A stretch of 64,000 nt of DNA from Flavivirga spongiicola (lineage in GTDB: Bacteria > Bacteroidota > Bacteroidia > Flavobacteriales > Flavobacteriaceae), in the NCBI RefSeq assembly GCF_030540825.1, contig NZ_JAUOEO010000001.1:4477001-4541000 (forward strand), read 5' to 3'. Within the stretch, counting starts at the first letter, position 1; every line of letters begins with the position of its first letter. A program made the translations under genes and the position numbers. A model generated the notes under the pieces. It had not been told where the DNA came from, ran no database searches, and saw only the letters and a program-made list of their open reading frames with translations. This document shows positions 1 through 64,000 of the stretch, piece after piece.

Positions 1-873
1 AAGCAATAAAGAATATAGGGTTACTTTATTGCCTTTGGTTTCTCTTTCATATTGCTTCCAAGCATTCAAATGAATACTCCTTAATGGTACGAGCGAAACG
101 CTCCATGTTTTAGATTTTAAAGCGGCCTCTGTTTTATAGTTTTCTGCCATCTCAGGAAACGCTTTTTCTATACTTTCAGCCGTTACATTTTTATTAAGTA
201 ATACATAGGTGTATGCTTCATGCAGATACCAAAAATCTTTCTTCCAATCCGGAAGACTGTTTATGGAAATAAAATAATCAAATTGAATGTGTGAGTTCTT
301 TGGAAGATCTTCAATAACGCCAGTAACTTCATATTTTTGAACACTGCTTTTTGTGCCAAAAGAAATTACTTTTCCCAAGGCAGGCTCCCCTTTAAATAAT
401 TTTAATGCTACTTTTTGAGAAATGACTACGGAGGTAGGATTTAATAACATGGTAGACTTATCGCCTTCCAACAATTTAAAATCAAATATTTCGAAAAATG
501 AAGGGTCGGTATAAGTCACACCTTTCTCTCTTATATAGTCATTATTATACCCCACTATTTGCTCTGTCTGATCTAAAGCCAGTCTTGCGAACGCTTCTAC
601 TCCGGACATATTATTTTTCATGGCTTGTCCATACCCAAAAGCACTTGTTGCCCAGGCATCTGTTAGCACATCGCCTTCATAGAAATTACTTTCTACCCTG
701 TAAATTCTATCTGCTTGAGAATGAAAAGAATCGAAACTAAACTCAGCATTCACATACAAAACAATTAAAACAGATGCTGCCAACCCAATGGCTAGACCAA
801 AAATATTGATAGCAGAAAGCTTCTTATTTTTAAGCAAAATTCTAAGAGTCATTTTAAAATAGTTTTGAATCAT
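1..873 (-). CDS. ABC transporter permease, MacB/FtsX type (partial, 3' end outside window)
   Basis: The frame is open from the ATG at 873 to the window edge, giving 291 codons of an N-terminal part. It begins MIQNYFKMTLRILLKNKK, followed by one hydrophobic segment (about residues 20-42) and then a soluble periplasmic stretch, as in the MacB_PCD plus FtsX architecture. Its opening resembles that of the 811-residue permease encoded just upstream, so the two are paralogues. The family exports substrates or drives periplasmic mechanics with a LolD/MacB-like ATPase and a membrane-fusion adaptor; both are encoded upstream in the same direction (3445-5383), separated from this gene only by short gaps. 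The C-terminal FtsX membrane block is not in the window, so completeness cannot be judged. The substrate is unknown. Confidence 0.85.
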   Translation of the reverse strand, partial: MIQNYFKMTLRILLKNKKLSAINIFGLAIGLAASVLIVLYVNAEFSFDSFHSQADRIYRVESNFYEGDVLTDAWATSAFGYGQAMKNNMSGVEAFARLALDQTEQIVGYNNDYIREKGVTYTDPSFFEIFDFKLLEGDKSTMLLNPTSVVISQKVALKLFKGEPALGKVISFGTKSSVQKYEVTGVIEDLPKNSHIQFDYFISINSLPDWKKDFWYLHEAYTYVLLNKNVTAESIEKAFPEMAENYKTEAALKSKTWSVSLVPLRSIHLNAWKQYERETKGNKVTLYSLLL

Positions 874-928
874 GATTTCTATTTTTTTAAAACCTGTAAG
901 ATTTTGGAAACCTCATAGGTTTAGAGTT

Positions 929-3364
929 TTATTCAATTCGTAAGGTATCTACGGGGTTTGTTCTTACTAAAACGATGGTCTTAATACTCATAATAATTAG
1001 AGCAATACATAGCATCGCTAAACCACAGAGAATAAAAATCCACCAACTCAGTGCCGTTCTGTAAGCAAAATCTTCAAGCCAACGATTGAGTGCCCACCAA
1101 GCTATAGGCACAGCAATACTGAAAGCAATCAGAACTAACACCAAAAATTCTTTGTAAAGCAAAAAGTTTAATCGGGTTAGGGAAGCGCCCAAAATTTTTC
1201 TTATTCCTATTTCCTTTGTACGTCGTTCAATGGTATGTGTTACCAATCCCAATAATCCCATACAGCTAATTAGAATTGCAAGACCTGTAGCCCATTTTGA
1301 TAATGTGGCTGTTTTATGTTCTTGTTCATAAAATTGTTTTATAGTGCTATCCATAAAATTTACCTCAAAAACAGCTTCGGGGTAAATAGTTTTCCAAGTA
1401 TTCTTCATCTGCTTTATTATTTTGGACCACTGCATGGAAGCTTGTCTATCTAGTGAAAAATGAATGGTATTGAATTGTGAACGATGCCAATCACCAATTA
1501 ACGCCATGGGTTCTATATTTGTTTTTAGGGAACGTTGGTTAAAATCTTTCATAACACCAACAATAGGAATACGTAGGTTGTCCATCTTTAGAATTTTCCC
1601 AATAGCTTCCTGCGGGTTATTAAATCCTAATGCTTTTGAACAAGCTTCATTGATTATAAATTCCTGTACACTATCATTTAATCGTTCACGCCCTGCTAAG
1701 AGTTCTATATTATATACATTACGGTAATCTTGATCTCCATAAAGAAATTGTAAACTGGTATGAATTTCCCCTTGATTAGTATGATAGGTAACCATATTCG
1801 AAATAGTACTATTTGATGCAGGAGGGTTTCCTCCAAGACTTACAGACTTTATTTGAGGTACTGTCTTTATTGCTTCTATGAATCTTGAACGTTTATCTGC
1901 TGATGGATTGCGCCAAGTTCTAATAAATGCAGTAGCATCTGTTTTAAAACCCATATCCTTGTTTATTAAAAAATGTAATTGTTTACCGATAAGAATAGTT
2001 GCAATAATAAAAACTTGAGCGATTAGAAGTTGAAAAACGACCAAATATTTACGCAGAGAAAATTTATCTTTACCTGAAGTTATTTGATTTTTTAAAATCA
2101 ATACAGGCTTAAATTTTGAAATTACAAATGCTGGATAAAATCCTGACAACAATGTGATTATCAATAGTAATATAATAATCGATATAAGTATTTCAAAATT
2201 AGCGAATAACTCAAAATTCACCGATTGTGATATAAAATCTGAAAATACCCGAAGTAATCCAATTGAAAATAAAATTGATAAAATGGAACTGGCAGTAGTT
2301 AATAACAATGTTTCTATTAAAAACTGAAAAACAAGTTGATTTTTAGAACTTCCTAACGTTTTACGTACGCCTATTTCCTTTGCACGTTTTGTAGCTTGGG
2401 CTGTACTTAAATTAATAAAGTTAATACACCCTAAAAGGAGTAAGAGCATTGCAATATAGGATAGCCCCCAAAGAGTAGCTTTACTTGCAGGACTAGGGCT
2501 GTCATTAAAAATACCGTAATCAAGATTGAAATGTAGATCTTTCAAAGGCTGTAAATGGAATTTTCTTTCCATACCAAACGCTACCAATTGTTTATCCTCA
2601 TGCTCTTTTGCTAATATGTTTAACTGTTGTTTCACATATGATATGTGTGTATTCTTATTGGTTTTTATAAATAGTTGTGAAGCAGAATTTGTAGTATTCC
2701 AACTCGCATCAACATCTATAACTCCCATATCTTGGGTGGTTACCGTTTTTACTGAGATAAATTCTTCAAAAAGCAAATCGCTACGCTTTTTAAAATTAGC
2801 TACAATACCAATTACATTTACTGCGATAGAATCATTGTAAATAAGAGTTTTTCCTATTATTTGCTCTAAAGGCACTGATGGAAAATATTTTTGAGCCCTA
2901 TTCTCGCTAAGAACAACCTCATTAGGATTTGTCAATACATTTTCAGAAACACCAGCAAGCCATTGATAATGAAACAACTGAAAATAATTGTTGTCAGTAT
3001 AAATTACCTTTTCCAGATTCGTATAGACTTTATTTAGCTCACTATTTCTCACATTTTCAGGAGATAACGTGAAAAAAGGGCTTGCGATTTCTACTTCTGG
3101 TGTAGTATTCTTTAAACTTTCACCCAGGGGTATTGGAGTACCTGAATTATAAAACTCCCCTTCAGGAGTTGTAAAATTACTGGTAATGCGATAGATACGG
3201 TCATTATCTGGATGGAACTTATCGAAGGTAAGATCATAGAAAATAATGAGTCCAATTACAAAAGAAGCACTAAGTCCAATAGACAGTCCTATTATATTAA
3301 TTAAGGAAAACACTTTGTCCTTCCTAAGGTTTCTAAATGCTATTTTGAAATAATTTCGAACCAT
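929..3364 (-). CDS. ABC transporter permease, MacB/FtsX type (full length)
   Basis: This is an 811-residue inner-membrane permease. Its architecture is one N-terminal membrane helix (about 19-42), a periplasmic MacB_PCD domain (about 45-270), an FtsX block with three helices (about 300-440), a second helix and periplasmic domain (about 450-670), and a C-terminal FtsX block (about 690-811). The two FtsX blocks carry the repeated motif A-KEIGVRKTLG / TKEIGIRKILG typical of the family. This double-FtsX form of about 800 residues is common in Bacteroidetes. The gene follows the ATPase gene after 80 bp, is followed after 55 bp by the paralogous permease at 1-873, and belongs to the efflux operon starting at 5383. 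The substrate cannot be predicted from sequence. Confidence 0.9.
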   Translation of the reverse strand: MVRNYFKIAFRNLRKDKVFSLINIIGLSIGLSASFVIGLIIFYDLTFDKFHPDNDRIYRITSNFTTPEGEFYNSGTPIPLGESLKNTTPEVEIASPFFTLSPENVRNSELNKVYTNLEKVIYTDNNYFQLFHYQWLAGVSENVLTNPNEVVLSENRAQKYFPSVPLEQIIGKTLIYNDSIAVNVIGIVANFKKRSDLLFEEFISVKTVTTQDMGVIDVDASWNTTNSASQLFIKTNKNTHISYVKQQLNILAKEHEDKQLVAFGMERKFHLQPLKDLHFNLDYGIFNDSPSPASKATLWGLSYIAMLLLLLGCINFINLSTAQATKRAKEIGVRKTLGSSKNQLVFQFLIETLLLTTASSILSILFSIGLLRVFSDFISQSVNFELFANFEILISIIILLLIITLLSGFYPAFVISKFKPVLILKNQITSGKDKFSLRKYLVVFQLLIAQVFIIATILIGKQLHFLINKDMGFKTDATAFIRTWRNPSADKRSRFIEAIKTVPQIKSVSLGGNPPASNSTISNMVTYHTNQGEIHTSLQFLYGDQDYRNVYNIELLAGRERLNDSVQEFIINEACSKALGFNNPQEAIGKILKMDNLRIPIVGVMKDFNQRSLKTNIEPMALIGDWHRSQFNTIHFSLDRQASMQWSKIIKQMKNTWKTIYPEAVFEVNFMDSTIKQFYEQEHKTATLSKWATGLAILISCMGLLGLVTHTIERRTKEIGIRKILGASLTRLNFLLYKEFLVLVLIAFSIAVPIAWWALNRWLEDFAYRTALSWWIFILCGLAMLCIALIIMSIKTIVLVRTNPVDTLRIE

Positions 3365-3444
3365 GATTGTTCGTTTTTGATCTATTATTTTTTATTCAAT
3401 TCTTAAATGCATCAACAAATGATATAGAAACATAGATTCATTGT

Positions 3445-4122
3445 TTATATCAAACTATTCTCAGTGACTTTTTGTCCATCTAGCATTCTTATAATACGAT
3501 GGCTATATTTAGCATCATGCTCACTGTGTGTTACCATAATGATAGTAGCTCCCTGATCATTTAATTCGGTTAGTAATTCCATAACCTCGTTTCCATTACT
3601 ACTATCTAAATTTCCTGTAGGCTCATCTGCCAATATTAATTTAGGATCGTTTACTACAGCTCTAGCTACGGCTACACGTTGCTGTTGCCCACCAGAAAGC
3701 TGTTGCGGAAAATGCTTACGTCTATGCATAATTTGCATTTTTTCAAGCACTGCTTCTACCCTCTTTTTACGCTCAGCTTTTTTTATACCCGTATATATTA
3801 AAGGAAGTTCAACGTTTTCAAAAACGGTAAGTTGATCTATCAAATTAAAACTTTGAAATACAAAACCTATATTGTGTTTACGTATGTTGGCTCTTTTTCG
3901 TTCATTATAATTAATTACTTCTTCTCCATTAAAAACAAAGCTACCTCCATCTGAATCGTCTAGCATTCCTAAAATATTAAGTAAGGTAGATTTACCACAA
4001 CCTGATGGTCCCATAACTGCAATAAACTCTCCCTGTTTTACTTCAAAAGACAACTTATTTAAAGCAATCGTTTGCAGCTCTTCTGTCTTATAATATTTTT
4101 CTAAATCTTTAATTTTAATCAT
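3445..4122 (-). CDS. ABC transporter ATP-binding protein, LolD/MacB type
   Basis: This 225-residue cytoplasmic ATPase powers the two FtsX-type permeases encoded downstream. Walker A is GPSGCGKST (residues 38-46), the signature is LSGGQQQR (142-149) and Walker B with the D-loop is [12 protein letters not shown] (162-173); the H-loop His lies in MVTHSEH. Length and motifs match the LolD/MacB/FtsE subgroup. It sits 13 bp after the adaptor gene and 80 bp before the first permease, so all four genes look co-transcribed. The generic family role is mechanotransmission or efflux; a specific substrate is not visible. Confidence 0.93.
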
Positions 4123-4135
4123 AATGTCTGTTTGT

Positions 4136-5383
4136 TTACTTTAATACCAATTCTTGTTTATCGCCGTAAGTATCATAGCTAGATGTTACAACTTTATCTC
4201 CAGGTTCCAATCCTTCTAAAACTTCATAATACTCTATATTTTTTGTACCAAGTCGAATATCGACTTTATAAGCTATCGTACCTTCTTCATTTAATTTAAA
4301 AATCCAATTGCCTCCTGTTTGTTGAAAAAAGCCTCCTTTTGGAACAAGAATAGCTTGTTTTTCTTCACTTAAAGCCAATCGTATTTGTAATGATTGCCCC
4401 CGACGAATACCTTCCACTTTTTCTTCAAAAAGCATGTCTACTTGAAATACCCCGCCAGTTACTTGAGTGTATACTTTTTTAATGATAAGTTTATATTCTT
4501 TACCATTAAAACTAAATGTTCCGCGTTGTCCAGCATAGATTCTGGAAATATAATGTTCGTTTATATCGGCACGTACTTTAAACCCACTTAAAACATCTAA
4601 TTGCCCCAAACGCTCACCTTTATTTTTAGACTGTCCAATTTCGGCATCTAACGATGTTAACTGTCCGTCAACGGGTGCTTTTACAACCAAATCTTCAACC
4701 TTTTTTCGCATTAATTTTAAGGCTCCTTGAGTTCTCACAAACGAACTTTGCACTTGATTAGCTTCTTGTTTTACCGATATGGAATCTTCTTCTAATATTT
4801 GTTGAGCAAGTTGTAAACGCTGTTTTTGATAGTTATAATTATTTTTTGATTCTTGAAATTCATGACGTCCTATAGCTTTTTCATCATACAGTTTTTTATT
4901 AAGCATATATAACCTATCGGCTTCAATAAGCGCATTCTCGACATCGGTCATTCTATTCAATTTATTAATGGTATTTTGTCGCGCTGCATTTTGAGATATC
5001 TGCATTTGCGTTAATAAGTTATAAACTGCCGTTTCCTGGTTTATTAAACTTAATTCCAAGTCGGTATTAGATAATCTGAGAATGGGTTCGCCTTGCTTCA
5101 TAATAGCACCGTCTTCTACAAATATTTCATCTACTCGGCCTCCCTCAAGAGCGTCCAAATATATAGTGGTTATGGGCATTACATTTCCGGTTACCGGAAT
5201 GTTTTCTTGAAAAATACCTTCCTTAATTTCGTTAACAGAAATTCGTTCTTTATCTACGTTTAATTTTGAACTTCCTCCAGTAGAAATAACTACAAAAGTG
5301 ATTAATGAAATCAAAAGGACTATTCCAACCGCTATACTTAACTTTTTCTTATCAAATCGTTTCTTCTCTAGAGGGATGTCCAT
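4136..5383 (-). CDS. Membrane-fusion / HlyD-type periplasmic adaptor of the efflux operon
   Basis: The start at ATG 5383 (MDIPLEKKRFDKKKLS) is preferred to the in-frame ATG 54 bp upstream. It places a charged N-terminus directly before one membrane helix (about 14-33) and puts the sigma54-like box at 5411-5425 upstream instead of inside the gene. The 415-residue product has an N-terminal anchor, a barrel-sandwich half motif, a long coiled coil (about 105-220, rich in Q, N and R), a second lipoyl half (VVKAPVDGQLTSLDAEIGQ) and beta-barrel domains. That is the layout of MacA/RND adaptors (HlyD_D23 type). It would link the inner-membrane FtsX permeases to an outer-membrane channel. It is the first gene of the operon, divergent from the NtrC-type regulator. 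Confidence 0.88.
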   Translation of the reverse strand: MDIPLEKKRFDKKKLSIAVGIVLLISLITFVVISTGGSSKLNVDKERISVNEIKEGIFQENIPVTGNVMPITTIYLDALEGGRVDEIFVEDGAIMKQGEPILRLSNTDLELSLINQETAVYNLLTQMQISQNAARQNTINKLNRMTDVENALIEADRLYMLNKKLYDEKAIGRHEFQESKNNYNYQKQRLQLAQQILEEDSISVKQEANQVQSSFVRTQGALKLMRKKVEDLVVKAPVDGQLTSLDAEIGQSKNKGERLGQLDVLSGFKVRADINEHYISRIYAGQRGTFSFNGKEYKLIIKKVYTQVTGGVFQVDMLFEEKVEGIRRGQSLQIRLALSEEKQAILVPKGGFFQQTGGNWIFKLNEEGTIAYKVDIRLGTKNIEYYEVLEGLEPGDKVVTSSYDTYGDKQELVLK

Positions 5384-5410
5384 GCTATAGTAAAATTTAT
5401 ATTCTATACA

Positions 5411-5425
5411 GGCATTATTGTGCCA
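5411..5425 (-). promoter_or_regulatory. Possible sigma54 (-24/-12) promoter of the efflux operon
   Basis: Read on the minus strand the site is TGGCACAATAATGCC. TGGCAC matches the -24 half of the sigma54 consensus and TGC matches the -12 half, but the GG-to-GC spacing is 9 instead of the usual 10 bases. The box lies 28 bp upstream of the preferred adaptor start and would give a leader of roughly 15-20 nt. It is also the inverted repeat GGCA-N6-TGCC, so an operator role is an alternative. The neighbouring divergent gene encodes a sigma54 activator, which makes the reading attractive. The spacing defect keeps confidence low. Confidence 0.4.
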
Positions 5426-5480
5426 TATTATAAACATCTTTAAATCAGCATATTAAAAACACAAAGCAAGTAATAGGTGT

Positions 5481-5505
5481 TCGAAAATGATACAATCATG
5501 TTCGA
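5481..5505. promoter_or_regulatory. 25-bp imperfect dyad, likely binding site (enhancer) of the NtrC-type regulator
   Basis: The left arm TCGAAAATGAT and the right arm ATCATGTTCGA are inverted copies with 10 of 11 positions pairing around the centre ACA. The heptamer TGTTCGA also recurs in direct orientation at 5478 and 5499, exactly 21 bp (two helical turns) apart. The dyad centre is about 68 bp upstream of the sigma54-like box and 93 bp upstream of the regulator gene, a normal place for an enhancer of a sigma54 activator that controls the divergent operon and possibly itself. The dyad is seen directly; the bound protein is inferred. Confidence 0.55.
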
Positions 5506-5585
5506 TAATAAAACACTTTTAATCAATACAATATTTATACTTTAATAATTTTTAATGAGCTCATTATTATTGTAATATTGTAATT

Positions 5586-6932
5586 ATGTTGTTAAAAAAC
5601 GCTAACATATTAGTTGTAGACGATGATGCCGATGTGCTAACTGCTATGAGGTTATTATTAAAATCTAAAGTTAAAGATGTTGTTGTAGAAAAAAACCCAG
5701 GCAACATAGTTTCTTTGATACGGAAAATTAAATTTGATATTATTATTCTTGATATGAATTTTAACGGCCTTATACATACCGGTAACGAAGGTATTTATTG
5801 GCTTAACAAAATTAAAGAAATTGATAAAGAAGTCTCCGTTGTTTTAATAACGGCTTACGGAGATTTAGATTTAGCTATACGCTCTTTAAAAGAAGGGGCT
5901 TCAGATTTTTTAGTAAAACCTTGGGAAAATACCAAGCTCATAGAATCTATTACAGACATACTTCATAAAAAGAAATCAAACACATTTAAAAAAGCAGATT
6001 TTTCAATTACACGAACCGAAATATTAGGTGAAAGTCATGCCATGAATGATGTTTTTTTGAAGATAAAAAAAATTGCTCCAACCGATGCCAATATTCTAAT
6101 TCTTGGAGAAAATGGCACAGGTAAAGATTTAATTGCTAAAGCCATACACGATAATTCATTACGGAAAAACAAGCCTTTCGTTAAAGTTGATGTAGGATCC
6201 CTAACTGCTACACTTTTTGAAAGCGAATTATTCGGATATAAAAAAGGGGCTTTTACAGATGCAAAAAATGATAGACCCGGAAGATTTGTAGCTGCAGATG
6301 GCGGTACTCTTTTTTTAGATGAAATAGGAAATATTAGCCTGCAACAACAGGCTAAACTTTTAACCGTTTTACAAAATCGGAAAGTAACACCTTTAGGCTC
6401 CAATAATTCTATAGACATTAATATAAGACTAATCTGTGCTACAAATTTAAACATAGAATTTCTTGCAAATGAGGCCCATTTTAGAAAAGACCTTATTTAT
6501 AGAATCAATACTGTAGAAATTATCGTTCCGCCTTTAAGGGATAGGGATAAAGATATTGTTTTACTGGCTAAACATTTTATTAAGCTATATGCTGAAAAGT
6601 ATTTAAAATCCAGCTTTAAATTGGATGATGGCTTTATTGAAAAATTAAAAAGCTATTGTTTCCCTGGTAATGTCCGAGAACTTCAATATGCCCTAGAAAG
6701 AGCAGTAATTATGGCGGATGGAGACTGCTTATATAAAGAAGATTTGGTATTTTCTCCTATAGAAAAAAAAGGAAATAATATAGGCACTCCCGATTTAAAA
6801 CTTGAAACCATTGAGAAAAATGCCATTTTAAAAGTTATTGAAAAAAATAATGGCAACATTTCTAAATCTGCTAAAGAATTAGGAATAACACGAACAGCGC
6901 TTTATAGAAGATTAAACAAGTATGGCTTATAG
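5586..6932 (+). CDS. Sigma54-dependent response regulator (NtrC family)
   Basis: The 448-residue regulator has three domains. The receiver (about 6-125) has an acidic VVDDDAD pocket, phospho-acceptor D56 in IIILDMNF and the K of LVKPW. The AAA+ domain (about 145-375) has Walker A GENGTGKD (174-181) and the sigma54-contact loop GAFTDA (221-226), where Asp replaces the Gly of canonical GAFTGA. The C-terminus is a Fis-type helix-turn-helix (about 405-448). It activates sigma54 promoters when phosphorylated by the kinase encoded next, whose gene overlaps by 11 bp. The divergent efflux operon and the 25-bp dyad between them point to that operon as the target. The GAFTDA variant is not evidence of loss of function by itself. 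Confidence 0.94.
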   Translation: MLLKNANILVVDDDADVLTAMRLLLKSKVKDVVVEKNPGNIVSLIRKIKFDIIILDMNFNGLIHTGNEGIYWLNKIKEIDKEVSVVLITAYGDLDLAIRSLKEGASDFLVKPWENTKLIESITDILHKKKSNTFKKADFSITRTEILGESHAMNDVFLKIKKIAPTDANILILGENGTGKDLIAKAIHDNSLRKNKPFVKVDVGSLTATLFESELFGYKKGAFTDAKNDRPGRFVAADGGTLFLDEIGNISLQQQAKLLTVLQNRKVTPLGSNNSIDINIRLICATNLNIEFLANEAHFRKDLIYRINTVEIIVPPLRDRDKDIVLLAKHFIKLYAEKYLKSSFKLDDGFIEKLKSYCFPGNVRELQYALERAVIMADGDCLYKEDLVFSPIEKKGNNIGTPDLKLETIEKNAILKVIEKNNGNISKSAKELGITRTALYRRLNKYGL

Positions 6933-8316
6933 AAAATATAAATTAGCTCTAGTAATTAGAGTCATCATTTTATTTTTTGCGCTAACGGCCTTAGCGTTTG
7001 CTATAAGTATACTAGATTTTCAAAAGAACTTGCCTCTTAATATCGTCATACTAATTCCTATATTATTTATTTTATTTTATTCCTTTAGAAATCTTTATCG
7101 ATTCGTTTTTAGAAGGTTTTCTGAAATGGATGATTTTTTTGAATCGGTAAAATATCGAGATTTTTCACGGTGGTTTAACGAAAAATCTGGAGCGGAAGAT
7201 CTTAGAGAATTGCATAAAGGTTTTAACGAAGTTAATAAAACCATACATGAGATAAATAAAGAAAAGGAAGCTCAGCATTTATATCTTAAAAAAATCCTCG
7301 AATTAATTAATACAGGTATTATTGCATATAACATAGACTCTGGCGAAGTTTTATGGATTAACGATTCATTTAAAAAAAATCTAAACATTCCTTCACTTAA
7401 AAACATCCAATTTGTAAAAAATAGAAAACCAGATTTATTTGATTCCGTTTTCGTGAAAAATCACACAAGTGAAAATAGTATTACAGTAGACATTGAAAAT
7501 GAAAAAACAAAACTATTAATTGCGAGTTCTATTTTTCAGATAAAAGAACATTCTTATAAACTTATAGTTATACAAAATATTGATAGCACCCTAACGCAAA
7601 ACGAAACGGAGGCATGGAAGAAATTATTAAGTGTGATGACCCATGAAATAATGAACTCTATTGCACCAATATCGTCATTAGCAGAAACTTTACAATCTAA
7701 AGTCCAACAATCTATAGAACATCCAGAAAATCATCAAATAGATATGAACGATTTAGATACTGGTATTGAAAGCATTAAGAAAAGAAGCGAAGGTTTATTA
7801 AAATTTGCAAAAACCTACAGAAGTTTGAATAAAATCACCAAACTTAATTTAAGTAAAATATTGGTGGTTGAATTATTTGAAAATATAAAAACGTTAATGC
7901 TTCCATCCCTTGAAAGCAAGGGCATTGCATTACATTTTGAAATTGAAAATTTTAATCTTGAAATAGAAATAGACTCTTATTTGATTGAACAAGTACTCAT
8001 TAACTTAATACTTAACTCCGTTGAAGCCTGTAAAGGTATTGAGTCACCAAAAATTATTTTGTCAACTCAAAAGAGTATTGATGGACAACCTATAATTCGA
8101 ATAAAAGACAATGGTAAAGGCATTCCAAACGAAATAATTGATGACGTATTTATTCCCTTTTTTAGTACTAAAAAATCTGGTGGTGGTATTGGATTAAGTC
8201 TTTGTAAACAAATTATGCATCTCCATAAGGGGAGAATTCAAGTAAAAAGTATAGAAGAGAAAGGTACAATTGTTAGTTTAATATTCCATAAATTAAAAAA
8301 AGAGGAAAGTTATTAA
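6922..8316 (+). CDS. Membrane sensor histidine kinase, partner of the NtrC-type regulator
   Basis: The 464-residue kinase has two N-terminal membrane helices (about 8-30 and 38-55) with almost no loop between them, so it probably senses at or within the membrane. A HAMP/PAS-like cytoplasmic linker (about 60-220) follows. The phosphorylated His is H241 in MTHEIMNSIAPISSL, and the HATPase domain has an N box near NLILNSVEAC, DNGKGIP and GGGIGLSLCKQ. The ATG lies inside the last codons of the regulator gene, which suggests translational coupling. It should phosphorylate the regulator at D56 in response to an envelope signal. The ligand is not deducible. Confidence 0.92.
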   Translation: MAYRKYKLALVIRVIILFFALTALAFAISILDFQKNLPLNIVILIPILFILFYSFRNLYRFVFRRFSEMDDFFESVKYRDFSRWFNEKSGAEDLRELHKGFNEVNKTIHEINKEKEAQHLYLKKILELINTGIIAYNIDSGEVLWINDSFKKNLNIPSLKNIQFVKNRKPDLFDSVFVKNHTSENSITVDIENEKTKLLIASSIFQIKEHSYKLIVIQNIDSTLTQNETEAWKKLLSVMTHEIMNSIAPISSLAETLQSKVQQSIEHPENHQIDMNDLDTGIESIKKRSEGLLKFAKTYRSLNKITKLNLSKILVVELFENIKTLMLPSLESKGIALHFEIENFNLEIEIDSYLIEQVLINLILNSVEACKGIESPKIILSTQKSIDGQPIIRIKDNGKGIPNEIIDDVFIPFFSTKKSGGGIGLSLCKQIMHLHKGRIQVKSIEEKGTIVSLIFHKLKKEESY

Positions 8317-8467
8317 ATAAACCTTTTATCCTATCCCCTACATTCTAATTCAATAGTCATGAGTCCCTTGATGATGTCGTTTTGATTTAGAAAGCTGTTT
8401 CCTAGAAATAGAAAACAACCTCCCTAAGAAATATTACTTTTATAAACAATCGTATTTTCAATATGTT

Positions 8468-8536
8468 AAAATAGCAGCTATTTTCTTAAAGTATTCTTAA
8501 ATTTTGATACAAATTATTATACAAATACTAATTTTC
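8468..8536 (+). promoter_or_regulatory. Candidate operator and Bacteroidetes-type promoter before the M14 genes
   Basis: The dyad AAAATAGC-A-GCTATTTT lies at 8468-8484. Downstream are TTTG at 8503-8506 and TAATTTTC at 8529-8536, separated by 22 bp. This resembles the Bacteroidetes -33 TTTG and -7 TAnnTTTG pattern with one mismatch in the last base. It stands about 30 bp before the peptidase start codon. The background is AT-rich, so the promoter part is weak; the dyad is perfect. Confidence 0.3.
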
Positions 8537-8564
8537 GAAACTTAAAAATAACCGCTAAATTAAT

Positions 8565-10184
8565 ATGAAATTAAATCTTTTTTTTCAGCTATCTGCTTGG
8601 TGTATTTGCCTTTGCTTTTCACCAGTATTAGCACAACAAAACTATCGTAATAATGAAGATATTAACAAAGCTCTACGTAATTTGGTAAATAACCACAAAT
8701 CACATGCTTCGTTAAAATCATTAACAAAAACATTAGGAGGTAAAGATGTTTGGGTGCTTACGCTTTCAAATGGAAAACCAGAAGCCCATCCGGCAATAGT
8801 AATAGCAGGAGGTGTTAGTGGAAATCATTTATTAGGTATTGAGCTAAGTGTAAAAATGGCTGAACGAATTTTAACGAATTATAAATCTGTACTCAATCAG
8901 ACGACGTTTTATATTTTCCCAAATTTAAGTCCAGATGCTACAGCTCAATATTTCGGAAAACTCAAATATGAACGTGTTGCTAATGCAAAAAAGACCGATG
9001 ATGATAGGGATGGAAGTATTAATGAAGATGGATTTGAGGACTTAAATAATGATAAATTAATTACCTTAATTAGAGTAGAAGACCCGACCGGAGATTATAT
9101 GCCACTAGAAGAGGATCCCCGTATCATGGTAAAAGCTAACCCTCAAAAAGGAGAAAAAGGAACACATAAGATATTTAGTGAAGGTATAGATAATGACAAA
9201 GATGGGGTGTTTAATGAAGATGGAATAGGTGGTGTTGCTTTCAATAAAAACCTCACCTATAACTACCCGTATTTTAAATCTGGAGCCGGAGAACATGCCG
9301 TTTCTGAATTAGAAAATAGAGCCTTGTTAGATTTTCTTTATGAGCGTTGGAATATTCACAGCATATTGACTTTTGGACCTTCTAATAACCTATCTGTTCC
9401 ATTAAAATATAATTCAGATAGAGCAAATAAGAGGATTATTACTAGTATTCTAAAAAAAGATGAGAAACTGAATAAGCATATTTCAGAAATATATAATAAA
9501 ATAACAAAAACCAAAGACGCTCCTAAATCTGTAACTGCAGGAGGTGGTTTTTTCGAATGGTCCTATTTTCATTTCGGAAGACATGCCATGAGTACGCCCG
9601 CTTGGTGGTTTCCTAAATTTGAAGGAGATTCATTAGTTAAGGCTCCTAAAAATAGAAAAGCTAACTTTTTAAAATGGGCTGAGCAGGAAGGCATTGAAAA
9701 TACATTTGTGGAATGGACTTCTATTAAACATCCAGATTTCCCGAATAAGAAAGTAGAAGTAGGTGGCATAGTTCCTTTTATAATGGATAACCCTCCTTAT
9801 AGTAAAGTAGATTCTATAGCGATTAAACACTCAGAATTTATTATAGAAATTGCTAAAATTCAACCTGATCTAAAACTTATCAATTTAAAAACAGAAGATT
9901 TGGGAAGTAATCTTACGCGTATAACGGTTGACCTTTATAATAAAGGATTACTCCCTACACATACAGAGATGGGAGCTAAATCCAAATGGTTACGAAAAAT
10001 AAATGTAAGCTTAAAATTAGGAAAGGGTCAAGAGGTACTTTCTGGTAAAAAACGTCTGGTATTGGGTATTATAGAGGAAGATAGCAGCAAACAACTTTCA
10101 TGGTTAATAAAGGGCCGTGGTAAGTTGCAAATTGAAGCTACAACACCGCATGCAGGAAAGCAAAGCATAACCATCAACCTTTAA
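8565..10184 (+). CDS. Secreted M14-family carboxypeptidase homologue lacking zinc ligands (pseudoenzyme)
   Basis: The 539-residue protein has a signal peptide cleaved near LAQQN (about residue 23). It aligns by eye along its length with the next gene, an M14 zinc carboxypeptidase, including the two calcium-site-like segments of D-x-D-x-DG type (about 144-165 and 208-220). The catalytic positions differ: the HSNE metal motif of the neighbour (H109, E112) reads SGNH here (S85, H88), the third zinc His (H307 there) is replaced by Gly/Pro at about 271, and the catalytic Glu region TFTNE reads MSTPAW. It is therefore predicted not to bind zinc in the M14 way. The likely role is binding peptides or pairing with the active paralogue, whose gene starts 11 bp downstream. 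The frame is intact, so it is not a decayed gene. Confidence 0.85.
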   Translation: MKLNLFFQLSAWCICLCFSPVLAQQNYRNNEDINKALRNLVNNHKSHASLKSLTKTLGGKDVWVLTLSNGKPEAHPAIVIAGGVSGNHLLGIELSVKMAERILTNYKSVLNQTTFYIFPNLSPDATAQYFGKLKYERVANAKKTDDDRDGSINEDGFEDLNNDKLITLIRVEDPTGDYMPLEEDPRIMVKANPQKGEKGTHKIFSEGIDNDKDGVFNEDGIGGVAFNKNLTYNYPYFKSGAGEHAVSELENRALLDFLYERWNIHSILTFGPSNNLSVPLKYNSDRANKRIITSILKKDEKLNKHISEIYNKITKTKDAPKSVTAGGGFFEWSYFHFGRHAMSTPAWWFPKFEGDSLVKAPKNRKANFLKWAEQEGIENTFVEWTSIKHPDFPNKKVEVGGIVPFIMDNPPYSKVDSIAIKHSEFIIEIAKIQPDLKLINLKTEDLGSNLTRITVDLYNKGLLPTHTEMGAKSKWLRKINVSLKLGKGQEVLSGKKRLVLGIIEEDSSKQLSWLIKGRGKLQIEATTPHAGKQSITINL

Positions 10185-10195
10185 ACATTTACAAT

Positions 10196-11944
10196 ATGAA
10201 ACGTTATACATATATAATTACCATTGTAGTATTATTTTTTACAACAACATATTCACTTTATGCACAGCAGGTAAATGATTTTTTTAGGGCTGCAGGAACT
10301 CCACATAACCCCAAAGTAAATATTGCTTTTAACAGATATTATACATCAGAAGGACTTGCCAGTTTAAGTAAGAAAATTGCAGAGGCATATCCAAATTTAG
10401 TAAAACGTCAATCTATAGGAAAATCTACAGAAGGTAAAGATATTTGGTTATTGGCTGTCACTGATTATTCGGTGGGAAATCCAGATAGAAAACCAGGTTT
10501 TTATGTAGATGGAAACATTCATTCTAACGAAATTCAAGGTGGTGAAATAAGTATTTATACAGCATGGTATCTTACAGAAAGTTTTAATGATGTAGCATAC
10601 ATAAAAAATATGCTAAGAGATCGTATTTTTTATATTGTTCCAACAATTAACCCCGATGCTCGTAATAATTATATGAAAGAGGCTAATACAGCACATAGTC
10701 CAAGGTCAGGTATGATAGCTATTGATGATGATGGGGATGGTTTATTTGATGAAGATACTTATGATGATTTAGACGCTGATGGTTCTATTACCTCGATGCG
10801 AAGAAAAAATGATAATGGAAATATGATTATCGACCCTTTAGATCCAAGAAAAATGGTTCGTATAAATCCTGATGATGTTGTAACCGTACAACGCTATGAG
10901 TTGCTGGGAGGAGAAGGGTTAGATAACGATGGAGATGGCAGTGTAAATGAAGATGTCCCTGGTTATTATGATCCAAACAGAGATTGGGCATGGAAATGGC
11001 AACCAGCACATATTCAAGGAGGTGCATATAAATACCCTTTTTCAGCACCAGAAAACAGAGCTGTTGCAGATTTTGTTTTAAAACACCCTAACATAGCTGG
11101 AGCTCAAAGTTATCATAATTCAGGAGGGATGCTTCTAAGAGGACCAGGAGCAGAAGAAGATAAAAGCACATATGATAGAGCAGATACTCGTATTTATGAT
11201 GCTATAGGAAAAAAAGGAGCAGAAATGTTGCCTGGCTATAGATACATGACCGTTTATAAAGATTTATATTCTGTATTTGGAGGTGAGTTAGATTGGTTTT
11301 ATGGAGCTAGAGGAGTATATACGTTTACCAATGAAATTTTTACAAATTATGCGTACTATAAAGATAAGAGTATTAAAGATGTAGATTATAAAGCCAATAA
11401 AGATTTACTATTAGGTGATGGTTTTACCAATTGGAAACCGTATGACCATCCTACTTTTGGAGATATAGAAATTGGAGGATTTCAAAAAAATGTAGGCAGA
11501 GCTACTCCTGGTTTTTTGTTAGAAGAAGAAGCACATAGAAATATGGTTTTTACTTTTTATCACGCTCATCACATGCCACACCTATCAATAGATAAAATTA
11601 CAGAGAAGTCTTTAGGGGGTGGTTTAAAAGAAGTTACAGCTATTATCAAAAATGATAGAATGATGCCTACGCATGCCAGTCAAGATTTAAAAAACAAGAT
11701 AGAAAGACCCGATTATATTTCTATTAGTGGTGGCAAAGTACTGGCAGGTATGGTTGTGAATAATGATGATTTTAAAGTCAATACTGAACAAAAAATAAAG
11801 CCATCTATAATAAAAATAACCAATATTCCAGGGAATAGTGTTATTAAAGTAAGATGGATTGTAAAAGGAGGGAATAATTATAAAGTAACCGTAGATAGCG
11901 CAAAAGGAGGTATTGTTACTAACACTCTTAATGATTTTAAATAA
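10196..11944 (+). CDS. Secreted M14-family zinc carboxypeptidase
   Basis: This 582-residue protein has a signal peptide (cleavage near YAQQ, about residue 24). The metal-binding HxxE is H109/E112 in GNIHSNEIQGGE, the third ligand is H307 in AGAQSYHNSGG, and the catalytic Glu is E380 in VYTFTNEIF. Between them lie insertions rich in D-x-D-G-D (about 176-196 and 240-256) that look like calcium sites. A C-terminal all-beta segment (about 470-582) follows the peptidase domain. It should remove C-terminal residues from peptides in the periplasm or outside the cell. It is co-oriented with and 11 bp from the zinc-less paralogue, so the two are probably co-expressed. An M1 aminopeptidase relic follows downstream, hinting that this was once a larger peptidase cluster. 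Confidence 0.9.
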   Translation: MKRYTYIITIVVLFFTTTYSLYAQQVNDFFRAAGTPHNPKVNIAFNRYYTSEGLASLSKKIAEAYPNLVKRQSIGKSTEGKDIWLLAVTDYSVGNPDRKPGFYVDGNIHSNEIQGGEISIYTAWYLTESFNDVAYIKNMLRDRIFYIVPTINPDARNNYMKEANTAHSPRSGMIAIDDDGDGLFDEDTYDDLDADGSITSMRRKNDNGNMIIDPLDPRKMVRINPDDVVTVQRYELLGGEGLDNDGDGSVNEDVPGYYDPNRDWAWKWQPAHIQGGAYKYPFSAPENRAVADFVLKHPNIAGAQSYHNSGGMLLRGPGAEEDKSTYDRADTRIYDAIGKKGAEMLPGYRYMTVYKDLYSVFGGELDWFYGARGVYTFTNEIFTNYAYYKDKSIKDVDYKANKDLLLGDGFTNWKPYDHPTFGDIEIGGFQKNVGRATPGFLLEEEAHRNMVFTFYHAHHMPHLSIDKITEKSLGGGLKEVTAIIKNDRMMPTHASQDLKNKIERPDYISISGGKVLAGMVVNNDDFKVNTEQKIKPSIIKITNIPGNSVIKVRWIVKGGNNYKVTVDSAKGGIVTNTLNDFK

Positions 11945-12003
11945 TAGACATTCCTCTAAATTAATTATTGGGTTCTATGTTTTAAAATTAAATCGGCATC
12001 AAA

Positions 12004-12357
12004 ATGAATAAAAACACTATAGCTATTGCAATATATTTAATCACATTAAATTGCTTTTTCAAATTTAGTTTATTCACAAAAAAATGTTTTACAGGGTAAG
12101 TTTAAACAATTGGATCAAAAATTTACATCTCCCAATTCATATAGAACCACCTCTGGAACTCCCGGACATGAATATTGGCAACAGAAAGCCAATTATGGTA
12201 TTGATATCATTCTTGATGATAATTCACAAAAAATTAATGAATAGAAACAATTACCTATTATAATAGCTCACCCAATACATTAAATTATATATGGATTCAA
12301 CTGGACCATAATGTAAGACAAAAGCAATCACTATCAAGTCTAACCAATACTTTGAGA
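12004..12357 (+). pseudogene. Relic of the 5' end of an M1-family aminopeptidase gene
   Basis: An ATG at 12004 opens a signal-like hydrophobic start, then the reading jumps frame. In the next frame the translation contains GKFKQLDQKFTSPNSYRT, then SGTPGHEYWQQKANYGI and LDDNSQKIN, and after another shift ETITYYNSSPNTLNYIWIQL. These match the N-terminal part of secreted Bacteroidetes M1 peptidases (…YRTxSGxPGxEYWQQ…ITYxNNSPDxLxYLWLQLDQN). At least two frameshifts are present, and everything after about codon 115, including the catalytic HExxH region, is missing. The break meets a second relic on the other strand at about 12355. Confidence 0.7.
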
Positions 12358-12625
12358 TAAATATCTCTAAAATTTTAGAGTATTTTACTGGTTTTAAAAT
12401 CACCTGTTCAAAAAACGCAAATACAAGAATACTCTCTCCCTTTTTATAAGTTACACTTCCTTTTTCGAATTTAATACTGCCCTCTCCTTCTAAAACTATA
12501 TAAACTACAAATGAATCAATTTCAACTAAACTTCTTTGTAAAGTTATATCCAGATTAAGCCTTTGGGCTTTAAAATACTCACATTGAACAAGGTGAATTT
12601 CATCTGATTTCTTTTTATCATATTA
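12353..12625 (-). pseudogene. Relic of the 3' end of a type I mannose-6-phosphate isomerase gene
   Basis: Minus-strand translation upstream of 12353 reads DKKKSDEIHLVQCEYFKAQR, then LNLDITLQRSLVEIDSFVVY and further on EGEGSIKFEKGSVTYKKGES, ending in ILEIFI. This matches the C-terminal cupin of ManA-type isomerases (CEYF, SFVIY-xxEG, KGETVLxPA, LLEVYI). The N-terminal catalytic two thirds are absent, an in-frame stop lies directly upstream, and the original stop codon is lost at the junction with the M1 relic. It is a fragment and not expected to be expressed. Confidence 0.6.
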
Positions 12626-12803
12626 TGGTTTTGTACCCTGAATATGATTTAAAATCTATAGCATCAATTGGGATCAGGAACAAAAGTTGTGTGAATGTTG
12701 GGTTACATCTAATAATTTTTATCAACAAAACCTCTTAACTTCTAACAGACACACTAATCTATACCTTCATTTTGTCTTGATACAAAACGAAGCAAAAAAT
12801 CAT

Positions 12804-12907
12804 GTCAAAATATAGGAAATCGCTAAAGCACCATTCGCTACGGAATTCCGTGCTTAAAGCTGCGCTTTGCATCTCCATTCCTACGCTCTCTATTTCTGAA
12901 TTTTGAC
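12804..12907. repeat. Short inverted-repeat-bounded intergenic element
   Basis: The ends GTCAAAATATAGGAAAT and ATTTCTGAATTTTGAC are imperfect inverted copies about 70 bp apart. The interior is richer in G and C than its surroundings, with a pairing stretch around GGAATTCC and GCTTAAAGCTGCGCTTTGC. Just upstream stands a CTTGATACAAAACGAAGC stretch of the kind that recurs in intergenic regions of this group. It may be a small non-autonomous element or structured spacer. Only one copy is in the window. Confidence 0.4.
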
Positions 12908-13548
12908 TTTTTAGACTGCGTCTAAATTCCAAGTTAGATTAATGTTTTCGTTTTCAATACGATCTTTTTCGGATACTTTAAACTATATACAAGATGTTAT
13001 CTTAAGCCCTCCTTTACTCATTCACTAGCCGGCGTTGAACACTAATATCGTGTTATTAAACTCGTGTTATTTCTAAAACCCCACAATTACAAACTATACG
13101 CTTCTTTGATTAAACACAACAATTGGTCTTGATCCATCAATTGCCTCTTCTAAATGCAGATCTCGTTTATTACCGTCACTATCAACCCTGTCAAAATCAA
13201 AAATACGATAAGGTTATATCAGATGTTTGCAGGATCTCAGCGATTAATAGTCTTTACCTATATATGTACACGACCTGCAGAAAGAAAGAAAGAAAGAAAG
13301 AAAGAAAACATCATCTTTTTTAACTTTTTCTTTGTTTAAAATTTCTTCTAATTTTCCTAAGTCGAAATGATTGAGATATTCCTGTTTGGTAAGATATTAA
13401 ATCCTGAAATTAAGGAAAATTCATTATCTAAGATATACGGCTTGAAGAATAATTGGTTTTGGAAAACTATGGTCTTTAATCATGTTGCTTTTTCTAAAGA
13501 TAAATGATTAGTCTATTCTGATTAGATGCAACAGAGTCGATCAGTTAA
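12908..13548. other. Gene-free stretch with a microsatellite and unrecognised coding-like debris
   Basis: No convincing gene is present. At 13280-13307 there are seven GAAA tetranucleotides. On the minus strand around 13340-13400 the translation LTKQEYLNHFDLGKLEEILN looks protein-like and may be the tail of a lost gene, but it is not assigned. Short open frames here have no start-site or family support. Confidence 0.5.
13280..13307. repeat. (GAAA)7 tetranucleotide microsatellite
   Basis: Seven uninterrupted GAAA units are followed by ACA. Such tracts slip during replication and can act as phase-variation switches inside a gene or promoter. Here it lies in apparent intergenic debris about 520 bp from the nearest gene end, so no switch role can be argued. 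Confidence 0.8.
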
Positions 13549-13575
13549 AAAGAGGGATGTAAAACGTCCCTCTTT
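13549..13575. terminator. Bidirectional hairpin terminator
   Basis: Perfect 9-bp arms AAAGAGGGA and TCCCTCTTT flank a 9-nt loop. The arms end in A and T runs on both sides, so it can work on either strand. It lies 245 bp beyond the stop of the small minus-strand gene at 13820. Confidence 0.7.
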
Positions 13576-13819
13576 CCCCTCTAAAACTAACAACACTTAA
13601 AATTTCAATTTACAAATGACTAATTCAAATAAACAAAATTTTTCAACTTTTCTTACCTACGTCTCATTTAACTTTTTGAAATTAACAATCATCAAGAAAA
13701 AAATACGTCAATAACTATAATACTTTTAATTTCAATTTGTAAAAAATATTAAAACCAAAAAGAATAGGTTAAAACTTGTAAACCTGGATTTCAATCTATC
13801 TATAATATATTCTTAATTA

Positions 13820-14026
13820 TTATGCTTTTTTTAAATTAGATAACTGATAATCCATATAAATTATAATAGCAGAGCCTATATCTTTACTAATAGCATATTT
13901 AATATCTATAACTGAGATACCTTTTTTATAAAAACATTCTATTTCTTGATTAATCAACGCTTCCAATTTTACAGGCCTATTCGCCGTTATTATTTTAACT
14001 TTTTTTACAGTTTCTAATCCTTCCAT
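13820..14026 (-). CDS. Small hypothetical protein (68 aa), weakly Cse60-like
   Basis: This 68-residue cytoplasmic protein has no signal peptide or membrane segment. Its core (ALINQEIECFYKKGISVIDI, then a region ending in AIIIYMDY) has a beta-alpha-beta-beta look and faintly recalls the Cse60/DUF2758 family (INxF…KxVIDIKYS…ALIIY). That family is defined in spore formers, so the match is a fold hint only. It lies 109 bp after the 281-residue gene in the same direction and may share its transcript. Spacing and codon use look like those of a real gene. Confidence 0.5.
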   Translation of the reverse strand: MEGLETVKKVKIITANRPVKLEALINQEIECFYKKGISVIDIKYAISKDIGSAIIIYMDYQLSNLKKA

Positions 14027-14135
14027 GATCTATAAATATTTTTTAATTAGTAATAATATCAAATACATTTTTCTTAAAAAGAGCGTTAATCTCTTTTTAT
14101 TTTAATAAAGAAAATACTTTAATATTAATATTCAT

Positions 14136-14981
14136 TTAAGCTTTTTTAGATAATAAATCATCTCTAGAATTCATTAAACTTAAAGTTGTAGTAGGGTTCT
14201 TAAATAAATAAAAATATTCGATAGCTATATATAATTCGTTTAATTCTGAATAAATCATAAGCTTTTTTTCATAAGGCTCTAATCCACTAAACATAATTAT
14301 CTCATTTAGTTTTTTTAGAGTGTAGTTTAGCTCCTTTTCAATTTTCAAAAACTGATATGTAGATTTATCTAAAATATTAAGTTGAAATGCTACTCTAAAA
14401 GCATTAAACCAATTGGAAACTCCTAGTTTCTTAAAAATATTTTCGTCTATGTGCTTTAAATAATTAAACTTGATATTTAAATGTTTTAATATATCTCGAG
14501 TTTGTAAACATTGATGTTCATATTTATATTTCATAAAATCAATTTCTTCTTTTACAAGCTTGAACTTTTGTTTGTTCTTTCTATACTCCAACATTTCATT
14601 TTCACAAGAAACATAAAACTCTATTAGATCTTGTTTTAGTTTGCTATTTGATATTACTTTAGCATTAATGTAAGTATCAAAAATGTTTTCAGTATGTTTT
14701 AAAGCAACCTCTTTAATAATATCTTCAACGAAATCCTTTTTTAGTAAAAGGCCCACATTAAAGGCTTCTAAAATTATTTCTACCCAGTTTTTAGTTTTAA
14801 ACTTTTTTTTAATATTGTTCTTAATTTTAGTAGTTTTTTTATTATCAATATCTAAAAAAGAGCTTATCTCGGCATCATTTAGATTATGAACATGAAGCCT
14901 TAAATACAATAATTCCAATTGATTCAAAAATATGTTATTTGTTGAAGTATCTTTTTTTATGTTCAAATGTTTTATATCCAT
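14136..14981 (-). CDS. Hypothetical protein with two LuxR-like helix-turn-helix segments
   Basis: The 281-residue, very Lys/Asn/Ile-rich protein has no signal or membrane segment. Residues about 20-80 (LRLHVHNLNDAEISSFLDID, then KKFKTKNWVEIILEAF) follow the plan of a LuxR/GerE-type helix-turn-helix: an acidic 'DAEIS' helix, a linker, then a K-rich recognition helix ending in 'xNWVEAxxxAF'. A second, weaker copy is visible at about 145-205 (DILKHLNIKFNYLKHIDENI, then KKLGVSNWFNAFRVAFQL). The shared tail 'NWxxxxxxAFxxxLL' supports internal duplication. It could be a DNA-binding regulator. No catalytic motif is seen. It is upstream of, and co-oriented with, the 68-residue gene. Confidence 0.55.
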   Translation of the reverse strand: MDIKHLNIKKDTSTNNIFLNQLELLYLRLHVHNLNDAEISSFLDIDNKKTTKIKNNIKKKFKTKNWVEIILEAFNVGLLLKKDFVEDIIKEVALKHTENIFDTYINAKVISNSKLKQDLIEFYVSCENEMLEYRKNKQKFKLVKEEIDFMKYKYEHQCLQTRDILKHLNIKFNYLKHIDENIFKKLGVSNWFNAFRVAFQLNILDKSTYQFLKIEKELNYTLKKLNEIIMFSGLEPYEKKLMIYSELNELYIAIEYFYLFKNPTTTLSLMNSRDDLLSKKA

Positions 14982-15105
14982 GTTATGTATGTTTTTTTAT
15001 TACTATAAATTAGTTTTAAAATAAGATTAAGCTTGTAAAGCTTTACTAAAAATATCTATGCTCTTAATCTGAAGGTATATTTAATGTCATTGTTAAATTA
15101 TTTGT

Positions 15106-15591
15106 TTAAAAAGCAACTCCTATTTTAAAAAATGTGCTTAACCTCCAATAGTTTTCTATATCTGGTTCCCATTCTTTACCATCTGTTCTTAAATCTTCCG
15201 AAGATGTTACTCCAATATAAAATCCATTATCAAAATAGCGGTCTATGCCTGCTTCAAAACCTATGGTTGGATGAACAGCTTCACGTTTTATTAAACCTAT
15301 TTTAAATCCTGAGTAATAGCGCCATTCATCAAAAAGACTATGCAAATTGATACTTGTAAATGGGACACTAGTCCATTCGAAATAATCCTTCCCTCTTAAA
15401 TCAGGAAAAGCAAACAATTGCGTTTTAACATAAGTATATGTCATCTGATACTCTACACCAACTCCTATATTAAAACCATCTTTATAAGTAGCTCCAGGGT
15501 CTATAGATCCAAATACTGTATAACGTTTGTCTTGAGCTTGTAAGACGGTGCTTGCAATAAACATTATAATTACAATTATTATTTTTTCCAC
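15106..15591 (-). CDS. Small secreted beta-rich hypothetical protein (outer-membrane barrel-like)
   Basis: The 161-residue protein has a signal peptide (hydrophobic residues 3-17, cleavage near LQAQDK). The rest alternates polar and aromatic residues in short strands (YFEWTSVPFTSINL; YYSGFKIGLI; GFYIGVTSSEDLR) and ends in FFKIGVAF. The aromatic C-terminal Phe is typical of outer-membrane barrels. No family is recognised. It lies 104 bp downstream of the response regulator gene of the H-NOX operon in the same direction and could be co-transcribed, but that gap is longer than those within the operon. Confidence 0.6.
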   Translation of the reverse strand: MEKIIIVIIMFIASTVLQAQDKRYTVFGSIDPGATYKDGFNIGVGVEYQMTYTYVKTQLFAFPDLRGKDYFEWTSVPFTSINLHSLFDEWRYYSGFKIGLIKREAVHPTIGFEAGIDRYFDNGFYIGVTSSEDLRTDGKEWEPDIENYWRLSTFFKIGVAF

Positions 15592-15695
15592 CTATACGTG
15601 CTTTTAATTAATATTATATAGTCAAGATCTTTTGTTTTTAACATATTCCTTAAACATCAAGAAACAGTTCAACTCTACTCTATCTACTATTTATT

Positions 15696-16136
15696 CTATG
15701 TGCTATGTATTGGAAAATAATCCTCAAAAATTTTATTAACTGTCGGTTTAGACAGTGGTTTTTTCTTAAAACTTGAAACCTCTTCTATCCTTTCGGCCTT
15801 TTTTTCATCATTTGGATTTGAAGATGTTGTTAGCATTACTATTTTTATGTCCTTTTTGCTAACATCCAGTTTCTTGTATTCCATTAAAAACTCCCAACCA
15901 TTCATAACTGGCATATTAATATCAAGAAAAATCAAATTTGGCTGCGGATACTCTCCTTCAACAGTTAATTTTAGAAACTCTAAAGCTTTTTGTCCGTTTT
16001 CCGCAATGTATACTTGTTTTGCAAGATTCATTTTTTCAATAATTAATTTGTTGAAAAAGTTTGTTGCCTTGTCATCATCTATTAACAAAATACAGTCTAC
16101 CTTATTTTCTATTGCTCTATTCCTATTCATTTTCAC
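15696..16136 (-). CDS. Single-domain CheY-like response regulator of the H-NOX operon
   Basis: The 146-residue protein is a receiver domain with nothing attached. It has the acidic cluster LLIDDDK (about 18-23), phospho-acceptor D72 in LIFLDINMPVMNGWEF, the Thr/Ser of MLTTSS and the K of FKKPLSK. It lacks an output domain, so it must act through protein contact or phosphotransfer, as CheY-like and Rcp1-like proteins do. Its gene follows the histidine kinase gene by 18 bp. It is the predicted phosphate acceptor of the H-NOX-controlled kinase. Confidence 0.88.
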   Translation of the reverse strand: MKMNRNRAIENKVDCILLIDDDKATNFFNKLIIEKMNLAKQVYIAENGQKALEFLKLTVEGEYPQPNLIFLDINMPVMNGWEFLMEYKKLDVSKKDIKIVMLTTSSNPNDEKKAERIEEVSSFKKKPLSKPTVNKIFEDYFPIHST

Positions 16137-16154
16137 TTTAAAAACATATCTTAA

Positions 16155-16934
16155 TTATATCATATTTGGAATTGTAAAATAAAATGTACTTCCACTGATA
16201 GAACACGAGTCTAACCATATTCTTCCACCGTGTATGTTTACTATTTTCTTACAGAAAAAGAGGCCAACCCCTAAGCTTCTATACTCATTTTTAGATCCCA
16301 GCATTCTAAAGATTCCAAATATTTTCTTCTGGTGTATAGGATCTATACCAATACCATTATCTTTTACCTTAAAAATCCATACGTCATTTTTTAACTGTGC
16401 CGATATCTCAATAATTGGTACCGAATTTTTCTTGCGAAACTTAATAGCATTAGATATCAGGTTCTCAAATAGTATTAATAACTCTTTCCTATATCCTTTT
16501 AACTTAGGTAGTTTCTTAATATGAAATATAGTCTTCGTTTCAGATATTGTAGATGAAAGCCTTTCCCGGACTTCCACTGCTAGAATATTACAGTCTACCA
16601 CTGTTAAATCTTTATCCTGCCCTATAAGCAAATAATCCAATAACCCTTTTATCTTTAATTTCATGATAAGAGCAGATTGTAAAATAAAGTGTAAATAATC
16701 ATTCGCATTTCCATCCAAAACATTTTTACATTCATCATCAAGTAAATCAGCAAAACTCGTAATTGTACAAAGTGGTTCTTGCAAATCATGAGACGCTATA
16801 TAAATAAACTGCTCCAACTCTGTATTTAAAACATATAATTCTCGAGTTTTATCTTCTATCATATTCTCAAGGATACGAATCTTCTCTTCTGCCTTTTTAA
16901 GCTTTTTTTCATGTATATTGGTACTCACAATCAT
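16155..16934 (-). CDS. Soluble histidine kinase controlled by H-NOX
   Basis: The 259-residue cytoplasmic kinase lacks any membrane helix or sensor domain. It has an N-terminal coiled coil (about 8-40), the HisKA phosphorylation site H49 in IASHDLQEPLCTI, and a HATPase with an N box in ENLISNAIKFR, DNGIGID and GVGLFFCKK. Kinases with no sensor of their own next to an H-NOX gene are usually regulated in trans by the H-NOX protein binding NO. The start codon overlaps the H-NOX stop by 4 bp (translational coupling), and the receiver protein follows 18 bp downstream. Confidence 0.88.
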   Translation of the reverse strand: MIVSTNIHEKKLKKAEEKIRILENMIEDKTRELYVLNTELEQFIYIASHDLQEPLCTITSFADLLDDECKNVLDGNANDYLHFILQSALIMKLKIKGLLDYLLIGQDKDLTVVDCNILAVEVRERLSSTISETKTIFHIKKLPKLKGYRKELLILFENLISNAIKFRKKNSVPIIEISAQLKNDVWIFKVKDNGIGIDPIHQKKIFGIFRMLGSKNEYRSLGVGLFFCKKIVNIHGGRIWLDSCSISGSTFYFTIPNMI

Positions 16935-17476
16935 TCGTTAAACTTTAAATGAAAGTCACAAAACTCTAAGTCATTCTTAGTATAAATGGTATGTCTTTGC
17001 TCTATCGATGAATTAAAATAGCTGGCTACACCATCAATTAATCCTTCCATAAATGAATACAGTTTTCTTTTAGAATAATAAGTAATAATAAGTTCATTCT
17101 TATTAGGCTCTGCATACTGAAATACTGGCAGTTGAGTTCCTTGATAAAGCTTTTGAACTTCAACATGTACTATACTGTCAACCGTTTTAAGAAATTCCTT
17201 AGGACAATCGTAAGGCATCACAAAATTAGGAAAGCGTTCCACTAATTTATACAAAGTATATCTGCCTAGTTTTACAAAAAAATCTGATATATTTATAGAT
17301 AACTTTTCTGATGATCTAGTTATAATCTCCATCATGTCACTATCCGGATACGTTCCAGGTCCAACATACGGTTCTTTGGTATGCAATTCACATTCCTTAA
17401 GAATCTCATTAAGAACCTCCTCACCATAATAATCAATGATAAAACTTTCAGTTATATTAAAGATGATTCCTTTCAT
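16931..17476 (-). CDS. H-NOX (heme nitric oxide/oxygen binding) sensor protein
   Basis: The 181-residue protein matches stand-alone bacterial H-NOX domains in length. It starts MKGIIFN as most do. The proximal heme ligand is H104 in IVHVEVQKLYQGTQLPVF, and the heme-propionate motif YxSxR is Y133-S135-R137 in YYSKR. No distal-pocket Tyr is obvious at the position used for O2 binding, which fits an NO-selective sensor, though this needs a model. The gene heads a three-gene operon with a kinase (4-bp overlap) and a receiver. In other bacteria such units control biofilm, motility or c-di-GMP; the output here is unknown. Confidence 0.9.
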   Translation of the reverse strand: MKGIIFNITESFIIDYYGEEVLNEILKECELHTKEPYVGPGTYPDSDMMEIITRSSEKLSINISDFFVKLGRYTLYKLVERFPNFVMPYDCPKEFLKTVDSIVHVEVQKLYQGTQLPVFQYAEPNKNELIITYYSKRKLYSFMEGLIDGVASYFNSSIEQRHTIYTKNDLEFCDFHLKFNE

Positions 17477-17510
17477 GATACAGAAATAGTTATATTTTTT
17501 TGCAAGTAAA

Positions 17511-17521
17511 AACGATTCGTT
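17511..17521. promoter_or_regulatory. Perfect 11-bp dyad upstream of the H-NOX operon
   Basis: AACGATTCGTT (AACGA-T-TCGTT) is centred about 40 bp upstream of the H-NOX start codon. The position fits an operator in the core promoter or leader. It is short and stands in AT-rich DNA, so chance cannot be excluded. Confidence 0.3.
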
Positions 17522-18240
17522 CTAATAACCTTTTTCGTTTATTTTATTCATTTTATATTACCTTTTATAATTTTTTTAGCTTCTACTAAAACCACCCCCT
17601 TATAAAGAATACAACCCCTGGAGTTTCCTACTACCTCCAAAAACTATCATACAGAGGGCGGATCAAATTACATTTAGCAATACGTAATTATTAAAGTTTA
17701 TACCCAGATGCTCAATCCTTTATGTTTATACAAAAAAATCTATAGTATAATGTAGTTATATAATATTAGCACCAGTAGATAGATTGTTTTTAATTGTGAC
17801 ATAAGTTTGAGGGTTATATATTATTTTCTCTGATTTTTACTTCTCAGGTTTTACTATCAAAAAAACTTTTTATTTATATGACGTACTGAAAAAACTAAAT
17901 TATGGAGACAACACATCGCATACATTTTTAGTATACCAACAGCATCTATATTTAAACATCTATCTCTTAAAAAATAATACATACCTTTACAAAATACACT
18001 AGTTTAACAGCCAAAATAAGTACATTAATCATTTAAAATTTCCTTAGTTAATTCAATAAAACTTATATTAAATAAGCTATGTTCAATCAAATATACTTCA
18101 ACCATTGTATTAAGACAATACACTTTATATTAGTGAGATGTTTTGTACAATAAGTGAACATATATTACTATTAACTGTGTATTATCAATAACTTGTTATG
18201 TATTTTAAATCATGTGAATTTTAATACTATTGATATTTTC
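17522..18240. other. AT-rich gene-free stretch
   Basis: No coding frame with family support, strong hairpin or recognisable RNA was seen between the H-NOX operon and the first copy of the dispersed repeat. It probably carries the upstream control region of the H-NOX operon. Confidence 0.5.
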
Positions 18241-18375
18241 AATAAAGAATTTCTTGAAACCAACTATCCTCGAGGTAGAGCCATAGAGATATTTAGCTGG
18301 TTTCATACCCAATCAAGTTGCCCACAGGTTTTGACCTGAAAAAAGTCAAAAACCAAAATTCTGTATTTAGATTAC
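18241..18375 (+). repeat. Dispersed hairpin repeat, copy A (degenerate, 5' part)
   Basis: It begins AATAAAGAATTTCTTGAAAC and continues through the shared blocks ACCAACTATCCTCG, GTAGAGCC, TGGTTTCATACCCAATCAAG and the decayed stem TTTTGACC…GTCAAAA. The later hairpins are missing here. It has the same orientation as copies B, C, E and F. Decay of the second stem suggests an old copy. Confidence 0.75.
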
Positions 18376-18508
18376 TCATGCATTTTATTTCATTAAATAG
18401 GAAATCGTGAATGCTTTGCATTTCCCGTTTTATTCATTATGCAATATTTTTATAATAATGAATTCATGAATCTTACGATTTCACGGGAATGACAATTTCA
18501 ATGGAAAT

Positions 18509-18664
18509 CCAGAAGCAAGCATCAGGGAATTCTTTTCGATTAAAAAACCCTATTAACACACTATTTACTTATTAATATTCATCCGTCTTTGTCTACAGTA
18601 TCATCACCATCTAAATCTATTTGGTAACGGAGGCAAGCCCCTGAGAATTCTTCTCGATTAAAAC
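18509..18664. repeat. Two 3'-tail fragments of the dispersed repeat flanking a coding-like remnant
   Basis: The tail motif GCAAGC…GGGAATTCTTTTCGATTAAA occurs at about 18512-18546 and again at 18631-18662. Read on the minus strand, 18662 to 18579 translates as FNREEFSGACLRYQ followed by IDLDGDDTVDKDG and a stop. This resembles the end of a calcium-site (D-x-D-G-D) surface protein. A diverged cousin ending YYQIDYENDGTIDTSK is on the plus strand before 37573. The fragment has no start and is not called a gene. Confidence 0.5.
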
Positions 18665-18985
18665 AAAGTACATTTAATTAGATAAAATGTATAAATCGGC
18701 ATTCTTTTTATTAAGTCACAAAATTATCCCTAGTATTCTGCCAAGACAACAGTCTTTTTATTAGTGTATATGTTTTAGACATAAGTGGTGTTTTTTAAAG
18801 GTTAGTTGATAAATTTTAACCTGTATAGGCATACAATACCTACTATAAACAGGCTACTTAGTACAAAGTAGATTAAAAAATTATCTTATATTTCTGGTTC
18901 AATAGCAGAAAACGTTGGGCAACATTCTCTCAAAACCTAACTATATTATAAAAACGTCATAAATAAAATACAGATATTGTATTCG

Positions 18986-19984
18986 ATGAGAATTAACAGC
19001 CCTACTCTCCGCCCTATAAAAAAAAATGGCTTAGTCTATCTTTTTTACCTCTTAACAGCACATTTTTTACCTGCCCAGATTACTAATACATCTTTTCTTT
19101 ATAAGAGTGAAATAAGCGTATTGGTAGCTAGCTCTTTTTATTCAAATGATAAAAATGATTTGAAAAGCTTCTTAACCAACAGGTCCATTAATTTAATACA
19201 AAACTATAATGTGGCATCTTATAGTTTAAAAGGAAAGCTACTAGCTTTATACAAAAATAAAGTCTTCATTATAAGTACCGTTATTTTTGTTTTAATCTTT
19301 ACACTTTACAAACTATATAATGATTCTTATTTACTAAAAACAAAATATCTGGGAGAGATTAAACATTTAAATCTAAAGCTAAAATTGCTCCAATTACAAA
19401 TGAATCCTCATTTTGTTTTTAACACCATTGGTGGTATAGAAAGCTTATTTATAAAAAAAAATGAAAAGGAAATCAATAGATATGTTGGATCGTTAACATC
19501 TTTAATGCGTAAAACACTTGACATCTGTAATAAAGACTCTATAACTATAGGAGAAGAAATAGAGTATCTAAAACTGTATATAAATTTAATGAGATTTAGA
19601 CTGAATAATAACCTAAAAGCAAAGTATAATATAGATAAAACCATATCTCTTGAAAACAAAATAGGGTGTATGTTGTTTCAACCTATTGTTGAAAATGCTA
19701 TTATTCACGGTTTGGCTCCAAAATCTGACAATCGTGAGCTTATCATTTCTTTTAATAAAAAAGGAAACCTCTTAATTGGTATCGTAAAAGATAATGGTGT
19801 AGGAAGAAAAGCAGCATTTAAAAAGAAAAAAGAACATACATCGTGGGCTACAAAATCCATAGAAGAAAGAATCAAGATTTTTAATCAGATACATGATCAA
19901 AAAGTAAAATATAAGTTTAAAGATTTAACCAAAAATGGACTCCCAAGTGGAAGTCTTGTCAAATTAATTATTCCATTAGTTTAA
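18986..19984 (+). CDS. LytS-type sensor histidine kinase with a short periplasmic part
   Basis: The start is the ATG at 18986 (MRINSPTLRP); a TTG three codons earlier is possible but weaker. The 332-residue product has a signal-like hydrophobic segment (about 16-32), a short extracytoplasmic stretch of about 60 residues, one clear membrane helix (about 91-110) and then a His_kinase domain of the LytS/YehU type (QMNPHFVFNTIGGIESL), with an HATPase (QPIVENAIIHG, DNGVGR). Homologues in this phylum usually carry several hundred residues of propeller or TPR sensor before the helix; here that region is almost absent, which suggests an internal deletion. The regulator partner follows 30 bp downstream. 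Confidence 0.85.
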   Translation: MRINSPTLRPIKKNGLVYLFYLLTAHFLPAQITNTSFLYKSEISVLVASSFYSNDKNDLKSFLTNRSINLIQNYNVASYSLKGKLLALYKNKVFIISTVIFVLIFTLYKLYNDSYLLKTKYLGEIKHLNLKLKLLQLQMNPHFVFNTIGGIESLFIKKNEKEINRYVGSLTSLMRKTLDICNKDSITIGEEIEYLKLYINLMRFRLNNNLKAKYNIDKTISLENKIGCMLFQPIVENAIIHGLAPKSDNRELIISFNKKGNLLIGIVKDNGVGRKAAFKKKKEHTSWATKSIEERIKIFNQIHDQKVKYKFKDLTKNGLPSGSLVKLIIPLV

Positions 19985-20014
19985 AATTAAAAACCCTAAA
20001 AGACAAAAATAAAA

Positions 20015-20788
20015 ATGAAACAAATTAAAACCCTCCTTATAGATGATGAAATAAATCTTCTTGATTTACTTGAAAGGTATCTAAAAAAACACACTTCCTC
20101 TTCCATAAACATTGTTGGCAAAGCAACATCGAAAAAGGAAGGTATAGAACTGATAAAGAAACATACTCCAGAATTGGTATTTCTGGATATTCACTTAAGC
20201 GATGGCAACGGTTTTGAACTATTAACAGAAATATCTAATCTGGCATTAAACCTTAAAGTTATTTTTGTTTCTGCTTACGACCATTTTGCTATAAAAGCTT
20301 TTAGATTAAACGCTATTGACTATCTGCTAAAACCAATACAAATAGATGAGTTAAAAAGTGCTGTAAATAAAGCTATTAATGATTTGGGTAAAAAACGATT
20401 TATAAATAACGACCAGATAGAAGAACTTTTTAGCAAAACCAGTTCTTATAATACAGATATGGACTTTATAGCAGTGTCCTCTCAAAAAAAGATAAACCTT
20501 GCTAAAATTGACGATATTATTTATGCTGAATCTGACGGCAGCTATACGACTTTCTTTTTAAAGGATGGTTCTACAGTGCTATCTACAAAAAATCTGGGAG
20601 AATATGAGAATAGACTTAACAAAAAACTATTTTATAGAATACATCACAGTTACCTTATAAATTTAAAGCATATTATTAATATTAGTAAAGATGGTGGCCA
20701 TTATTCCAAGATGATCAATGGGAAAAATTTACCTATTTCTAAAAGAAGGATGGGTGATTTAAATAAACTTTTAAAGTTAAAATCCTAA
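20015..20788 (+). CDS. LytTR-family response regulator
   Basis: The 257-residue protein has a receiver (about 5-120) with DDE pocket, phospho-acceptor D58 in LVFLDIHLSDGNGF and the K of LLKPIQ. It is followed by a LytTR DNA-binding domain (about 150-255) with the typical IIYAESDGSYTTFFLKDG and FYRIHHSYLINLKHI segments. It is the partner of the LytS-type kinase 30 bp upstream. LytTR regulators bind paired imperfect repeats; no such pair was identified nearby. Targets are unknown. The adjacent symporter gene is convergent and not obviously controlled. Confidence 0.92.
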   Translation: MKQIKTLLIDDEINLLDLLERYLKKHTSSSINIVGKATSKKEGIELIKKHTPELVFLDIHLSDGNGFELLTEISNLALNLKVIFVSAYDHFAIKAFRLNAIDYLLKPIQIDELKSAVNKAINDLGKKRFINNDQIEELFSKTSSYNTDMDFIAVSSQKKINLAKIDDIIYAESDGSYTTFFLKDGSTVLSTKNLGEYENRLNKKLFYRIHHSYLINLKHIINISKDGGHYSKMINGKNLPISKRRMGDLNKLLKLKS

Positions 20789-21228
20789 TATATTGAGCGT
20801 TCTTAAAATGATTACTAATGGGGTTTCTAACACTCTGTTTATACACATATTCTTTTTTATAAAAAGATTATTCTTGGTGCTACCAAATTTTAATGAGAAA
20901 AAATCATTTAAGAAAACCGTATTGTAGAGACCCTCCTATTTAAAGAGACATTTTGCCCAGTATGCTCCAGGTTCTTTATTATTAATACACTATTTAAAGA
21001 ACCTGTAAGGCATGCTCAAAATCATATGTTTATCAGGCCTAAAGTAACTATAACACAAGTAAGCTCGGGGAACATAATTTCTTGTATAATTTTTGTTTTA
21101 GCATATTAGTGGGCTCATATTTTATATTGACTTAGCTATAGTTATTGAACAGACGAATAACGGTAAACCAAAAATACTTCTCTCTTTGTTATACCTCATG
21201 GTAACATTAAAATATTGTTGATATTTAA
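20789..21228. other. Gene-free stretch with one long hairpin
   Basis: The only structure seen is the inverted repeat AGGTTCTTTA / TAAAGAACCT at 20969-21004, which has a 16-nt loop. It lies 180 bp after the LytTR stop and may serve as a weak terminator. No open frame with family support was found. Confidence 0.5.
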
Positions 21229-21297
21229 AAACATAGTCAATGATATGATACCAATTAAAATTAAGACATAAATGACCTTTAACTTAAAAACTTCCAT
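21229..21297 (-). pseudogene. N-terminal fragment of a sodium:solute symporter gene
   Basis: Minus-strand translation from the ATG at 21297 reads MEVFKLKVIYVLILIGIISL, closely matching the first 20 residues of the intact symporter at 33831-35408 (MEIFKLSIIIILILISIISL), including the bases around the start codon. Similarity then stops. It lies just downstream of the first intact symporter gene, which implies a past tandem copy of the gene that was deleted except for its beginning. Confidence 0.65.
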
Positions 21298-21414
21298 TAC
21301 TTATACGCTATTGAAAAATTAACAATAGAATTCCTCTGTAAAACATGAAAATAACTGCAATAAATTCATGATAGCGAAACACCATGGTGATCTATTTTTT
21401 CTTCTTTTTACGCA

Positions 21415-22992
21415 TCATCTAGCCCTTTTTTTTATGCTACATACTTGCATGAAAATAGCTGGTAAATAATTACATATTATAAAAGAAACAGAGGTTACCA
21501 AAAGAATAAACAGAGGCAAGGTCTTAATCCCGTTTTCTTTACTTATATTCAATAAAAACATCGAACCGCTACTAAAATTTAAAATATAAAACCAAGAAAA
21601 AAATGTCGTTGCTACTCCTAAAATAATTGAAATAATGAGCGCATAAATATTAGTCTTTTTTACAAATAGACCGATTAACAATAAAGGGAAAAGAATAAAT
21701 TGAAAGGAAGAAGCAAAAAAAAAGAAATAAACAGGGTCTTTCAAAAGGTCCGTCATTTTTAAAAAATACCAAAAAAGCATTATAATAAAGGCCATCATAA
21801 TAATTGCTATTTTACCAACATAATTATAACGACGATTTTCATAAGCATTTAAGTTTCCTAAGCTTTTTTGGTGTTTATTTATAACTATATCTGAAGTAAA
21901 AGAATGACTCATGGCTATTAAATAAGTATCTACTGTAGAAACAGCACACATTAATAATCCCACAAAAATTATTGCAAGCGCTATTTTCAGCCCTATTTGA
22001 AAAACATAATCACTTATTTTAAAAAAATCGATTATCAGAAATTCCTCTTGGGAAGTATCTGTTTGATAATACTGGAGTACAGGTTCTATAATATCTTTAA
22101 AGTAAATTCCAAAAATCATAAAAAGAACCAACGCTATCACTTTAAACAAACCAGACCATAAAACGCCTTTATTGGAAACCTTAAAACTTCTTGTGGCGCT
22201 AAATCTTTGCCAGGATTCTGTGGTTGTCAATAACCAGACAAAGCCAGATAAAAATGAAACAAACAGACGCAAAAACTTTGTAATAGGATTTGATTCAACC
22301 CCTAAGACCGGTTCAGGATTCAACTCTAGTTCTATAGTATGTTCAGGCTTAAATTCAATCATAAAATAAGCAGCAGCCATGCATGCTAATATGAGCATAA
22401 ACGCTTGAATTACATCTGTAACAATGATACTTTTATACCCACCTAGAATGGCGTATAATGTTATTGATCCCAATAGAGAGAAAAATACAATGACAGTATC
22501 TATTCCAAATATTGATGAAAAAATAATATCCGCAATATGTAATTCAAATATTATTGAAACAATTAATATAAGCATACTAACTACTGATATACAAAAACGT
22601 AAATATTTTATTTTTTCTTGATTATTACCGTTTATGAAAAGACTACTGATAAACTCTGGTAAAGAACCTCCGTTATTAACATCTTTAATAAATTTTTTAA
22701 AATGTTTTTTAAAAATCCAATACCCAACAATGGTTGTAACAATAGAAATAATCCCGAAAAAGATGCCTTTAAAATTAAATATATACCCTACTAAGGCAGA
22801 CATTAAAATGGTACGGAATGACAAGTCTGTCATGACCATTGTATTTATAAATGGTATGGTTTTTAACTTGCCATTAAGAAGGAAAAAGGAAGTACTGGTT
22901 CTTGCTCCTTTAATTAAATAAACTGCTTTAAATAGCAATATAATGCAAATTAAAACTAATAAAATAATTATGCTTATCTTAAATGCCCCCAT
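21415..22992 (-). CDS. Sodium:solute symporter (SSS family), copy 1
   Basis: This 525-residue inner-membrane protein has about 12-13 hydrophobic helices across its length. SSS landmarks include the segment ILGGYKSIIVTDVIQAFMLI in the fourth/fifth helix region and the conserved TTTESWQRFSATRSFKVSNKG. Near residue 340 comes VGLLMCAVSTVDTYLIAMSH, the SSS motif near the sodium site. It should take up an organic solute with Na+; the substrate is not predictable. It is about three quarters identical by eye to the copy at 33831-35408. No enzyme gene is adjacent that would name the substrate. Confidence 0.85.
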   Translation of the reverse strand: MGAFKISIIILLVLICIILLFKAVYLIKGARTSTSFFLLNGKLKTIPFINTMVMTDLSFRTILMSALVGYIFNFKGIFFGIISIVTTIVGYWIFKKHFKKFIKDVNNGGSLPEFISSLFINGNNQEKIKYLRFCISVVSMLILIVSIIFELHIADIIFSSIFGIDTVIVFFSLLGSITLYAILGGYKSIIVTDVIQAFMLILACMAAAYFMIEFKPEHTIELELNPEPVLGVESNPITKFLRLFVSFLSGFVWLLTTTESWQRFSATRSFKVSNKGVLWSGLFKVIALVLFMIFGIYFKDIIEPVLQYYQTDTSQEEFLIIDFFKISDYVFQIGLKIALAIIFVGLLMCAVSTVDTYLIAMSHSFTSDIVINKHQKSLGNLNAYENRRYNYVGKIAIIMMAFIIMLFWYFLKMTDLLKDPVYFFFFASSFQFILFPLLLIGLFVKKTNIYALIISIILGVATTFFSWFYILNFSSGSMFLLNISKENGIKTLPLFILLVTSVSFIICNYLPAIFMQVCSIKKRAR

Positions 22993-24106
22993 TATTTATA
23001 CTCTTAAAATAGTTCTTTTAAAGAAAACAAACCCTAACCTACGGTAAGTAATACAAATAAAAAAGTGAATTTTAAATAAAAAAAATTACAACCCATTAAT
23101 TAACAAAATAAAAAAATTATTAAAACAAACTATCCCCAAGGTAAGCCGTATGGCTATTTCGCTCGTTCCATACCCAATCCCTGCCTTTGTTGGCAGGCAG
23201 ACCCGATGCAAGCCTTGGAGAATTCTTTTCGATTAAAAAAATCTAGAATTAATTAAGGTAAGTCTATCACACTGCTTCTCGGAATAAAGAGTTTTAATAA
23301 TCCACATAAACTCTTACTCCTAATAATGAGTTTGAAAAACACATAAGCAGATTTCACTTTCGCGAAATCACCTTATTCATTTCGTCGAGATGACAGAACT
23401 AATAGCCATTTTGTATACCACTAATAATTAAGTTTTAATTCATCATAAACAGGTAACCGAATAAGTAACTTTCGCTTTGATTTTACTTTATTTTATCAGT
23501 TACTAAGATAACTGAAAACTGTGAATAAATTAAATCAAATTCCATTAATTTTAAATATTTTTTAAACATAAAAAGCATATCAAAAGAGACTCTAAATACG
23601 ATATCAACATATCCAAATGTTACATATTTCGCAACTTTGTTTTTAAAGTTAAGCATCTACTTTCTTTCGATCCCTAAAACTCAACTCCCAATTGTTTATT
23701 ATCCACTAAAACAAGTTTTAATCACACATAAACAAAACTTTCCCTTTTCAGTTTTAACCTTATTAGATATTTCATGCTTTATGAATTACTTTTTGTTCTA
23801 ATCTTTTATAAAAAGCTTTAATTTTTCAAGAATTGGGTAAACTAAATAACTTTTACTTTTGCTTAATTTCATTTTGACTGCACTAACGTACACTTATCAA
23901 GCAGTAACGACCACATATTATTTACACTTAGTATTTAAACACAGTTATGCCTTAATTTTGTTGATGTATGATAATGTACAGAACTGCCTTATTAAAAAAA
24001 CAGGTTTAAATTTATTATCAATACTAAAATGCAACCGAATGAAACTTACTTGATTCGTCGAGCTTTTATATATACAACAATCCACTAGTTTAAAATTATA
24101 GTACAG
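22993..24106. other. Gene-free stretch carrying one copy of the dispersed repeat
   Basis: Apart from the repeat copy at 23124-23239, no coding frame with a signal, family match or start site was found. Short open frames such as one near 23859-24053 read as random AT-rich translation. It contains the upstream regions of the symporter and of the small secreted protein. Confidence 0.5.
23124..23239 (+). repeat. Dispersed hairpin repeat, copy B (internally deleted)
   Basis: Shared blocks are AAACAAACTATCCCCAAGG, TATTTCGCTCGTTCCATACC and then, directly joined, CCTGCCTTTG…GGCAGGCAG and GATGCAAGCC…GAATTCTTTTCGATTAAA. The middle hairpins present in copies C, E, F and G are missing, so this copy arose by internal deletion. 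Confidence 0.75.
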
Positions 24107-24565
24107 ATGAAAACGCTTTTTTTAACACTAATAATATATATTACATACACTAATACGACATATGCACAAATAAACAAAAGTGCTCATTACGAAGCTATTT
24201 TACAAACAACTATAGACACTTTAATAGTAAAAGAGACTAATAACATAGCTACAAAATTAAAGTTAAAAGACTATCAAATTAAAAAGCTTCAATCTGCTGT
24301 TATTCTCTATTATATAAACTTAAGGAAAATTAGTAATAAAAGAGATGATAATTTGATTAGTGTTTCTAACAGAAACTTAAAGTGGAACCATGCTGAATAT
24401 GAGTATTTACATAATATAAAAGCATTTTTAAATACTGAACAAGAAAAAATATTTACTACAAACATATATACATTAAAAACAGACCGTTTATGTAAACGTG
24501 TTTTTAAAAAGCATATGCTAATTGATAAAGAAGAAAACCTTATAGCTTTATCTTCTGGAGGGTAA
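24107..24565 (+). CDS. Small secreted hypothetical protein (152 aa)
   Basis: The signal peptide (MKTLFLTLIIYITYTNTTYA, cleavage before QINK) is followed by an all-helical, Lys-rich domain. Residues about 45-65 (IATKLKLKDYQIKKLQSAVI) and 115-130 (FLNTEQEKIFTTNI) resemble the paired 'L-T-x-x-Q' helices of Spy/CpxP-like periplasmic proteins, but no exact LTxxQ motif is present. The function is unknown. It stands alone between two gene-free stretches; a weak inverted repeat follows its stop at about 24590-24620. Confidence 0.6.
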   Translation: MKTLFLTLIIYITYTNTTYAQINKSAHYEAILQTTIDTLIVKETNNIATKLKLKDYQIKKLQSAVILYYINLRKISNKRDDNLISVSNRNLKWNHAEYEYLHNIKAFLNTEQEKIFTTNIYTLKTDRLCKRVFKKHMLIDKEENLIALSSGG

Positions 24566-24944
24566 TACCTAACAATAAGTATTTTAAATAAACCACTATG
24601 GGTTTTCAATCCATAATAGTTTTAAGTAAAGAATAAAATCCTTTTTTAGCGATTACTTGTCATTCACTGCCATCTGTACTAAACTTGTTTCAGTAAGGTA
24701 GAAACCCATACTTGAAAAGAGTGGATTCTGTATCAAATGGGGATGACAAAACTAGCTTTAAAAAATTTATAGAAACTAAAGTAACTACAATAAAATTGCA
24801 GGGTTTTTAACCTTTAATTGGAAAACAAATAATCATCAATAAAGCCTATTTCTTATTCACTACATACCAATCTATATATGGGCATTTTACAATAGTTATT
24901 CCCTTCATAATTTTTTAAAGCAAAAATTATATGCGCCATCTCAA
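24566..24944. other. Intergenic stretch, nothing recognised
   Basis: No supported gene or clear RNA structure was seen apart from an imperfect inverted repeat (ACTATGG…CCATAATAGT) just after the upstream gene, which might terminate it. The promoter of the following T9SS protein should be here but no consensus stands out. Confidence 0.4.
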
Positions 24945-27746
24945 ATGATACTATCTAAACGTCATATTTCTAAATATCTGTTTGCGTTCTTTTATATATC
25001 TATGGTCTTAACAGCTAAAGCCCAGCTAAAAGCACACTTAATTGATGGAGAGGGCTGGATAAAAGGAAATTATATAGAAATTGGAATTAACTCAAAAGGT
25101 GTGTATGGTGCACAACTGGCTAAAAAACCAACCTTATTCCATGACAATAGAGATGTAGACAAATCAGGTTTATTTGGTTTTATAGCAAATCCTCAAAAAG
25201 ATGGGTGGATAGACTATGATGGTGATTTTTTTGTTCCTGGCAAGCCAGAAGAAGGTTTTGCTATTGAAATAAATGGGGTCAACTACAATAACAATAATTT
25301 TGAGGGGCTTTATGATATTTCTGGAAGAGCAACAGGTGCAACTATATTATCTTCCGACTGTTTTGAAGATGTAGCTCAAATTACTTGGGAAGGTAATATC
25401 GATGGGCTGAATATAAAACGTTATTATAGAGTTACTCAAGATGGGTTATTCATTCAAATGAGGACTTCTATTAAAAATGTGTCAGAAGTAACTAAGAAAA
25501 ATCTCTTCTTTATGCATAATGTTGATCCTGATAATAACAAATCTTTAAGCGGAACTTATAATACTGATATAAAGTTGGCTTTTCAAGCAAGTTCAATAAC
25601 TGATAATATTTGCTTAGTAACAGCTTCTCAAAAAGCCTTAGGAACTCCTAAAGATAAGGACGGCTCACATGTAAGTCTTTATGCTAAAGATAGTAGAGCA
25701 AGAGTAACTTACGGAGGGTTTGCAAATAGATCGGCAAGCGGTGTGTGGAATGGTTCTGGGTTTACATATAGAGAAGGATCTAATACAGATGATATAGATG
25801 AAGCTATTTCTATAGCTTTTAATCTAGGAGATATTTCTGCTGGAAAAACCATCTATTTTGTATATTATTATGTCTTAGAAAACATAGAAGAAAATTTTAC
25901 TCCCTTTATTGTAGATATTACACAAGAAAACCCTTCCTCTTGTGATGGCAATGATGGTAAGTTTTTAATCTCTGGACTAAATAGTAACAGTTCTTATTTG
26001 GTAAACTATAGAGATGATGGTATCTTAATTCCTGAAAAAACTTATATTTCTGATAATAATGGAACTATTGAAATCCTAAATTTAAATTCAGGAATATATA
26101 CTGATTTTGAAATTAAATATAAAACCTGTAGTAGTATTCCAGTTGAAACCATTTTTGAATTATCTGATCCCCCAGCTCCAACCTATAGTTTTATAAAAAA
26201 AGATTTAACCAGGTGTGATAGTTTTGAAGGCATTATTAGCATTACAGGTTTAATGCCAAATGCCACATATCATGTATCTTATACAGATGATGATACAAGT
26301 ATCGCAAAAGCAGCACACACAACAGATAGTTCTGGAAATATTAACCTTACAGGCTTAGACAAAGGCATTTACAAAGATTTTGTTGTTGAAATCAACAATT
26401 GTGAAACTGCAAGCAATGCAATTATTGAACTTGTTCAGCCAGACCCTCCAAATTTTAATTTAACAAAGCAAGATATTTTATCATGTAAAGATCCTGATGG
26501 AAAAATAACCTTATCTGGTTTAATTGCAAATACTTCATACAATCTATCGTATTTCTATAATGATAATGAAATAGAAAAAACTTTATACACCTCAAACGAT
26601 GATGGAAAAATTATGCTTTCTAAATTAAGTAGTGGGGTATATAAAGACTTTACTTTGGAGGTTTTTAACTGTAGCGCTTTTAACAGTTCCAATATTACAC
26701 TTTTAAATCCAGAAGTTTTAATTACACCTGTACATCAGTTTTATTGTGATGATGATTATGATTACATGACAACTATAGATTTATCAAAACTAGATACCGA
26801 TATTTTACAAGGCCGTGATTCCAATCTATTTAAAGTAACATATCATAAAACGGAAGAAGCTATAATTAATAATGTTTCTATACCAAAAAGCAACTACACC
26901 ACCCAAGGTACTCATAGTTATAATATCTATGCTAAAATAACAAATTCGAAAACAGGATGCTATAACTATGCAGCGTTTACTATAACCGTCAATATACCTC
27001 CAGATTTTGAACTAACCGAGGATTTTATTTGTTTAAACAGTGATGATACGCCCAATATAGTAGACTATAATTTACCAGTAATTAAAACTCCTTTTTCTGA
27101 ATTAGATTATGATTTTCAGTGGTATTATAATGATCATTTATTAACAAAAGAAATAACTTCACAGTTAATAGTAATCGATTATGGAGAGCATACTGTGAAA
27201 ATTACAAATAAAAGTACAGGGTGTCATACAACAAAATCAACATATATTTATCCTTCTGGCCCACCTCAAGAATTAGAAGTAAAGATTACGACCTCTCCTT
27301 TTTCAGAAAATCATAACATAGAAATAAGGGCTAATGGCTTTGGTGATTATGTGTTTGGTATAGATGACAAAGAACCTCAAAGTTCTCCTATATTTTTAAA
27401 TATCACTCCTGGATATCATAGGTTTCGTATTATAGATTTAAATGGCTGTGGTGAAGTTATTGTAAGTAAGATTGCAATAGATTATATGAAGTATTTTACT
27501 CCAAATAACGATGGTTTTAATGACAGGTGGCAAATCATTGGGGTCGAAGCTTTAATTAAACCTGAAATATTTATCTTTGACAGGTATGGAAAACTTATAA
27601 AAAATTTGAACCCCTTAAACCCTAGATGGGATGGAACCATTAACGGAAAAAAATTACCCTCTGGGGATTATTGGTTTGTTATAGAGTTTGAAGATGATAC
27701 TACAGGTAAAAATGTTTTTAAATCGCATTTTACATTAAAGCGTTAA
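24945..27746 (+). CDS. Secreted surface protein with T9SS type B (gliding-motility C-terminal) domain
   Basis: The 933-residue protein has a signal peptide (cleavage near AKAQLK, about residue 27). An N-terminal domain (about 30-320) resembles a beta-sandwich ending in a region that describes 'DGLFIQMRTSIKN'-type strands. Then come three similar segments of about 85 residues (from about 325, 415 and 500), each with C-D-G/S, 'ISGL', 'YxVxYxDD', 'GxYKDF' and C-S/N-S repeats. A further PKD-like region (about 590-830) is followed by the C-terminal CHU_C / type B sorting domain: KYFTPNNDGFNDRWQIIG, FDRYGKLIK, WDGTINGKKLPSGDYWFV. It is exported by the T9SS and anchored at or released from the surface. 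An adhesin role is inferred from architecture. Confidence 0.88.
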   Translation: MILSKRHISKYLFAFFYISMVLTAKAQLKAHLIDGEGWIKGNYIEIGINSKGVYGAQLAKKPTLFHDNRDVDKSGLFGFIANPQKDGWIDYDGDFFVPGKPEEGFAIEINGVNYNNNNFEGLYDISGRATGATILSSDCFEDVAQITWEGNIDGLNIKRYYRVTQDGLFIQMRTSIKNVSEVTKKNLFFMHNVDPDNNKSLSGTYNTDIKLAFQASSITDNICLVTASQKALGTPKDKDGSHVSLYAKDSRARVTYGGFANRSASGVWNGSGFTYREGSNTDDIDEAISIAFNLGDISAGKTIYFVYYYVLENIEENFTPFIVDITQENPSSCDGNDGKFLISGLNSNSSYLVNYRDDGILIPEKTYISDNNGTIEILNLNSGIYTDFEIKYKTCSSIPVETIFELSDPPAPTYSFIKKDLTRCDSFEGIISITGLMPNATYHVSYTDDDTSIAKAAHTTDSSGNINLTGLDKGIYKDFVVEINNCETASNAIIELVQPDPPNFNLTKQDILSCKDPDGKITLSGLIANTSYNLSYFYNDNEIEKTLYTSNDDGKIMLSKLSSGVYKDFTLEVFNCSAFNSSNITLLNPEVLITPVHQFYCDDDYDYMTTIDLSKLDTDILQGRDSNLFKVTYHKTEEAIINNVSIPKSNYTTQGTHSYNIYAKITNSKTGCYNYAAFTITVNIPPDFELTEDFICLNSDDTPNIVDYNLPVIKTPFSELDYDFQWYYNDHLLTKEITSQLIVIDYGEHTVKITNKSTGCHTTKSTYIYPSGPPQELEVKITTSPFSENHNIEIRANGFGDYVFGIDDKEPQSSPIFLNITPGYHRFRIIDLNGCGEVIVSKIAIDYMKYFTPNNDGFNDRWQIIGVEALIKPEIFIFDRYGKLIKNLNPLNPRWDGTINGKKLPSGDYWFVIEFEDDTTGKNVFKSHFTLKR

Positions 27747-28031
27747 AAAAACTGATTAAAGATAGTCTTAAATGTATATAAATAGACAGTCTCCAAAATT
27801 TTGTGTAAATAAAACAGTTTATCCTTTCTTTTTTACCAACATCATTTTTTAATTTCATTTTGCTTTTTTCTTTCAGCTGCTTCATATCACTGCTAATTTT
27901 GTAAAGCCCTACTATGAGTTTTAAATATTCATTTAGCTTTTGGGAGCAATAAATTGGCAAAAGCGAATAATCGTTTCCTGTACTAGGATAATCTACGTGT
28001 TTTCTTAGGGCGTCTTTGGCTTTTCCCAAAA

Positions 28032-28239
28032 CTACCGTGTGTACACATATTTAAAAAAGACACGAATGACACAAATTCACACGAATCCAGCACTCTATGC
28101 CGTAGACTAGACTCAACATGAATACGAATCCCTGGCCCATACAGGCTTGAAATCTGTCTATCGACAGATTAATTAGTGAAAATTTGTGATATTCGTGTCA
28201 AGCTTTTTATTGTTCAATATTTGTGTGCACACACGGTAG
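28032..28239. mobile_element. MITE-like element, copy 1 (208 bp), inserted in a hairpin
   Basis: The terminal inverted repeats are CTACCGTGTGTACACA (left) and its partner TGTGTGCACACACGGTAG (right). It is flanked by the 11-bp duplication TTTTCCCAAAA at 28021-28031 and 28240-28250. The interior has an inner hairpin AATCTGTC-TATC-GACAGATT and a pair GACACGAAT…ATTCGTGTC near the ends. It has no coding capacity. It is about 90% identical to the element at 33363-33568. Removing one duplication restores a perfect 13-bp-arm hairpin (GTCTTTGGCTTTT / AAAAGCCAAAGAC) as the target. The 11-bp duplication would suit an IS4-like transposase acting in trans, which is inferred. Confidence 0.8.
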
Positions 28240-28250
28240 TTTTCCCAAAA

Positions 28251-28290
28251 GCCAAAGACGTATACGCTAACCAGGCTACGCCACATCCCG
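28251..28290 (-). pseudogene. 5' half of a tRNA-Pro(TGG)-like gene
   Basis: On the minus strand this begins CGGGATGTGGCGTAGCCTGG and continues through a complete D-arm to GTCTTTGGC, the anticodon 5' stem and loop with TGG. This matches the 5' half of bacterial tRNA-Pro. The anticodon 3' stem, variable and T-arms and CCA end are absent; the sequence instead runs into the hairpin interrupted by the MITE. It is a remnant, possibly left by an integration or excision at the anticodon. Confidence 0.55.
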
Positions 28291-28585
28291 TTTTAAAAGT
28301 CCAAAATAAAAACCGCACTCAAATAAATGTCATTTAATTGTTAATAACCTATTATACAACAAAAAAGGAAGTAATACCATTTCTTGTTTCAAATTACTGT
28401 AAAATAAAATAATGATTTCTTGATTTATACAAAATATAAAAATAAAGCATAGCTTAGTTACGGTTTCTTTTTATACTGAAGTAGAAAATAAAAATAGGGT
28501 GTTTTATTACGGTTATTTCAAATGAGAATTGGTATAAAATACAGTTTAGGTTAAGACCTAGAGCCAGGAAGATTTTAACTATTAT

Positions 28586-29791
28586 TCAATTTAAATTCAC
28601 CCAAGTATTTACTTGTTCCAAAGAACGTGGGTGTAGTAATATTTTTTGGGTTTTATCTAATAAAATATAGGTAGGTGTTGCGTTTACAAAATAGTCTTTA
28701 GCTGCTTGAGTATCCCAACCTTTATAATCGCAGTACGTTTGCCATGGTGTATTCTGGTAAGCTTCTTTAAAAGCTTCTATATCGGTATCTATACTTATAT
28801 ACACCACTTCTATATTTACTTTATCTTTCCAAACGTTATAATACTTTTTTAAAACTGGTGCTTCTTCTTCGCAATGGGAACACCAACTGGCTCCAAATAC
28901 CAATAAAACGGGTTGATTAAAATCACTTAACTTTTTTATTGTTGTTAATTGTATGTCTGGAGCTGTATTGCCTACTTTTAAAGTACGGTATTTTTCTATA
29001 GTATTGGCTAAACCATCATGAAGGACACATTGATTTTGGGCTAGGAGCTGGTTTGATAAATATGCTGCCGCTGGAAACAACCCTCGGTTTTCAAATAAAT
29101 GAAACAGTTTTTCTGAGACTGTGTTTAATAAGCTATCATTTTCTTTTAAATTATTTATTAAATAATCTGTACTTATATTCATTTGCTTGTAAACACTATC
29201 TATAGGTTTCCCCATATTTTCTAACAAAAAATAGTGTTTTTCTATAAGGTCTTTAAACAGACCCGACATCTTAAAATTAGGGTTGTTAAAATTAATTTTT
29301 CTAAATTGCTCTATACTTTTAGATAAACACTCTTTAGCATATTTTGGTTTTAAATAACGCCATTTATAAGCTTGTTGGTTTTGCGAATACGCTGCTGCTA
29401 TAGTTATAAATTGTTGGTTTTCTGGGCTATTTATAAAATGTAAATTATCAGGCTCGCTTAGGTGTGTACCTTGCAGACTTATATTAGCTTGTGTAAGCAT
29501 TACTACCAAGCTACTACTATCTTGTGTTTTTAAAATCCCAGCACCATTATAAGTACCAGGATAACTTAAGGTAAAGTTCCCTAAACTATCTACAGTTGTT
29601 TTTGCCAGTTCGTAATTATTAAAGCTTGTAAGCCATATTTTTTGATTACTTTGCTGGGTTAACTGTCCTTTTAATGTTTGTGCTGTAAGTGCTTTGGTGC
29701 TTATTACAAACACTAATAAAAACAAACAACCTCGACACAAGGTGTACAAGGTATTATAACAATCATAATAGATTGTTACGTTTTTTTTCAT
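28586..29791 (-). CDS. TlpA-like thioredoxin-fold protein with N-terminal DUF4369-like domain
   Basis: This 401-residue protein has an N-terminal hydrophobic export segment (about 20-37, ending LTAQTL). A beta-rich N-terminal domain (about 38-130) of the DUF4369 type is followed by a helical linker and then a C-terminal AhpC/TSA-thioredoxin domain (about 270-401) with the redox motif C304-S-H-C307 in FGASWCSHCEEEAP. The cis-Pro is in VNATPTYILLD. It is a periplasmic thiol-disulfide protein, perhaps in reduction or cytochrome c maturation. The CSHC motif, not CPPC or CGPC, is a common variant in this group. It lies 213 bp downstream of a surface-protein operon in the same direction. Confidence 0.88.
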   Translation of the reverse strand: MKKNVTIYYDCYNTLYTLCRGCLFLLVFVISTKALTAQTLKGQLTQQSNQKIWLTSFNNYELAKTTVDSLGNFTLSYPGTYNGAGILKTQDSSSLVVMLTQANISLQGTHLSEPDNLHFINSPENQQFITIAAAYSQNQQAYKWRYLKPKYAKECLSKSIEQFRKINFNNPNFKMSGLFKDLIEKHYFLLENMGKPIDSVYKQMNISTDYLINNLKENDSLLNTVSEKLFHLFENRGLFPAAAYLSNQLLAQNQCVLHDGLANTIEKYRTLKVGNTAPDIQLTTIKKLSDFNQPVLLVFGASWCSHCEEEAPVLKKYYNVWKDKVNIEVVYISIDTDIEAFKEAYQNTPWQTYCDYKGWDTQAAKDYFVNATPTYILLDKTQKILLHPRSLEQVNTWVNLN

Positions 29792-30004
29792 GTTTTAAAA
29801 TTTTGTGATTGATGAAAATATTTCAAGATTTTAGTATGCATCCAACCTTCTTCTCAGTATATTCCACTATATGATATAAACTAATATTTCCTAGGCCAGT
29901 AGTACCCGCATAATCCGACCAAATCCTTCAATACATTTTAATCTTAATCTAAAGTATAAAAATACTAGCCCAAAACTACTTTTAATATATAGCAGCAGCC
30001 ATAT

Positions 30005-30811
30005 TTAATCTTCTTTAGTACAACGTATAGCAGCACCGTATGAACGAACGTCATGCGTCATGCTGGCATTTGGGTACTCCCCATCAAGTAGTGCAAAAAA
30101 GACACATAAAAACGTGCTACCATCACCTTCAGCAGGAGAACTACACCAATAAGTCGCGCTAGTTTCCATACTATGAATCTCTCCAGTATGATTTAAGCGC
30201 CCCCCTATACCTGACAACGCTAAAACATTAAAACCATAAGTCAAGTTTTTCGCTTTTTTACCAGCTAGAATTAGTCCTTCTGGAGTATCTGGGTAGCCAT
30301 TATCTATTCTTTCCTTCTCTACCCAAGCATCCAACTCAGCCCTCCACTCTGTGTGTGTGGGTAGACGATAGCCATCAGGGCAAGGGTCATGAGGTCCCTT
30401 TACAGGGCTTTCTTCTGTACCACTATTCCAACGTTTATCATCTTGTGGGGTAATCCAATCATATGGAAACGTTATATTAAGAACAAATTTATCTCCTTCT
30501 GTACCAGGAGTTACAGCCCATTGCGTTACATCATCATTTAGATCTATAGTAGTCGTAGTACTATTGCGAAACTGATGTCCATCGCTATTTCTGCCCCACT
30601 GGTATATATAGCCATAAGACTCTGTATCGCCTGTATGCGTGGCAACCCGAGTAGCCCCCAAATTTCGATCCATCCAAATCCTGCCCGCTAATCCCCTAAT
30701 CTTACCTATTTGTTCCTGCCTTAATGCATCTAAAGACATAAAATCTTGCGCTATAATTGGTTTGCTAATCAATAAGATTAATGCTATTATAGAATAACTG
30801 ACTGACCTCAT
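30005..30811 (-). CDS. Secreted FISUMP-domain protein
   Basis: The 268-residue protein has a signal peptide (cleavage near IIAQDF, about residue 22). The rest matches the 'Fibrobacter succinogenes major paralogous' domain: GRIWMDRNLGATRVATH, YGYIYQWGRNSDGH, CPDGYRLPTHTEWRAEL, GIGGRLNHTG, ATYWCSSPAEG and the C-terminal SYGAAIRCTKE. FISUMP domains occur on exported and surface proteins and have a C-type-lectin/FGE-like fold; the function is unproven. The gene is 48 bp after the repeat protein gene and is the last of a three-gene surface operon. Confidence 0.88.
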   Translation of the reverse strand: MRSVSYSIIALILLISKPIIAQDFMSLDALRQEQIGKIRGLAGRIWMDRNLGATRVATHTGDTESYGYIYQWGRNSDGHQFRNSTTTTIDLNDDVTQWAVTPGTEGDKFVLNITFPYDWITPQDDKRWNSGTEESPVKGPHDPCPDGYRLPTHTEWRAELDAWVEKERIDNGYPDTPEGLILAGKKAKNLTYGFNVLALSGIGGRLNHTGEIHSMETSATYWCSSPAEGDGSTFLCVFFALLDGEYPNASMTHDVRSYGAAIRCTKED

Positions 30812-30859
30812 AATACTTTTTGAAATAATTAAATTGTAAATGCTTTATTTTTTACTAGT

Positions 30860-32014
30860 CTATTTCTCAAGAAAAAAATAGTTTATATCTGTTCCATTAT
30901 CTGTATAAATAACCAGATACATATCTCCGTTTGGAGAAAACATGGCACCTCTTATTTTACCAGTACTAACGCCATTTATTGTTGGCTCTGTTGCTGCATT
31001 AATAAGTATTTTAGCCCATGCACCTGCTTTACTACCTGCAATACTTACAGTATAATTTGTTGCTGAGTTTGCGCTTGTTACAAAACGTTCTCCTCCTATA
31101 TTGTTTAAAGTAATAGTTGTTTTGTTGTTTTCTGATGCTACAGGAGCTTCTGTGTAGCTTATATTATTTGCTATAGCAGTTGCTTGGGCTTCTGAGATTG
31201 TAGTAGGTTTATTTACTATAAAATCATCTGCAGTATTATCATTCTGATTCCAGTCGGACTGGACATTCTGCTCTGCGGAACTGTTAGTTGCTATAGCAGT
31301 TGCTTGGGCTTCTGAGATTGTAGTAGGTTTATTTACTATAAAATCATCTGCAGTATTATCATTCTGATTCCAGTCGGACTGGACATTCTGCTCTGCGGAA
31401 CTGTTAGTTGCTATAGCAGTTGCTTGGGCTTCTGAGATTGTAGTAGGTTTATTTACTATAAAATCATCTGCAGTATTATCATTCTGATTCCAGTCGGACT
31501 GGACATTCTGCTCTGCGGAACTGTTAGTTGCTATAGCAGTTGCTTGGGCTTCTGAGATTGTAGTAGGTTTATTTACTATAAAATCATCTGCAGTATTATC
31601 ATTCTGATTCCAGTCGGACTGGACATTCTGCTCTGCGGAACTGTTAGTTGCTATAGCAGTTGCTTGGGCTTCTGAGATTGTAGTAGGTTTATTTACTATA
31701 AAATCATCTTTAGTAGTATCAGTCTGATCCCAATCAGACTGGACATTTGTGATGCCTATATAAATCTGCCAACTACCATTTTTATATACGTTAAAACTAT
31801 TTGTCTCAGTATTAAAAACCATTAATCCATTCGCAGGGGCACTTATAGCATTTCTCTGAGATGTGTTTATACGTGGCATTAAAAAGCCTCCTGTAGTACT
31901 CTTCACTTCTAGGGCTGCTGAAGCATCTGGGTCTGTAGTGCCAATACCTATTTGACCAAACATTAATACAGTTCCAAAAACAGTTAATGCTATACTTAGT
32001 ATCTTCTTTTTCAT
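30860..32014 (-). CDS. Secreted tail-fibre-like repeat protein with identical 40-residue repeats
   Basis: The 384-residue protein has a signal peptide (cleavage near FGQIG, about residue 21). An N-terminal segment (GTTDPDASAALEVKSTTGGF) of the kind found in phage tail fibres and flavobacterial surface proteins follows. Then come five units of the form VQSDWNQxDxTxDDFIVNKP followed by TTISEAQATAIA (about 94-290), and a C-terminal beta domain (about 290-384). The repeat 'QSDWN…DDFIxNKP' is typical of extended trimeric fibres. It lies between a T9SS type A protein gene (54 bp upstream) and the FISUMP gene (48 bp downstream). An adhesin or fibre role is inferred. Confidence 0.8.
   Translation of the reverse strand: MKKKILSIALTVFGTVLMFGQIGIGTTDPDASAALEVKSTTGGFLMPRINTSQRNAISAPANGLMVFNTETNSFNVYKNGSWQIYIGITNVQSDWDQTDTTKDDFIVNKPTTISEAQATAIATNSSAEQNVQSDWNQNDNTADDFIVNKPTTISEAQATAIATNSSAEQNVQSDWNQNDNTADDFIVNKPTTISEAQATAIATNSSAEQNVQSDWNQNDNTADDFIVNKPTTISEAQATAIATNSSAEQNVQSDWNQNDNTADDFIVNKPTTISEAQATAIANNISYTEAPVASENNKTTITLNNIGGERFVTSANSATNYTVSIAGSKAGAWAKILINAATEPTINGVSTGKIRGAMFSPNGDMYLVIYTDNGTDINYFFLEK
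31170..31740 (-). repeat. Perfect 120-bp tandem repeat inside the fibre-like gene
   Basis: Four units of exactly 120 bp are identical or nearly so at the DNA level (starts at 31170, 31290, 31410, 31530), with a fifth diverged unit from 31650. Unit length is 40 codons, so gain or loss of units keeps the frame. Identity at silent positions means recent expansion or gene conversion. Confidence 0.92.
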
Positions 32015-32068
32015 AATACGTTATTAATAAATTTATTTTTCTTGTTATTTTTGCTTAATCCTCCCTTA

Positions 32069-33007
32069 TTATTGAACTACTAAACGCTTTGTCATGTATT
32101 GTTGTCTGTTATTAAATGAAAATTTTAAAAAGTACAAACCTTTACTCAACTCTGGTTTGCTTATACTATTTACACCTACTCTTACAGGTATGTTGTTGTA
32201 ATTCGCAACACGTTTTCCCGTAACATCGTATACCGTCACAGATAACTGCTGTACATTAGCAGGCAACGTAAAATAAACATTTGTAGCAACAGCAGAAACT
32301 GGATTAGGATACAACAAAAACTCGCCTATATTATGCTCATCATCTATCCCAAGGGCTGATTTCTGTGAAACATAGCTAAAAGAACCTTCCTTTTGGTCAC
32401 CTACATATTCCTCCCATTGTGAACCATTAAACCAAACCATTTTATAAGACGTACCATCAGAACCATCATATTTTGCATCAGATTTAGGAGTGGTTCCACT
32501 TATTACATAACCATTTGAAGTCCCTGAAACCTTATTTACAGTCCAATATTCGTCATCACTTAAAAAGTAATTAGAAGACGACAAGGCTGCATCTAAACTA
32601 GCTGAAACATCTACGGCTGGGTCATTCAAGAAATAGCCTATAGAAAAATTATCGTTAGATGCATTACTAACAATTGTAATTGGAGATCTTACAATTGAGC
32701 TTCCTACAGGAACCACCGTCGTTCCCGCTCCATAAACACTTACATAATCACTTCCTGCAGATCCGGCAAAATAATCTGTTAATGAAGATAAGTTCGTCCC
32801 TGCTTCAAAAACTACGTTACCTGTCGCAGATCTGGACAAATTCCCATTAAAAACAAGAGGCAAATCTTTCTTTAAATATAATATTCCTCCATCTCCAACA
32901 TATAAAGCATTTTGAGCCTTAACATCCTGAATGAAGACACATAAAAAAAAACATATTAAAGTACTGACTCCAGTACATAAACTTAACTTAAAGCTATTTT
33001 TTTTCAT
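32069..33007 (-). CDS. Secreted protein with T9SS type A sorting domain
   Basis: The start at ATG 33007 (MKKNSFKLSL) is chosen because it directly precedes a good signal peptide (cleavage near VKAQNA); an in-frame ATG 78 bp upstream adds a second hydrophobic stretch and looks spurious. The 312-residue mature region has a beta-rich N-terminal domain with 'GGILYLKKDLPLVFNGNLS', and a type A C-terminal domain of about 80 residues (LLYPNPVSAVATNVYF…KGLYFLKFSFNN…KRLVVQ). That C-terminus is almost the same as that of the 2829-residue protein at 37608-46097. It is the first gene of the three-gene surface operon and may act as its scaffold. Confidence 0.82.
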   Translation of the reverse strand: MKKNSFKLSLCTGVSTLICFFLCVFIQDVKAQNALYVGDGGILYLKKDLPLVFNGNLSRSATGNVVFEAGTNLSSLTDYFAGSAGSDYVSVYGAGTTVVPVGSSIVRSPITIVSNASNDNFSIGYFLNDPAVDVSASLDAALSSSNYFLSDDEYWTVNKVSGTSNGYVISGTTPKSDAKYDGSDGTSYKMVWFNGSQWEEYVGDQKEGSFSYVSQKSALGIDDEHNIGEFLLYPNPVSAVATNVYFTLPANVQQLSVTVYDVTGKRVANYNNIPVRVGVNSISKPELSKGLYFLKFSFNNRQQYMTKRLVVQ

Positions 33008-33185
33008 ATTGTATATTTTATGCAAATCTCTATACATATAGAACAAAAACAATACAAAAAACAATAAGTGGTAACAAATACACAATAATTGATATAAAAA
33101 TGCAATAATTAATGTTTTAATGTGTAATAAATGGTATTAAAAATACAATAACTGGTGTTTTTAAGATGTAATAAAAATATGATAC

Positions 33186-33650
33186 CAAATAAAGAATTTC
33201 TTGAAATAAACTATCCTCGCAGAGCCTTAGAGGTATTTCGCTCGTTTCATACCCAATCAAGTTGAACACAGGTTTTGAGCTCAAGGTCAAAAATCGAAAT
33301 TCTGTATTTTACCTCACCCAGGATTGCCAAAAAAAAGCAATTCTGACCTCTCCAAAGGAGAGCTACTGTGTGTACACATATTTAAAAAAGACACGAATGA
33401 CACAAATTCATACGAATCCCGCACTCTATGGCGTAGATTGGACTCAACATAAATACGAATCTCTGGCCCATACAGGCTTAAAATCTGTCTATCGACAGAT
33501 TAATTAGTGAAAATTTGTGATATTCGTGTCAAGCTTTTCATTGTTCAATATTTGTGCACACACGGTAGCTCCAAAGGAGAGGCTAATAGGAAACCCTGCC
33601 TTTGCCAACAGGCAGGCCCGCCCCAAGGGTCGGAGAATTTTTAGATTAAA
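33186..33650 (+). repeat. Dispersed hairpin repeat, copy C, split by a MITE
   Basis: It begins ACCAAATAAAGAATTTCTTG and contains, in order: GTATTTCGCTCGTTTCATACC, the stem TTTTGAGCTCAAGGTCAAAA, the stem CAGGATTGCC…GCAATTCTG, the stem CTCTCC-AAA-GGAGAG (where the MITE is inserted), the stem CCTGCCTTTGCC…GGCAGG, and the tail GGAGAATTTTTAGATTAAA. Without the 206-bp insertion and one 13-bp duplication it would be about 246 bp. Confidence 0.85.
33363..33568. mobile_element. MITE-like element, copy 2 (206 bp), nested in repeat copy C
   Basis: It has the same terminal inverted repeats as copy 1 (left CTACTGTGTGTACACA, right TGTGCACACACGGTAG) and a 13-bp duplication CTCCAAAGGAGAG at 33350-33362 and 33569-33581. 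The target is the palindromic stem CTCTCC-AAA-GGAGAG, which is intact in copies E and F of the host repeat. It is non-coding. Intact ends and an exact duplication indicate a fairly recent transposition. Confidence 0.85.
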
Positions 33651-33659
33651 ATCAATACA

Positions 33660-33689
33660 ATAAATGATACTTAATTTAAAGACTCCTAT
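33660..33689 (-). pseudogene. Degenerate start of a symporter gene
   Basis: Minus-strand translation reads IGVFKLSIIY with ATA in place of the start codon, matching the starts MEIFKLSIII and MEVFKLKVIY of the symporter copies. It sits downstream of symporter copy 2, as the fragment at 21229-21297 sits downstream of copy 1. The match is only ten codons, so it is supported mainly by this parallel position. Confidence 0.4.
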
Positions 33690-33787
33690 TACTTATAACA
33701 GAAATGGTATTATGTGCTATTAAAGTGTTTTTGTGATTCATAGTAGTACTATGGAGCAGTAAAAAGACGAAAATTGAGTAAAAAAGG

Positions 33788-33824
33788 GCATTTTGCAGCC
33801 AATTTAAAAAAGTTTAAATCACTT
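33788..33824 (+). repeat. 37-bp repeat, left member of an inverted pair around symporter copy 2
   Basis: GCATTTTGCAGCCAATT followed by AAAAAAGTTTAAATCACTT recurs inverted at 35688-35724 with about 33 of 37 positions identical. The pair brackets the intact symporter gene at 33831-35408. The right member adjoins an IS200-like transposase relic, so the pair may be the remains of mobile-element ends. Confidence 0.6.
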
Positions 33825-33830
33825 CCCTAT

Positions 33831-35408
33831 CTACCCCCTTTTCTTTATGTTGCATACTCGCATGAAAATAATCGGTAAATAGTTAATTATTATAAAAGAA
33901 ACGGTGGTTAGTAAAAAAATAAACAGGGGCAAGCTCTTAATCCCATCTTCTTTAGTCATATTTAATAAAAAAGTCGAACCTTTACTAAAATTTAAAATAT
34001 AAAACCAAGAAAAAAACGTCGTTGTTATTCCTAAAATAATTGAAAAAATAAGCACATAAATGTTTACCCTTTTTACAAATAAACCAATTAACAACAGAGA
34101 AAAAAGAATACATTGAAAAGAAGAAGCAAAAAAAAAGAAATAAACAGGGTCTTTCAAAATATCTGTCATTTTTAAAAAATACCAAACAATCATTATAATA
34201 AAAGATGTAATAATAATTGCTATTTTGCCAACATAACTATAACGGAGGTTTTCATAAGTGTTTAACCCCCCCAGCCTTTTTGAAGATCTATTTAAAGCCA
34301 TATCTGAAGTAAAAGAATGGCTAATACCTATCAGGTAACTGTCTACTGTAGAGACCGCGCACATTAGTAGCCCAACAAAAATTAATGCAAGTGCTATTTT
34401 TAATCCTTTTTTAAAAACATAATCGTTTATTTTAAAAAAATAGTCAACTAGAACTAAGTCATTAGAAGGAACCTTTTCATAGTATTCAACCACAGGCTCA
34501 ATAACATCCCTGATATAAATTCCGAAAGCTATAAAAAAAACCAGAGCGATCATCTTAAACAAACCAGACCACAAAACTCCTTTATTAGAAATTTTAAAGC
34601 TTCTTGTGGCACTAAATCTTTGCCAGGATTCTGTGGTTGTTAACAGCCATACAAAGCCTGATAAAAATGACGTCAATAAACGTAAATACTTAGTAAAACT
34701 CGAAGTTGTTTCATCATGGAATGCTGTTTCAGTAGTCAACTTCAGTTCTATGTCATGTTCGGGTTTAAATTCAATCATAAAATAGGCAGCAGCCATGCAT
34801 GCCAATATGAGCATGCACATTTGAATTATATCTGTAACAATGATGCCTTGATACCCACCTAAAATGGCGTATAATGTTATTAATCCCAGCAGAGGAAAAA
34901 AAGCGATACCATTATCTATTCCAAATATTGATGAAAAAATACTACCCGCAATATGCAATTCAAATATTATTGAAACGATTAAGATAAGTATACTAACTAC
35001 TGAGATGCAATAACGTACATACTTTATTTTTTCTTGATTATTACCGTTTATAAAAAGACTACTGATAAACTCCGGTAATGTCCCTCCATTATTAACATCT
35101 TCAATAAATTTTTTAAAATACTTTTTAAAAATCCAATATCCCGAAATGGTTGTAACAATAGATATGACGCCAAAAAAAATACCTTTAAAACCAAACACGT
35201 ACCCTATTGTTGTAGTAATTAAAATAATTCGGAATGACAAGTCTGTCATAACCATGGCATTTATAAATGAGACGGTTTTTAATTTGCCCTTGAGGAGAAA
35301 AAAAGACGTGGCCTTTCTTGATTTTTTTAATAAACGGGATGCTTCTAGCAGTGATATAATACTAATTAAAATTAGTATTATAATTATACTTAACTTAAAG
35401 ATTTCCAT
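33831..35408 (-). CDS. Sodium:solute symporter (SSS family), copy 2
   Basis: The 525-residue membrane protein has the same length and helix pattern as copy 1 (21415-22992), with shared landmarks TTTESWQRFSATRSFKISNK, LGGYQGIIVTDIIQMCMLI and VGLLMCAVSTVDSYLIGISH. Differences cluster in loops, especially the loop around residues 228-240 and that around 310-325. This suggests divergence after duplication and perhaps different substrates. It is bounded by 37-bp inverted repeats and lies among repeat copies C and E. No linked enzyme names the solute. The paralogue fragment at 36403-36524 shows a third copy once existed nearby. Confidence 0.85.
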   Translation of the reverse strand: MEIFKLSIIIILILISIISLLEASRLLKKSRKATSFFLLKGKLKTVSFINAMVMTDLSFRIILITTTIGYVFGFKGIFFGVISIVTTISGYWIFKKYFKKFIEDVNNGGTLPEFISSLFINGNNQEKIKYVRYCISVVSILILIVSIIFELHIAGSIFSSIFGIDNGIAFFPLLGLITLYAILGGYQGIIVTDIIQMCMLILACMAAAYFMIEFKPEHDIELKLTTETAFHDETTSSFTKYLRLLTSFLSGFVWLLTTTESWQRFSATRSFKISNKGVLWSGLFKMIALVFFIAFGIYIRDVIEPVVEYYEKVPSNDLVLVDYFFKINDYVFKKGLKIALALIFVGLLMCAVSTVDSYLIGISHSFTSDMALNRSSKRLGGLNTYENLRYSYVGKIAIIITSFIIMIVWYFLKMTDILKDPVYFFFFASSFQCILFSLLLIGLFVKRVNIYVLIFSIILGITTTFFSWFYILNFSKGSTFLLNMTKEDGIKSLPLFIFLLTTVSFIIINYLPIIFMRVCNIKKRG

Positions 35409-35478
35409 TACTTATGTGCTATTAAAAAGTTAGAGTTATGACTGGAATGAACTACCTAGAGGCAAATCTATTGAGGTA

Positions 35479-35610
35479 TAAAAAACAAAGCTAGTTGATT
35501 TGGCTGTACCATGAATGTCTTTTTTCCTTTTCTTGATTTTTTACATATCCCTAATTGCTTCCTCATTTGAATACCATCCTATTGTATTTACGTAAAAACC
35601 ACTAGCCCAA
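35479..35610 (-). pseudogene. C-terminal relic of an IS200/IS605-type TnpA transposase
   Basis: Minus-strand translation gives SGFYVNTIGWYSNEEAIRD, then a stop, and in the next frame a tail ending QPNQLALFF. This follows the end of IS200-like transposases (…LWASGYFVxTVG…NEExIRxYVKNQ…NQLSLF). The upstream catalytic part (HUH motif) is missing. The 37-bp repeat at 35688-35724 lies just upstream. Confidence 0.5.
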
Positions 35611-35687
35611 ATTTATCATTCCATAGCTTCACCCTTATTACTGTAAATCTTTGAAATTATTGTTTTGTGATTATACGCTTTAATATG

Positions 35688-35724
35688 AAGTAGTTTAAAC
35701 TTTTTATAATTGGCTGCAAAATGC
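35688..35724 (-). repeat. 37-bp repeat, right member of the inverted pair around symporter copy 2
   Basis: This is the inverted copy of 33788-33824. Read on the minus strand: GCATTTTGCAGCCAATTA then TAAAAAGTTTAAACTACTT. Confidence 0.6.
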
Positions 35725-35754
35725 TCTTTCATCCCCACATTTAGTCTTTTTATA

Positions 35755-36402
35755 CCAAATAAAGAATTTCTTGAAACCAACTATCCCCAGGGTAGAGCCC
35801 AATGTCATTAAGTTAATGATATTAAAATGTCAGTTTGAGCGCAGTCGAAAACAATAAAACTCTGTCTTTCGATAGCATTTCGACTGCGCTACCATTGACG
35901 GATTTCATACAAAGACCGTTTTCATTCCTAATTCTTTAGCCATTCTAACGACTGCTTTTTGCTTATTTAGCAGCATTTTTTCTTGATATTTTTGTATTCC
36001 ATTTTCCGCGTATTCGAGCCCTTTAACAAATAATTTCCAATATAACTCAGCCAATTTTCTGGCTACTGCTTTTATAGCTACTAATCCTCCTTTTCTTGAA
36101 CGAATTTTTCGTCCAAATGCTCAATGTGACAGTATAGAATAAACACCCTTAACTTAATGACATTAGGGTAGAGCCACAGGGGTATTTCGCTGGTTTGATA
36201 CCCAATCAAGTTGCCCACAAGGTTTTGACCTCAAGGTCAAAAAATCGAAACTCTGTATTTTACCTCACCCAGAATTGCCTTTTTTGGCAATTCTAACCTC
36301 TCCAAAGGAGAGGTTAATAGGAAACCCTGCCTTTGCCGGTTTACCAAGCCAAAGGCATGGCAGGCAGGCCCGACGCAAGCATCTGAGAATTTTTAGATTA
36401 AA
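35755..36402 (+). repeat. Dispersed hairpin repeat, copy E, split by an IS relic
   Basis: The 5' part (ACCAAATAAAGAATTTCTTG to GTAGAGCC) ends at 35799 and resumes at 36165 after a 364-bp insertion. The 3' part has the stems TTTTGACCTCAAGGTCAAAA, AGAATTGCC-TTTTTT-GGCAATTCT, ACCTCTCC-AAA-GGAGAGGT, a longer CCTGCCTTTGCC…GGCAGGCAGG stem, and the tail GAGAATTTTTAGATTAAA. The tail directly abuts a symporter fragment. Confidence 0.85.
35801..36164 (-). mobile_element. IS110-like transposase relic inserted in repeat copy E
   Basis: The ends are AATGTCATTAAGTTAA and its perfect inverse TTAACTTAATGACATT. The 11-bp AGGGTAGAGCC is duplicated at 35789-35799 and 36165-36175. The minus strand encodes AFGRKIRSRKGGLVAIKAVA, then RKLAELYWKLFVKGLEYAEN and further on RMAKELGMKTVFV before a stop, matching the C-terminus of IS110-family transposases. 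The catalytic N-terminal part is absent. Between that stop and the end sits another inverted repeat (GCGCAGTCGAAA / TTTCGACTGCGC). Because IS110 elements normally make no such duplication, this may be a chimera or a non-autonomous derivative. Confidence 0.65.
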
Positions 36403-36524
36403 TAGGTATCTACTATAGAAACCGCACACATAAGTAACCCTACAAAAATGACTGCAAGCGCTATTTTTAATCCCTTTTGAAAAACATAATCGTTTATTTA
36501 AAAAAAGTCGATTAGAGTAAGCAT
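36403..36524 (-). pseudogene. Internal fragment of a third sodium:solute symporter gene
   Basis: Minus-strand translation reads LTLIDFF-stop-INDYVFQKGLKIALAVIFVGL and then LMCAVSIVDTY. It aligns with residues about 315-355 of the intact symporters (DYVFKKGLKIALALIFVGLL, MCAVSTVDSY). It has an in-frame stop and lacks both ends. One edge meets the 3' tail of repeat copy E exactly, pointing to a rearrangement at the repeat. Confidence 0.8.
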
Positions 36525-36852
36525 ACATCGGGGATCATTTAACAACAGCGGTTACTACAATCATTTCTGCACGGAACAATATACGCTTATCAAATTCACC
36601 CATCAACTCATTCTTATTTTCTTATAATCATAATATCACAGTTATTATTTTATTTATGCCATTTACATTATAATTACTACCACTTATGGTTTATGCAGTG
36701 AATTATTTTATGATATCACTTACTTTTAACGTACTTATTTTCTGTAAAGAAATAAGGTTATCTCTTATTATTTTGAAAGAATAATGTGGATGACGGGCTA
36801 GTATTAGTCATCATTGTCAAGCGGCCCATCACTATTGGTCGCAAAACAAAGT
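36525..36852. other. Gene-free stretch, nothing recognised
   Basis: No supported gene is present. The minus strand near 36785-36835 reads NSDGPLDNDD before a stop, a short D-rich calcium-site-like scrap similar in style to other remnants in this region. It is too short to assign. Confidence 0.4.
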
Positions 36853-37065
36853 GAATAAATAATTTCTTGAAACCAACTATCCTCAGGGGTATTTCACTGG
36901 TTTCATACCCAATCAAGTTGCCCACAAGGTTTTGACCTCAAGGTCAAAAATCGAAACTCTGTATTATACCTCACCCGTAATCGCTTTTAGCGATTACGAC
37001 CTCTCCTAAGGAGAGGTGAATAAGGAAAAACCGACGCAGAGCCTTGAGGAATTCTTTAGATTAAT
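36853..37065 (+). repeat. Dispersed hairpin repeat, copy F
   Basis: This copy is uninterrupted. Blocks: ATAAATAATTTCTTGAAACC, TATTTCACTGGTTTCATACC, TTTTGACCTCAAGGTCAAAA, the stem GTAATCGCT-TTT-AGCGATTAC, the stem ACCTCTCC-TAA-GGAGAGGT, and the tail GAGCCTTGAGGAATTC then TTTAGATTAA. The third stem differs from that of copies C, E and G on both arms, yet pairs perfectly. The GGCAGG stem is missing. Confidence 0.88.
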
Positions 37066-37198
37066 GTCGCTATTTTAAGTAAAGGTTTTTACTTATCATA
37101 AATTAATAGAAGGATAGGTTGAAGAAAGACCTTTAACGGGCTAATTATAACTAGCATTGCAACTAATAAACATTAAACAACTATAAAATATTTTAAAA

Positions 37199-37573
37199 AT
37201 GAAAAACATAACCTCCATTATAAAGCTTTCAATAGTGTTTTTAGTTAATGAACTCGCAGCAGAAAGTACACTATTATTTCTCCAATGCTTATGGTATAGA
37301 ACATCATGGATAACTGGGAGGAACATACATTGAATTTGAATGATAATCTACCCATAGATATTGTTTCTAATAATGGTAGCATAATATACACAATCGAACA
37401 TACTAGTGATTTTATACATGAATATAAGTCGTCCGTCTCTTACCAACTTTATCAATGTAACTAATATGGCGCAAGTATGTGCTCAGGAGATTCTTCTTTT
37501 AATCGGAATTGAACTTTTGCTATTATCAAATAGATTATGAGAATGACGGAACTATCGATACCTCTAAGTAGAC
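37199..37573 (+). pseudogene. Frameshifted remnant of a secreted protein gene
   Basis: ATG at 37199 opens a signal-like start (MKNITSIIKLSIVFLVN). After a frame change it reads SQQKVHYYFSNAYGIEHHG, then in another frame WEEHTLNLNDNLPIDI and SNNGSIIYTIEHTSDFIHEY, ending near YYQIDYENDGTIDTSK and a stop. The start resembles that of the giant gene 35 bp downstream (…[15 protein letters not shown]). Stops in all frames show it is dead. The D-rich tail has a cousin at 18579-18662. Confidence 0.5.
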
Positions 37574-37607
37574 AAAGTGTTAATATAAAATTATAATACA
37601 ATTACAA

Positions 37608-40600
37608 ATGAATAAATTTTTACTTTTAAAAACAACAGTACTCTTTTCTTTATACATTTTCAATAATTGGCATGTCCAAGCACAAAAAAAATTACATTAC
37701 TCCCCTCCAAAAGCTTATGATGTATCTACTGCGAAGTATACTACAGTATTTTCAATAACAGCACAAGAGACCGATGTTCAGGGGATGCGCTTTAATTCCG
37801 ACGGGACCAAACTATATGTTATTGGTACTGTTGGCGATGCTATTGATGAGTATACACTTAGCACCCCCTATAGCTTATCTGGAGGTGTTAGCCATATAGG
37901 TGTTTATCCACTCTCTGGGGTTGTTTTTCCTACAGGTATGGTTTTTAATGCTTCAGGTACTAAGCTCTATGTTATAGATAACGGAGGGGCTCAAACTGAT
38001 GTTACCGATAAAATTGTGCAATACACACTTGGAACAGCATATGATTTATCGACTATAAGCACCACAACAGTGACTTTAGGGACTTCGGGAGTTGATAATA
38101 GCGGTCATGGGATTGCTATTAGTCCCGATGATACAAAACTATATCTTGTTGGAAACCAGAATAACAAAATATTTCAATATGATCTTTCCGCACCCGATGT
38201 TTTAACTGGAGCGACAACTGTTAAGAATTTGAGCATTACAGATAGTTTTCCTACTGGTATGGCGTTTAATGATGACGGTACTAAACTATATGTGTCTGCG
38301 ACGTATACAGATAAAATTAACCAATATGATCTTTCTACACCTTACGATGTCTCTACGGGAGTTAAAATAAGAAATATAGATATTAAAGGTAAAGATAATG
38401 CCCCAAGAGGGGTAGCTTTATCTCAAGATGGTTCAAAATTTTTCTTTTTAGGGAATCAACATAATCAGGTATACGAATATACCTTAGGAGATAGATTCTA
38501 TCGAGAATCTTTAGTCAACGATGGTGGTTTGGATAATACAAGCCCTTTAAGCATTAGGATAAGTGGAGATACCTTTGCAGACAGTAATAACAATAATTTA
38601 TTAGAGGTTGGTACAGAAGTAACGATTGGAAATCTCCCATCAGGACTAATCCCCATACTAACACTCAATGCAGGAAAAACAGAAGCAGTATTAAGCTTTG
38701 GAGGTAAAGCTATAGATCACCAAAGTATTAATGATATATCGAGTCTCACCTTTACCTTTACCAATGCAGCTTTTACTAGTGGTAATGCCTCTAATGTAGA
38801 AAATTCAGGGTCAATCACACCCTATAACAGTGGTATTGGGGTTAACTTTAAGGACAATAATCGTAGTTTATCCTATTACCCACCTAAGTCTTATAACCTT
38901 AGCATAGAAGGATATTTAAGAGATTTCGAAGTGGGAGGACAAGATAATACCCCGTGGGATATTACTTTTAATTTAGATGGCACTAAGATGTTTGTGCTGG
39001 GGACTCAGAAAAACAGTATTTATCAATATAACCTTACTACAGCCTATGACATCTCTACCGCAAGTTTTACAACAGATTTTTCGACAAATAACAAGGAGGT
39101 TAGCCCTTCGGGTTTAGCATTTAATGATGATGGAAGCAAGATGTATGTCATTGGTTATTATGGCGATGATATTAACCATTACGATCTATCTATACCCTTC
39201 GATCTGTCTGGTACAATTACTTATAGAAATAGTTATTCGGTAAAAGATAAGGAAACAGCCCCTACAGATCTTAGTTTTAATAATGATGGAACCAAGCTGT
39301 ATGTCGTTGGTAATACTGGAGCAGATATTACAGAGTATACACTTTCTATTCCCTATGATCTTTCTACAATGTCTTTTCAGGATGAATTTCCAATATCGGG
39401 AGAAGGGTATCCAACCGATATGGCTTTTAACTATAATGGAACCAAGTTATATGTATTGGGCACACTCACCGATAAAATTTATCAATATGATCTTCCCACC
39501 CCTTATGATGTGTCTACAGGAACAAATAGAATAGAGGTTAGTGTTATAACAAGGGATAATGCCCCAAGAGGCATCGTTTTTTCTCAAGATGGATCAAAGC
39601 TTTTCTTTGTAGGGCAGCAACACGATAAGATTTATGAATACAAAATAGGAGAAGAAAATTATAAGGAATCTACCGCTAATGATGGCAGCATAGATAATAG
39701 CGATCCCTTAGTTATTGCATTGCGTGGCGATACTTTTAAGAATACTGCCAGCTTAACCTATGGGACAGATTTTACCATAGGTAATTTACCATCAGGACTT
39801 AACCCAGTACTCACACTTAATGCAGAAAGAACGGAAGGCGTTTTAACCTTTAACGGTACAGCTACAGATCACCAAAGTATCAATAATATATCGAGCCTTA
39901 CCTTTTCATTTACCGATGGAGCTTTTATTGGAGGAGCAGCCTCTCTGATAAGCAATTCGGGAAAAGACAGCCCATATAGTAGTGCTGTTGGTATTGAATT
40001 TTCTAATAGTCCTTTTGTAAGCACGTGGACAACAACGGTTTCCAACGAGTCCATTACGATTCCTGTTGCGCCGGGAGCAGCGTATGATTATGACGTAGAC
40101 TGGGACAACGATGGTACCTTTGATGCTTTAGGGCTCACAGCCGGAGCAACGCACAGTTACCCGGTCGCTGGAAACCATACCATTCGCATTCGGGGCCAGT
40201 TCCCAAGGGTCTATTTCAACAACTCGGGGGACAAGGACAAGATTATCTCGGTGGACCAGTGGGGGACCGGGGCATGGGCCTCTATGGAAGGTGCTTTTTA
40301 TGGTTGCTCCAACCTTGCGGGACAGGCATCGGATGTCCCGGACCTTTCTAATGTCACTAGTATGGTATATATGTTCAGAGCAGCCACTTCCTTTAATCAT
40401 GATATCGGGAATTGGGATGTGAGCAATGTCACGGATATGTCGGGTATGTTCATTTCTGCCACTTCCTTTGATCAGGATATCGGGAATTGGGATGTGAGCA
40501 ATGTCACATATATGAGCAGTATGTTCTCTTCTGCCCCTTCTTTTGATCAGGATATCGGGAATTGGAACGTAAGCAATGTCACGGACATGAGCGATATGTT

Positions 40601-43600
40601 TTATCTGCCCAGCTTTATGAACGGTGGCTTGTCCACGGCGAATTACGACGCCTTGCTCACTGGCTGGGGGGCTCTGGACCTAAAGCCAAATGTGGTATTC
40701 GGTGCCAATAAGAGTAGATTTTGTAGAGCAAAACAAATAAGGCTGGATATCATCAATACCAAGAACTGGACCATTACGGACGGTGGGGAAAACTGCCCGC
40801 CCGAAGCCCCTTTTGTAAGCACGTGGACAACAACGGTTTCCAACGAGTCCATTACGATTCCTGTTGCGCCGGGAGCAGCGTATGATTATGACGTAGACTG
40901 GGACAACGATGGTACCTTTGATGCTTTAGGGCTCACAGCCGGAGCAACGCACAGTTACCCGGTCGCTGGAAACCATACCATTCGCATTCGGGGCCAGTTC
41001 CCAAGGGTCTATTTCAACAACTCGGGGGACAAGGACAAGATTATCTCGGTTGACCAGTGGGGGACGGGAGTATGGTCCTCTATGGAAGGTGCTTTTTATG
41101 GTTGCTCCAACCTTGCGGGACAGGCATCGGATGTCCCGGACCTTTCTAATGTCACTAGTATGGTATATATGTTCAGAGCAGCCACTTCCTTTAATCATGA
41201 TATCGGGAATTGGGATGTGAGCAATGTCACGGATATGTCGGGTATGTTCATTTCTGCCACTTCCTTTGATCAGGATATCGGGAATTGGGATGTGAGCAAT
41301 GTCACATATATGAGCAGTATGTTCTCTTCTGCCCCTTCTTTTGATCAGGATATCGGGAATTGGAACGTAAGCAATGTCACGGACATGAGCGATATGTTTT
41401 ATCTGCCCAGCTTTATGAACGGTGGCTTGTCCACGGCGAATTACGACGCCTTGCTCACTGGCTGGGGGGCTCTGGACCTAAAGCCAAATGTGGTATTCGG
41501 TGCCAATAAGAGTAGATTTTGTAGAGCAAAACAAATAAGGCTGGATATCATCAATACCAAGAACTGGACCATTACGGACGGTGGGGAAAACTGCCCGCCC
41601 GAAGCCCCTTTTGTAAGCACGTGGACAACAACGGTTTCCAACGAGTCCATTACGATTCCTGTTGCGCCGGGAGCAGCGTATGATTATGACGTAGACTGGG
41701 ACAACGATGGTACCTTTGATGCTTTAGGGCTCACAGCCGGAGCAACGCACAGTTACCCGGTCGCTGGAAACCATACCATTCGCATTCGGGGCCAGTTCCC
41801 AAGGGTCTATTTCAACAACTCGGGGGACAAGGACAAGATTATCTCGGTGGACCAGTGGGGGACCGGGGCATGGGCCTCTATGGAAGGTGCTTTTTATGGT
41901 TGCTCCAACCTTGCGGGACAGGCATCGGATGTCCCGGACCTTTCTAATGTCACTAGTATGGTATATATGTTCAGAGCAGCCACTTCCTTTAATCATGATA
42001 TCGGGAATTGGGATGTGAGCAATGTCACGGATATGTCGGGTATGTTCATTTCTGCCACTTCCTTTGATCAGGATATCGGGAATTGGGATGTGAGCAATGT
42101 CACATATATGAGCAGTATGTTCTCTTCTGCCCCTTCTTTTGATCAGGATATCGGGAATTGGAACGTAAGCAATGTCACGGACATGAGCGATATGTTTTAT
42201 CTGCCCAGCTTTATGAACGGTGGCTTGTCCACGGCGAATTACGACGCCTTGCTCACTGGCTGGGGGGCTCTGGACCTAAAGCCAAATGTGGTATTCGGTG
42301 CCAATAAGAGTAGATTTTGTAGAGCAAAACAAATAAGGCTGGATATCATCAATACCAAGAACTGGACCATTACGGACGGTGGGGAAAACTGCCCGCCCGA
42401 AGCCCCTTTTGTAAGCACGTGGACAACAACGGTTTCCAACGAGTCCATTACGATTCCTGTTGCGCCGGGAGCAGCGTATGATTATGACGTAGACTGGGAC
42501 AACGATGGTACCTTTGATGCTTTAGGGCTCACAGCCGGAGCAACGCACAGTTACCCGGTCGCTGGAAACCATACCATTCGCATTCGGGGCCAGTTCCCAA
42601 GGGTCTATTTCAACAACTCGGGGGACAAGGACAAGATTATCTCGGTGGACCAATGGGGGACCGGAGCATGGACCTCTATGGAAAGTGCCTTTTATGGCTG
42701 TGCCAACCTTGCGGGACAGGCATCGGATGCCCCGGACCTGTCTAATGTCACTGATATGGCATATATGTTCAGAGGAGCCACTTCTTTTAATCAGGATATC
42801 GGGAATTGGGATGTGAGCAATGTGACTACTATGTCTGTTATGTTCTATAATGCAACTTCTTTTAATCAGGATATTGGGGATTGGGATGTAAGTAAGGTAA
42901 CTACTATGTCTTATATGTTCAATGGAGCAACTTCTTTTAATCAGGATATTGGGGATTGGGATGTAAGTAAGGTAAATAATATGTCAGTTATGTTCAAAGG
43001 AGCAACTTCTTTTAATCAAGATATTGGGAATTGGGATACCAGTAATGTCACTGGTATGGCATATATGTTCTCTTCTGCCTTTTCTTTTAATCAGGATATT
43101 GGGAATTGGAATACAAGTAATGTCACTGGTATGGCACATATGTTCGCGGTAGCAACTTCTTTTAATCAAGATATTGGGAATTGGAATGTAAGTAAGGTAA
43201 CTGATATGGCGGCTATGTTCATTGCAGCAACTTCTTTTAATCAAGATCTTGGAAATTGGGACGTAAGCAAGGTAACTGATATGGACGGTATGTTTAATTC
43301 TGTTACCCTTTCTATGGCTAATTACGATGCCTTACTCACGGGCTGGGGCACTCTGGATCTAAAGACAAATGTAATATTTGATGGAGGTAACAGTACCTTT
43401 TGCAGTGCAAAACAAGTAAGACAGGATATCACCGACAACAAGAACTGGACTATTACGGACGGCGGGGAAAATTGCCCGCCCGAATCTCATTTTGTAAGCA
43501 CATGGACAACAACGGGCTCGAACGAGTCCATTACCGTTCCTGTTGCGCCCGGAACAGCCTATGACTATGACGTAGACTGGGACAACGATGGTACCTTTGA

Positions 43601-46097
43601 TGTTTTTGGGCTCACTACTAATGCAACCCACAATTACCCAGTCCCGGGAAATCATACCATTCGAATTAAAGGGCAATTCCCAAGGATCTATTTCAACAAC
43701 TCGGGGGACAAGGACAAGATTATCTCGGTGGACCAATGGGGGACGGGAGTATGGGCCTCTATGGATAATGCTTTTTATGGGTGCGCCAACCTTGCGGGAC
43801 AGGCATCGGATGCCCCGGATCTTTCTAATGTCACTAGTATGATACGTATGTTCTTAGGAGCCACTTCTTTTAATCAGGATATCGGGAATTGGGATGTAAA
43901 TAAGGTAAATAATATGTGGGGTATGTTCCTTAGTGCCACTTCTTTCAATCAGGATATTGGGGATTGGGATACAAGTAGGGTAATTAGTATGGGAAGTATG
44001 TTTCATTCAGCAGCTTCTTTTAATCAGGATATTGGAAATTGGGATGTAAGTAAGGTAACTAATATGTTGGCTATGTTCCTTGGAGCAAATTCTTTTAATC
44101 AAGATATTGGGAATTGGGATACCAGTAATGTGACTAATATGTCGACTATGTTCATTGGAGCAACTTCTTTTAATCAAGATATTGGGGATTGGGATACCAG
44201 TAATGTGACTAATATGGGACATATGTTCCATAATGCCACTTCTTTTAATCAGGATATTGGGGATTGGGATGTAAGCAATGTCACTGATATGAGTAATATG
44301 TTTAATTCTGTTACCCTTTCTACGGCTAATTACGATGCCTTGCTCACGGGCTGGGGCGCTCAAGATTTAAAGGCAAATGTAATATTTGGTGGAGGTAACA
44401 GTACCTTTTGCGATGCAAAACAAGTAAGACAGGATATCATCGACAACAAGAACTGGACTATTACGGACGGTGGGGAAAATTGCCCGCCCGAATCTCATTT
44501 TGTAAGCACATGGACAACAACGGGCTCGAACGAGTCCATTACCGTTCCTGTTGCGCCCGGAACAGCCTATGACTATGACGTAGACTGGGACAACGATGGT
44601 ACCTTTGATGTTTTTGGGCTCACTACTAATGCAACCCACAATTACCCAGTCCCGGGAAATCATACCATTCGAATTAAAGGGCAATTCCCAAGGATCTATT
44701 TCAACAACTCGGGGGACAAGGACAAGATTATCTCGGTGGACCAATGGGGGACGGGAGTATGGGCCTCTATGGATAATGCTTTTTATGGGTGCGCCAACCT
44801 TGCGGGACAGGCATCGGATGCCCCGGATCTTTCTAATGTCACTAGTATGATACGTATGTTCTTAGGAGCCACTTCTTTTAATCAGGATATCGGGAATTGG
44901 GATGTAAATAAGGTAAATAATATGTGGGGTATGTTCCTTAGTGCCACTTCTTTCAATCAGGATATTGGGGATTGGGATACAAGTAGGGTAATTAGTATGG
45001 GAAGTATGTTTCATTCAGCAGCTTCTTTTAATCAGGATATTGGAAATTGGGATGTAAGTAAGGTAACTAATATGTTGGCTATGTTCCTTGGAGCAAATTC
45101 TTTTAATCAAGATATTGGGAATTGGGATACCAGTAATGTGACTAATATGTCGACTATGTTCATTGGAGCAACTTCTTTTAATCAAGATATTGGGGATTGG
45201 GATACCAGTAATGTGACTAATATGGGACATATGTTCCATAATGCCACTTCTTTTAATCAGGATATTGGGGATTGGGATGTAAGCAATGTCACTGATATGA
45301 GTAATATGTTTAATTCTGTTACCCTTTCTACGGCTAATTACGATGCCTTGCTCACGGGCTGGGGCGCTCAAGATTTAAAGGCAAATGTAATATTTGGTGG
45401 AGGTAACAGTACCTTTTGCGATGCAAAACAAGTAAGACAGGATATCATCGACAACAAGAACTGGACTATTACGGACGGTGGGGAAAACTGCCCGCCAGAG
45501 ATTGTGCTTAATGGAAATGCTACAATATCGATAGAACAAGGCACCACTTATACGGAGTCAGGTGCCACGGCAAGTGACGATATCGATGGCGACATCAGTG
45601 CCAACATTGTAATAGATGATAGTGAGGTTAATGTGAATGTGGTAGGTAATTATACAGTACGTTATAATGTTAGTGATGCTGCAGGAAATCCTGCGACAGA
45701 AGTAACTCGAACGATAACTATCACTTCTCCAGATGTTACCGACAAACCAGCTATTAGTTTAAAAGCACCTAACCTGCAAGATATAGAAGTAATACAAGAG
45801 GTAGGGTTTAATGACCCGGAAGAGCTTGAGCTTGGTATAAATGAGCTTTCATTATACCCTAACCCAGTTTCTGTAATCGATACAGATATTTATTTTACTA
45901 TGCCAAGTAACGTACAGCAATTATCGGTAACTATATATGATGTTACAGGTAAACGTGTTGCAAACTACGGAGACCTACCTGTAAAAAAAGGGACGAATAG
46001 TATAAGTAAACCTCAGGTGGATGAAGGTTTGTATTTTTTTAAATTTTCATTTAATAACGGAAAACAATACATAACAAAAGGTTTAATTATTCAATAA
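37608..46097 (+). CDS. Giant secreted repeat protein (2829 aa): propeller-like, BspA/DUF285 repeats, T9SS type A
   Basis: The signal peptide is cleaved near VQAQKK (about residue 25). Residues about 35-310 and 425-690 hold two sets of propeller-like repeats of the pattern [12 protein letters not shown]…DxIxxYxLSTPYD, each followed by a segment (NLPSGLxPxLTLN…ATDHQSIN). Residues about 803-2634 are six large blocks. Each has a PKD/Ig-like part (TWTTTxSNESITxPVAPG…[14 protein letters not shown]) followed by BspA/DUF285 leucine-rich-like repeats ([21 protein letters not shown]). Residues about 2635-2705 form a DUF5011/HYR-like Ig domain ([18 protein letters not shown]), and about 2745-2829 a T9SS type A domain ([18 protein letters not shown]). 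It is a surface or released adhesin-like protein. Some blocks are nearly identical at the DNA level. Confidence 0.9.
40017..42410 (+). repeat. Three nearly identical 798-bp in-frame repeats in the giant gene
   Basis: Units start at 40017, 40815 and 41613 (266 codons each). Units one and three look identical; unit two differs at a handful of bases near 41050-41080. A fourth, longer unit (42411-43493, 1083 bp) shares the first third and then diverges. The units are clearly richer in G and C than the flanking genes and use codons unlike them (many GCC, CGG, GGG, AAC). Confidence 0.95.
43494..45509 (+). repeat. Two nearly identical 1008-bp in-frame repeats in the giant gene
   Basis: Units start at 43494 and 44502 (336 codons each) and are the same almost base for base, including silent sites. 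Each has the PKD-like part of the 798-bp family with changed codons, then seven BspA-type repeats. Such identity means recent duplication or ongoing gene conversion. Confidence 0.95.
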
Positions 46098-46139
46098 TAA
46101 CCAGAGCACTGACCAGTATGACAAGAAAATAAGTTTAGT

Positions 46140-46410
46140 TTAATCTAAAAATTCTCCGACCCTTGGGTCGGGCCTGCCTGCTGGCAAAGGTAGGGTTTCC
46201 TATTAACCTCTCCCTTGGAGAGGTCAGAATTGCTTTTTTGACAATTCTGGGTGAGGTAAAATACAGAATTTCGATTTTTGACCTTGAGATCAAAACCTTG
46301 TGGACAAATTGATTGGGTATGAAACCAGCGAAATACCCCTGTGAATCTGCCCTGAGGGTAGTTGGTTTCAAAAAATTCTTTAATAAAGAATTTTTTGAAA
46401 CCAACTACCC
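46140..46410 (-). repeat. Dispersed hairpin repeat, copy G (inverted), ending in a 55-bp palindrome
   Basis: Read on the minus strand it carries all blocks: AAAGAATTTTTTGAAACC, GGTATTTCGCTGGTTTCATA, TTTTGATCTCAAGGTCAAAA, AGAATTG-TCAAAAAAG-CAATTCT, ACCTCTCC…GGAGAGGT, the CCTGCC stem and the tail GGAGAATTTTTAGATTAAA. It starts 43 bp after the stop of the giant gene, with its 3' tail toward it. At 46356-46410 the 5' end meets an inverted 5' stub of a second copy; arms of 27 bp pair perfectly around one central base. Confidence 0.9.
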
Positions 46411-46469
46411 CTACTTTGCCAGTAGCTAGTGTACCCACAAAAATTAATGCATGGACATACTTAAAAATA

Positions 46470-46645
46470 ATACTATATAAAAGGTATATACGAATTTTCC
46501 TGTCTGTTAGCGGATTTTAAACCTGACTGTATGGGCTTGAGACAGACTGAAAGTCTAATTCGTATTTATGTCGGGCATAGAAATCTCGACCTTATTGAGA
46601 TTCTATTCGTGCAAATTTGTGCTATTCGTAGCTTAATTATCGTTT
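46470..46645. repeat. Diverged sequence related to the MITE family
   Basis: Blocks shared with the 206-208 bp elements are ATACGAATT, an inverted AGCCCATACAG/CTGTATGGGCT stretch, ATTCGTATTTATGT, and AATTTGTGCTATTCGTAGCTTAATT. Order and orientation are mixed and no terminal inverted repeat or duplication is visible, so this is at best an old, rearranged relative. Confidence 0.35.
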
Positions 46646-46657
46646 AATACTTTGAGT

Positions 46658-46714
46658 TTAATTAGCAGTCGAAATCTTAAATGGTTTAGCTTTCTTCTTC
46701 TTTTTATTATTCAT
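46658..46714 (-). other. 18-codon Lys-rich micro-ORF in the first 86-bp repeat
   Basis: Minus-strand ATG at 46714 gives MNNKKKKKAKPFKISTAN and a stop. A second copy of the same start region (in 47006-47091) reads NNKRKRKAKLFNI but with ATA at the start position. Whether it is translated is unknown. Confidence 0.25.
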
Positions 46715-46762
46715 AACTACAGTTATTACCTAATTATTATCACTTATTGTTTTTGATATTGT
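46677..46762. repeat. 86-bp direct repeat, copy 1
   Basis: From TTAAATGGTTTAGCTTTC to TTTTTGATATTGT. It is the same length as, and about 90% identical to, 47006-47091. Each copy is followed on the plus strand within about 100-115 bp by a strong hairpin (46874-46900 and 47189-47218), giving a repeated 'block plus hairpin' unit. Confidence 0.7.
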
Positions 46763-46839
46763 TTCTTTATATACTTATTTATTTTAGCACTTTCATCCTT
46801 CTTGAACTGAGGAATTAATTTCATGAAAGTTATTTTTTA

Positions 46840-47049
46840 TTAATCTAAAAGGATGGATATTATAGTTAAGGGGAAAGATGAGCCAGATTGGCTCATCTTT
46901 ATTTTACATTCCAAATCTTCTGCAACTTTATCTATGCCATAAGACGCTCCGCATCCACTTGTTAATAGTCGAGAATTAATAATATTTTGCGTCTTCATAT
47001 AAATGTTAAATAGTTTAGCTTTCCTCTTCCTTTTATTATTTATAACCAC
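46840..47049 (-). other. Possible small protein (69 codons, GTG start or shorter)
   Basis: An open frame from GTG 47049 begins VINNKRKRKAKLFNIYMKTQ and includes NSRLLTSGCGASYGIDKVAE. The segment after the internal Met has mixed composition with two Cys, unlike random AT-rich translation. It overlaps the hairpin at 46874-46900, which encodes part of its C-terminus, so coding is doubtful. No family is recognised. Confidence 0.25.
46874..46900. terminator. Strong hairpin (12-bp stem)
   Basis: AAAGATGAGCCA and TGGCTCATCTTT pair perfectly around GAT, with T-rich sequence after it on the plus strand. It is a typical intrinsic terminator shape, yet it stands about 780 bp after the nearest plus-strand gene end, so it may terminate an unrecognised small RNA. 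Confidence 0.65.
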
Positions 47050-47091
47050 AGTTATTGCTTAATTATTATCACTTATTGTTTTTGATATTGT
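47006..47091. repeat. 86-bp direct repeat, copy 2
   Basis: From TTAAATAGTTTAGCTTTC to TTTTTGATATTGT; see copy 1 at 46677-46762. Confidence 0.7.
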
Positions 47092-47188
47092 ATTGTTTAT
47101 TCTGTTAGTTATTTTTAAAATGGTTAGGATCTGTACATTTTAGTTGTTTGTAGGTATTCAACTGTGTACAGGTATAGATTATATTTGG

Positions 47189-47218
47189 AATAAAGACGAA
47201 CTTAGGTTCGTCTTTATT
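47189..47218. terminator. Strong hairpin (13-bp stem)
   Basis: AATAAAGACGAAC and GTTCGTCTTTATT pair perfectly around TTAG. It is of the same class as the hairpin at 46874-46900 and lies at a similar distance after the second 86-bp repeat. Confidence 0.65.
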
Positions 47219-47905
47219 ATTACTCTTTATATGATTAAACTGACCAATACTTGTGTTATTAATTTCTTATGTGACTGATTACTCTAATTTTAGATTAATT
47301 ATATTTTCGCATCTTACAACTCCTCCTGATTATATAATTAATAGGTTTTTAACTTTAAAACTTATTATTGAAACTCTTACAATAATTAACACTACTGAAA
47401 AGAAAAAAGTTAAAATGGTTATATGGATGGTTTGTTCACATTACGTATACATAAGCACTTTTATCATCATTTACACTGCTCACTTTACCCCCCTATCTAG
47501 TAAAGACACTCTTAAGCCCTATAAGCAGGCTTTTTAACAGTAAAAAGTTTATCATCGTAAATATTATTTAATAAATGTTGGTATCTATTGATTTTGCACT
47601 TTTCTTAAAATCTGTATCTACTTACTACCGCATCAAATATGGTACAAAAACATACAAAAACAACACCAATCATATGGACAGAAATCCAAATAATAATCTC
47701 GGATACATAAAGTAACTCAGCTGTAGTAATAAGCTTTTTTTAATAAAAATGATACAAATTTGGTACAATTAGAATCCAAAACAATTAAACAAGAACAGAT
47801 TAAAAACAAGATTTGTTTGCCTTTATTAACATGAATGCACAAACTATATCTTTGAAATGAGAACAGTCTATTGATTTATTTTCAACTATAATATTTATGT
47901 TTAAT
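47219..47905. other. Gene-free stretch downstream of the galactan locus
   Basis: No supported gene. A plus-strand frame at 47253-47537 is AT-driven and lacks any family signal. No clear terminator for the minus-strand GH53 gene was found close to its stop. Confidence 0.45.
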
Positions 47906-48982
47906 TTAATCTCTTGTATATTTATCAAAAACATTAATCACAGGCATTATGTTTCCCTCTGGGTCAAAAAATGTTCTCGATTCAAAACCTCTATTTGGTG
48001 CTGCAGGTTCCCACCAAAACACACCTTTCCCTCTGCCATTTGGAACATTTAAAATGATATCATTTACTGCTTCCAAAAATGCTTTTTGACCTTCAGGCGA
48101 TTCAGAAAAAGGAGCATTTTTATTTATATATTCTTTAGGCCTGTAGTTATATGCTGCCTCTACAACAATGACATCTTTATCATATTCGTTTGAAGCAAAA
48201 TGTAAACATTCTCGCAAGTCTAATAAGCTACCATGCCACCATGGATAATAGGACTGTCCAATAACATCATATTCAATACTATAGTCTTTAATCTTATCGT
48301 AAAAGTATTTTGTAAAAGCTTTATCTCCACCTTTATCAATATGAATCATAATTTTTGGGCAAGGGTTGTTGCCACAACTGGCCTTAACACCATTTATACC
48401 AGCTTGCAATAAAGCTGCAAAATTATTCCAATTATCTGGCAACTTCCCAGTAGGCCATAGCATCCCATTACTAATTTCATTTCCTACCTGTACCATGTCT
48501 GGATATACATTTTCTTTCCTGAATTCAACCATTGTAGAACGCGTATATTCATAAATTATTTGTTCTAATTCGGCAGGTGATTTTCCTTCCCATGCTTTTG
48601 GCAAAAATTGTTTCCCAGGATCTGCCCAGGTATCAGAATAATGATAGTCCAATAAAAATTTAAAGCCTTTACTTTTTGCTTCTTTTGCCAAAGCAATAGT
48701 ATACTCTAGATTATTGGGTAGTTTATATGTCTCATCTAATTCCGGACTATGAAATAATCTTAAACGGATCCAATTATACCCGTGATCTTTGAATATTTCA
48801 ATACATTGCTTTGGTTTTCCATTTTCTTTAAAAACGAATCCTTCATCTTCAGCATCTTTCACAAAAGACAAGTCAGCTCCTATAGCATAGTTTTGAGCAT
48901 ATGACGATTGAATTAACGCTAGAAAAAAAATAATTCTAAGAGCACTATTTTTTATAGTTAGATAACTTACTGATTTAATCAT
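47906..48982 (-). CDS. GH53 endo-beta-1,4-galactanase (periplasmic/secreted)
   Basis: The 358-residue enzyme has a signal peptide cleaved near YAQNY (about residue 30) and no lipobox. GH53 landmarks are GADLSFV at the start, LLDYHYSDTWADPGKQ (110-125), the acid/base E169 in MVQVGNEISNGMLWP, and the nucleophile E275 in IVVEAAYNY. It hydrolyses internal beta-1,4-galactosidic bonds of pectic galactan and type I arabinogalactan. The start overlaps the GH2 stop by 4 bp, so the two are translated together. The lack of a lipobox suggests a periplasmic role on imported oligosaccharides, complementing the surface lipoprotein GH53 at 52334-54784. Confidence 0.93.
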   Translation of the reverse strand: MIKSVSYLTIKNSALRIIFFLALIQSSYAQNYAIGADLSFVKDAEDEGFVFKENGKPKQCIEIFKDHGYNWIRLRLFHSPELDETYKLPNNLEYTIALAKEAKSKGFKFLLDYHYSDTWADPGKQFLPKAWEGKSPAELEQIIYEYTRSTMVEFRKENVYPDMVQVGNEISNGMLWPTGKLPDNWNNFAALLQAGINGVKASCGNNPCPKIMIHIDKGGDKAFTKYFYDKIKDYSIEYDVIGQSYYPWWHGSLLDLRECLHFASNEYDKDVIVVEAAYNYRPKEYINKNAPFSESPEGQKAFLEAVNDIILNVPNGRGKGVFWWEPAAPNRGFESRTFFDPEGNIMPVINVFDKYTRD

Positions 48983-51357
48983 TTTTTTATTTTTATTATT
49001 ATACTATCTATCTTCAATTCTTTAGAAAAGGCCGTTATTTTTATAGCCTCTGACGTACTTCCAACCATTAATAAAATGCTTGCTATACCTGCTTCAGAAA
49101 CAACAGGGTTATCCCCTATTAGCTTTGCATTTCCTTCAACTTCGAAGGTGATTTTGTTTTTTGCTGAAGGTACATAATTTCCATTTTTGTCAACTATTTT
49201 CGCATATACAAAAGCTACGTCATTGTTATTGGCTTGCAGTGGTTTATTAGATTCATCAAAGCTAATTTCTATCTTAGAAGGTTTTCCTGGTGTAACTCTA
49301 GAGGATTCAGTAATTAGCTGCCCGTTTACATACCCTTTAGCTGTTAGTGTGCCTCTTTCATATTTTACATCTTTAAAGGTGAAAGGAGGGTGCTTTAAAT
49401 TAGTCGAATTTCTATCAGTATCTGGCAGTTGCTTGCCTACCAGTTTATTATTCAACCAAAGTTCAATTTCATCACAATTACTATAGATTTTTACATTATT
49501 ATAGTTGGGGTCATTCCAATAATTTGCAATAAATAATACTGGGTTTTCAATATTTAGTGCTTGCTGACTACTATAAAAGTAATAGGCAAATTTTGGTAAT
49601 CTAAAAATATCCATTACGCCTGAACTTTCAATGTCTGGCGCATAGCCTCTATTATAATCAAACATTAACCAATTAGCATCTCCTGCTGCCAAATTATATA
49701 AATTATCGTTATGAGATTCCTGATAATTAAGTGCTTGTTGTCCTAACCGTTTTTGGCTATCTCCTCTTAACTGTCGTGAGGTACGCTCTTCTTCCTTTAA
49801 GTTCTTATATTCGGCCTGATTAAATCCGGCATTTTGTGCATAATATTCCCAATCTCCATATTCCGCAATAAATAATGGCTTATCTTCTGAGTATTCTTTC
49901 CAATATTGTGGTGCTTTAGCGTGTTGCCTTGCAGGGATGAACACGTCGTATGCATAATCCATCCAACCACAGGTATATACTTGTTCCCCCGGAAGTTCTT
50001 CATGAACAATAGCATGGGCTTTATCCATAAAGACTTTGGTCATTCCAGACTCATTTAAAGAAGCTTCCCAAAGTATTACTGAGGGATGGTTTCGATCCCG
50101 GCGAACCAATTGACGGATGTCTTCATAACAATTTTCCTGAAAAGGTTGATCACCAAAAAATTGCCAACCAGATATGGCATCCATTAGTAAAAGCCCTAAT
50201 TCATCACAGGCATTCATAAATGATTCTGATTGAGGGTAATGTGATAATCGTACAAAATTAAAGCCAGCTTGTTTTATTTTATAAGCATCTCTGTATTGCG
50301 CATTATCCGATAAAGCATAACCAATATATGGGTATTCTTGATGTCTGTTGGTGCCTCTTAAATTGTATTTTTCTCCGTTTAAGTAAAAGCCGTTTTTATC
50401 AAATTTTATAGAACGAATTCCAAAAGCGGTTTCCGCTTCATCTATAATAGAATTATTTTTTATTAATTCTACTTTTACAGTATATAAATTGGGGGATTCT
50501 GGCGACCATAAATTGGGTTTTTCTACATTTATTTCTTTATTGAAGGAGACCGTATTTAAAGAAGTAACTTTTTTTTGTTGACTTAAAGATGATGCTATTA
50601 GTGTTTTTGAAGCATCATAGATTGAAATGTTTACGCCTATTGAAGTTTCTGACTTTGATTCATTTATAACATCTGTTTGTACTTTAAGAAGCGCTTTTTC
50701 TTTGTTAGATTTTAAAGTTTGAACAAAAATACCACCTCCAGCAACTATGTTAGTTTGGATGGGGTTTGTTATGTGAATCTTATCTTTTATTATCAGCTTA
50801 ACGTTACGATAGATGCCACTATACCAATTAAAATCTAGTCCTGCCATAGGCTTTCCTGGTGGTACCTGCGGATTATCTTCATTATTTAATCTAATGGCTA
50901 TGACATTTTCTTTATCAAAATAAATCTTGTCTGAAAGATTAACATAAAAAGGTAAATACCCGCCCTTATGGTGGAAGATCTTTTTTCCATTTAGCCAAAT
51001 GTCTGCTATCTGCATAGCGCCTTCAAAATACAAGGCTATGTGTTTTCCTTTGTTTTCTGGCTGTATTTTAAACGTCTTTCTGTACCAACAGTTCCCTTGC
51101 CACTGCTGTTCGGTTATTATTAAAGGTTCTATATTGGCTGTATGAGGTAGTGATACATTTTGCCATTTGATGCTATCTATTTGGCTTGTATAAAATTTAG
51201 TATCGACGATAGTTTTTTGTTTAGTAAACTCCCAATCTTGATTGAAACTTATTGTTAACCTCTTAAAATAAAAATCCTTTTTAGAACAGCATAAAAACAA
51301 CATTGCTCCAAGAAATAAAAGGGTTTTAAAATATGGCTTATGGTTAAAACGATTCAT
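48979..51357 (-). CDS. GH2 beta-galactosidase, lipoprotein
   Basis: The 792-residue protein has a lipoprotein signal (LFLGAMLFLCCSKKDF, Cys about 23-24). GH2 domains are in order: jelly-roll sugar-binding domain (about 40-190), Ig-like domain (about 195-315), TIM barrel (about 318-600) and a C-terminal Ig-like/DUF4982-type region (about 605-792). The barrel starts with FYLNGEKYNLRGTNRHQEYP. The acid/base is E436 in LWEASLNES and the nucleophile E499 in PLFIAEYGDW. The linkage to two GH53 genes supports a beta-galactosidase releasing galactose from galacto-oligosaccharides. It sits between the T9SS protein gene (48 bp upstream) and GH53 (4-bp overlap). Confidence 0.9.
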   Translation of the reverse strand: MNRFNHKPYFKTLLFLGAMLFLCCSKKDFYFKRLTISFNQDWEFTKQKTIVDTKFYTSQIDSIKWQNVSLPHTANIEPLIITEQQWQGNCWYRKTFKIQPENKGKHIALYFEGAMQIADIWLNGKKIFHHKGGYLPFYVNLSDKIYFDKENVIAIRLNNEDNPQVPPGKPMAGLDFNWYSGIYRNVKLIIKDKIHITNPIQTNIVAGGGIFVQTLKSNKEKALLKVQTDVINESKSETSIGVNISIYDASKTLIASSLSQQKKVTSLNTVSFNKEINVEKPNLWSPESPNLYTVKVELIKNNSIIDEAETAFGIRSIKFDKNGFYLNGEKYNLRGTNRHQEYPYIGYALSDNAQYRDAYKIKQAGFNFVRLSHYPQSESFMNACDELGLLLMDAISGWQFFGDQPFQENCYEDIRQLVRRDRNHPSVILWEASLNESGMTKVFMDKAHAIVHEELPGEQVYTCGWMDYAYDVFIPARQHAKAPQYWKEYSEDKPLFIAEYGDWEYYAQNAGFNQAEYKNLKEEERTSRQLRGDSQKRLGQQALNYQESHNDNLYNLAAGDANWLMFDYNRGYAPDIESSGVMDIFRLPKFAYYFYSSQQALNIENPVLFIANYWNDPNYNNVKIYSNCDEIELWLNNKLVGKQLPDTDRNSTNLKHPPFTFKDVKYERGTLTAKGYVNGQLITESSRVTPGKPSKIEISFDESNKPLQANNNDVAFVYAKIVDKNGNYVPSAKNKITFEVEGNAKLIGDNPVVSEAGIASILLMVGSTSEAIKITAFSKELKIDSIIIKIKK

Positions 51358-51405
51358 TTTTATTTAAATTTTAAGCTATTATTTTAATAAATACCTATTT
51401 TTTAA

Positions 51406-52074
51406 TTAAAGTTTAACGAACTTCGTTTGCTTTACTTTGATTCCTGAATTAACAGATAAAATATACATCCCTGAGGGTAAATTTGATACATCTATTGAAT
51501 TGGTGTTCGCTTTGTAAATAGAATAAACAGACTCCCCTAAGAGGTTAATTAATGTTATAGTTTCTATTTTATCATTTGATTTTTGAATCGTGATATGCTT
51601 TGTAGCAGGATTAGGATAAACTCTTAATTGATTTATTTGATTCTCTTTTACGCTTAAAGTGCCTTCTGCTACTAAAGTCATAGCTGGATAATCTCCTGCC
51701 AGCCATCCTGCCCAACCTTCTGCATTAAGTTCAACTTTTAATTCATAGTATTGCCCCCCGGTTAAATCTGCACTAGGTGTAGTGCTCGAAGGGATAGTAA
51801 TAACTGATGATGTAGCTACGTCAGTTCCACTAGTACCGACAGGATTAACAAATGCTTCTACTATAGTCGCAGCCCAGTTTCCATCAGAATTTTTTAATTC
51901 TAACGCTATATAAATAATATCGTTAACATTTGTTGTTGAGTATTCTATATTAACTATAAAATCGCTGTTTACTTCTGCTGGATTGGTATTTAGGGATGTA
52001 ACTGCTACTGATTGAGCCATCAAACTGCTTATTGATATTATACTCAATGTTAAGGCTAGTAATGTTTTTTTCAT
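51406..52074 (-). CDS. T9SS type A surface protein of the galactan locus
   Basis: The 222-residue protein has a signal peptide (cleavage near LMAQSV, about residue 21). One Ig-like/beta-sandwich domain (about 21-135) carries aromatic residues such as WAATI, YYELKV and GWAGWLAGDYP that could bind sugar. A T9SS type A sorting domain (LRVYPNPATKHITIQ…SGMYILSVNS…KFVKL) forms the C-terminus. No catalytic motif is seen. It is encoded between the GH53-SusE/F fusion and GH2, so it may be a surface glycan-binding protein exported by T9SS. A hairpin lies before the gene. Confidence 0.75.
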   Translation of the reverse strand: MKKTLLALTLSIISISSLMAQSVAVTSLNTNPAEVNSDFIVNIEYSTTNVNDIIYIALELKNSDGNWAATIVEAFVNPVGTSGTDVATSSVITIPSSTTPSADLTGGQYYELKVELNAEGWAGWLAGDYPAMTLVAEGTLSVKENQINQLRVYPNPATKHITIQKSNDKIETITLINLLGESVYSIYKANTNSIDVSNLPSGMYILSVNSGIKVKQTKFVKL

Positions 52075-52270
52075 GATTTAAATTTTTAGTGTTAATTATT
52101 ATTTAGTTCAGCTATTCTTCATTTTAAGAAACATGGAGGTTATTTATTTTACATATACTATATGCTAAGCCCTTATTTTTTTTACCATACGGTTTGTAAT
52201 GGATTGGTTTTAAACTCTGAAATTCTCTCAAGGGAAGCTTTTATAAGCGCTAAAATTGTTTTAGCTGGTA

Positions 52271-52306
52271 TTATTAGAAAGAGCTATTAAAAGCCCTTTC
52301 TAATAA
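52271..52306 (-). terminator. Hairpin after the GH53-SusE/F gene (terminator or attenuator)
   Basis: TTATTAGAAAG and CTTTCTAATAA pair perfectly, with inner GC pairs offset by bulges, around TATTAAAA. It begins 28 bp past the stop of the upstream gene in a 259-bp gap. It probably reduces transcription into the three distal genes, a common way to keep SusC/SusD expression higher than that of enzymes. Confidence 0.6.
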
Positions 52307-52333
52307 ATGCAATCAATCACTTCAGTATTTAAT

Positions 52334-54784
52334 TTATTCTAAGGTTATGGTCTTATCATTGCCATTGATGGTAAGTGTATAAAGGCCTGTTGTACCATTA
52401 AATAAAAAATTCTTATCAGCAGCATCTTGCTCAGAAAAATTAGTATCTATAGTATAGCCTTCACCTGCATAAAAGGCGTAGTTATTATTGGTATCCCAAG
52501 TGTCAAAAGTTTGGAAAAAACGGAATATACCTCCATTGCTTAAAGCTATTTCGGCAGACCAGATATTTTCAGAACTCTGAGTAAACTCTACGGTATCATC
52601 GTTAAAGCCCCAGCCTCCGGGCACGGCATCACCTACTGCCCAAAGGGATGGCAATTTATCATACTCTTCTAAGGTTATTTTTTTATTATTGGCATTAATG
52701 GTTAAGGTATAAGCACCGGGAGTACCAATAAATCTAAAGTTTTCATCACCACTACCATCATTTTCAAAATTTGCATCTATCTCAAAGCCTTCATTGGCAT
52801 AAAAGGCATAGTTATTATTAGTGTCCCATGTTCCAAAGGTTTGAAAAAAACGGAATACACCTGAGTTTAAATCAAGATTAGCAGTCCATATACCTCCAAA
52901 GGTTTGCGTGAATTCAATGGTGTCATCATTAAAACCCCAACCGCCAGGTACAGCATCACCTACTGTCCATAATGAGGGAAAAGGTCCTGTTCCCAGCAAC
53001 GTAATGGTTTTATCATGATCATTTATTTCTAATACATATTCTCCTATGGTTCCTGTAAATCTGAAGTTTTGATCTCCATCTCCTGCATTTTCTAGATTAG
53101 CATCGATAGTATAACCTTGATCAGCAAAATAAGCATAATTTAAACCACTTGCCCAGTCGTCTTTTATAGTAAAAAACCTGAAAGTGCCAGGAGACAGATT
53201 TACAGTAGCTTTTCTTATTCCGAAAATAGGAGATTCTACCAAGGTAGCGTCGTCAAAACTCCATCCTCCCGGTAAGGTATCTCCTAAAGCATAAAAAGGC
53301 TCTGAAATCACAGGTTCTAACACTATAGTTTTTGCATTATGATCTATTTCTAAAGTATAAAGCCCCTCAGTACCTTCAAAAACAAAATTGTCGTCGCCAT
53401 CACCAACTCCTTTAAGTTTAGCATCTATAGTGTAACCTCTATTAACAAAATATTGGTACCCAATTCCCGAGGTCCAATCGCCTTCAGTTTGAAAAAACCT
53501 AAAGTGACCTTCGGCTAAATTAACTTCGATGCTGTTTGATGTTCCATCACATGTAATTTCAATAGCATTATCCCAATTCCATAAAGCATCTGGCACACCA
53601 TTGCCTAACGCCCAAATACTTGAGCAAGTAATATCTGGCATATAACTATCGTTTAAGGCATTAAGCCCTAAAGTTGGATTTCCATTATTATCAAATAATG
53701 TAGCATTATCCCAATGCGATCCAGAATCTGCCCAAAGCGTACCACAACCTGTTGATACCCATGCTGGTTCCCAGTATACGAAACCAAAACCATTGCCTTC
53801 CTTTATTTCTCTTTTTAAATCTAAAAGAAACTCTAACTGGCCTTGTTGCGTTGCTGGATATACCGATTTACCTAATATATTATTAGCAACATCTGCATTT
53901 TCAGTTGTAAACGGATATGCCGTTTCTACAATCATTACCTTTTTATTGTAACTAGAGCCTAAAGTTACTATGGCATCTGAAACATCTGACACTTGATAAT
54001 CTGACCATTTTGGGTAATATGACACACCAATCCAATCGTAATTTACTATACCATTTTCATTAGCTTGTTCAAACCACCATAAAGCGTTTTCTGGTTGCGC
54101 AATATGTAGCATGATTTGAACTCTTGCCTCATACTTTTTAGAAATGTCTCTTACTGCTTGAATACCCTTATTTAGAAGAAAGGCATTGCGTTCCCAATCA
54201 ATGTCTACCGCTCCTGCTTCTTTGTTTAAAATATTGCTATTTATTTCGTTACCTATTTGAACAATTTCTGGCAATAACTCTTTTGCAGCTAAATTATTTA
54301 AGGTTTCATAGGTATAATTGTATAATCTTTCTCCTAATGCTTCGGTATCATCTACAACATCTAACCAAGCTGAAGGTATTATTTGATTTCCAGGATCTGC
54401 CCAAGTATCAGAATAGTGAAAGTCTAACAAAACATCCATACCTTGTTCTTTAGAACTGCTTATGGTTTTCTCTACATCTTCTATATTAGAATATGCTGTC
54501 CATTCTGAAGGATCGTTCCATAAGCGAACTCTTACCAGATTATTCCCTGCATTTTTAAATATTTCATATGGATTTGCATTATTTCCCGATAAGTCGTTAT
54601 AGCTGGCACCGCAATCTAACATTTCGTTTACATATGAAAGGTCAGACCCGTTGTAGAACTTCTGTTCAAAATTATTTTCAAAATTTATATCCGGATTTTC
54701 AGTATTTATCACTTCATAGGTTTCACAGCCTATACATACAGTGATAAGTATACTGAAAGCTAAATATGTTATAATGTGTTTCAT
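52334..54784 (-). CDS. Surface lipoprotein: GH53 endo-galactanase fused to four SusE/F-like binding modules
   Basis: This 816-residue protein is a lipoprotein (VCIGCETYE, Cys20). The GH53 domain (about 44-390) has DLSYVNEMLDCGASY, LLDFHYSDTWADPGNQ, the acid/base E180 in IVQIGNEINSN and the nucleophile E287 in VMIVETAYPF. From about 395 to the end are four modules of about 105 residues, each with ALWxxGxxxPGGWxxDDAT…FRFFxTxDxWxxxxxYxYFxxxGYTID…GDxNFxFxGTxGxYTLxIxxxxKTI. These are SusE/SusF-type modules, usually found in separate surface glycan-binding proteins. It stands where SusE would stand (16 bp after susD), so this gene appears to combine surface binding and endo-cleavage. Confidence 0.9.
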   Translation of the reverse strand: MKHIITYLAFSILITVCIGCETYEVINTENPDINFENNFEQKFYNGSDLSYVNEMLDCGASYNDLSGNNANPYEIFKNAGNNLVRVRLWNDPSEWTAYSNIEDVEKTISSSKEQGMDVLLDFHYSDTWADPGNQIIPSAWLDVVDDTEALGERLYNYTYETLNNLAAKELLPEIVQIGNEINSNILNKEAGAVDIDWERNAFLLNKGIQAVRDISKKYEARVQIMLHIAQPENALWWFEQANENGIVNYDWIGVSYYPKWSDYQVSDVSDAIVTLGSSYNKKVMIVETAYPFTTENADVANNILGKSVYPATQQGQLEFLLDLKREIKEGNGFGFVYWEPAWVSTGCGTLWADSGSHWDNATLFDNNGNPTLGLNALNDSYMPDITCSSIWALGNGVPDALWNWDNAIEITCDGTSNSIEVNLAEGHFRFFQTEGDWTSGIGYQYFVNRGYTIDAKLKGVGDGDDNFVFEGTEGLYTLEIDHNAKTIVLEPVISEPFYALGDTLPGGWSFDDATLVESPIFGIRKATVNLSPGTFRFFTIKDDWASGLNYAYFADQGYTIDANLENAGDGDQNFRFTGTIGEYVLEINDHDKTITLLGTGPFPSLWTVGDAVPGGWGFNDDTIEFTQTFGGIWTANLDLNSGVFRFFQTFGTWDTNNNYAFYANEGFEIDANFENDGSGDENFRFIGTPGAYTLTINANNKKITLEEYDKLPSLWAVGDAVPGGWGFNDDTVEFTQSSENIWSAEIALSNGGIFRFFQTFDTWDTNNNYAFYAGEGYTIDTNFSEQDAADKNFLFNGTTGLYTLTINGNDKTITLE

Positions 54785-54799
54785 GTGTTTGTTTTTTGT

Positions 54800-56293
54800 T
54801 TAGTAATCTGGATTTTGCTCAATAATGCCATTACCTTCTAGAATGACATCGGATGGTATTGGAAAAAGAATATGTTTTGAACTGGCACTGGTTGCTCCAC
54901 GTTCAACAGCTTTCTCAATAAATTTGCCATGGCGAATTAAGTCTTGCCTTCTATGACCTTCGCAAAACAATTCACGTCCTCTTTCATCTAAAATAGCATC
55001 TCTAAATTGGTCTTGTGTTAGCCCGCTCCATGATGAAACTCCAGCTCTGTCACGCACCTGATTCACATATTGGTAGGCATCTGATGGGCCTCTTTGTTCA
55101 TTAATAGCTTCAGCTACTGATAATAATACATCTGCATATCTGTAAATAACCCAATCCACAGAATAACTCGGGCCATTACCTTGTATGCTTGTATATTTAA
55201 GTGGGATGGCTCCTCTTAATCCATTATCCCTGTCTACAAACTCGCCACCGCTATTTGTATATTCTGAAATAATGGTATTGGTTCTTAGATCGCCATTCTC
55301 AAATTTATCATAAAACTCCCAAGGCATAGAATAACCATACCATCCGCCTCCGCGTTCTATTGATGTAGTTCCTGCTAATCCTTGAGCATACCCTCCAGGA
55401 AATAAATGTTGCATAAACCAATTTGGTACTGCATCATTACTTACTATAGCATAGATAAGCTCATTATTACCAGAAGTAATAAATATATCCTCATAACTAG
55501 AGTTTAATGTATAGGCCCCTGAATTAACAATGTCTTTCCCTATAGCTTCAGCATTAACCCAGGCTTTTTTATGCATATAGAGTTTTAATAGTAATGTTCT
55601 GGCTAATCCTTTTGAAGCTCTACCCCAATCTCCTGTACCGTTGTATTTTTCCGGTAATTCTTCTGTGCTAATAGCATCTAGTAAATCTTGTTCTATAACA
55701 CCAGTGTATGCATCATCTGACCACCTTGGAGTAATGTCTGTATCACTTAATGTTTCAGGGTCAATTTTTGCATTTACTGGTCCAAAGAAATCGTATAGTA
55801 TATACATTAGCCATGCACGCAATGTTTTTGCTTCTGCTAAATATCTATTTTTTATTAAATTGTTTACCGACGACTTTTCAATTTTGTCAATAATATCTGT
55901 TGCTCTAGCCACATATCTGATTCTGGAATAGGCAGAAGCACCAGTTCCAGAAAATGTAGCTGGACCCCAAGTGAAGTTTAAAATATCAGCGTCCCAATCA
56001 TTCCAAAGCTCATCAGTAGTTAGCATACTTCTCATTACATAAGTTCGGTTGTTTGCATTATAGAGGTTGGCATACCAAATGCCTACTCCAGGATCTTCTG
56101 CACCCCAGTCTATAGAGAAAGAACTATATAATGCTACTAATGCTGCATTAAAATCTTTTTCCGTCTGAAAGAAATTTTCAGGCGTTAAATCACTAAAGAC
56201 TTTTGATTCTAACTCATCTTCACAGCCCACTGTTAGCATAAAAAGAGCGAATAAGAACGATAAAATTAATACATTTTTAAATCTATTTTTCAT
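54800..56293 (-). CDS. SusD/RagB-family nutrient-binding outer-membrane lipoprotein
   Basis: The 497-residue lipoprotein has a signal with lipobox (LTVGCEDELES, Cys24), followed by SusD-like helices with TPR-type packing (DLTPENFFQTEKDFNAAL; AKTLRAWLMYILYDFFGP) and a C-terminal RagB/SusD domain (LRTNTIISEY; VIYRYADVLLSVAEAINE; ILDERGRELFCEGHRRQDLI). It forms the lid of the SusC importer and binds galactan oligosaccharides at the surface. It lies 18 bp after susC and 16 bp before the GH53 fusion. Family assignment is secure; ligand is inferred from linked enzymes. Confidence 0.95.
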   Translation of the reverse strand: MKNRFKNVLILSFLFALFMLTVGCEDELESKVFSDLTPENFFQTEKDFNAALVALYSSFSIDWGAEDPGVGIWYANLYNANNRTYVMRSMLTTDELWNDWDADILNFTWGPATFSGTGASAYSRIRYVARATDIIDKIEKSSVNNLIKNRYLAEAKTLRAWLMYILYDFFGPVNAKIDPETLSDTDITPRWSDDAYTGVIEQDLLDAISTEELPEKYNGTGDWGRASKGLARTLLLKLYMHKKAWVNAEAIGKDIVNSGAYTLNSSYEDIFITSGNNELIYAIVSNDAVPNWFMQHLFPGGYAQGLAGTTSIERGGGWYGYSMPWEFYDKFENGDLRTNTIISEYTNSGGEFVDRDNGLRGAIPLKYTSIQGNGPSYSVDWVIYRYADVLLSVAEAINEQRGPSDAYQYVNQVRDRAGVSSWSGLTQDQFRDAILDERGRELFCEGHRRQDLIRHGKFIEKAVERGATSASSKHILFPIPSDVILEGNGIIEQNPDY

Positions 56294-56310
56294 AATGTCT
56301 TTTTTTTAGT

Positions 56311-59300
56311 TTAAAATTGAATATCAACTCCTATTGTTGATGATAAGGCTTGAGGGTAGGGATTAGTAGTATCTAACTCTGGATCAAACCCATCATAATC
56401 AGTAAATAGGGCTACATTTTGTAAATCCACAAAAAATCGAAGCTTATTAAATGGTAGTTTTGAATCATCTGCTATAGGAAGGTTATACCCTAAATTGATA
56501 TTCTTGATTCTTAAAAAACTGGTTTTTTTCAATAAGAAATCGGTATTACCCGCTGGATTATTTCCGCTGTAAGGGTTTGAGGCTATTCCAGGTAAAAACC
56601 CATTAGGGTTGTCAAAAGACCATATATCTTTTACACTAGTAAGGGTGTTTGAGGGCGTTGAGTTAGATAACCTAAAAGAATTTGGGTACAACCCAAAACC
56701 TCTAGGTGCTCCGGCATTACCATAAGCAAAAGCTCTTAATGTGAAGTTTTTGTATCTAAAATTGGTGCCTATACCAAAATTTACTCTTGGTCCCCATGTA
56801 CCTAACTTAACCACATCTTTTACATCTAAAACACCATCATTATTTTGGTCTATAAATCTAACATTACCAGGGAATGCTCCTGCCATGTAGTTTGGTACTT
56901 CTTCTAATGATCTTATAATACCATCGGTTTCCCAACCATAAAAATCACCTAATTGGTCATTTTCACCAACATACTCTGGTAAAGTGACATTAGGGTTACG
57001 TTCTACCCATTCTGATCTACTGGTTGTAAAGGTGAAGTTTGTACTCCATTCAAAGTTCTCTGTTAGAACATTAGTTGTATTTAAGGCAACATCAATTCCT
57101 CTTGCTCTTGTAGAGCCAACATTTGTAACTACTCTACCTACCGCATTGTTTGATGGTAAAGGGTCAAAATCTATTAAATCCTTTGCCTTTTTTTCATAAA
57201 GTTCTACACTTCCACTTACTCTATCATTAAAAAAGCCAAAGTCTAAACCGATATCAATACTAGTGTTGGTTTCCCATTTAAAATCAGGATTTGCTACTTG
57301 TGATAGTACAACTCCTGGTTGTACGGTATTACCAAATGTAAACTCGCCACTAATACCGTAAAGTTGAAATGCATTATTTGCCAATACGACATTACCTACT
57401 TCTCCATATCCTATTCTAAGCTTTAAATTTGATACTTTGGTGTTTTCTAAAAAGGGCTCTTCGCTAATTCTCCATGCTGCCGATATCCCTGGGAATATAC
57501 CCCATTTGTTGTTGTCTGAAAAATTACTGGCACCATCTCGTCTTATTACACCGTTAAGAATATATTTCCCATTAATGCTATAGTTAATTCTGGCAAACTG
57601 TGAGAGTCTGGTTGTTTCAAACTTAAACGAATTTTGCTTGTTACGTAGCAATTGGTCTGCGATACCTACATTATCTGCACCTAATGCATCTGTAAAAAAG
57701 CCAACAGCTTGAAGGCTAAACCCATCGCTTAATGTTTTATAAACACCCGCTCCTAACACCGCTGATAATGTGCTGTTTTTAAAAGATTTCGAATATGAAA
57801 AATACGCTTCGCCAGTATATGCATCATTTCTATTGGTAGCTAATTGTGCCACACCATCAGGGAGTTGTGCATTTTCTACTATTGATGGCATAAAGAATTT
57901 TCGTGTAGAGGTTGTTCTATCCATACTACCTACCATGGTTAACGACAATTCATCAAATAGTGTAATATCTAGTTTTGGAGTTATTGAAAACCTATTGGTC
58001 CTTAAATCATCATCAATTTCCAAAAAGGCAAAAGGATTTGTTATTAATGTGTTATATGTTCTGGAAAAGCTTCCATCTGCTTCTCTTACAGGAATGTTAG
58101 GTGCAAATGCATAAGCTGCTTGTAGCATATTAAATTTTTCACTACCTCCAGAATTGGCGCCTGTTGATGCATTGTTACTATTAATTTGACTGAGGTTTGT
58201 TTTTAGGTTAAGATTAAATCGTTCTCCCAGTTTTTGGATTATGTTAAATCTAGCAGTATATCTTTGAAAATCTGAATTTTTTAAAATGGCATCACTACCA
58301 TAATAATTAAAAGAAGAAAATATTTTAGTGTTTTCATTTCCACTACTTATTGAAAGATTATGTTCTTGAATAAAGCCTGATTTAATTAACCCATTTACAT
58401 AGTCAACACCAGATCCAGCATTATCAATATCGTTTTGAGAAAAGAAAGGCGAGACCCCATTAACTGGTACATTTTGAGCTCCATAAGGCGCGTACTTATT
58501 ATCAAAAAGGTATTTGTCATAGGCTAACCTGTTATGCTGCCTCATAAAATCTTCAGCATTCAAAAACCCTAGATAATCCTTAGGTGTTTGTACGGTTGTA
58601 GATACTCTATAATCTACCGTGGTTTTTCCCACTTTTCCTTTTTTTGTTGTTATAAATATAACGCCATTAGCAGCTGCAGACCCATAGATGGCTGTTGTAC
58701 TGGCATCTTTAATAACATCAACAGATTCTATATCAGCCGGATTAATAGTTGATAAAGGACTTCTATCTACACCTCCGAAAAAACCAAGATCAGAAGCATC
58801 TAAACCTGGTTCTGGAGAATTATTTATAATAGGGACACCATCAACTACATAAAGAGGTTCTCCGCTACCTCTTGGTGATATGTCTGCTCTTATATTAGCA
58901 CTTACACGGGCTCCAGGTTGTGCGGTACTTAATCCCAGGTTTAAACCAGCAACTCTTCCTTGAAGCATTTGGTCTACGGAGGTATTGGCGGCTTGTTGAA
59001 TGTCAGCTACTTTAATGTTAGCGACTGAACCAGTTGTTTCTTTAATGCTTGAGGTTCCATATCCAATAACGACAACTTCATCAAGTTGTGCAGTGTCTTC
59101 TTCTAAAGTAATAGAGAATGTTTTTTGACCATTTACAGCAACTTCCTTATCTATAAAACCTAAGTAAGAAATTAAAAGTGTAGCATTTTCTGATGAAACG
59201 GTCAATGTAAAGTTTCCGTCAAAATCTGATTGTGTTCCATTTGTTGTACCTTTTTCTATAATATTGGCCCCAGGTAATGGTTGTCCGTTATTATCTGCGA

Positions 59301-59475
59301 TTATACCGTTAACCGTATAATTTTGATTTATAATTTTAGGGCTAGTTGTTTTGTTACTGTCTTTGGCTTGAATACTTGATACTGAGAGTAATAATATAAA
59401 GGCTGTAAGATTGAGTTTTAAGTTTAGTTTAGAGAAGTTAAATTGTTTTAACCTCCTAGCTTTCGTTTTTTTCAT
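56311..59475 (-). CDS. SusC/RagA-family TonB-dependent outer-membrane transporter
   Basis: The 1054-residue protein has a signal peptide (about 20-40, ending SIQAKDS). A carboxypeptidase-regulatory-like domain (about 52-130; VNGIIADNNGQPLPGANIIE…SDFDGNFTLTV) is followed by a TonB box (DEVVVIGYGT, about 133-142), a plug (about 150-260; PLYVVDGVPI, DVIKDASTTAIYGSAAANGV) and a C-terminal beta barrel. It imports galactan oligosaccharides into the periplasm with energy from TonB-ExbBD. It is the first gene of the import operon, 411 bp downstream of the regulator gene. Confidence 0.95.
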   Translation of the reverse strand: MKKTKARRLKQFNFSKLNLKLNLTAFILLLSVSSIQAKDSNKTTSPKIINQNYTVNGIIADNNGQPLPGANIIEKGTTNGTQSDFDGNFTLTVSSENATLLISYLGFIDKEVAVNGQKTFSITLEEDTAQLDEVVVIGYGTSSIKETTGSVANIKVADIQQAANTSVDQMLQGRVAGLNLGLSTAQPGARVSANIRADISPRGSGEPLYVVDGVPIINNSPEPGLDASDLGFFGGVDRSPLSTINPADIESVDVIKDASTTAIYGSAAANGVIFITTKKGKVGKTTVDYRVSTTVQTPKDYLGFLNAEDFMRQHNRLAYDKYLFDNKYAPYGAQNVPVNGVSPFFSQNDIDNAGSGVDYVNGLIKSGFIQEHNLSISSGNENTKIFSSFNYYGSDAILKNSDFQRYTARFNIIQKLGERFNLNLKTNLSQINSNNASTGANSGGSEKFNMLQAAYAFAPNIPVREADGSFSRTYNTLITNPFAFLEIDDDLRTNRFSITPKLDITLFDELSLTMVGSMDRTTSTRKFFMPSIVENAQLPDGVAQLATNRNDAYTGEAYFSYSKSFKNSTLSAVLGAGVYKTLSDGFSLQAVGFFTDALGADNVGIADQLLRNKQNSFKFETTRLSQFARINYSINGKYILNGVIRRDGASNFSDNNKWGIFPGISAAWRISEEPFLENTKVSNLKLRIGYGEVGNVVLANNAFQLYGISGEFTFGNTVQPGVVLSQVANPDFKWETNTSIDIGLDFGFFNDRVSGSVELYEKKAKDLIDFDPLPSNNAVGRVVTNVGSTRARGIDVALNTTNVLTENFEWSTNFTFTTSRSEWVERNPNVTLPEYVGENDQLGDFYGWETDGIIRSLEEVPNYMAGAFPGNVRFIDQNNDGVLDVKDVVKLGTWGPRVNFGIGTNFRYKNFTLRAFAYGNAGAPRGFGLYPNSFRLSNSTPSNTLTSVKDIWSFDNPNGFLPGIASNPYSGNNPAGNTDFLLKKTSFLRIKNINLGYNLPIADDSKLPFNKLRFFVDLQNVALFTDYDGFDPELDTTNPYPQALSSTIGVDIQF

Positions 59476-59886
59476 CCGTTTATTTTTATTGTTTTTAACA
59501 GGTCAGATGTAACTTGCCATTAAACGTTTTGATTAGTTAATTTTTGTTTTACGGCTCATTTCATACTAATTAGAATAATTTTCCTCAATTATTTTTTTTA
59601 AGTTCATTAAAGTTTAGAACCCAATTCGTGTAAAATTCATGTCATATATATTGGTTTAAAGTTGTTTTGCTTTCTTGGTTAATAAAATGACTTATAGAAT
59701 TATAAAGTGATAAAGGAAACCGATTATAGATCTCCTTTATAAACCAAAATTAAAAAAACTGACTTGTTATTTTTTATTTAGGATAAATCAATTATTAACC
59801 CACTGCAAGTAACTTATTGTATGAGACAATAAGGGGTGATGAATTCATTTGCGCAGGGGTAAGAATTCGTTTTTCTTATGAAGGAC
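59476..59886. other. Control region between the hybrid regulator gene and susC
   Basis: No gene. A hairpin CTTATTGT / ACAATAAG at 59813-59833 lies 54 bp past the regulator stop and may terminate it. The susC promoter must be within this stretch, read on the minus strand, but no clear -33/-7 pair or AraC-type direct repeat could be fixed by eye. Confidence 0.5.
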
Positions 59887-62800
59887 CTATTGTTTCTGTA
59901 GGAAAGATGAAGGGGTTTTGCCAAAACGCTGTTTGAAAAGCTTGCTAAAATACTTCCGGTCGGAATAGCCTACATAATAACACGCATCTGCAACTGTATA
60001 CCCTTTTTGTATGAGCAGTTGTTTAGCTGTTTTTAGTTTGTAGTCTCTAACATATTCAATCAAAGACAGGTTGGTTAACGATTTTAGTTTTTTATAAATT
60101 ACAGAATGACTCATACCTAATTCTTGAGAAACAAAATCGGCTTTTAGTGCATCAGAATCTATATGCTTTTCAATTAATTGTCCTAATTTTTGAAGAAACT
60201 CCTGATCTGTTTTGTTTTTAGCTAATTCGCTAATAGGCATAATATCTTCAGAGAGAAACCTTTTGTGCAATAACGTTCTGTTTTTTATTAGGTTTTTAAT
60301 TCTGGTACGAAGTAATAATTCATTAAATGGTTTAGTTACATATTCGTCTGCACCGGTATTAAAGCCTTCCATTTGATTTATTAATGATGCTCTGGCGGTT
60401 AACAATACTATGGGAATATGACTGGTTAAAATGTTTGTTTTTAATTCTTGAGTTAATTCAATGCCATTCATAACAGGCATCATAATATCACTTATCATAA
60501 GATCTGGTAAATGGGTTCTAGCAATTTCTAAACCTTCTTTCCCATTGTTGGCTTCTAAAATATTGTACTCATCGGAAAGTAACTCTATAATATAGGCTCT
60601 AATATCCTTATTGTCTTCAACAATCAATAGTGTTTGTTCTTTAACTATATCAGTGTTTGAAGGCAGATTTTTAGTTTCTTTTTGTTTATCAACCAAATAA
60701 TTTTCAATGCGTTCTGCATCAGATTCATGTCCTCCTAATTCACTTTCTTTAAAATGATTTTTTCCTTTTTTCAGTACAATTGTAAATGTAGTTCCTAATC
60801 CTTTTTTACTTTCAACTTGGATGTCTCCATGGTGCAAGGCTATAATTTCTTTTGAGATGGATAGGCCTAAACCAAAACCAGTGGCTTTAAAACTATTTAT
60901 TGTTTCAGTTTGGTAGAATCTATTAAAGATCTTTGAAAGTTGTTTTTTAGAAATTCCTATACCTTCATCTTTTAAAATTAATGTAGCATTTTTCTCTGTT
61001 TCAGAAAGTGTGAGATTAATAGCCCCTCCTTTTCCTGTAAATTTAAAAGCATTAGATAATAAATTATAAAGCACTTTGTCCATTTGGTTTTTGTCGAACC
61101 ATAAGGGGGTTTGTAAATTAGAACTATTAAAAGAAAAATCAATATGCTTTTGTTTTGCTATTTCAGAAAAAGACAAATACGTTTCTTCACAAAATTGCAC
61201 CCAATCTTCTTTTGTTACTTTTAATTGAATTTTGTTATGTTCAAGCTTTCTAAAATCTAACAGTTCATTTACTAAATTCAATAAATGCTTAGCATTCTTT
61301 GTTAAGGTATTTACAGGGTTTAGTTGCTTTTCCTCTTTAAAGGTGTTAATCTGTAAAAGCCTATTTATAGACCCTAAAATGAGGGTGACAGGTGTTCTTA
61401 TTTCATGAGATATATTGGTGAAAAATTGTTGTTTTAAGTTGTATAGCTCAATATCTTTTTCGTGAGTTAATCGTTCTAATTCTAAATTAGATTTCATTTT
61501 CTCCCAGGCAATAATATATTTTCGAAATAGGTAGAAAGCAAAAAGGATAAATAAGCCATAAATTAAAAAGGCCCACCATTCCAGCCAAAATGGTTTCAAT
61601 ATATCTACTTTTATAGACGTCGCTTCTTCTCCCCAGTCACTTCCAGAAGTTTTACTTTTTACTTTAAAAATATAGTCACCAGGTGCAAGGTTAGTATAAG
61701 TTACTGTTTTGTCTTTGCCAATAGTCCTCCAGTCTTTGTCAAAATTCTCTAATTTAATGGCATAATCACAATTTGCAGAAAAAGGAAATGCCATAGCGGC
61801 AAACTCAAATGTAATAACATCCAAATTGTGCTTTAAAGTTAAAGATTCTGCTAGAGTAATGTTCTTTTTTAAAACTTCATTTTCTCCTATTGGTACCTCT
61901 TTATTAAAAAGTTTAAAGTTGGTGAGTTTTACTTTTGGGTTTATGTTTTTAGTAAGTATCGTTTTTGGATTAAATCTAACGAGCCCTTTAGAGCCGCCAA
62001 AATACAATAGCCCCTTTTCGTCTTTAAAAGCTGCATTTATATGGTACTCTCCAAAAAGCTTTGAGAAACTTTTAAAACTATTTGTATCGTAGTTATAATT
62101 AAAAATACCTTGTTTGGTACTAAACCATATTTGGCCATCATTATCTTCTATAATAGACGTTATGGTTTGATATCGAATATTTTCTTTTTTCTCAAAGCGA
62201 TTAATTTGCCCCGTCTTTTCATTGTATAAATTAAGTCCCTCTCCTGAGGTTCCTATCCATAGGTTTTCTTTTGAATCTTTTAGAATAGTATTGATATAAT
62301 CACTACTAATTGAATTTGGGTTGTTTTCTGAGTATCTAAATTGTTTAGTCTGCTTTGTTTTAGTATTAAATAAATTAACACCGCCTCCAAAAGTTGCTAA
62401 CCATAAGGAGTCTCCTTCTTTTTGTATGGAAATGATGTTATTACTGCTTAGAGAAAGCGAGTCTTCCTCTTGCTTTTGAAAGCTATTGAATTCTTTTGTT
62501 TTAGTATTTAAGTAATTTAAACCACCTCCCCAAGTTGCAATCCATAAATTATTAGTATCATCTTCAATAACATAACGAACATCATTATAGCTTAGTGATT
62601 TAGTGTTTCCTGTTTCGTGTTTATACTGTGTAAAAGCTTCTGTTTTAGGGTTAAAATTAATAAGGCCATTTACAAAAGTCCCTATCCAAAAGGTTTGGTC
62701 GCTTCCTTTTTTAATAAATTGAATGTAATCACCTCCAATTGATTTTTTATTATCCTTACTGTAGCGTTTAATACTGGCTTTATCATCCTGTAAAATAGAA

Positions 62801-63936
62801 AGCCCTTTCCCATCTAAACCTAAAAAACATTGATCTTCATCTTTGTAAATTGATAAAACGGGAGAAGGTGTTTCCCCTCTAAGCGTGCTTGATAAAAAGG
62901 TGTAATCATTATTCTCATTTAGAATGTTTACGCCATTCCATGCAGTGCCTATCCATATGTTAGCGTCTCCGTCCTCCATCAAATCATAAATAGCATTACT
63001 AGAGATTGAAGATTCTAATTGAGAATTATAGGTGTAATTGTGTACTTGAGCGCTGTTTTCTAATTTAAAAAGGCCGTTCCCATCAGTACCTATCCAAATA
63101 GTACCATCTTTTGCTTTTTTTACGCAACGCACAATATTAATACGTTCTTTGGCTTTTAACTCCTTTTTTTCAAATTCTAAAGTATTTAAATCAAATATAA
63201 GTAGCCCTTCTCCATTGGTGCCAATTAATATTTTATGGTTGTTCAGGCTTCCTATAGAATGAATAAAATCTGATGAAATATTATTTGATGGTTTTATATA
63301 TTCAAACACTCCTTTTTCGGGAGCAAATTTATTTAAACCACCTCCGTAGGTGCCAATCCATAAATTTCCATTTATATCTTCATAAATACTTCTAACATCA
63401 TTATGATTTATTGTCTGGCTGTTATTAGATTGATGTGCATAAGAAGTAAAGGTGTTTTGATTTTCTTTAAAAACAGATAGACCATTTTTTGTTCCTATCC
63501 ATAGGTTACCTTTAGAGTCTTCAAATATGGTATTTATTTCATTTGAAGCAATAGATTCAGGGCTGTTTATACTACTCTTGTAAGCGGTGAATGTATCTTC
63601 TAAAGCATTATATAAATTTAATCCACCTCCTAATGTACCTATCCAAATACGTGATTTACTATCTAAAAACAGGTCTGAAATATCATTAGCATTAAGACTG
63701 CTGTTTTGCTTATTATAAACTTTTATGTTATGACCATCATAGCGGTTCAACCCATTATTAGTGCCAATCCAAACAAAGCCATTGGTTTCCTTTATAATGC
63801 TACTTACTCTGCCATTAGATAATCCGTTTGATTGATTGATTTTGTTGAATATAGGTTGGGATTGTGAACTAGCAGGAAACGAACCGATTAAAACAACTAG
63901 AAAAAAAAATATTATATTTTTAGAATTTAATTTCAT
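59887..63936 (-). CDS. Hybrid two-component system regulator (HTCS) of the galactan locus
   Basis: This 1349-residue inner-membrane protein combines sensor, kinase, receiver and DNA-binding parts. After a signal peptide (cleavage near ASSQSQ) come two seven-bladed propellers of Reg_prop repeats (about 30-690, motif IWIGTxGGGLNxYxxxT) and a Y_Y_Y domain (about 700-780). One membrane helix (about 785-807) leads to HisKA with H844 in FFTNISHEIRTP, HATPase (DEGIGISKKQL; GFGLGLSISKE), a receiver with D1150 in MISDIMMPVMNG and an AraC-type helix-turn-helix at the C-terminus (about 1250-1349). It binds a breakdown oligosaccharide in the periplasm and activates the linked operon. Length and order are standard for HTCS. 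Confidence 0.95.
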   Translation of the reverse strand: MKLNSKNIIFFFLVVLIGSFPASSQSQPIFNKINQSNGLSNGRVSSIIKETNGFVWIGTNNGLNRYDGHNIKVYNKQNSSLNANDISDLFLDSKSRIWIGTLGGGLNLYNALEDTFTAYKSSINSPESIASNEINTIFEDSKGNLWIGTKNGLSVFKENQNTFTSYAHQSNNSQTINHNDVRSIYEDINGNLWIGTYGGGLNKFAPEKGVFEYIKPSNNISSDFIHSIGSLNNHKILIGTNGEGLLIFDLNTLEFEKKELKAKERINIVRCVKKAKDGTIWIGTDGNGLFKLENSAQVHNYTYNSQLESSISSNAIYDLMEDGDANIWIGTAWNGVNILNENNDYTFLSSTLRGETPSPVLSIYKDEDQCFLGLDGKGLSILQDDKASIKRYSKDNKKSIGGDYIQFIKKGSDQTFWIGTFVNGLINFNPKTEAFTQYKHETGNTKSLSYNDVRYVIEDDTNNLWIATWGGGLNYLNTKTKEFNSFQKQEEDSLSLSSNNIISIQKEGDSLWLATFGGGVNLFNTKTKQTKQFRYSENNPNSISSDYINTILKDSKENLWIGTSGEGLNLYNEKTGQINRFEKKENIRYQTITSIIEDNDGQIWFSTKQGIFNYNYDTNSFKSFSKLFGEYHINAAFKDEKGLLYFGGSKGLVRFNPKTILTKNINPKVKLTNFKLFNKEVPIGENEVLKKNITLAESLTLKHNLDVITFEFAAMAFPFSANCDYAIKLENFDKDWRTIGKDKTVTYTNLAPGDYIFKVKSKTSGSDWGEEATSIKVDILKPFWLEWWAFLIYGLFILFAFYLFRKYIIAWEKMKSNLELERLTHEKDIELYNLKQQFFTNISHEIRTPVTLILGSINRLLQINTFKEEKQLNPVNTLTKNAKHLLNLVNELLDFRKLEHNKIQLKVTKEDWVQFCEETYLSFSEIAKQKHIDFSFNSSNLQTPLWFDKNQMDKVLYNLLSNAFKFTGKGGAINLTLSETEKNATLILKDEGIGISKKQLSKIFNRFYQTETINSFKATGFGLGLSISKEIIALHHGDIQVESKKGLGTTFTIVLKKGKNHFKESELGGHESDAERIENYLVDKQKETKNLPSNTDIVKEQTLLIVEDNKDIRAYIIELLSDEYNILEANNGKEGLEIARTHLPDLMISDIMMPVMNGIELTQELKTNILTSHIPIVLLTARASLINQMEGFNTGADEYVTKPFNELLLRTRIKNLIKNRTLLHKRFLSEDIMPISELAKNKTDQEFLQKLGQLIEKHIDSDALKADFVSQELGMSHSVIYKKLKSLTNLSLIEYVRDYKLKTAKQLLIQKGYTVADACYYVGYSDRKYFSKLFKQRFGKTPSSFLQKQ

Positions 63937-64000
63937 TGATTATTTAATCATAGAATAAAGGATCTTTATATAAAAATCATTTCTTCTTCAAAAGTAAATA

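Follow-up and report, generated by a model that had tools for sequence, protein, structure and literature searches.

A Multi-Hairpin Repeat Family of Flavivirga Is Very Probably a Nonautonomous IS200/IS605-Type Element with Whalefall-1-Related Cargo

Repeat copies and neighboring features in the window

The window, a 64,000-nucleotide stretch of the Flavivirga spongiicola genome (contig NZ_JAUOEO010000001.1, positions 4,477,001 to 4,541,000), contains copies A, B, C, E, F, and G of a short repeat composed of several hairpins. Two sodium:solute symporter genes (21415 to 22992 and 33831 to 35408) are 81% identical to each other, and a third remnant of this gene (36397 to 36514) adjoins copy E, the edge of the remnant coinciding with the end of the copy. 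A genome scan with the neighboring symporter protein found no relatives. The window also holds an open reading frame of 2,829 residues (37608 to 46097) with 12 DUF285 stretches, a Por secretion tail, and long internal duplications that are up to 97% identical.

All six copies described in the initial annotation exist, with stated positions off by no more than a few bases (23124 falls within the copy at 23108 to 23232), and their similarity is far above chance, with BLAST E values down to 9e-63 within the window. The strand given below for each copy is that of the transposon “top strand,” which is the reverse complement of the orientation in which the repeat was first read (here, the annotated orientation). 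Copy A (18242 to 18539, minus strand; TTAA target at 18540 to 18543) has the center of another subfamily and lacks the ACCTCTCC stem. Downstream of it, at about 18624 to 18660, lies a solitary left-end hairpin with its tail (GGAGGCAAGCC...CTTCTCGATTAA). Copy B (23108 to 23232, minus strand) measures 125 bp and has both ends and the CCTGCC hairpin, while its middle is absent. Copy C (33189 to 33645, minus strand) is split at about 33363 to 33568 by another short repeat of about 206 bp, a second copy of which is found at 28032 to 28239; the two are 94% alike and have the ends ctactgtgtg/cacacacggtag.

Copy E (35759 to 36397, minus strand; TTAA target at 36398 to 36401) is likewise split, by a 376-bp insert (35800 to 36175) that is flanked by GGGTAGAGCC as a 10-bp target duplication and that, with its ends CAATGTCATTAAG and CTTAACTTAATGACATT, is a different kind of short element. 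The remainder of copy E comprises an inner stem, TTTTGACC/GGTCAAAA (36223 to 36242); a module resembling the RNA candidate whalefall-1 (36261 to 36316, minus strand), which consists of a variable stem, AGAATTGCC/GGCAATTCT, and the stem ACCTCTCC/GGAGAGGT; an optional CCTGCC...GGCAGG hairpin (36326 to 36368); and the left end (LE; 36369 to 36397, minus strand), with the putative recognition hairpin region and a tail reaching to the insertion point by TTAA, as judged by homology with other copies. In copy F (36855 to 37060, minus strand; TTAA target at 37061 to 37064), the right-end (RE) region with GAAACCA...TGGTTTC (36855 to 36909, minus strand) is followed by an inner module (36968 to 37017, minus strand) that has a wholly different stem, GTAATCGCT/AGCGATTAC, and no Rfam match listed at an E value of ≤1. 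The LE hairpin of copy F folds no more, and the folding of its RE hairpin does not rise above that of many shuffled sequences. Copy G (46144 to 46383, plus strand; TTAA target at 46140 to 46143) is inserted against the orientation of its replichore, carries a whalefall-1-like module (46203 to 46258, plus strand), and has a snap-back (46356 to 46410), an inverted duplication of its own right end that is 98% identical over 55 bp.

The stems had been described as following a fixed order. This order is complete in copies C, E, and G (three of six); copy F lacks the CCTGCC stem, copy A has a different center, and copy B has no middle. Nor does the fixed tail, described as ending in GATTAAA, mark the end of the element, as its last TTAA is target DNA and lies outside.

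Subfamilies and distribution

In the annotated orientation, a typical copy starts with ATAAAGAATTTCTTGAAACC and ends with GAATTCTTTTCGA or GAATTTTTAGA, followed by TTAA. Copies are about 180 to 300 bp long, too short for a transposase gene, and have palindromes near both ends. Class 1 (copies C, E, F, and G) contains ACCTCACCC, a variable stem, and ACCTCTCC/GGAGAGGT, whereas class 2 has GATTCCCGC/GCGGGAATGACAATTTC in place of this center and is found at 13 places in the F. spongiicola genome within three mismatches. The center of copy A is longer than that of class 2. The CCTGCC hairpin varies in position between copies, and six of its seven genome matches lie inside known copies. The family has constant ends and an exchanged middle.

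The F. spongiicola genome (5.9 Mb) contains 46 BLAST matches to the repeat at an E value of ≤1e-3 and, at the same threshold, 60 matches to a profile of the 5' half, the last dozen of which are weak. With stricter filters, the repeat was found in 14 of 60 genomes: every one of the 12 from the genus (F. spongiicola included), 2 of the 25 from elsewhere in the family, and none of the 23 from the wider order. Two of the genomes (G010 and G004) contain copies that are nearly identical, are sharply bounded, and lie in unrelated flanking sequence. We found no paper describing this element in the open-licence literature, and the mechanism offered below is meant for the genus-wide family as a whole.

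Insertion sites and target

The joined flanks of 12 insertion sites were searched against 12 genomes of the genus, and 4 sites were read across the joint, by comparison with empty-site relatives in nine genomes (L011), seven genomes (L077), two genomes (L015), and one genome (L024); a fifth site with a spanning match (L018) is outside this set. At all four sites read, the insertion is precise, lies beside TTAA or TTCA, and has no target duplication: the element, ATAAAG...GA, directly precedes a single copy of the motif, TTAA (TTCA in L077), so that the order on the other strand is TTAA, the element, and then T. At L011, TTAA is kept at this point in only four of the nine relatives, the others having drifted, and the TTCA of L077 recurs in two of seven relatives (G007 and G002), the others having TTTA.

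The extended target TTTAA is present at 38 of 48 sites and its first T at 40 of 48; the TTAA part is favored by the search pattern, the first T being free of that bias. These 48 sites are what remained of 52 rows once L067 and L085 (both with poor ends), the duplicate L013 hit, and a row whose flank was too short had been removed. In 8 of the 52 rows, the motif and the stop codon of the neighboring gene overlap.

Two other classes of element were considered. A classical miniature inverted-repeat element (MITE) was rejected, since there is no duplication at the four sites and the two ends are only loosely similar, with no terminal inverted repeats. A retrotransposed element, SINE- or group II-like, might account for the absence of a target duplication and for truncated copies that mostly retain the 3' end in the annotated orientation (among 30 loci, the 5' side is missing from six copies and the 3' side from one). 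However, a search for RVT_1 gave no matches in the F. spongiicola genome, compared with 3 of 14 control genomes, and the ends and the target match those of IS200 elements instead. The idea was dropped on the empty RVT_1 search, and we give it almost no credence.

Ends and transposase-bearing relatives

The ends of the repeat are homologous to those of TnpA-bearing IS200 elements, both within the genus and in other Flavobacteriaceae. A repeat copy (L101) and an IS200 element (L149), both in G004, are 95% identical over 40 bp at the left end (E = 8e-12) and 90% identical over 31 bp at the right-end hairpin (E = 3e-5); the RE tail is not common to both. L149, L151, L152, and L153 have a left end as in the repeat and a similar right-end hairpin, and L150 and L160 are without repeat-type ends. 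When 30 loci with Y1 transposase genes were scanned, clear left-end matches were found at the IS200-type loci L149, L152, and L153 only, with weaker partial matches at L158, L171, and L174. In the named genomes, 15 loci were found, and among the 9 displayed, the left end is present in seven and the right-end hairpin in seven. The TnpA protein scores 129 bits against the NCBIfam model transpos_IS200 (cutoff, 55), and its relatives of solved structure include 2xm3 and the ISHp608 transposase (2a6m). Within the genus, Y1 matches of at least 80 bits occur in G001, G002, G004, G006, and G011; the reading frame of L151 contains a TAG. As single-stranded DNA, the two ends of L101 fold unusually well: only 3 (LE) and 2 (RE) of 200 shuffled sequences reach the same value, and the ends of L149 likewise fold better than nearly all shuffles. 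The outer hairpins of the repeat are the predicted transposase-recognition hairpins. The RE tail of the repeat (..GTTCGTTTCAAGAAATTCTTTAT) is longer than that of the IS elements found (..GTTCAT), which, together with the weak Y1 matches of G010 described below, weighs against these elements as the exact mobilizer.

The F. spongiicola genome contains no IS200-type transposase; its single Y1 match is a REP-associated tyrosine transposase (RAYT). Its own copies are therefore probably fossils. The RAYT gene (L108, 1237 to 1794) is flanked by the hairpins CGCTAAAC..GTTTAGTGGCG, which are unlike those of the repeat. REP repeats and REPINs are small hairpin repeats spread by a Y1 HUH enzyme (PMC3116915; PMC6006769). 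Mobilization of the repeat by a RAYT, as for REP/BIME repeats, was considered. That a RAYT is the sole Y1 match of F. spongiicola speaks for it, as does G010, in which a burst of near-identical copies is accompanied by three Y1 matches of only 29 to 40 bits, compared with 80 to 128 bits for the IS200 type. Because the clear end matches of the repeat are to IS200 TnpA elements and the hairpin pair around the F. spongiicola RAYT is a different one, we regard this as very unlikely.

Orientation and replication

On contig C1 of the F. spongiicola genome, the copies share one orientation in the arc that runs from about 4.15 Mb across zero to 2.07 Mb and have the opposite one in the other arc, and the third-position GC skew, from which the direction of replication was inferred, switches at about 2.1 and 4.1 to 4.3 Mb. 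The skew was taken from 21 samples of 20 kb (4-kb pieces being too noisy), one of which, at 380 kb, is ambiguous. The orientation of 27 of 31 C1 copies at ≥45 bits fits this pattern (P = 1.7e-5), as does that of 39 of 48 at ≥22 bits. With free breakpoints, 32 of 36 copies at ≥34 bits fit, a number reached by 3 of 2,000 shuffles. Four of four further places also fit. Copy G is among the four misfits on C1, two of which are close to a skew switch. In G001, the orientation of 25 of 27 copies fits (P = 3e-6; 24 of 27 with the least favorable breakpoint tried) and switches between 1.72 and 1.95 Mb, where the GC3 skew turns. Gene direction in G001 follows the skew poorly and thus does not explain the orientation bias. 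The leading strand is usually G-rich; if this holds here, the reverse complement of the annotated strand would lie on the lagging-strand template, as in IS200/IS605 elements, the orientation of which follows replication through this template (PMC5371812).

A probable nonautonomous IS200/IS605-type element

Taken together, the homologous ends, the TnpA-bearing relatives, the insertion beside TTAA with no duplication, and the replication-linked orientation suggest that the repeat is very probably a nonautonomous, PATE-like transposable element of the IS200/IS605 type that would be mobilized in trans by a Y1 HUH TnpA and the inner stems of which, the variable stem among them, are whalefall-1-related cargo. 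In this mechanism, the TnpA would be encoded outside the repeat. It would recognize the pair of subterminal hairpins on a single strand of the DNA, cleave next to the TTTAA flank, and excise a single-stranded circle, which would then be inserted 3' of a new TTAA on the template of the lagging strand, leaving no target duplication. We infer that the mover is a TnpA of the IS200 family, that the intermediate is single-stranded, and that the window copies are immobile now. L149 in G004 encodes a candidate TnpA for such mobilization. Two possibilities had been raised at the outset, namely, that the repeat is a structured RNA and that it is hairpin DNA on which a mobilizing enzyme acts. The same four lines of evidence strongly support the second possibility; a structured RNA is not needed to explain the element as a whole but may apply to the inner module, which resembles an RNA candidate.

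The proposed element shares features with known systems. The palindrome-associated transposable elements (PATEs) of Haloquadratum are likewise short and free of a transposase gene, have IS605-like palindromes near their ends, produce no target duplication, and are hit by other small repeats (PMC3119063), whereas the Flavobacteriaceae repeat has ends of the IS200 type (TnpA only), a TTTAA target, and a conserved inner part with several hairpins. With IS200/IS605 elements such as IS608, it has in common the subterminal hairpins on the top strand, the insertion 3' of a short left-flank motif, and the next-base preference (PMC5934647); it differs from them in having no transposase gene and an RE tail longer than that of the IS200 relatives found.

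Stem covariation and folding strand

Both arms of the variable stem had been said to change together between copies, and this holds on more data. In a set of 22 sequences with 18 distinct arm pairs, 133 of 144 cells are paired, a value reached by none of 2,000 shuffles (mean, 117; maximum, 127). This value is qualified in two ways: the whalefall-1 model, with which 14 of the sequences were found, favors paired arms in its own scoring, and the shuffles ignore relatedness. The stem of the left end (the 3' end in the annotated orientation) covaries as well. Among 26 hand-picked hairpins, from which irregular ones were excluded, 20 cells are changed on both sides, compared with 8.4 in shuffled sets (0 of 500 reaching this number); two of five measures, at 103 and 61 of 500 shuffles, fall short of significance. 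Both arms of the recognition stem change between IS elements (GAGGC/GCCTC, GCAGC/GCTGC, and GACGC/GCGTC). The covarying stems are two things: a recognition hairpin, which changes together with its enzyme family, and a whalefall-1-related inner cassette.

Most non-Watson-Crick cells of the left-end stem read A-C on the annotated strand and hence G-T on the other strand. Over nine pairs, 28 A-C cells were counted versus 6 G-T cells (17 versus 3 without the dominant position; 52 versus 9 in a looser set), the related copies not being independent. The GACC stem shows no A-C bias (9 versus 13). As far as such counts can indicate, the bias in the left-end stem fits folding of the transposon top strand. 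A consensus fold computed for the 5' half of the repeat was unconvincing and carries no weight here.

The covariation might instead be an effect of mutation, through template switching between hairpin arms, rather than of selection for pairing. Template switching can give rise to stems and mend them (PMC8794818), and snap-back inverted duplications are present in copy G (46356 to 46410) and in L010. However, four IS elements have one core (GAGGC, GACGC, or GCAGC) in both their LE and RE hairpins, as would be expected of one recognition system; the LE/RE core match is looser in the repeats, and the point concerns the end hairpins, not the inner stem. On balance, we consider template switching a somewhat unlikely explanation. 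The pairing of the inner stem may be kept by a need for single-strand folding, by repair of one arm from the other through template switching, or because the cargo is an RNA. Covariation between the copies of a repeat can arise from the mobility of single-stranded DNA and need not imply a functional RNA.

A whalefall-1-like inner module

The repeat had not been recognized as a named family, which is correct at Rfam's own cutoffs, as no Rfam match was found in the window. The closest named family is whalefall-1 (RF01762), with which the inner module shares two adjacent hairpins, CUCUCC..GGAGAG followed by a variable stem and then GGGUGAGG. At a permissive threshold, nine distinct class 1 copies match RF01762, each on the top strand, with E values of 3e-4 to 0.4. 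The modules of copies E and G score 27.3 and 25.4 bits, respectively, and the best of 20 loci scanned (L074) scores 31.5 bits; copy F and several other class 1 loci among these 20 have no match. The gathering score of 37 is not reached by any copy in the F. spongiicola genome, and it is exceeded by an element of another genus (G145; 40.6 bits). Since unrelated families also appear at such E values, single matches are weak, and the resemblance is drawn from the number of matches and from the CAGA and GGGUGAGG shared in the alignment.

Among 299 Flavobacteriaceae genomes, 30 have an RF01762 match at an E value of ≤0.05, 2 of which are above the cutoff; 1 of 14 control genomes has a match, which is under the cutoff. 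The flanks of 45 of 69 rows, comprising all 25 matches of at least 28 bits and 20 weaker ones, were judged against shuffled flanks, 7 rows from the F. spongiicola genome and 17 rows without fetched flanks being excluded. Of the 25 stronger matches, 14 lie between both IS200-type ends, 3 lie beside one, and 8 lie beside none; for all 45, the numbers are 18, 3, and 24. A single genome, G158, accounts for 11 of the 17 end-bearing matches (11 of its 11 have ends), and 6 of 14 remain without it. By genome, ends are seen in 5 of 11 with matches of at least 28 bits, the F. spongiicola genome not being counted. The two matches above the cutoff are divided, that of G145 lying between both ends and that of G166 beside none.

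Whalefall-1 was classed by Weinberg et al. (2010) as certainly an RNA and was described as a noncoding RNA known from whale-fall sequence only (PMC2864571), whereas in Flavivirga a module resembling it forms the center of a probable mobile element and stays under the gathering score. If the authors' judgment is carried over, the repeat might mainly be a dispersed, whalefall-1-like gene for a structured RNA that is transcribed, acts in cis or in trans, and owes only its spread to the mobile ends. The nine matching copies, the covariation of the variable stem amid fixed surroundings, and the absence of IS200-type ends at 8 of the 25 stronger matches (in 6 of the 11 genomes) agree with such a gene. 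Conversely, every match in the F. spongiicola genome is under the gathering score and at E values shared with unrelated families, 17 of the 25 stronger matches do carry IS200-type ends (albeit 11 of them in one genome), and the module is replaced by other hairpins in several subfamilies. We therefore consider an RNA gene as the main identity of the repeat to be distinctly unlikely and prefer the nonautonomous element. Within Flavobacteriaceae, whalefall-1 would often, not always, appear to be cargo of this kind of element. It is a tentative proposal, somewhat short of probable, that whalefall-1 in this family often serves as a hairpin cassette in a transposon that moves as single-stranded DNA, with its pairing kept for the folding of single-stranded DNA or as a passenger RNA, and that other context-free two-hairpin RNA candidates may be likewise. 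It would give whalefall-1, an orphan RNA candidate since its publication in 2010, a testable new interpretation.

Whalefall-1-like modules of 31 to 42 bits with no IS200-type ends alongside were seen in other genera (L243, L245, L249, and L250), and the module of L249 sits within a short direct duplication. A Flavo-1 RNA (RF01705) is present in the F. spongiicola genome outside the window (L011, 2122 to 2195), with a score of 53.2 bits against a cutoff of 42.
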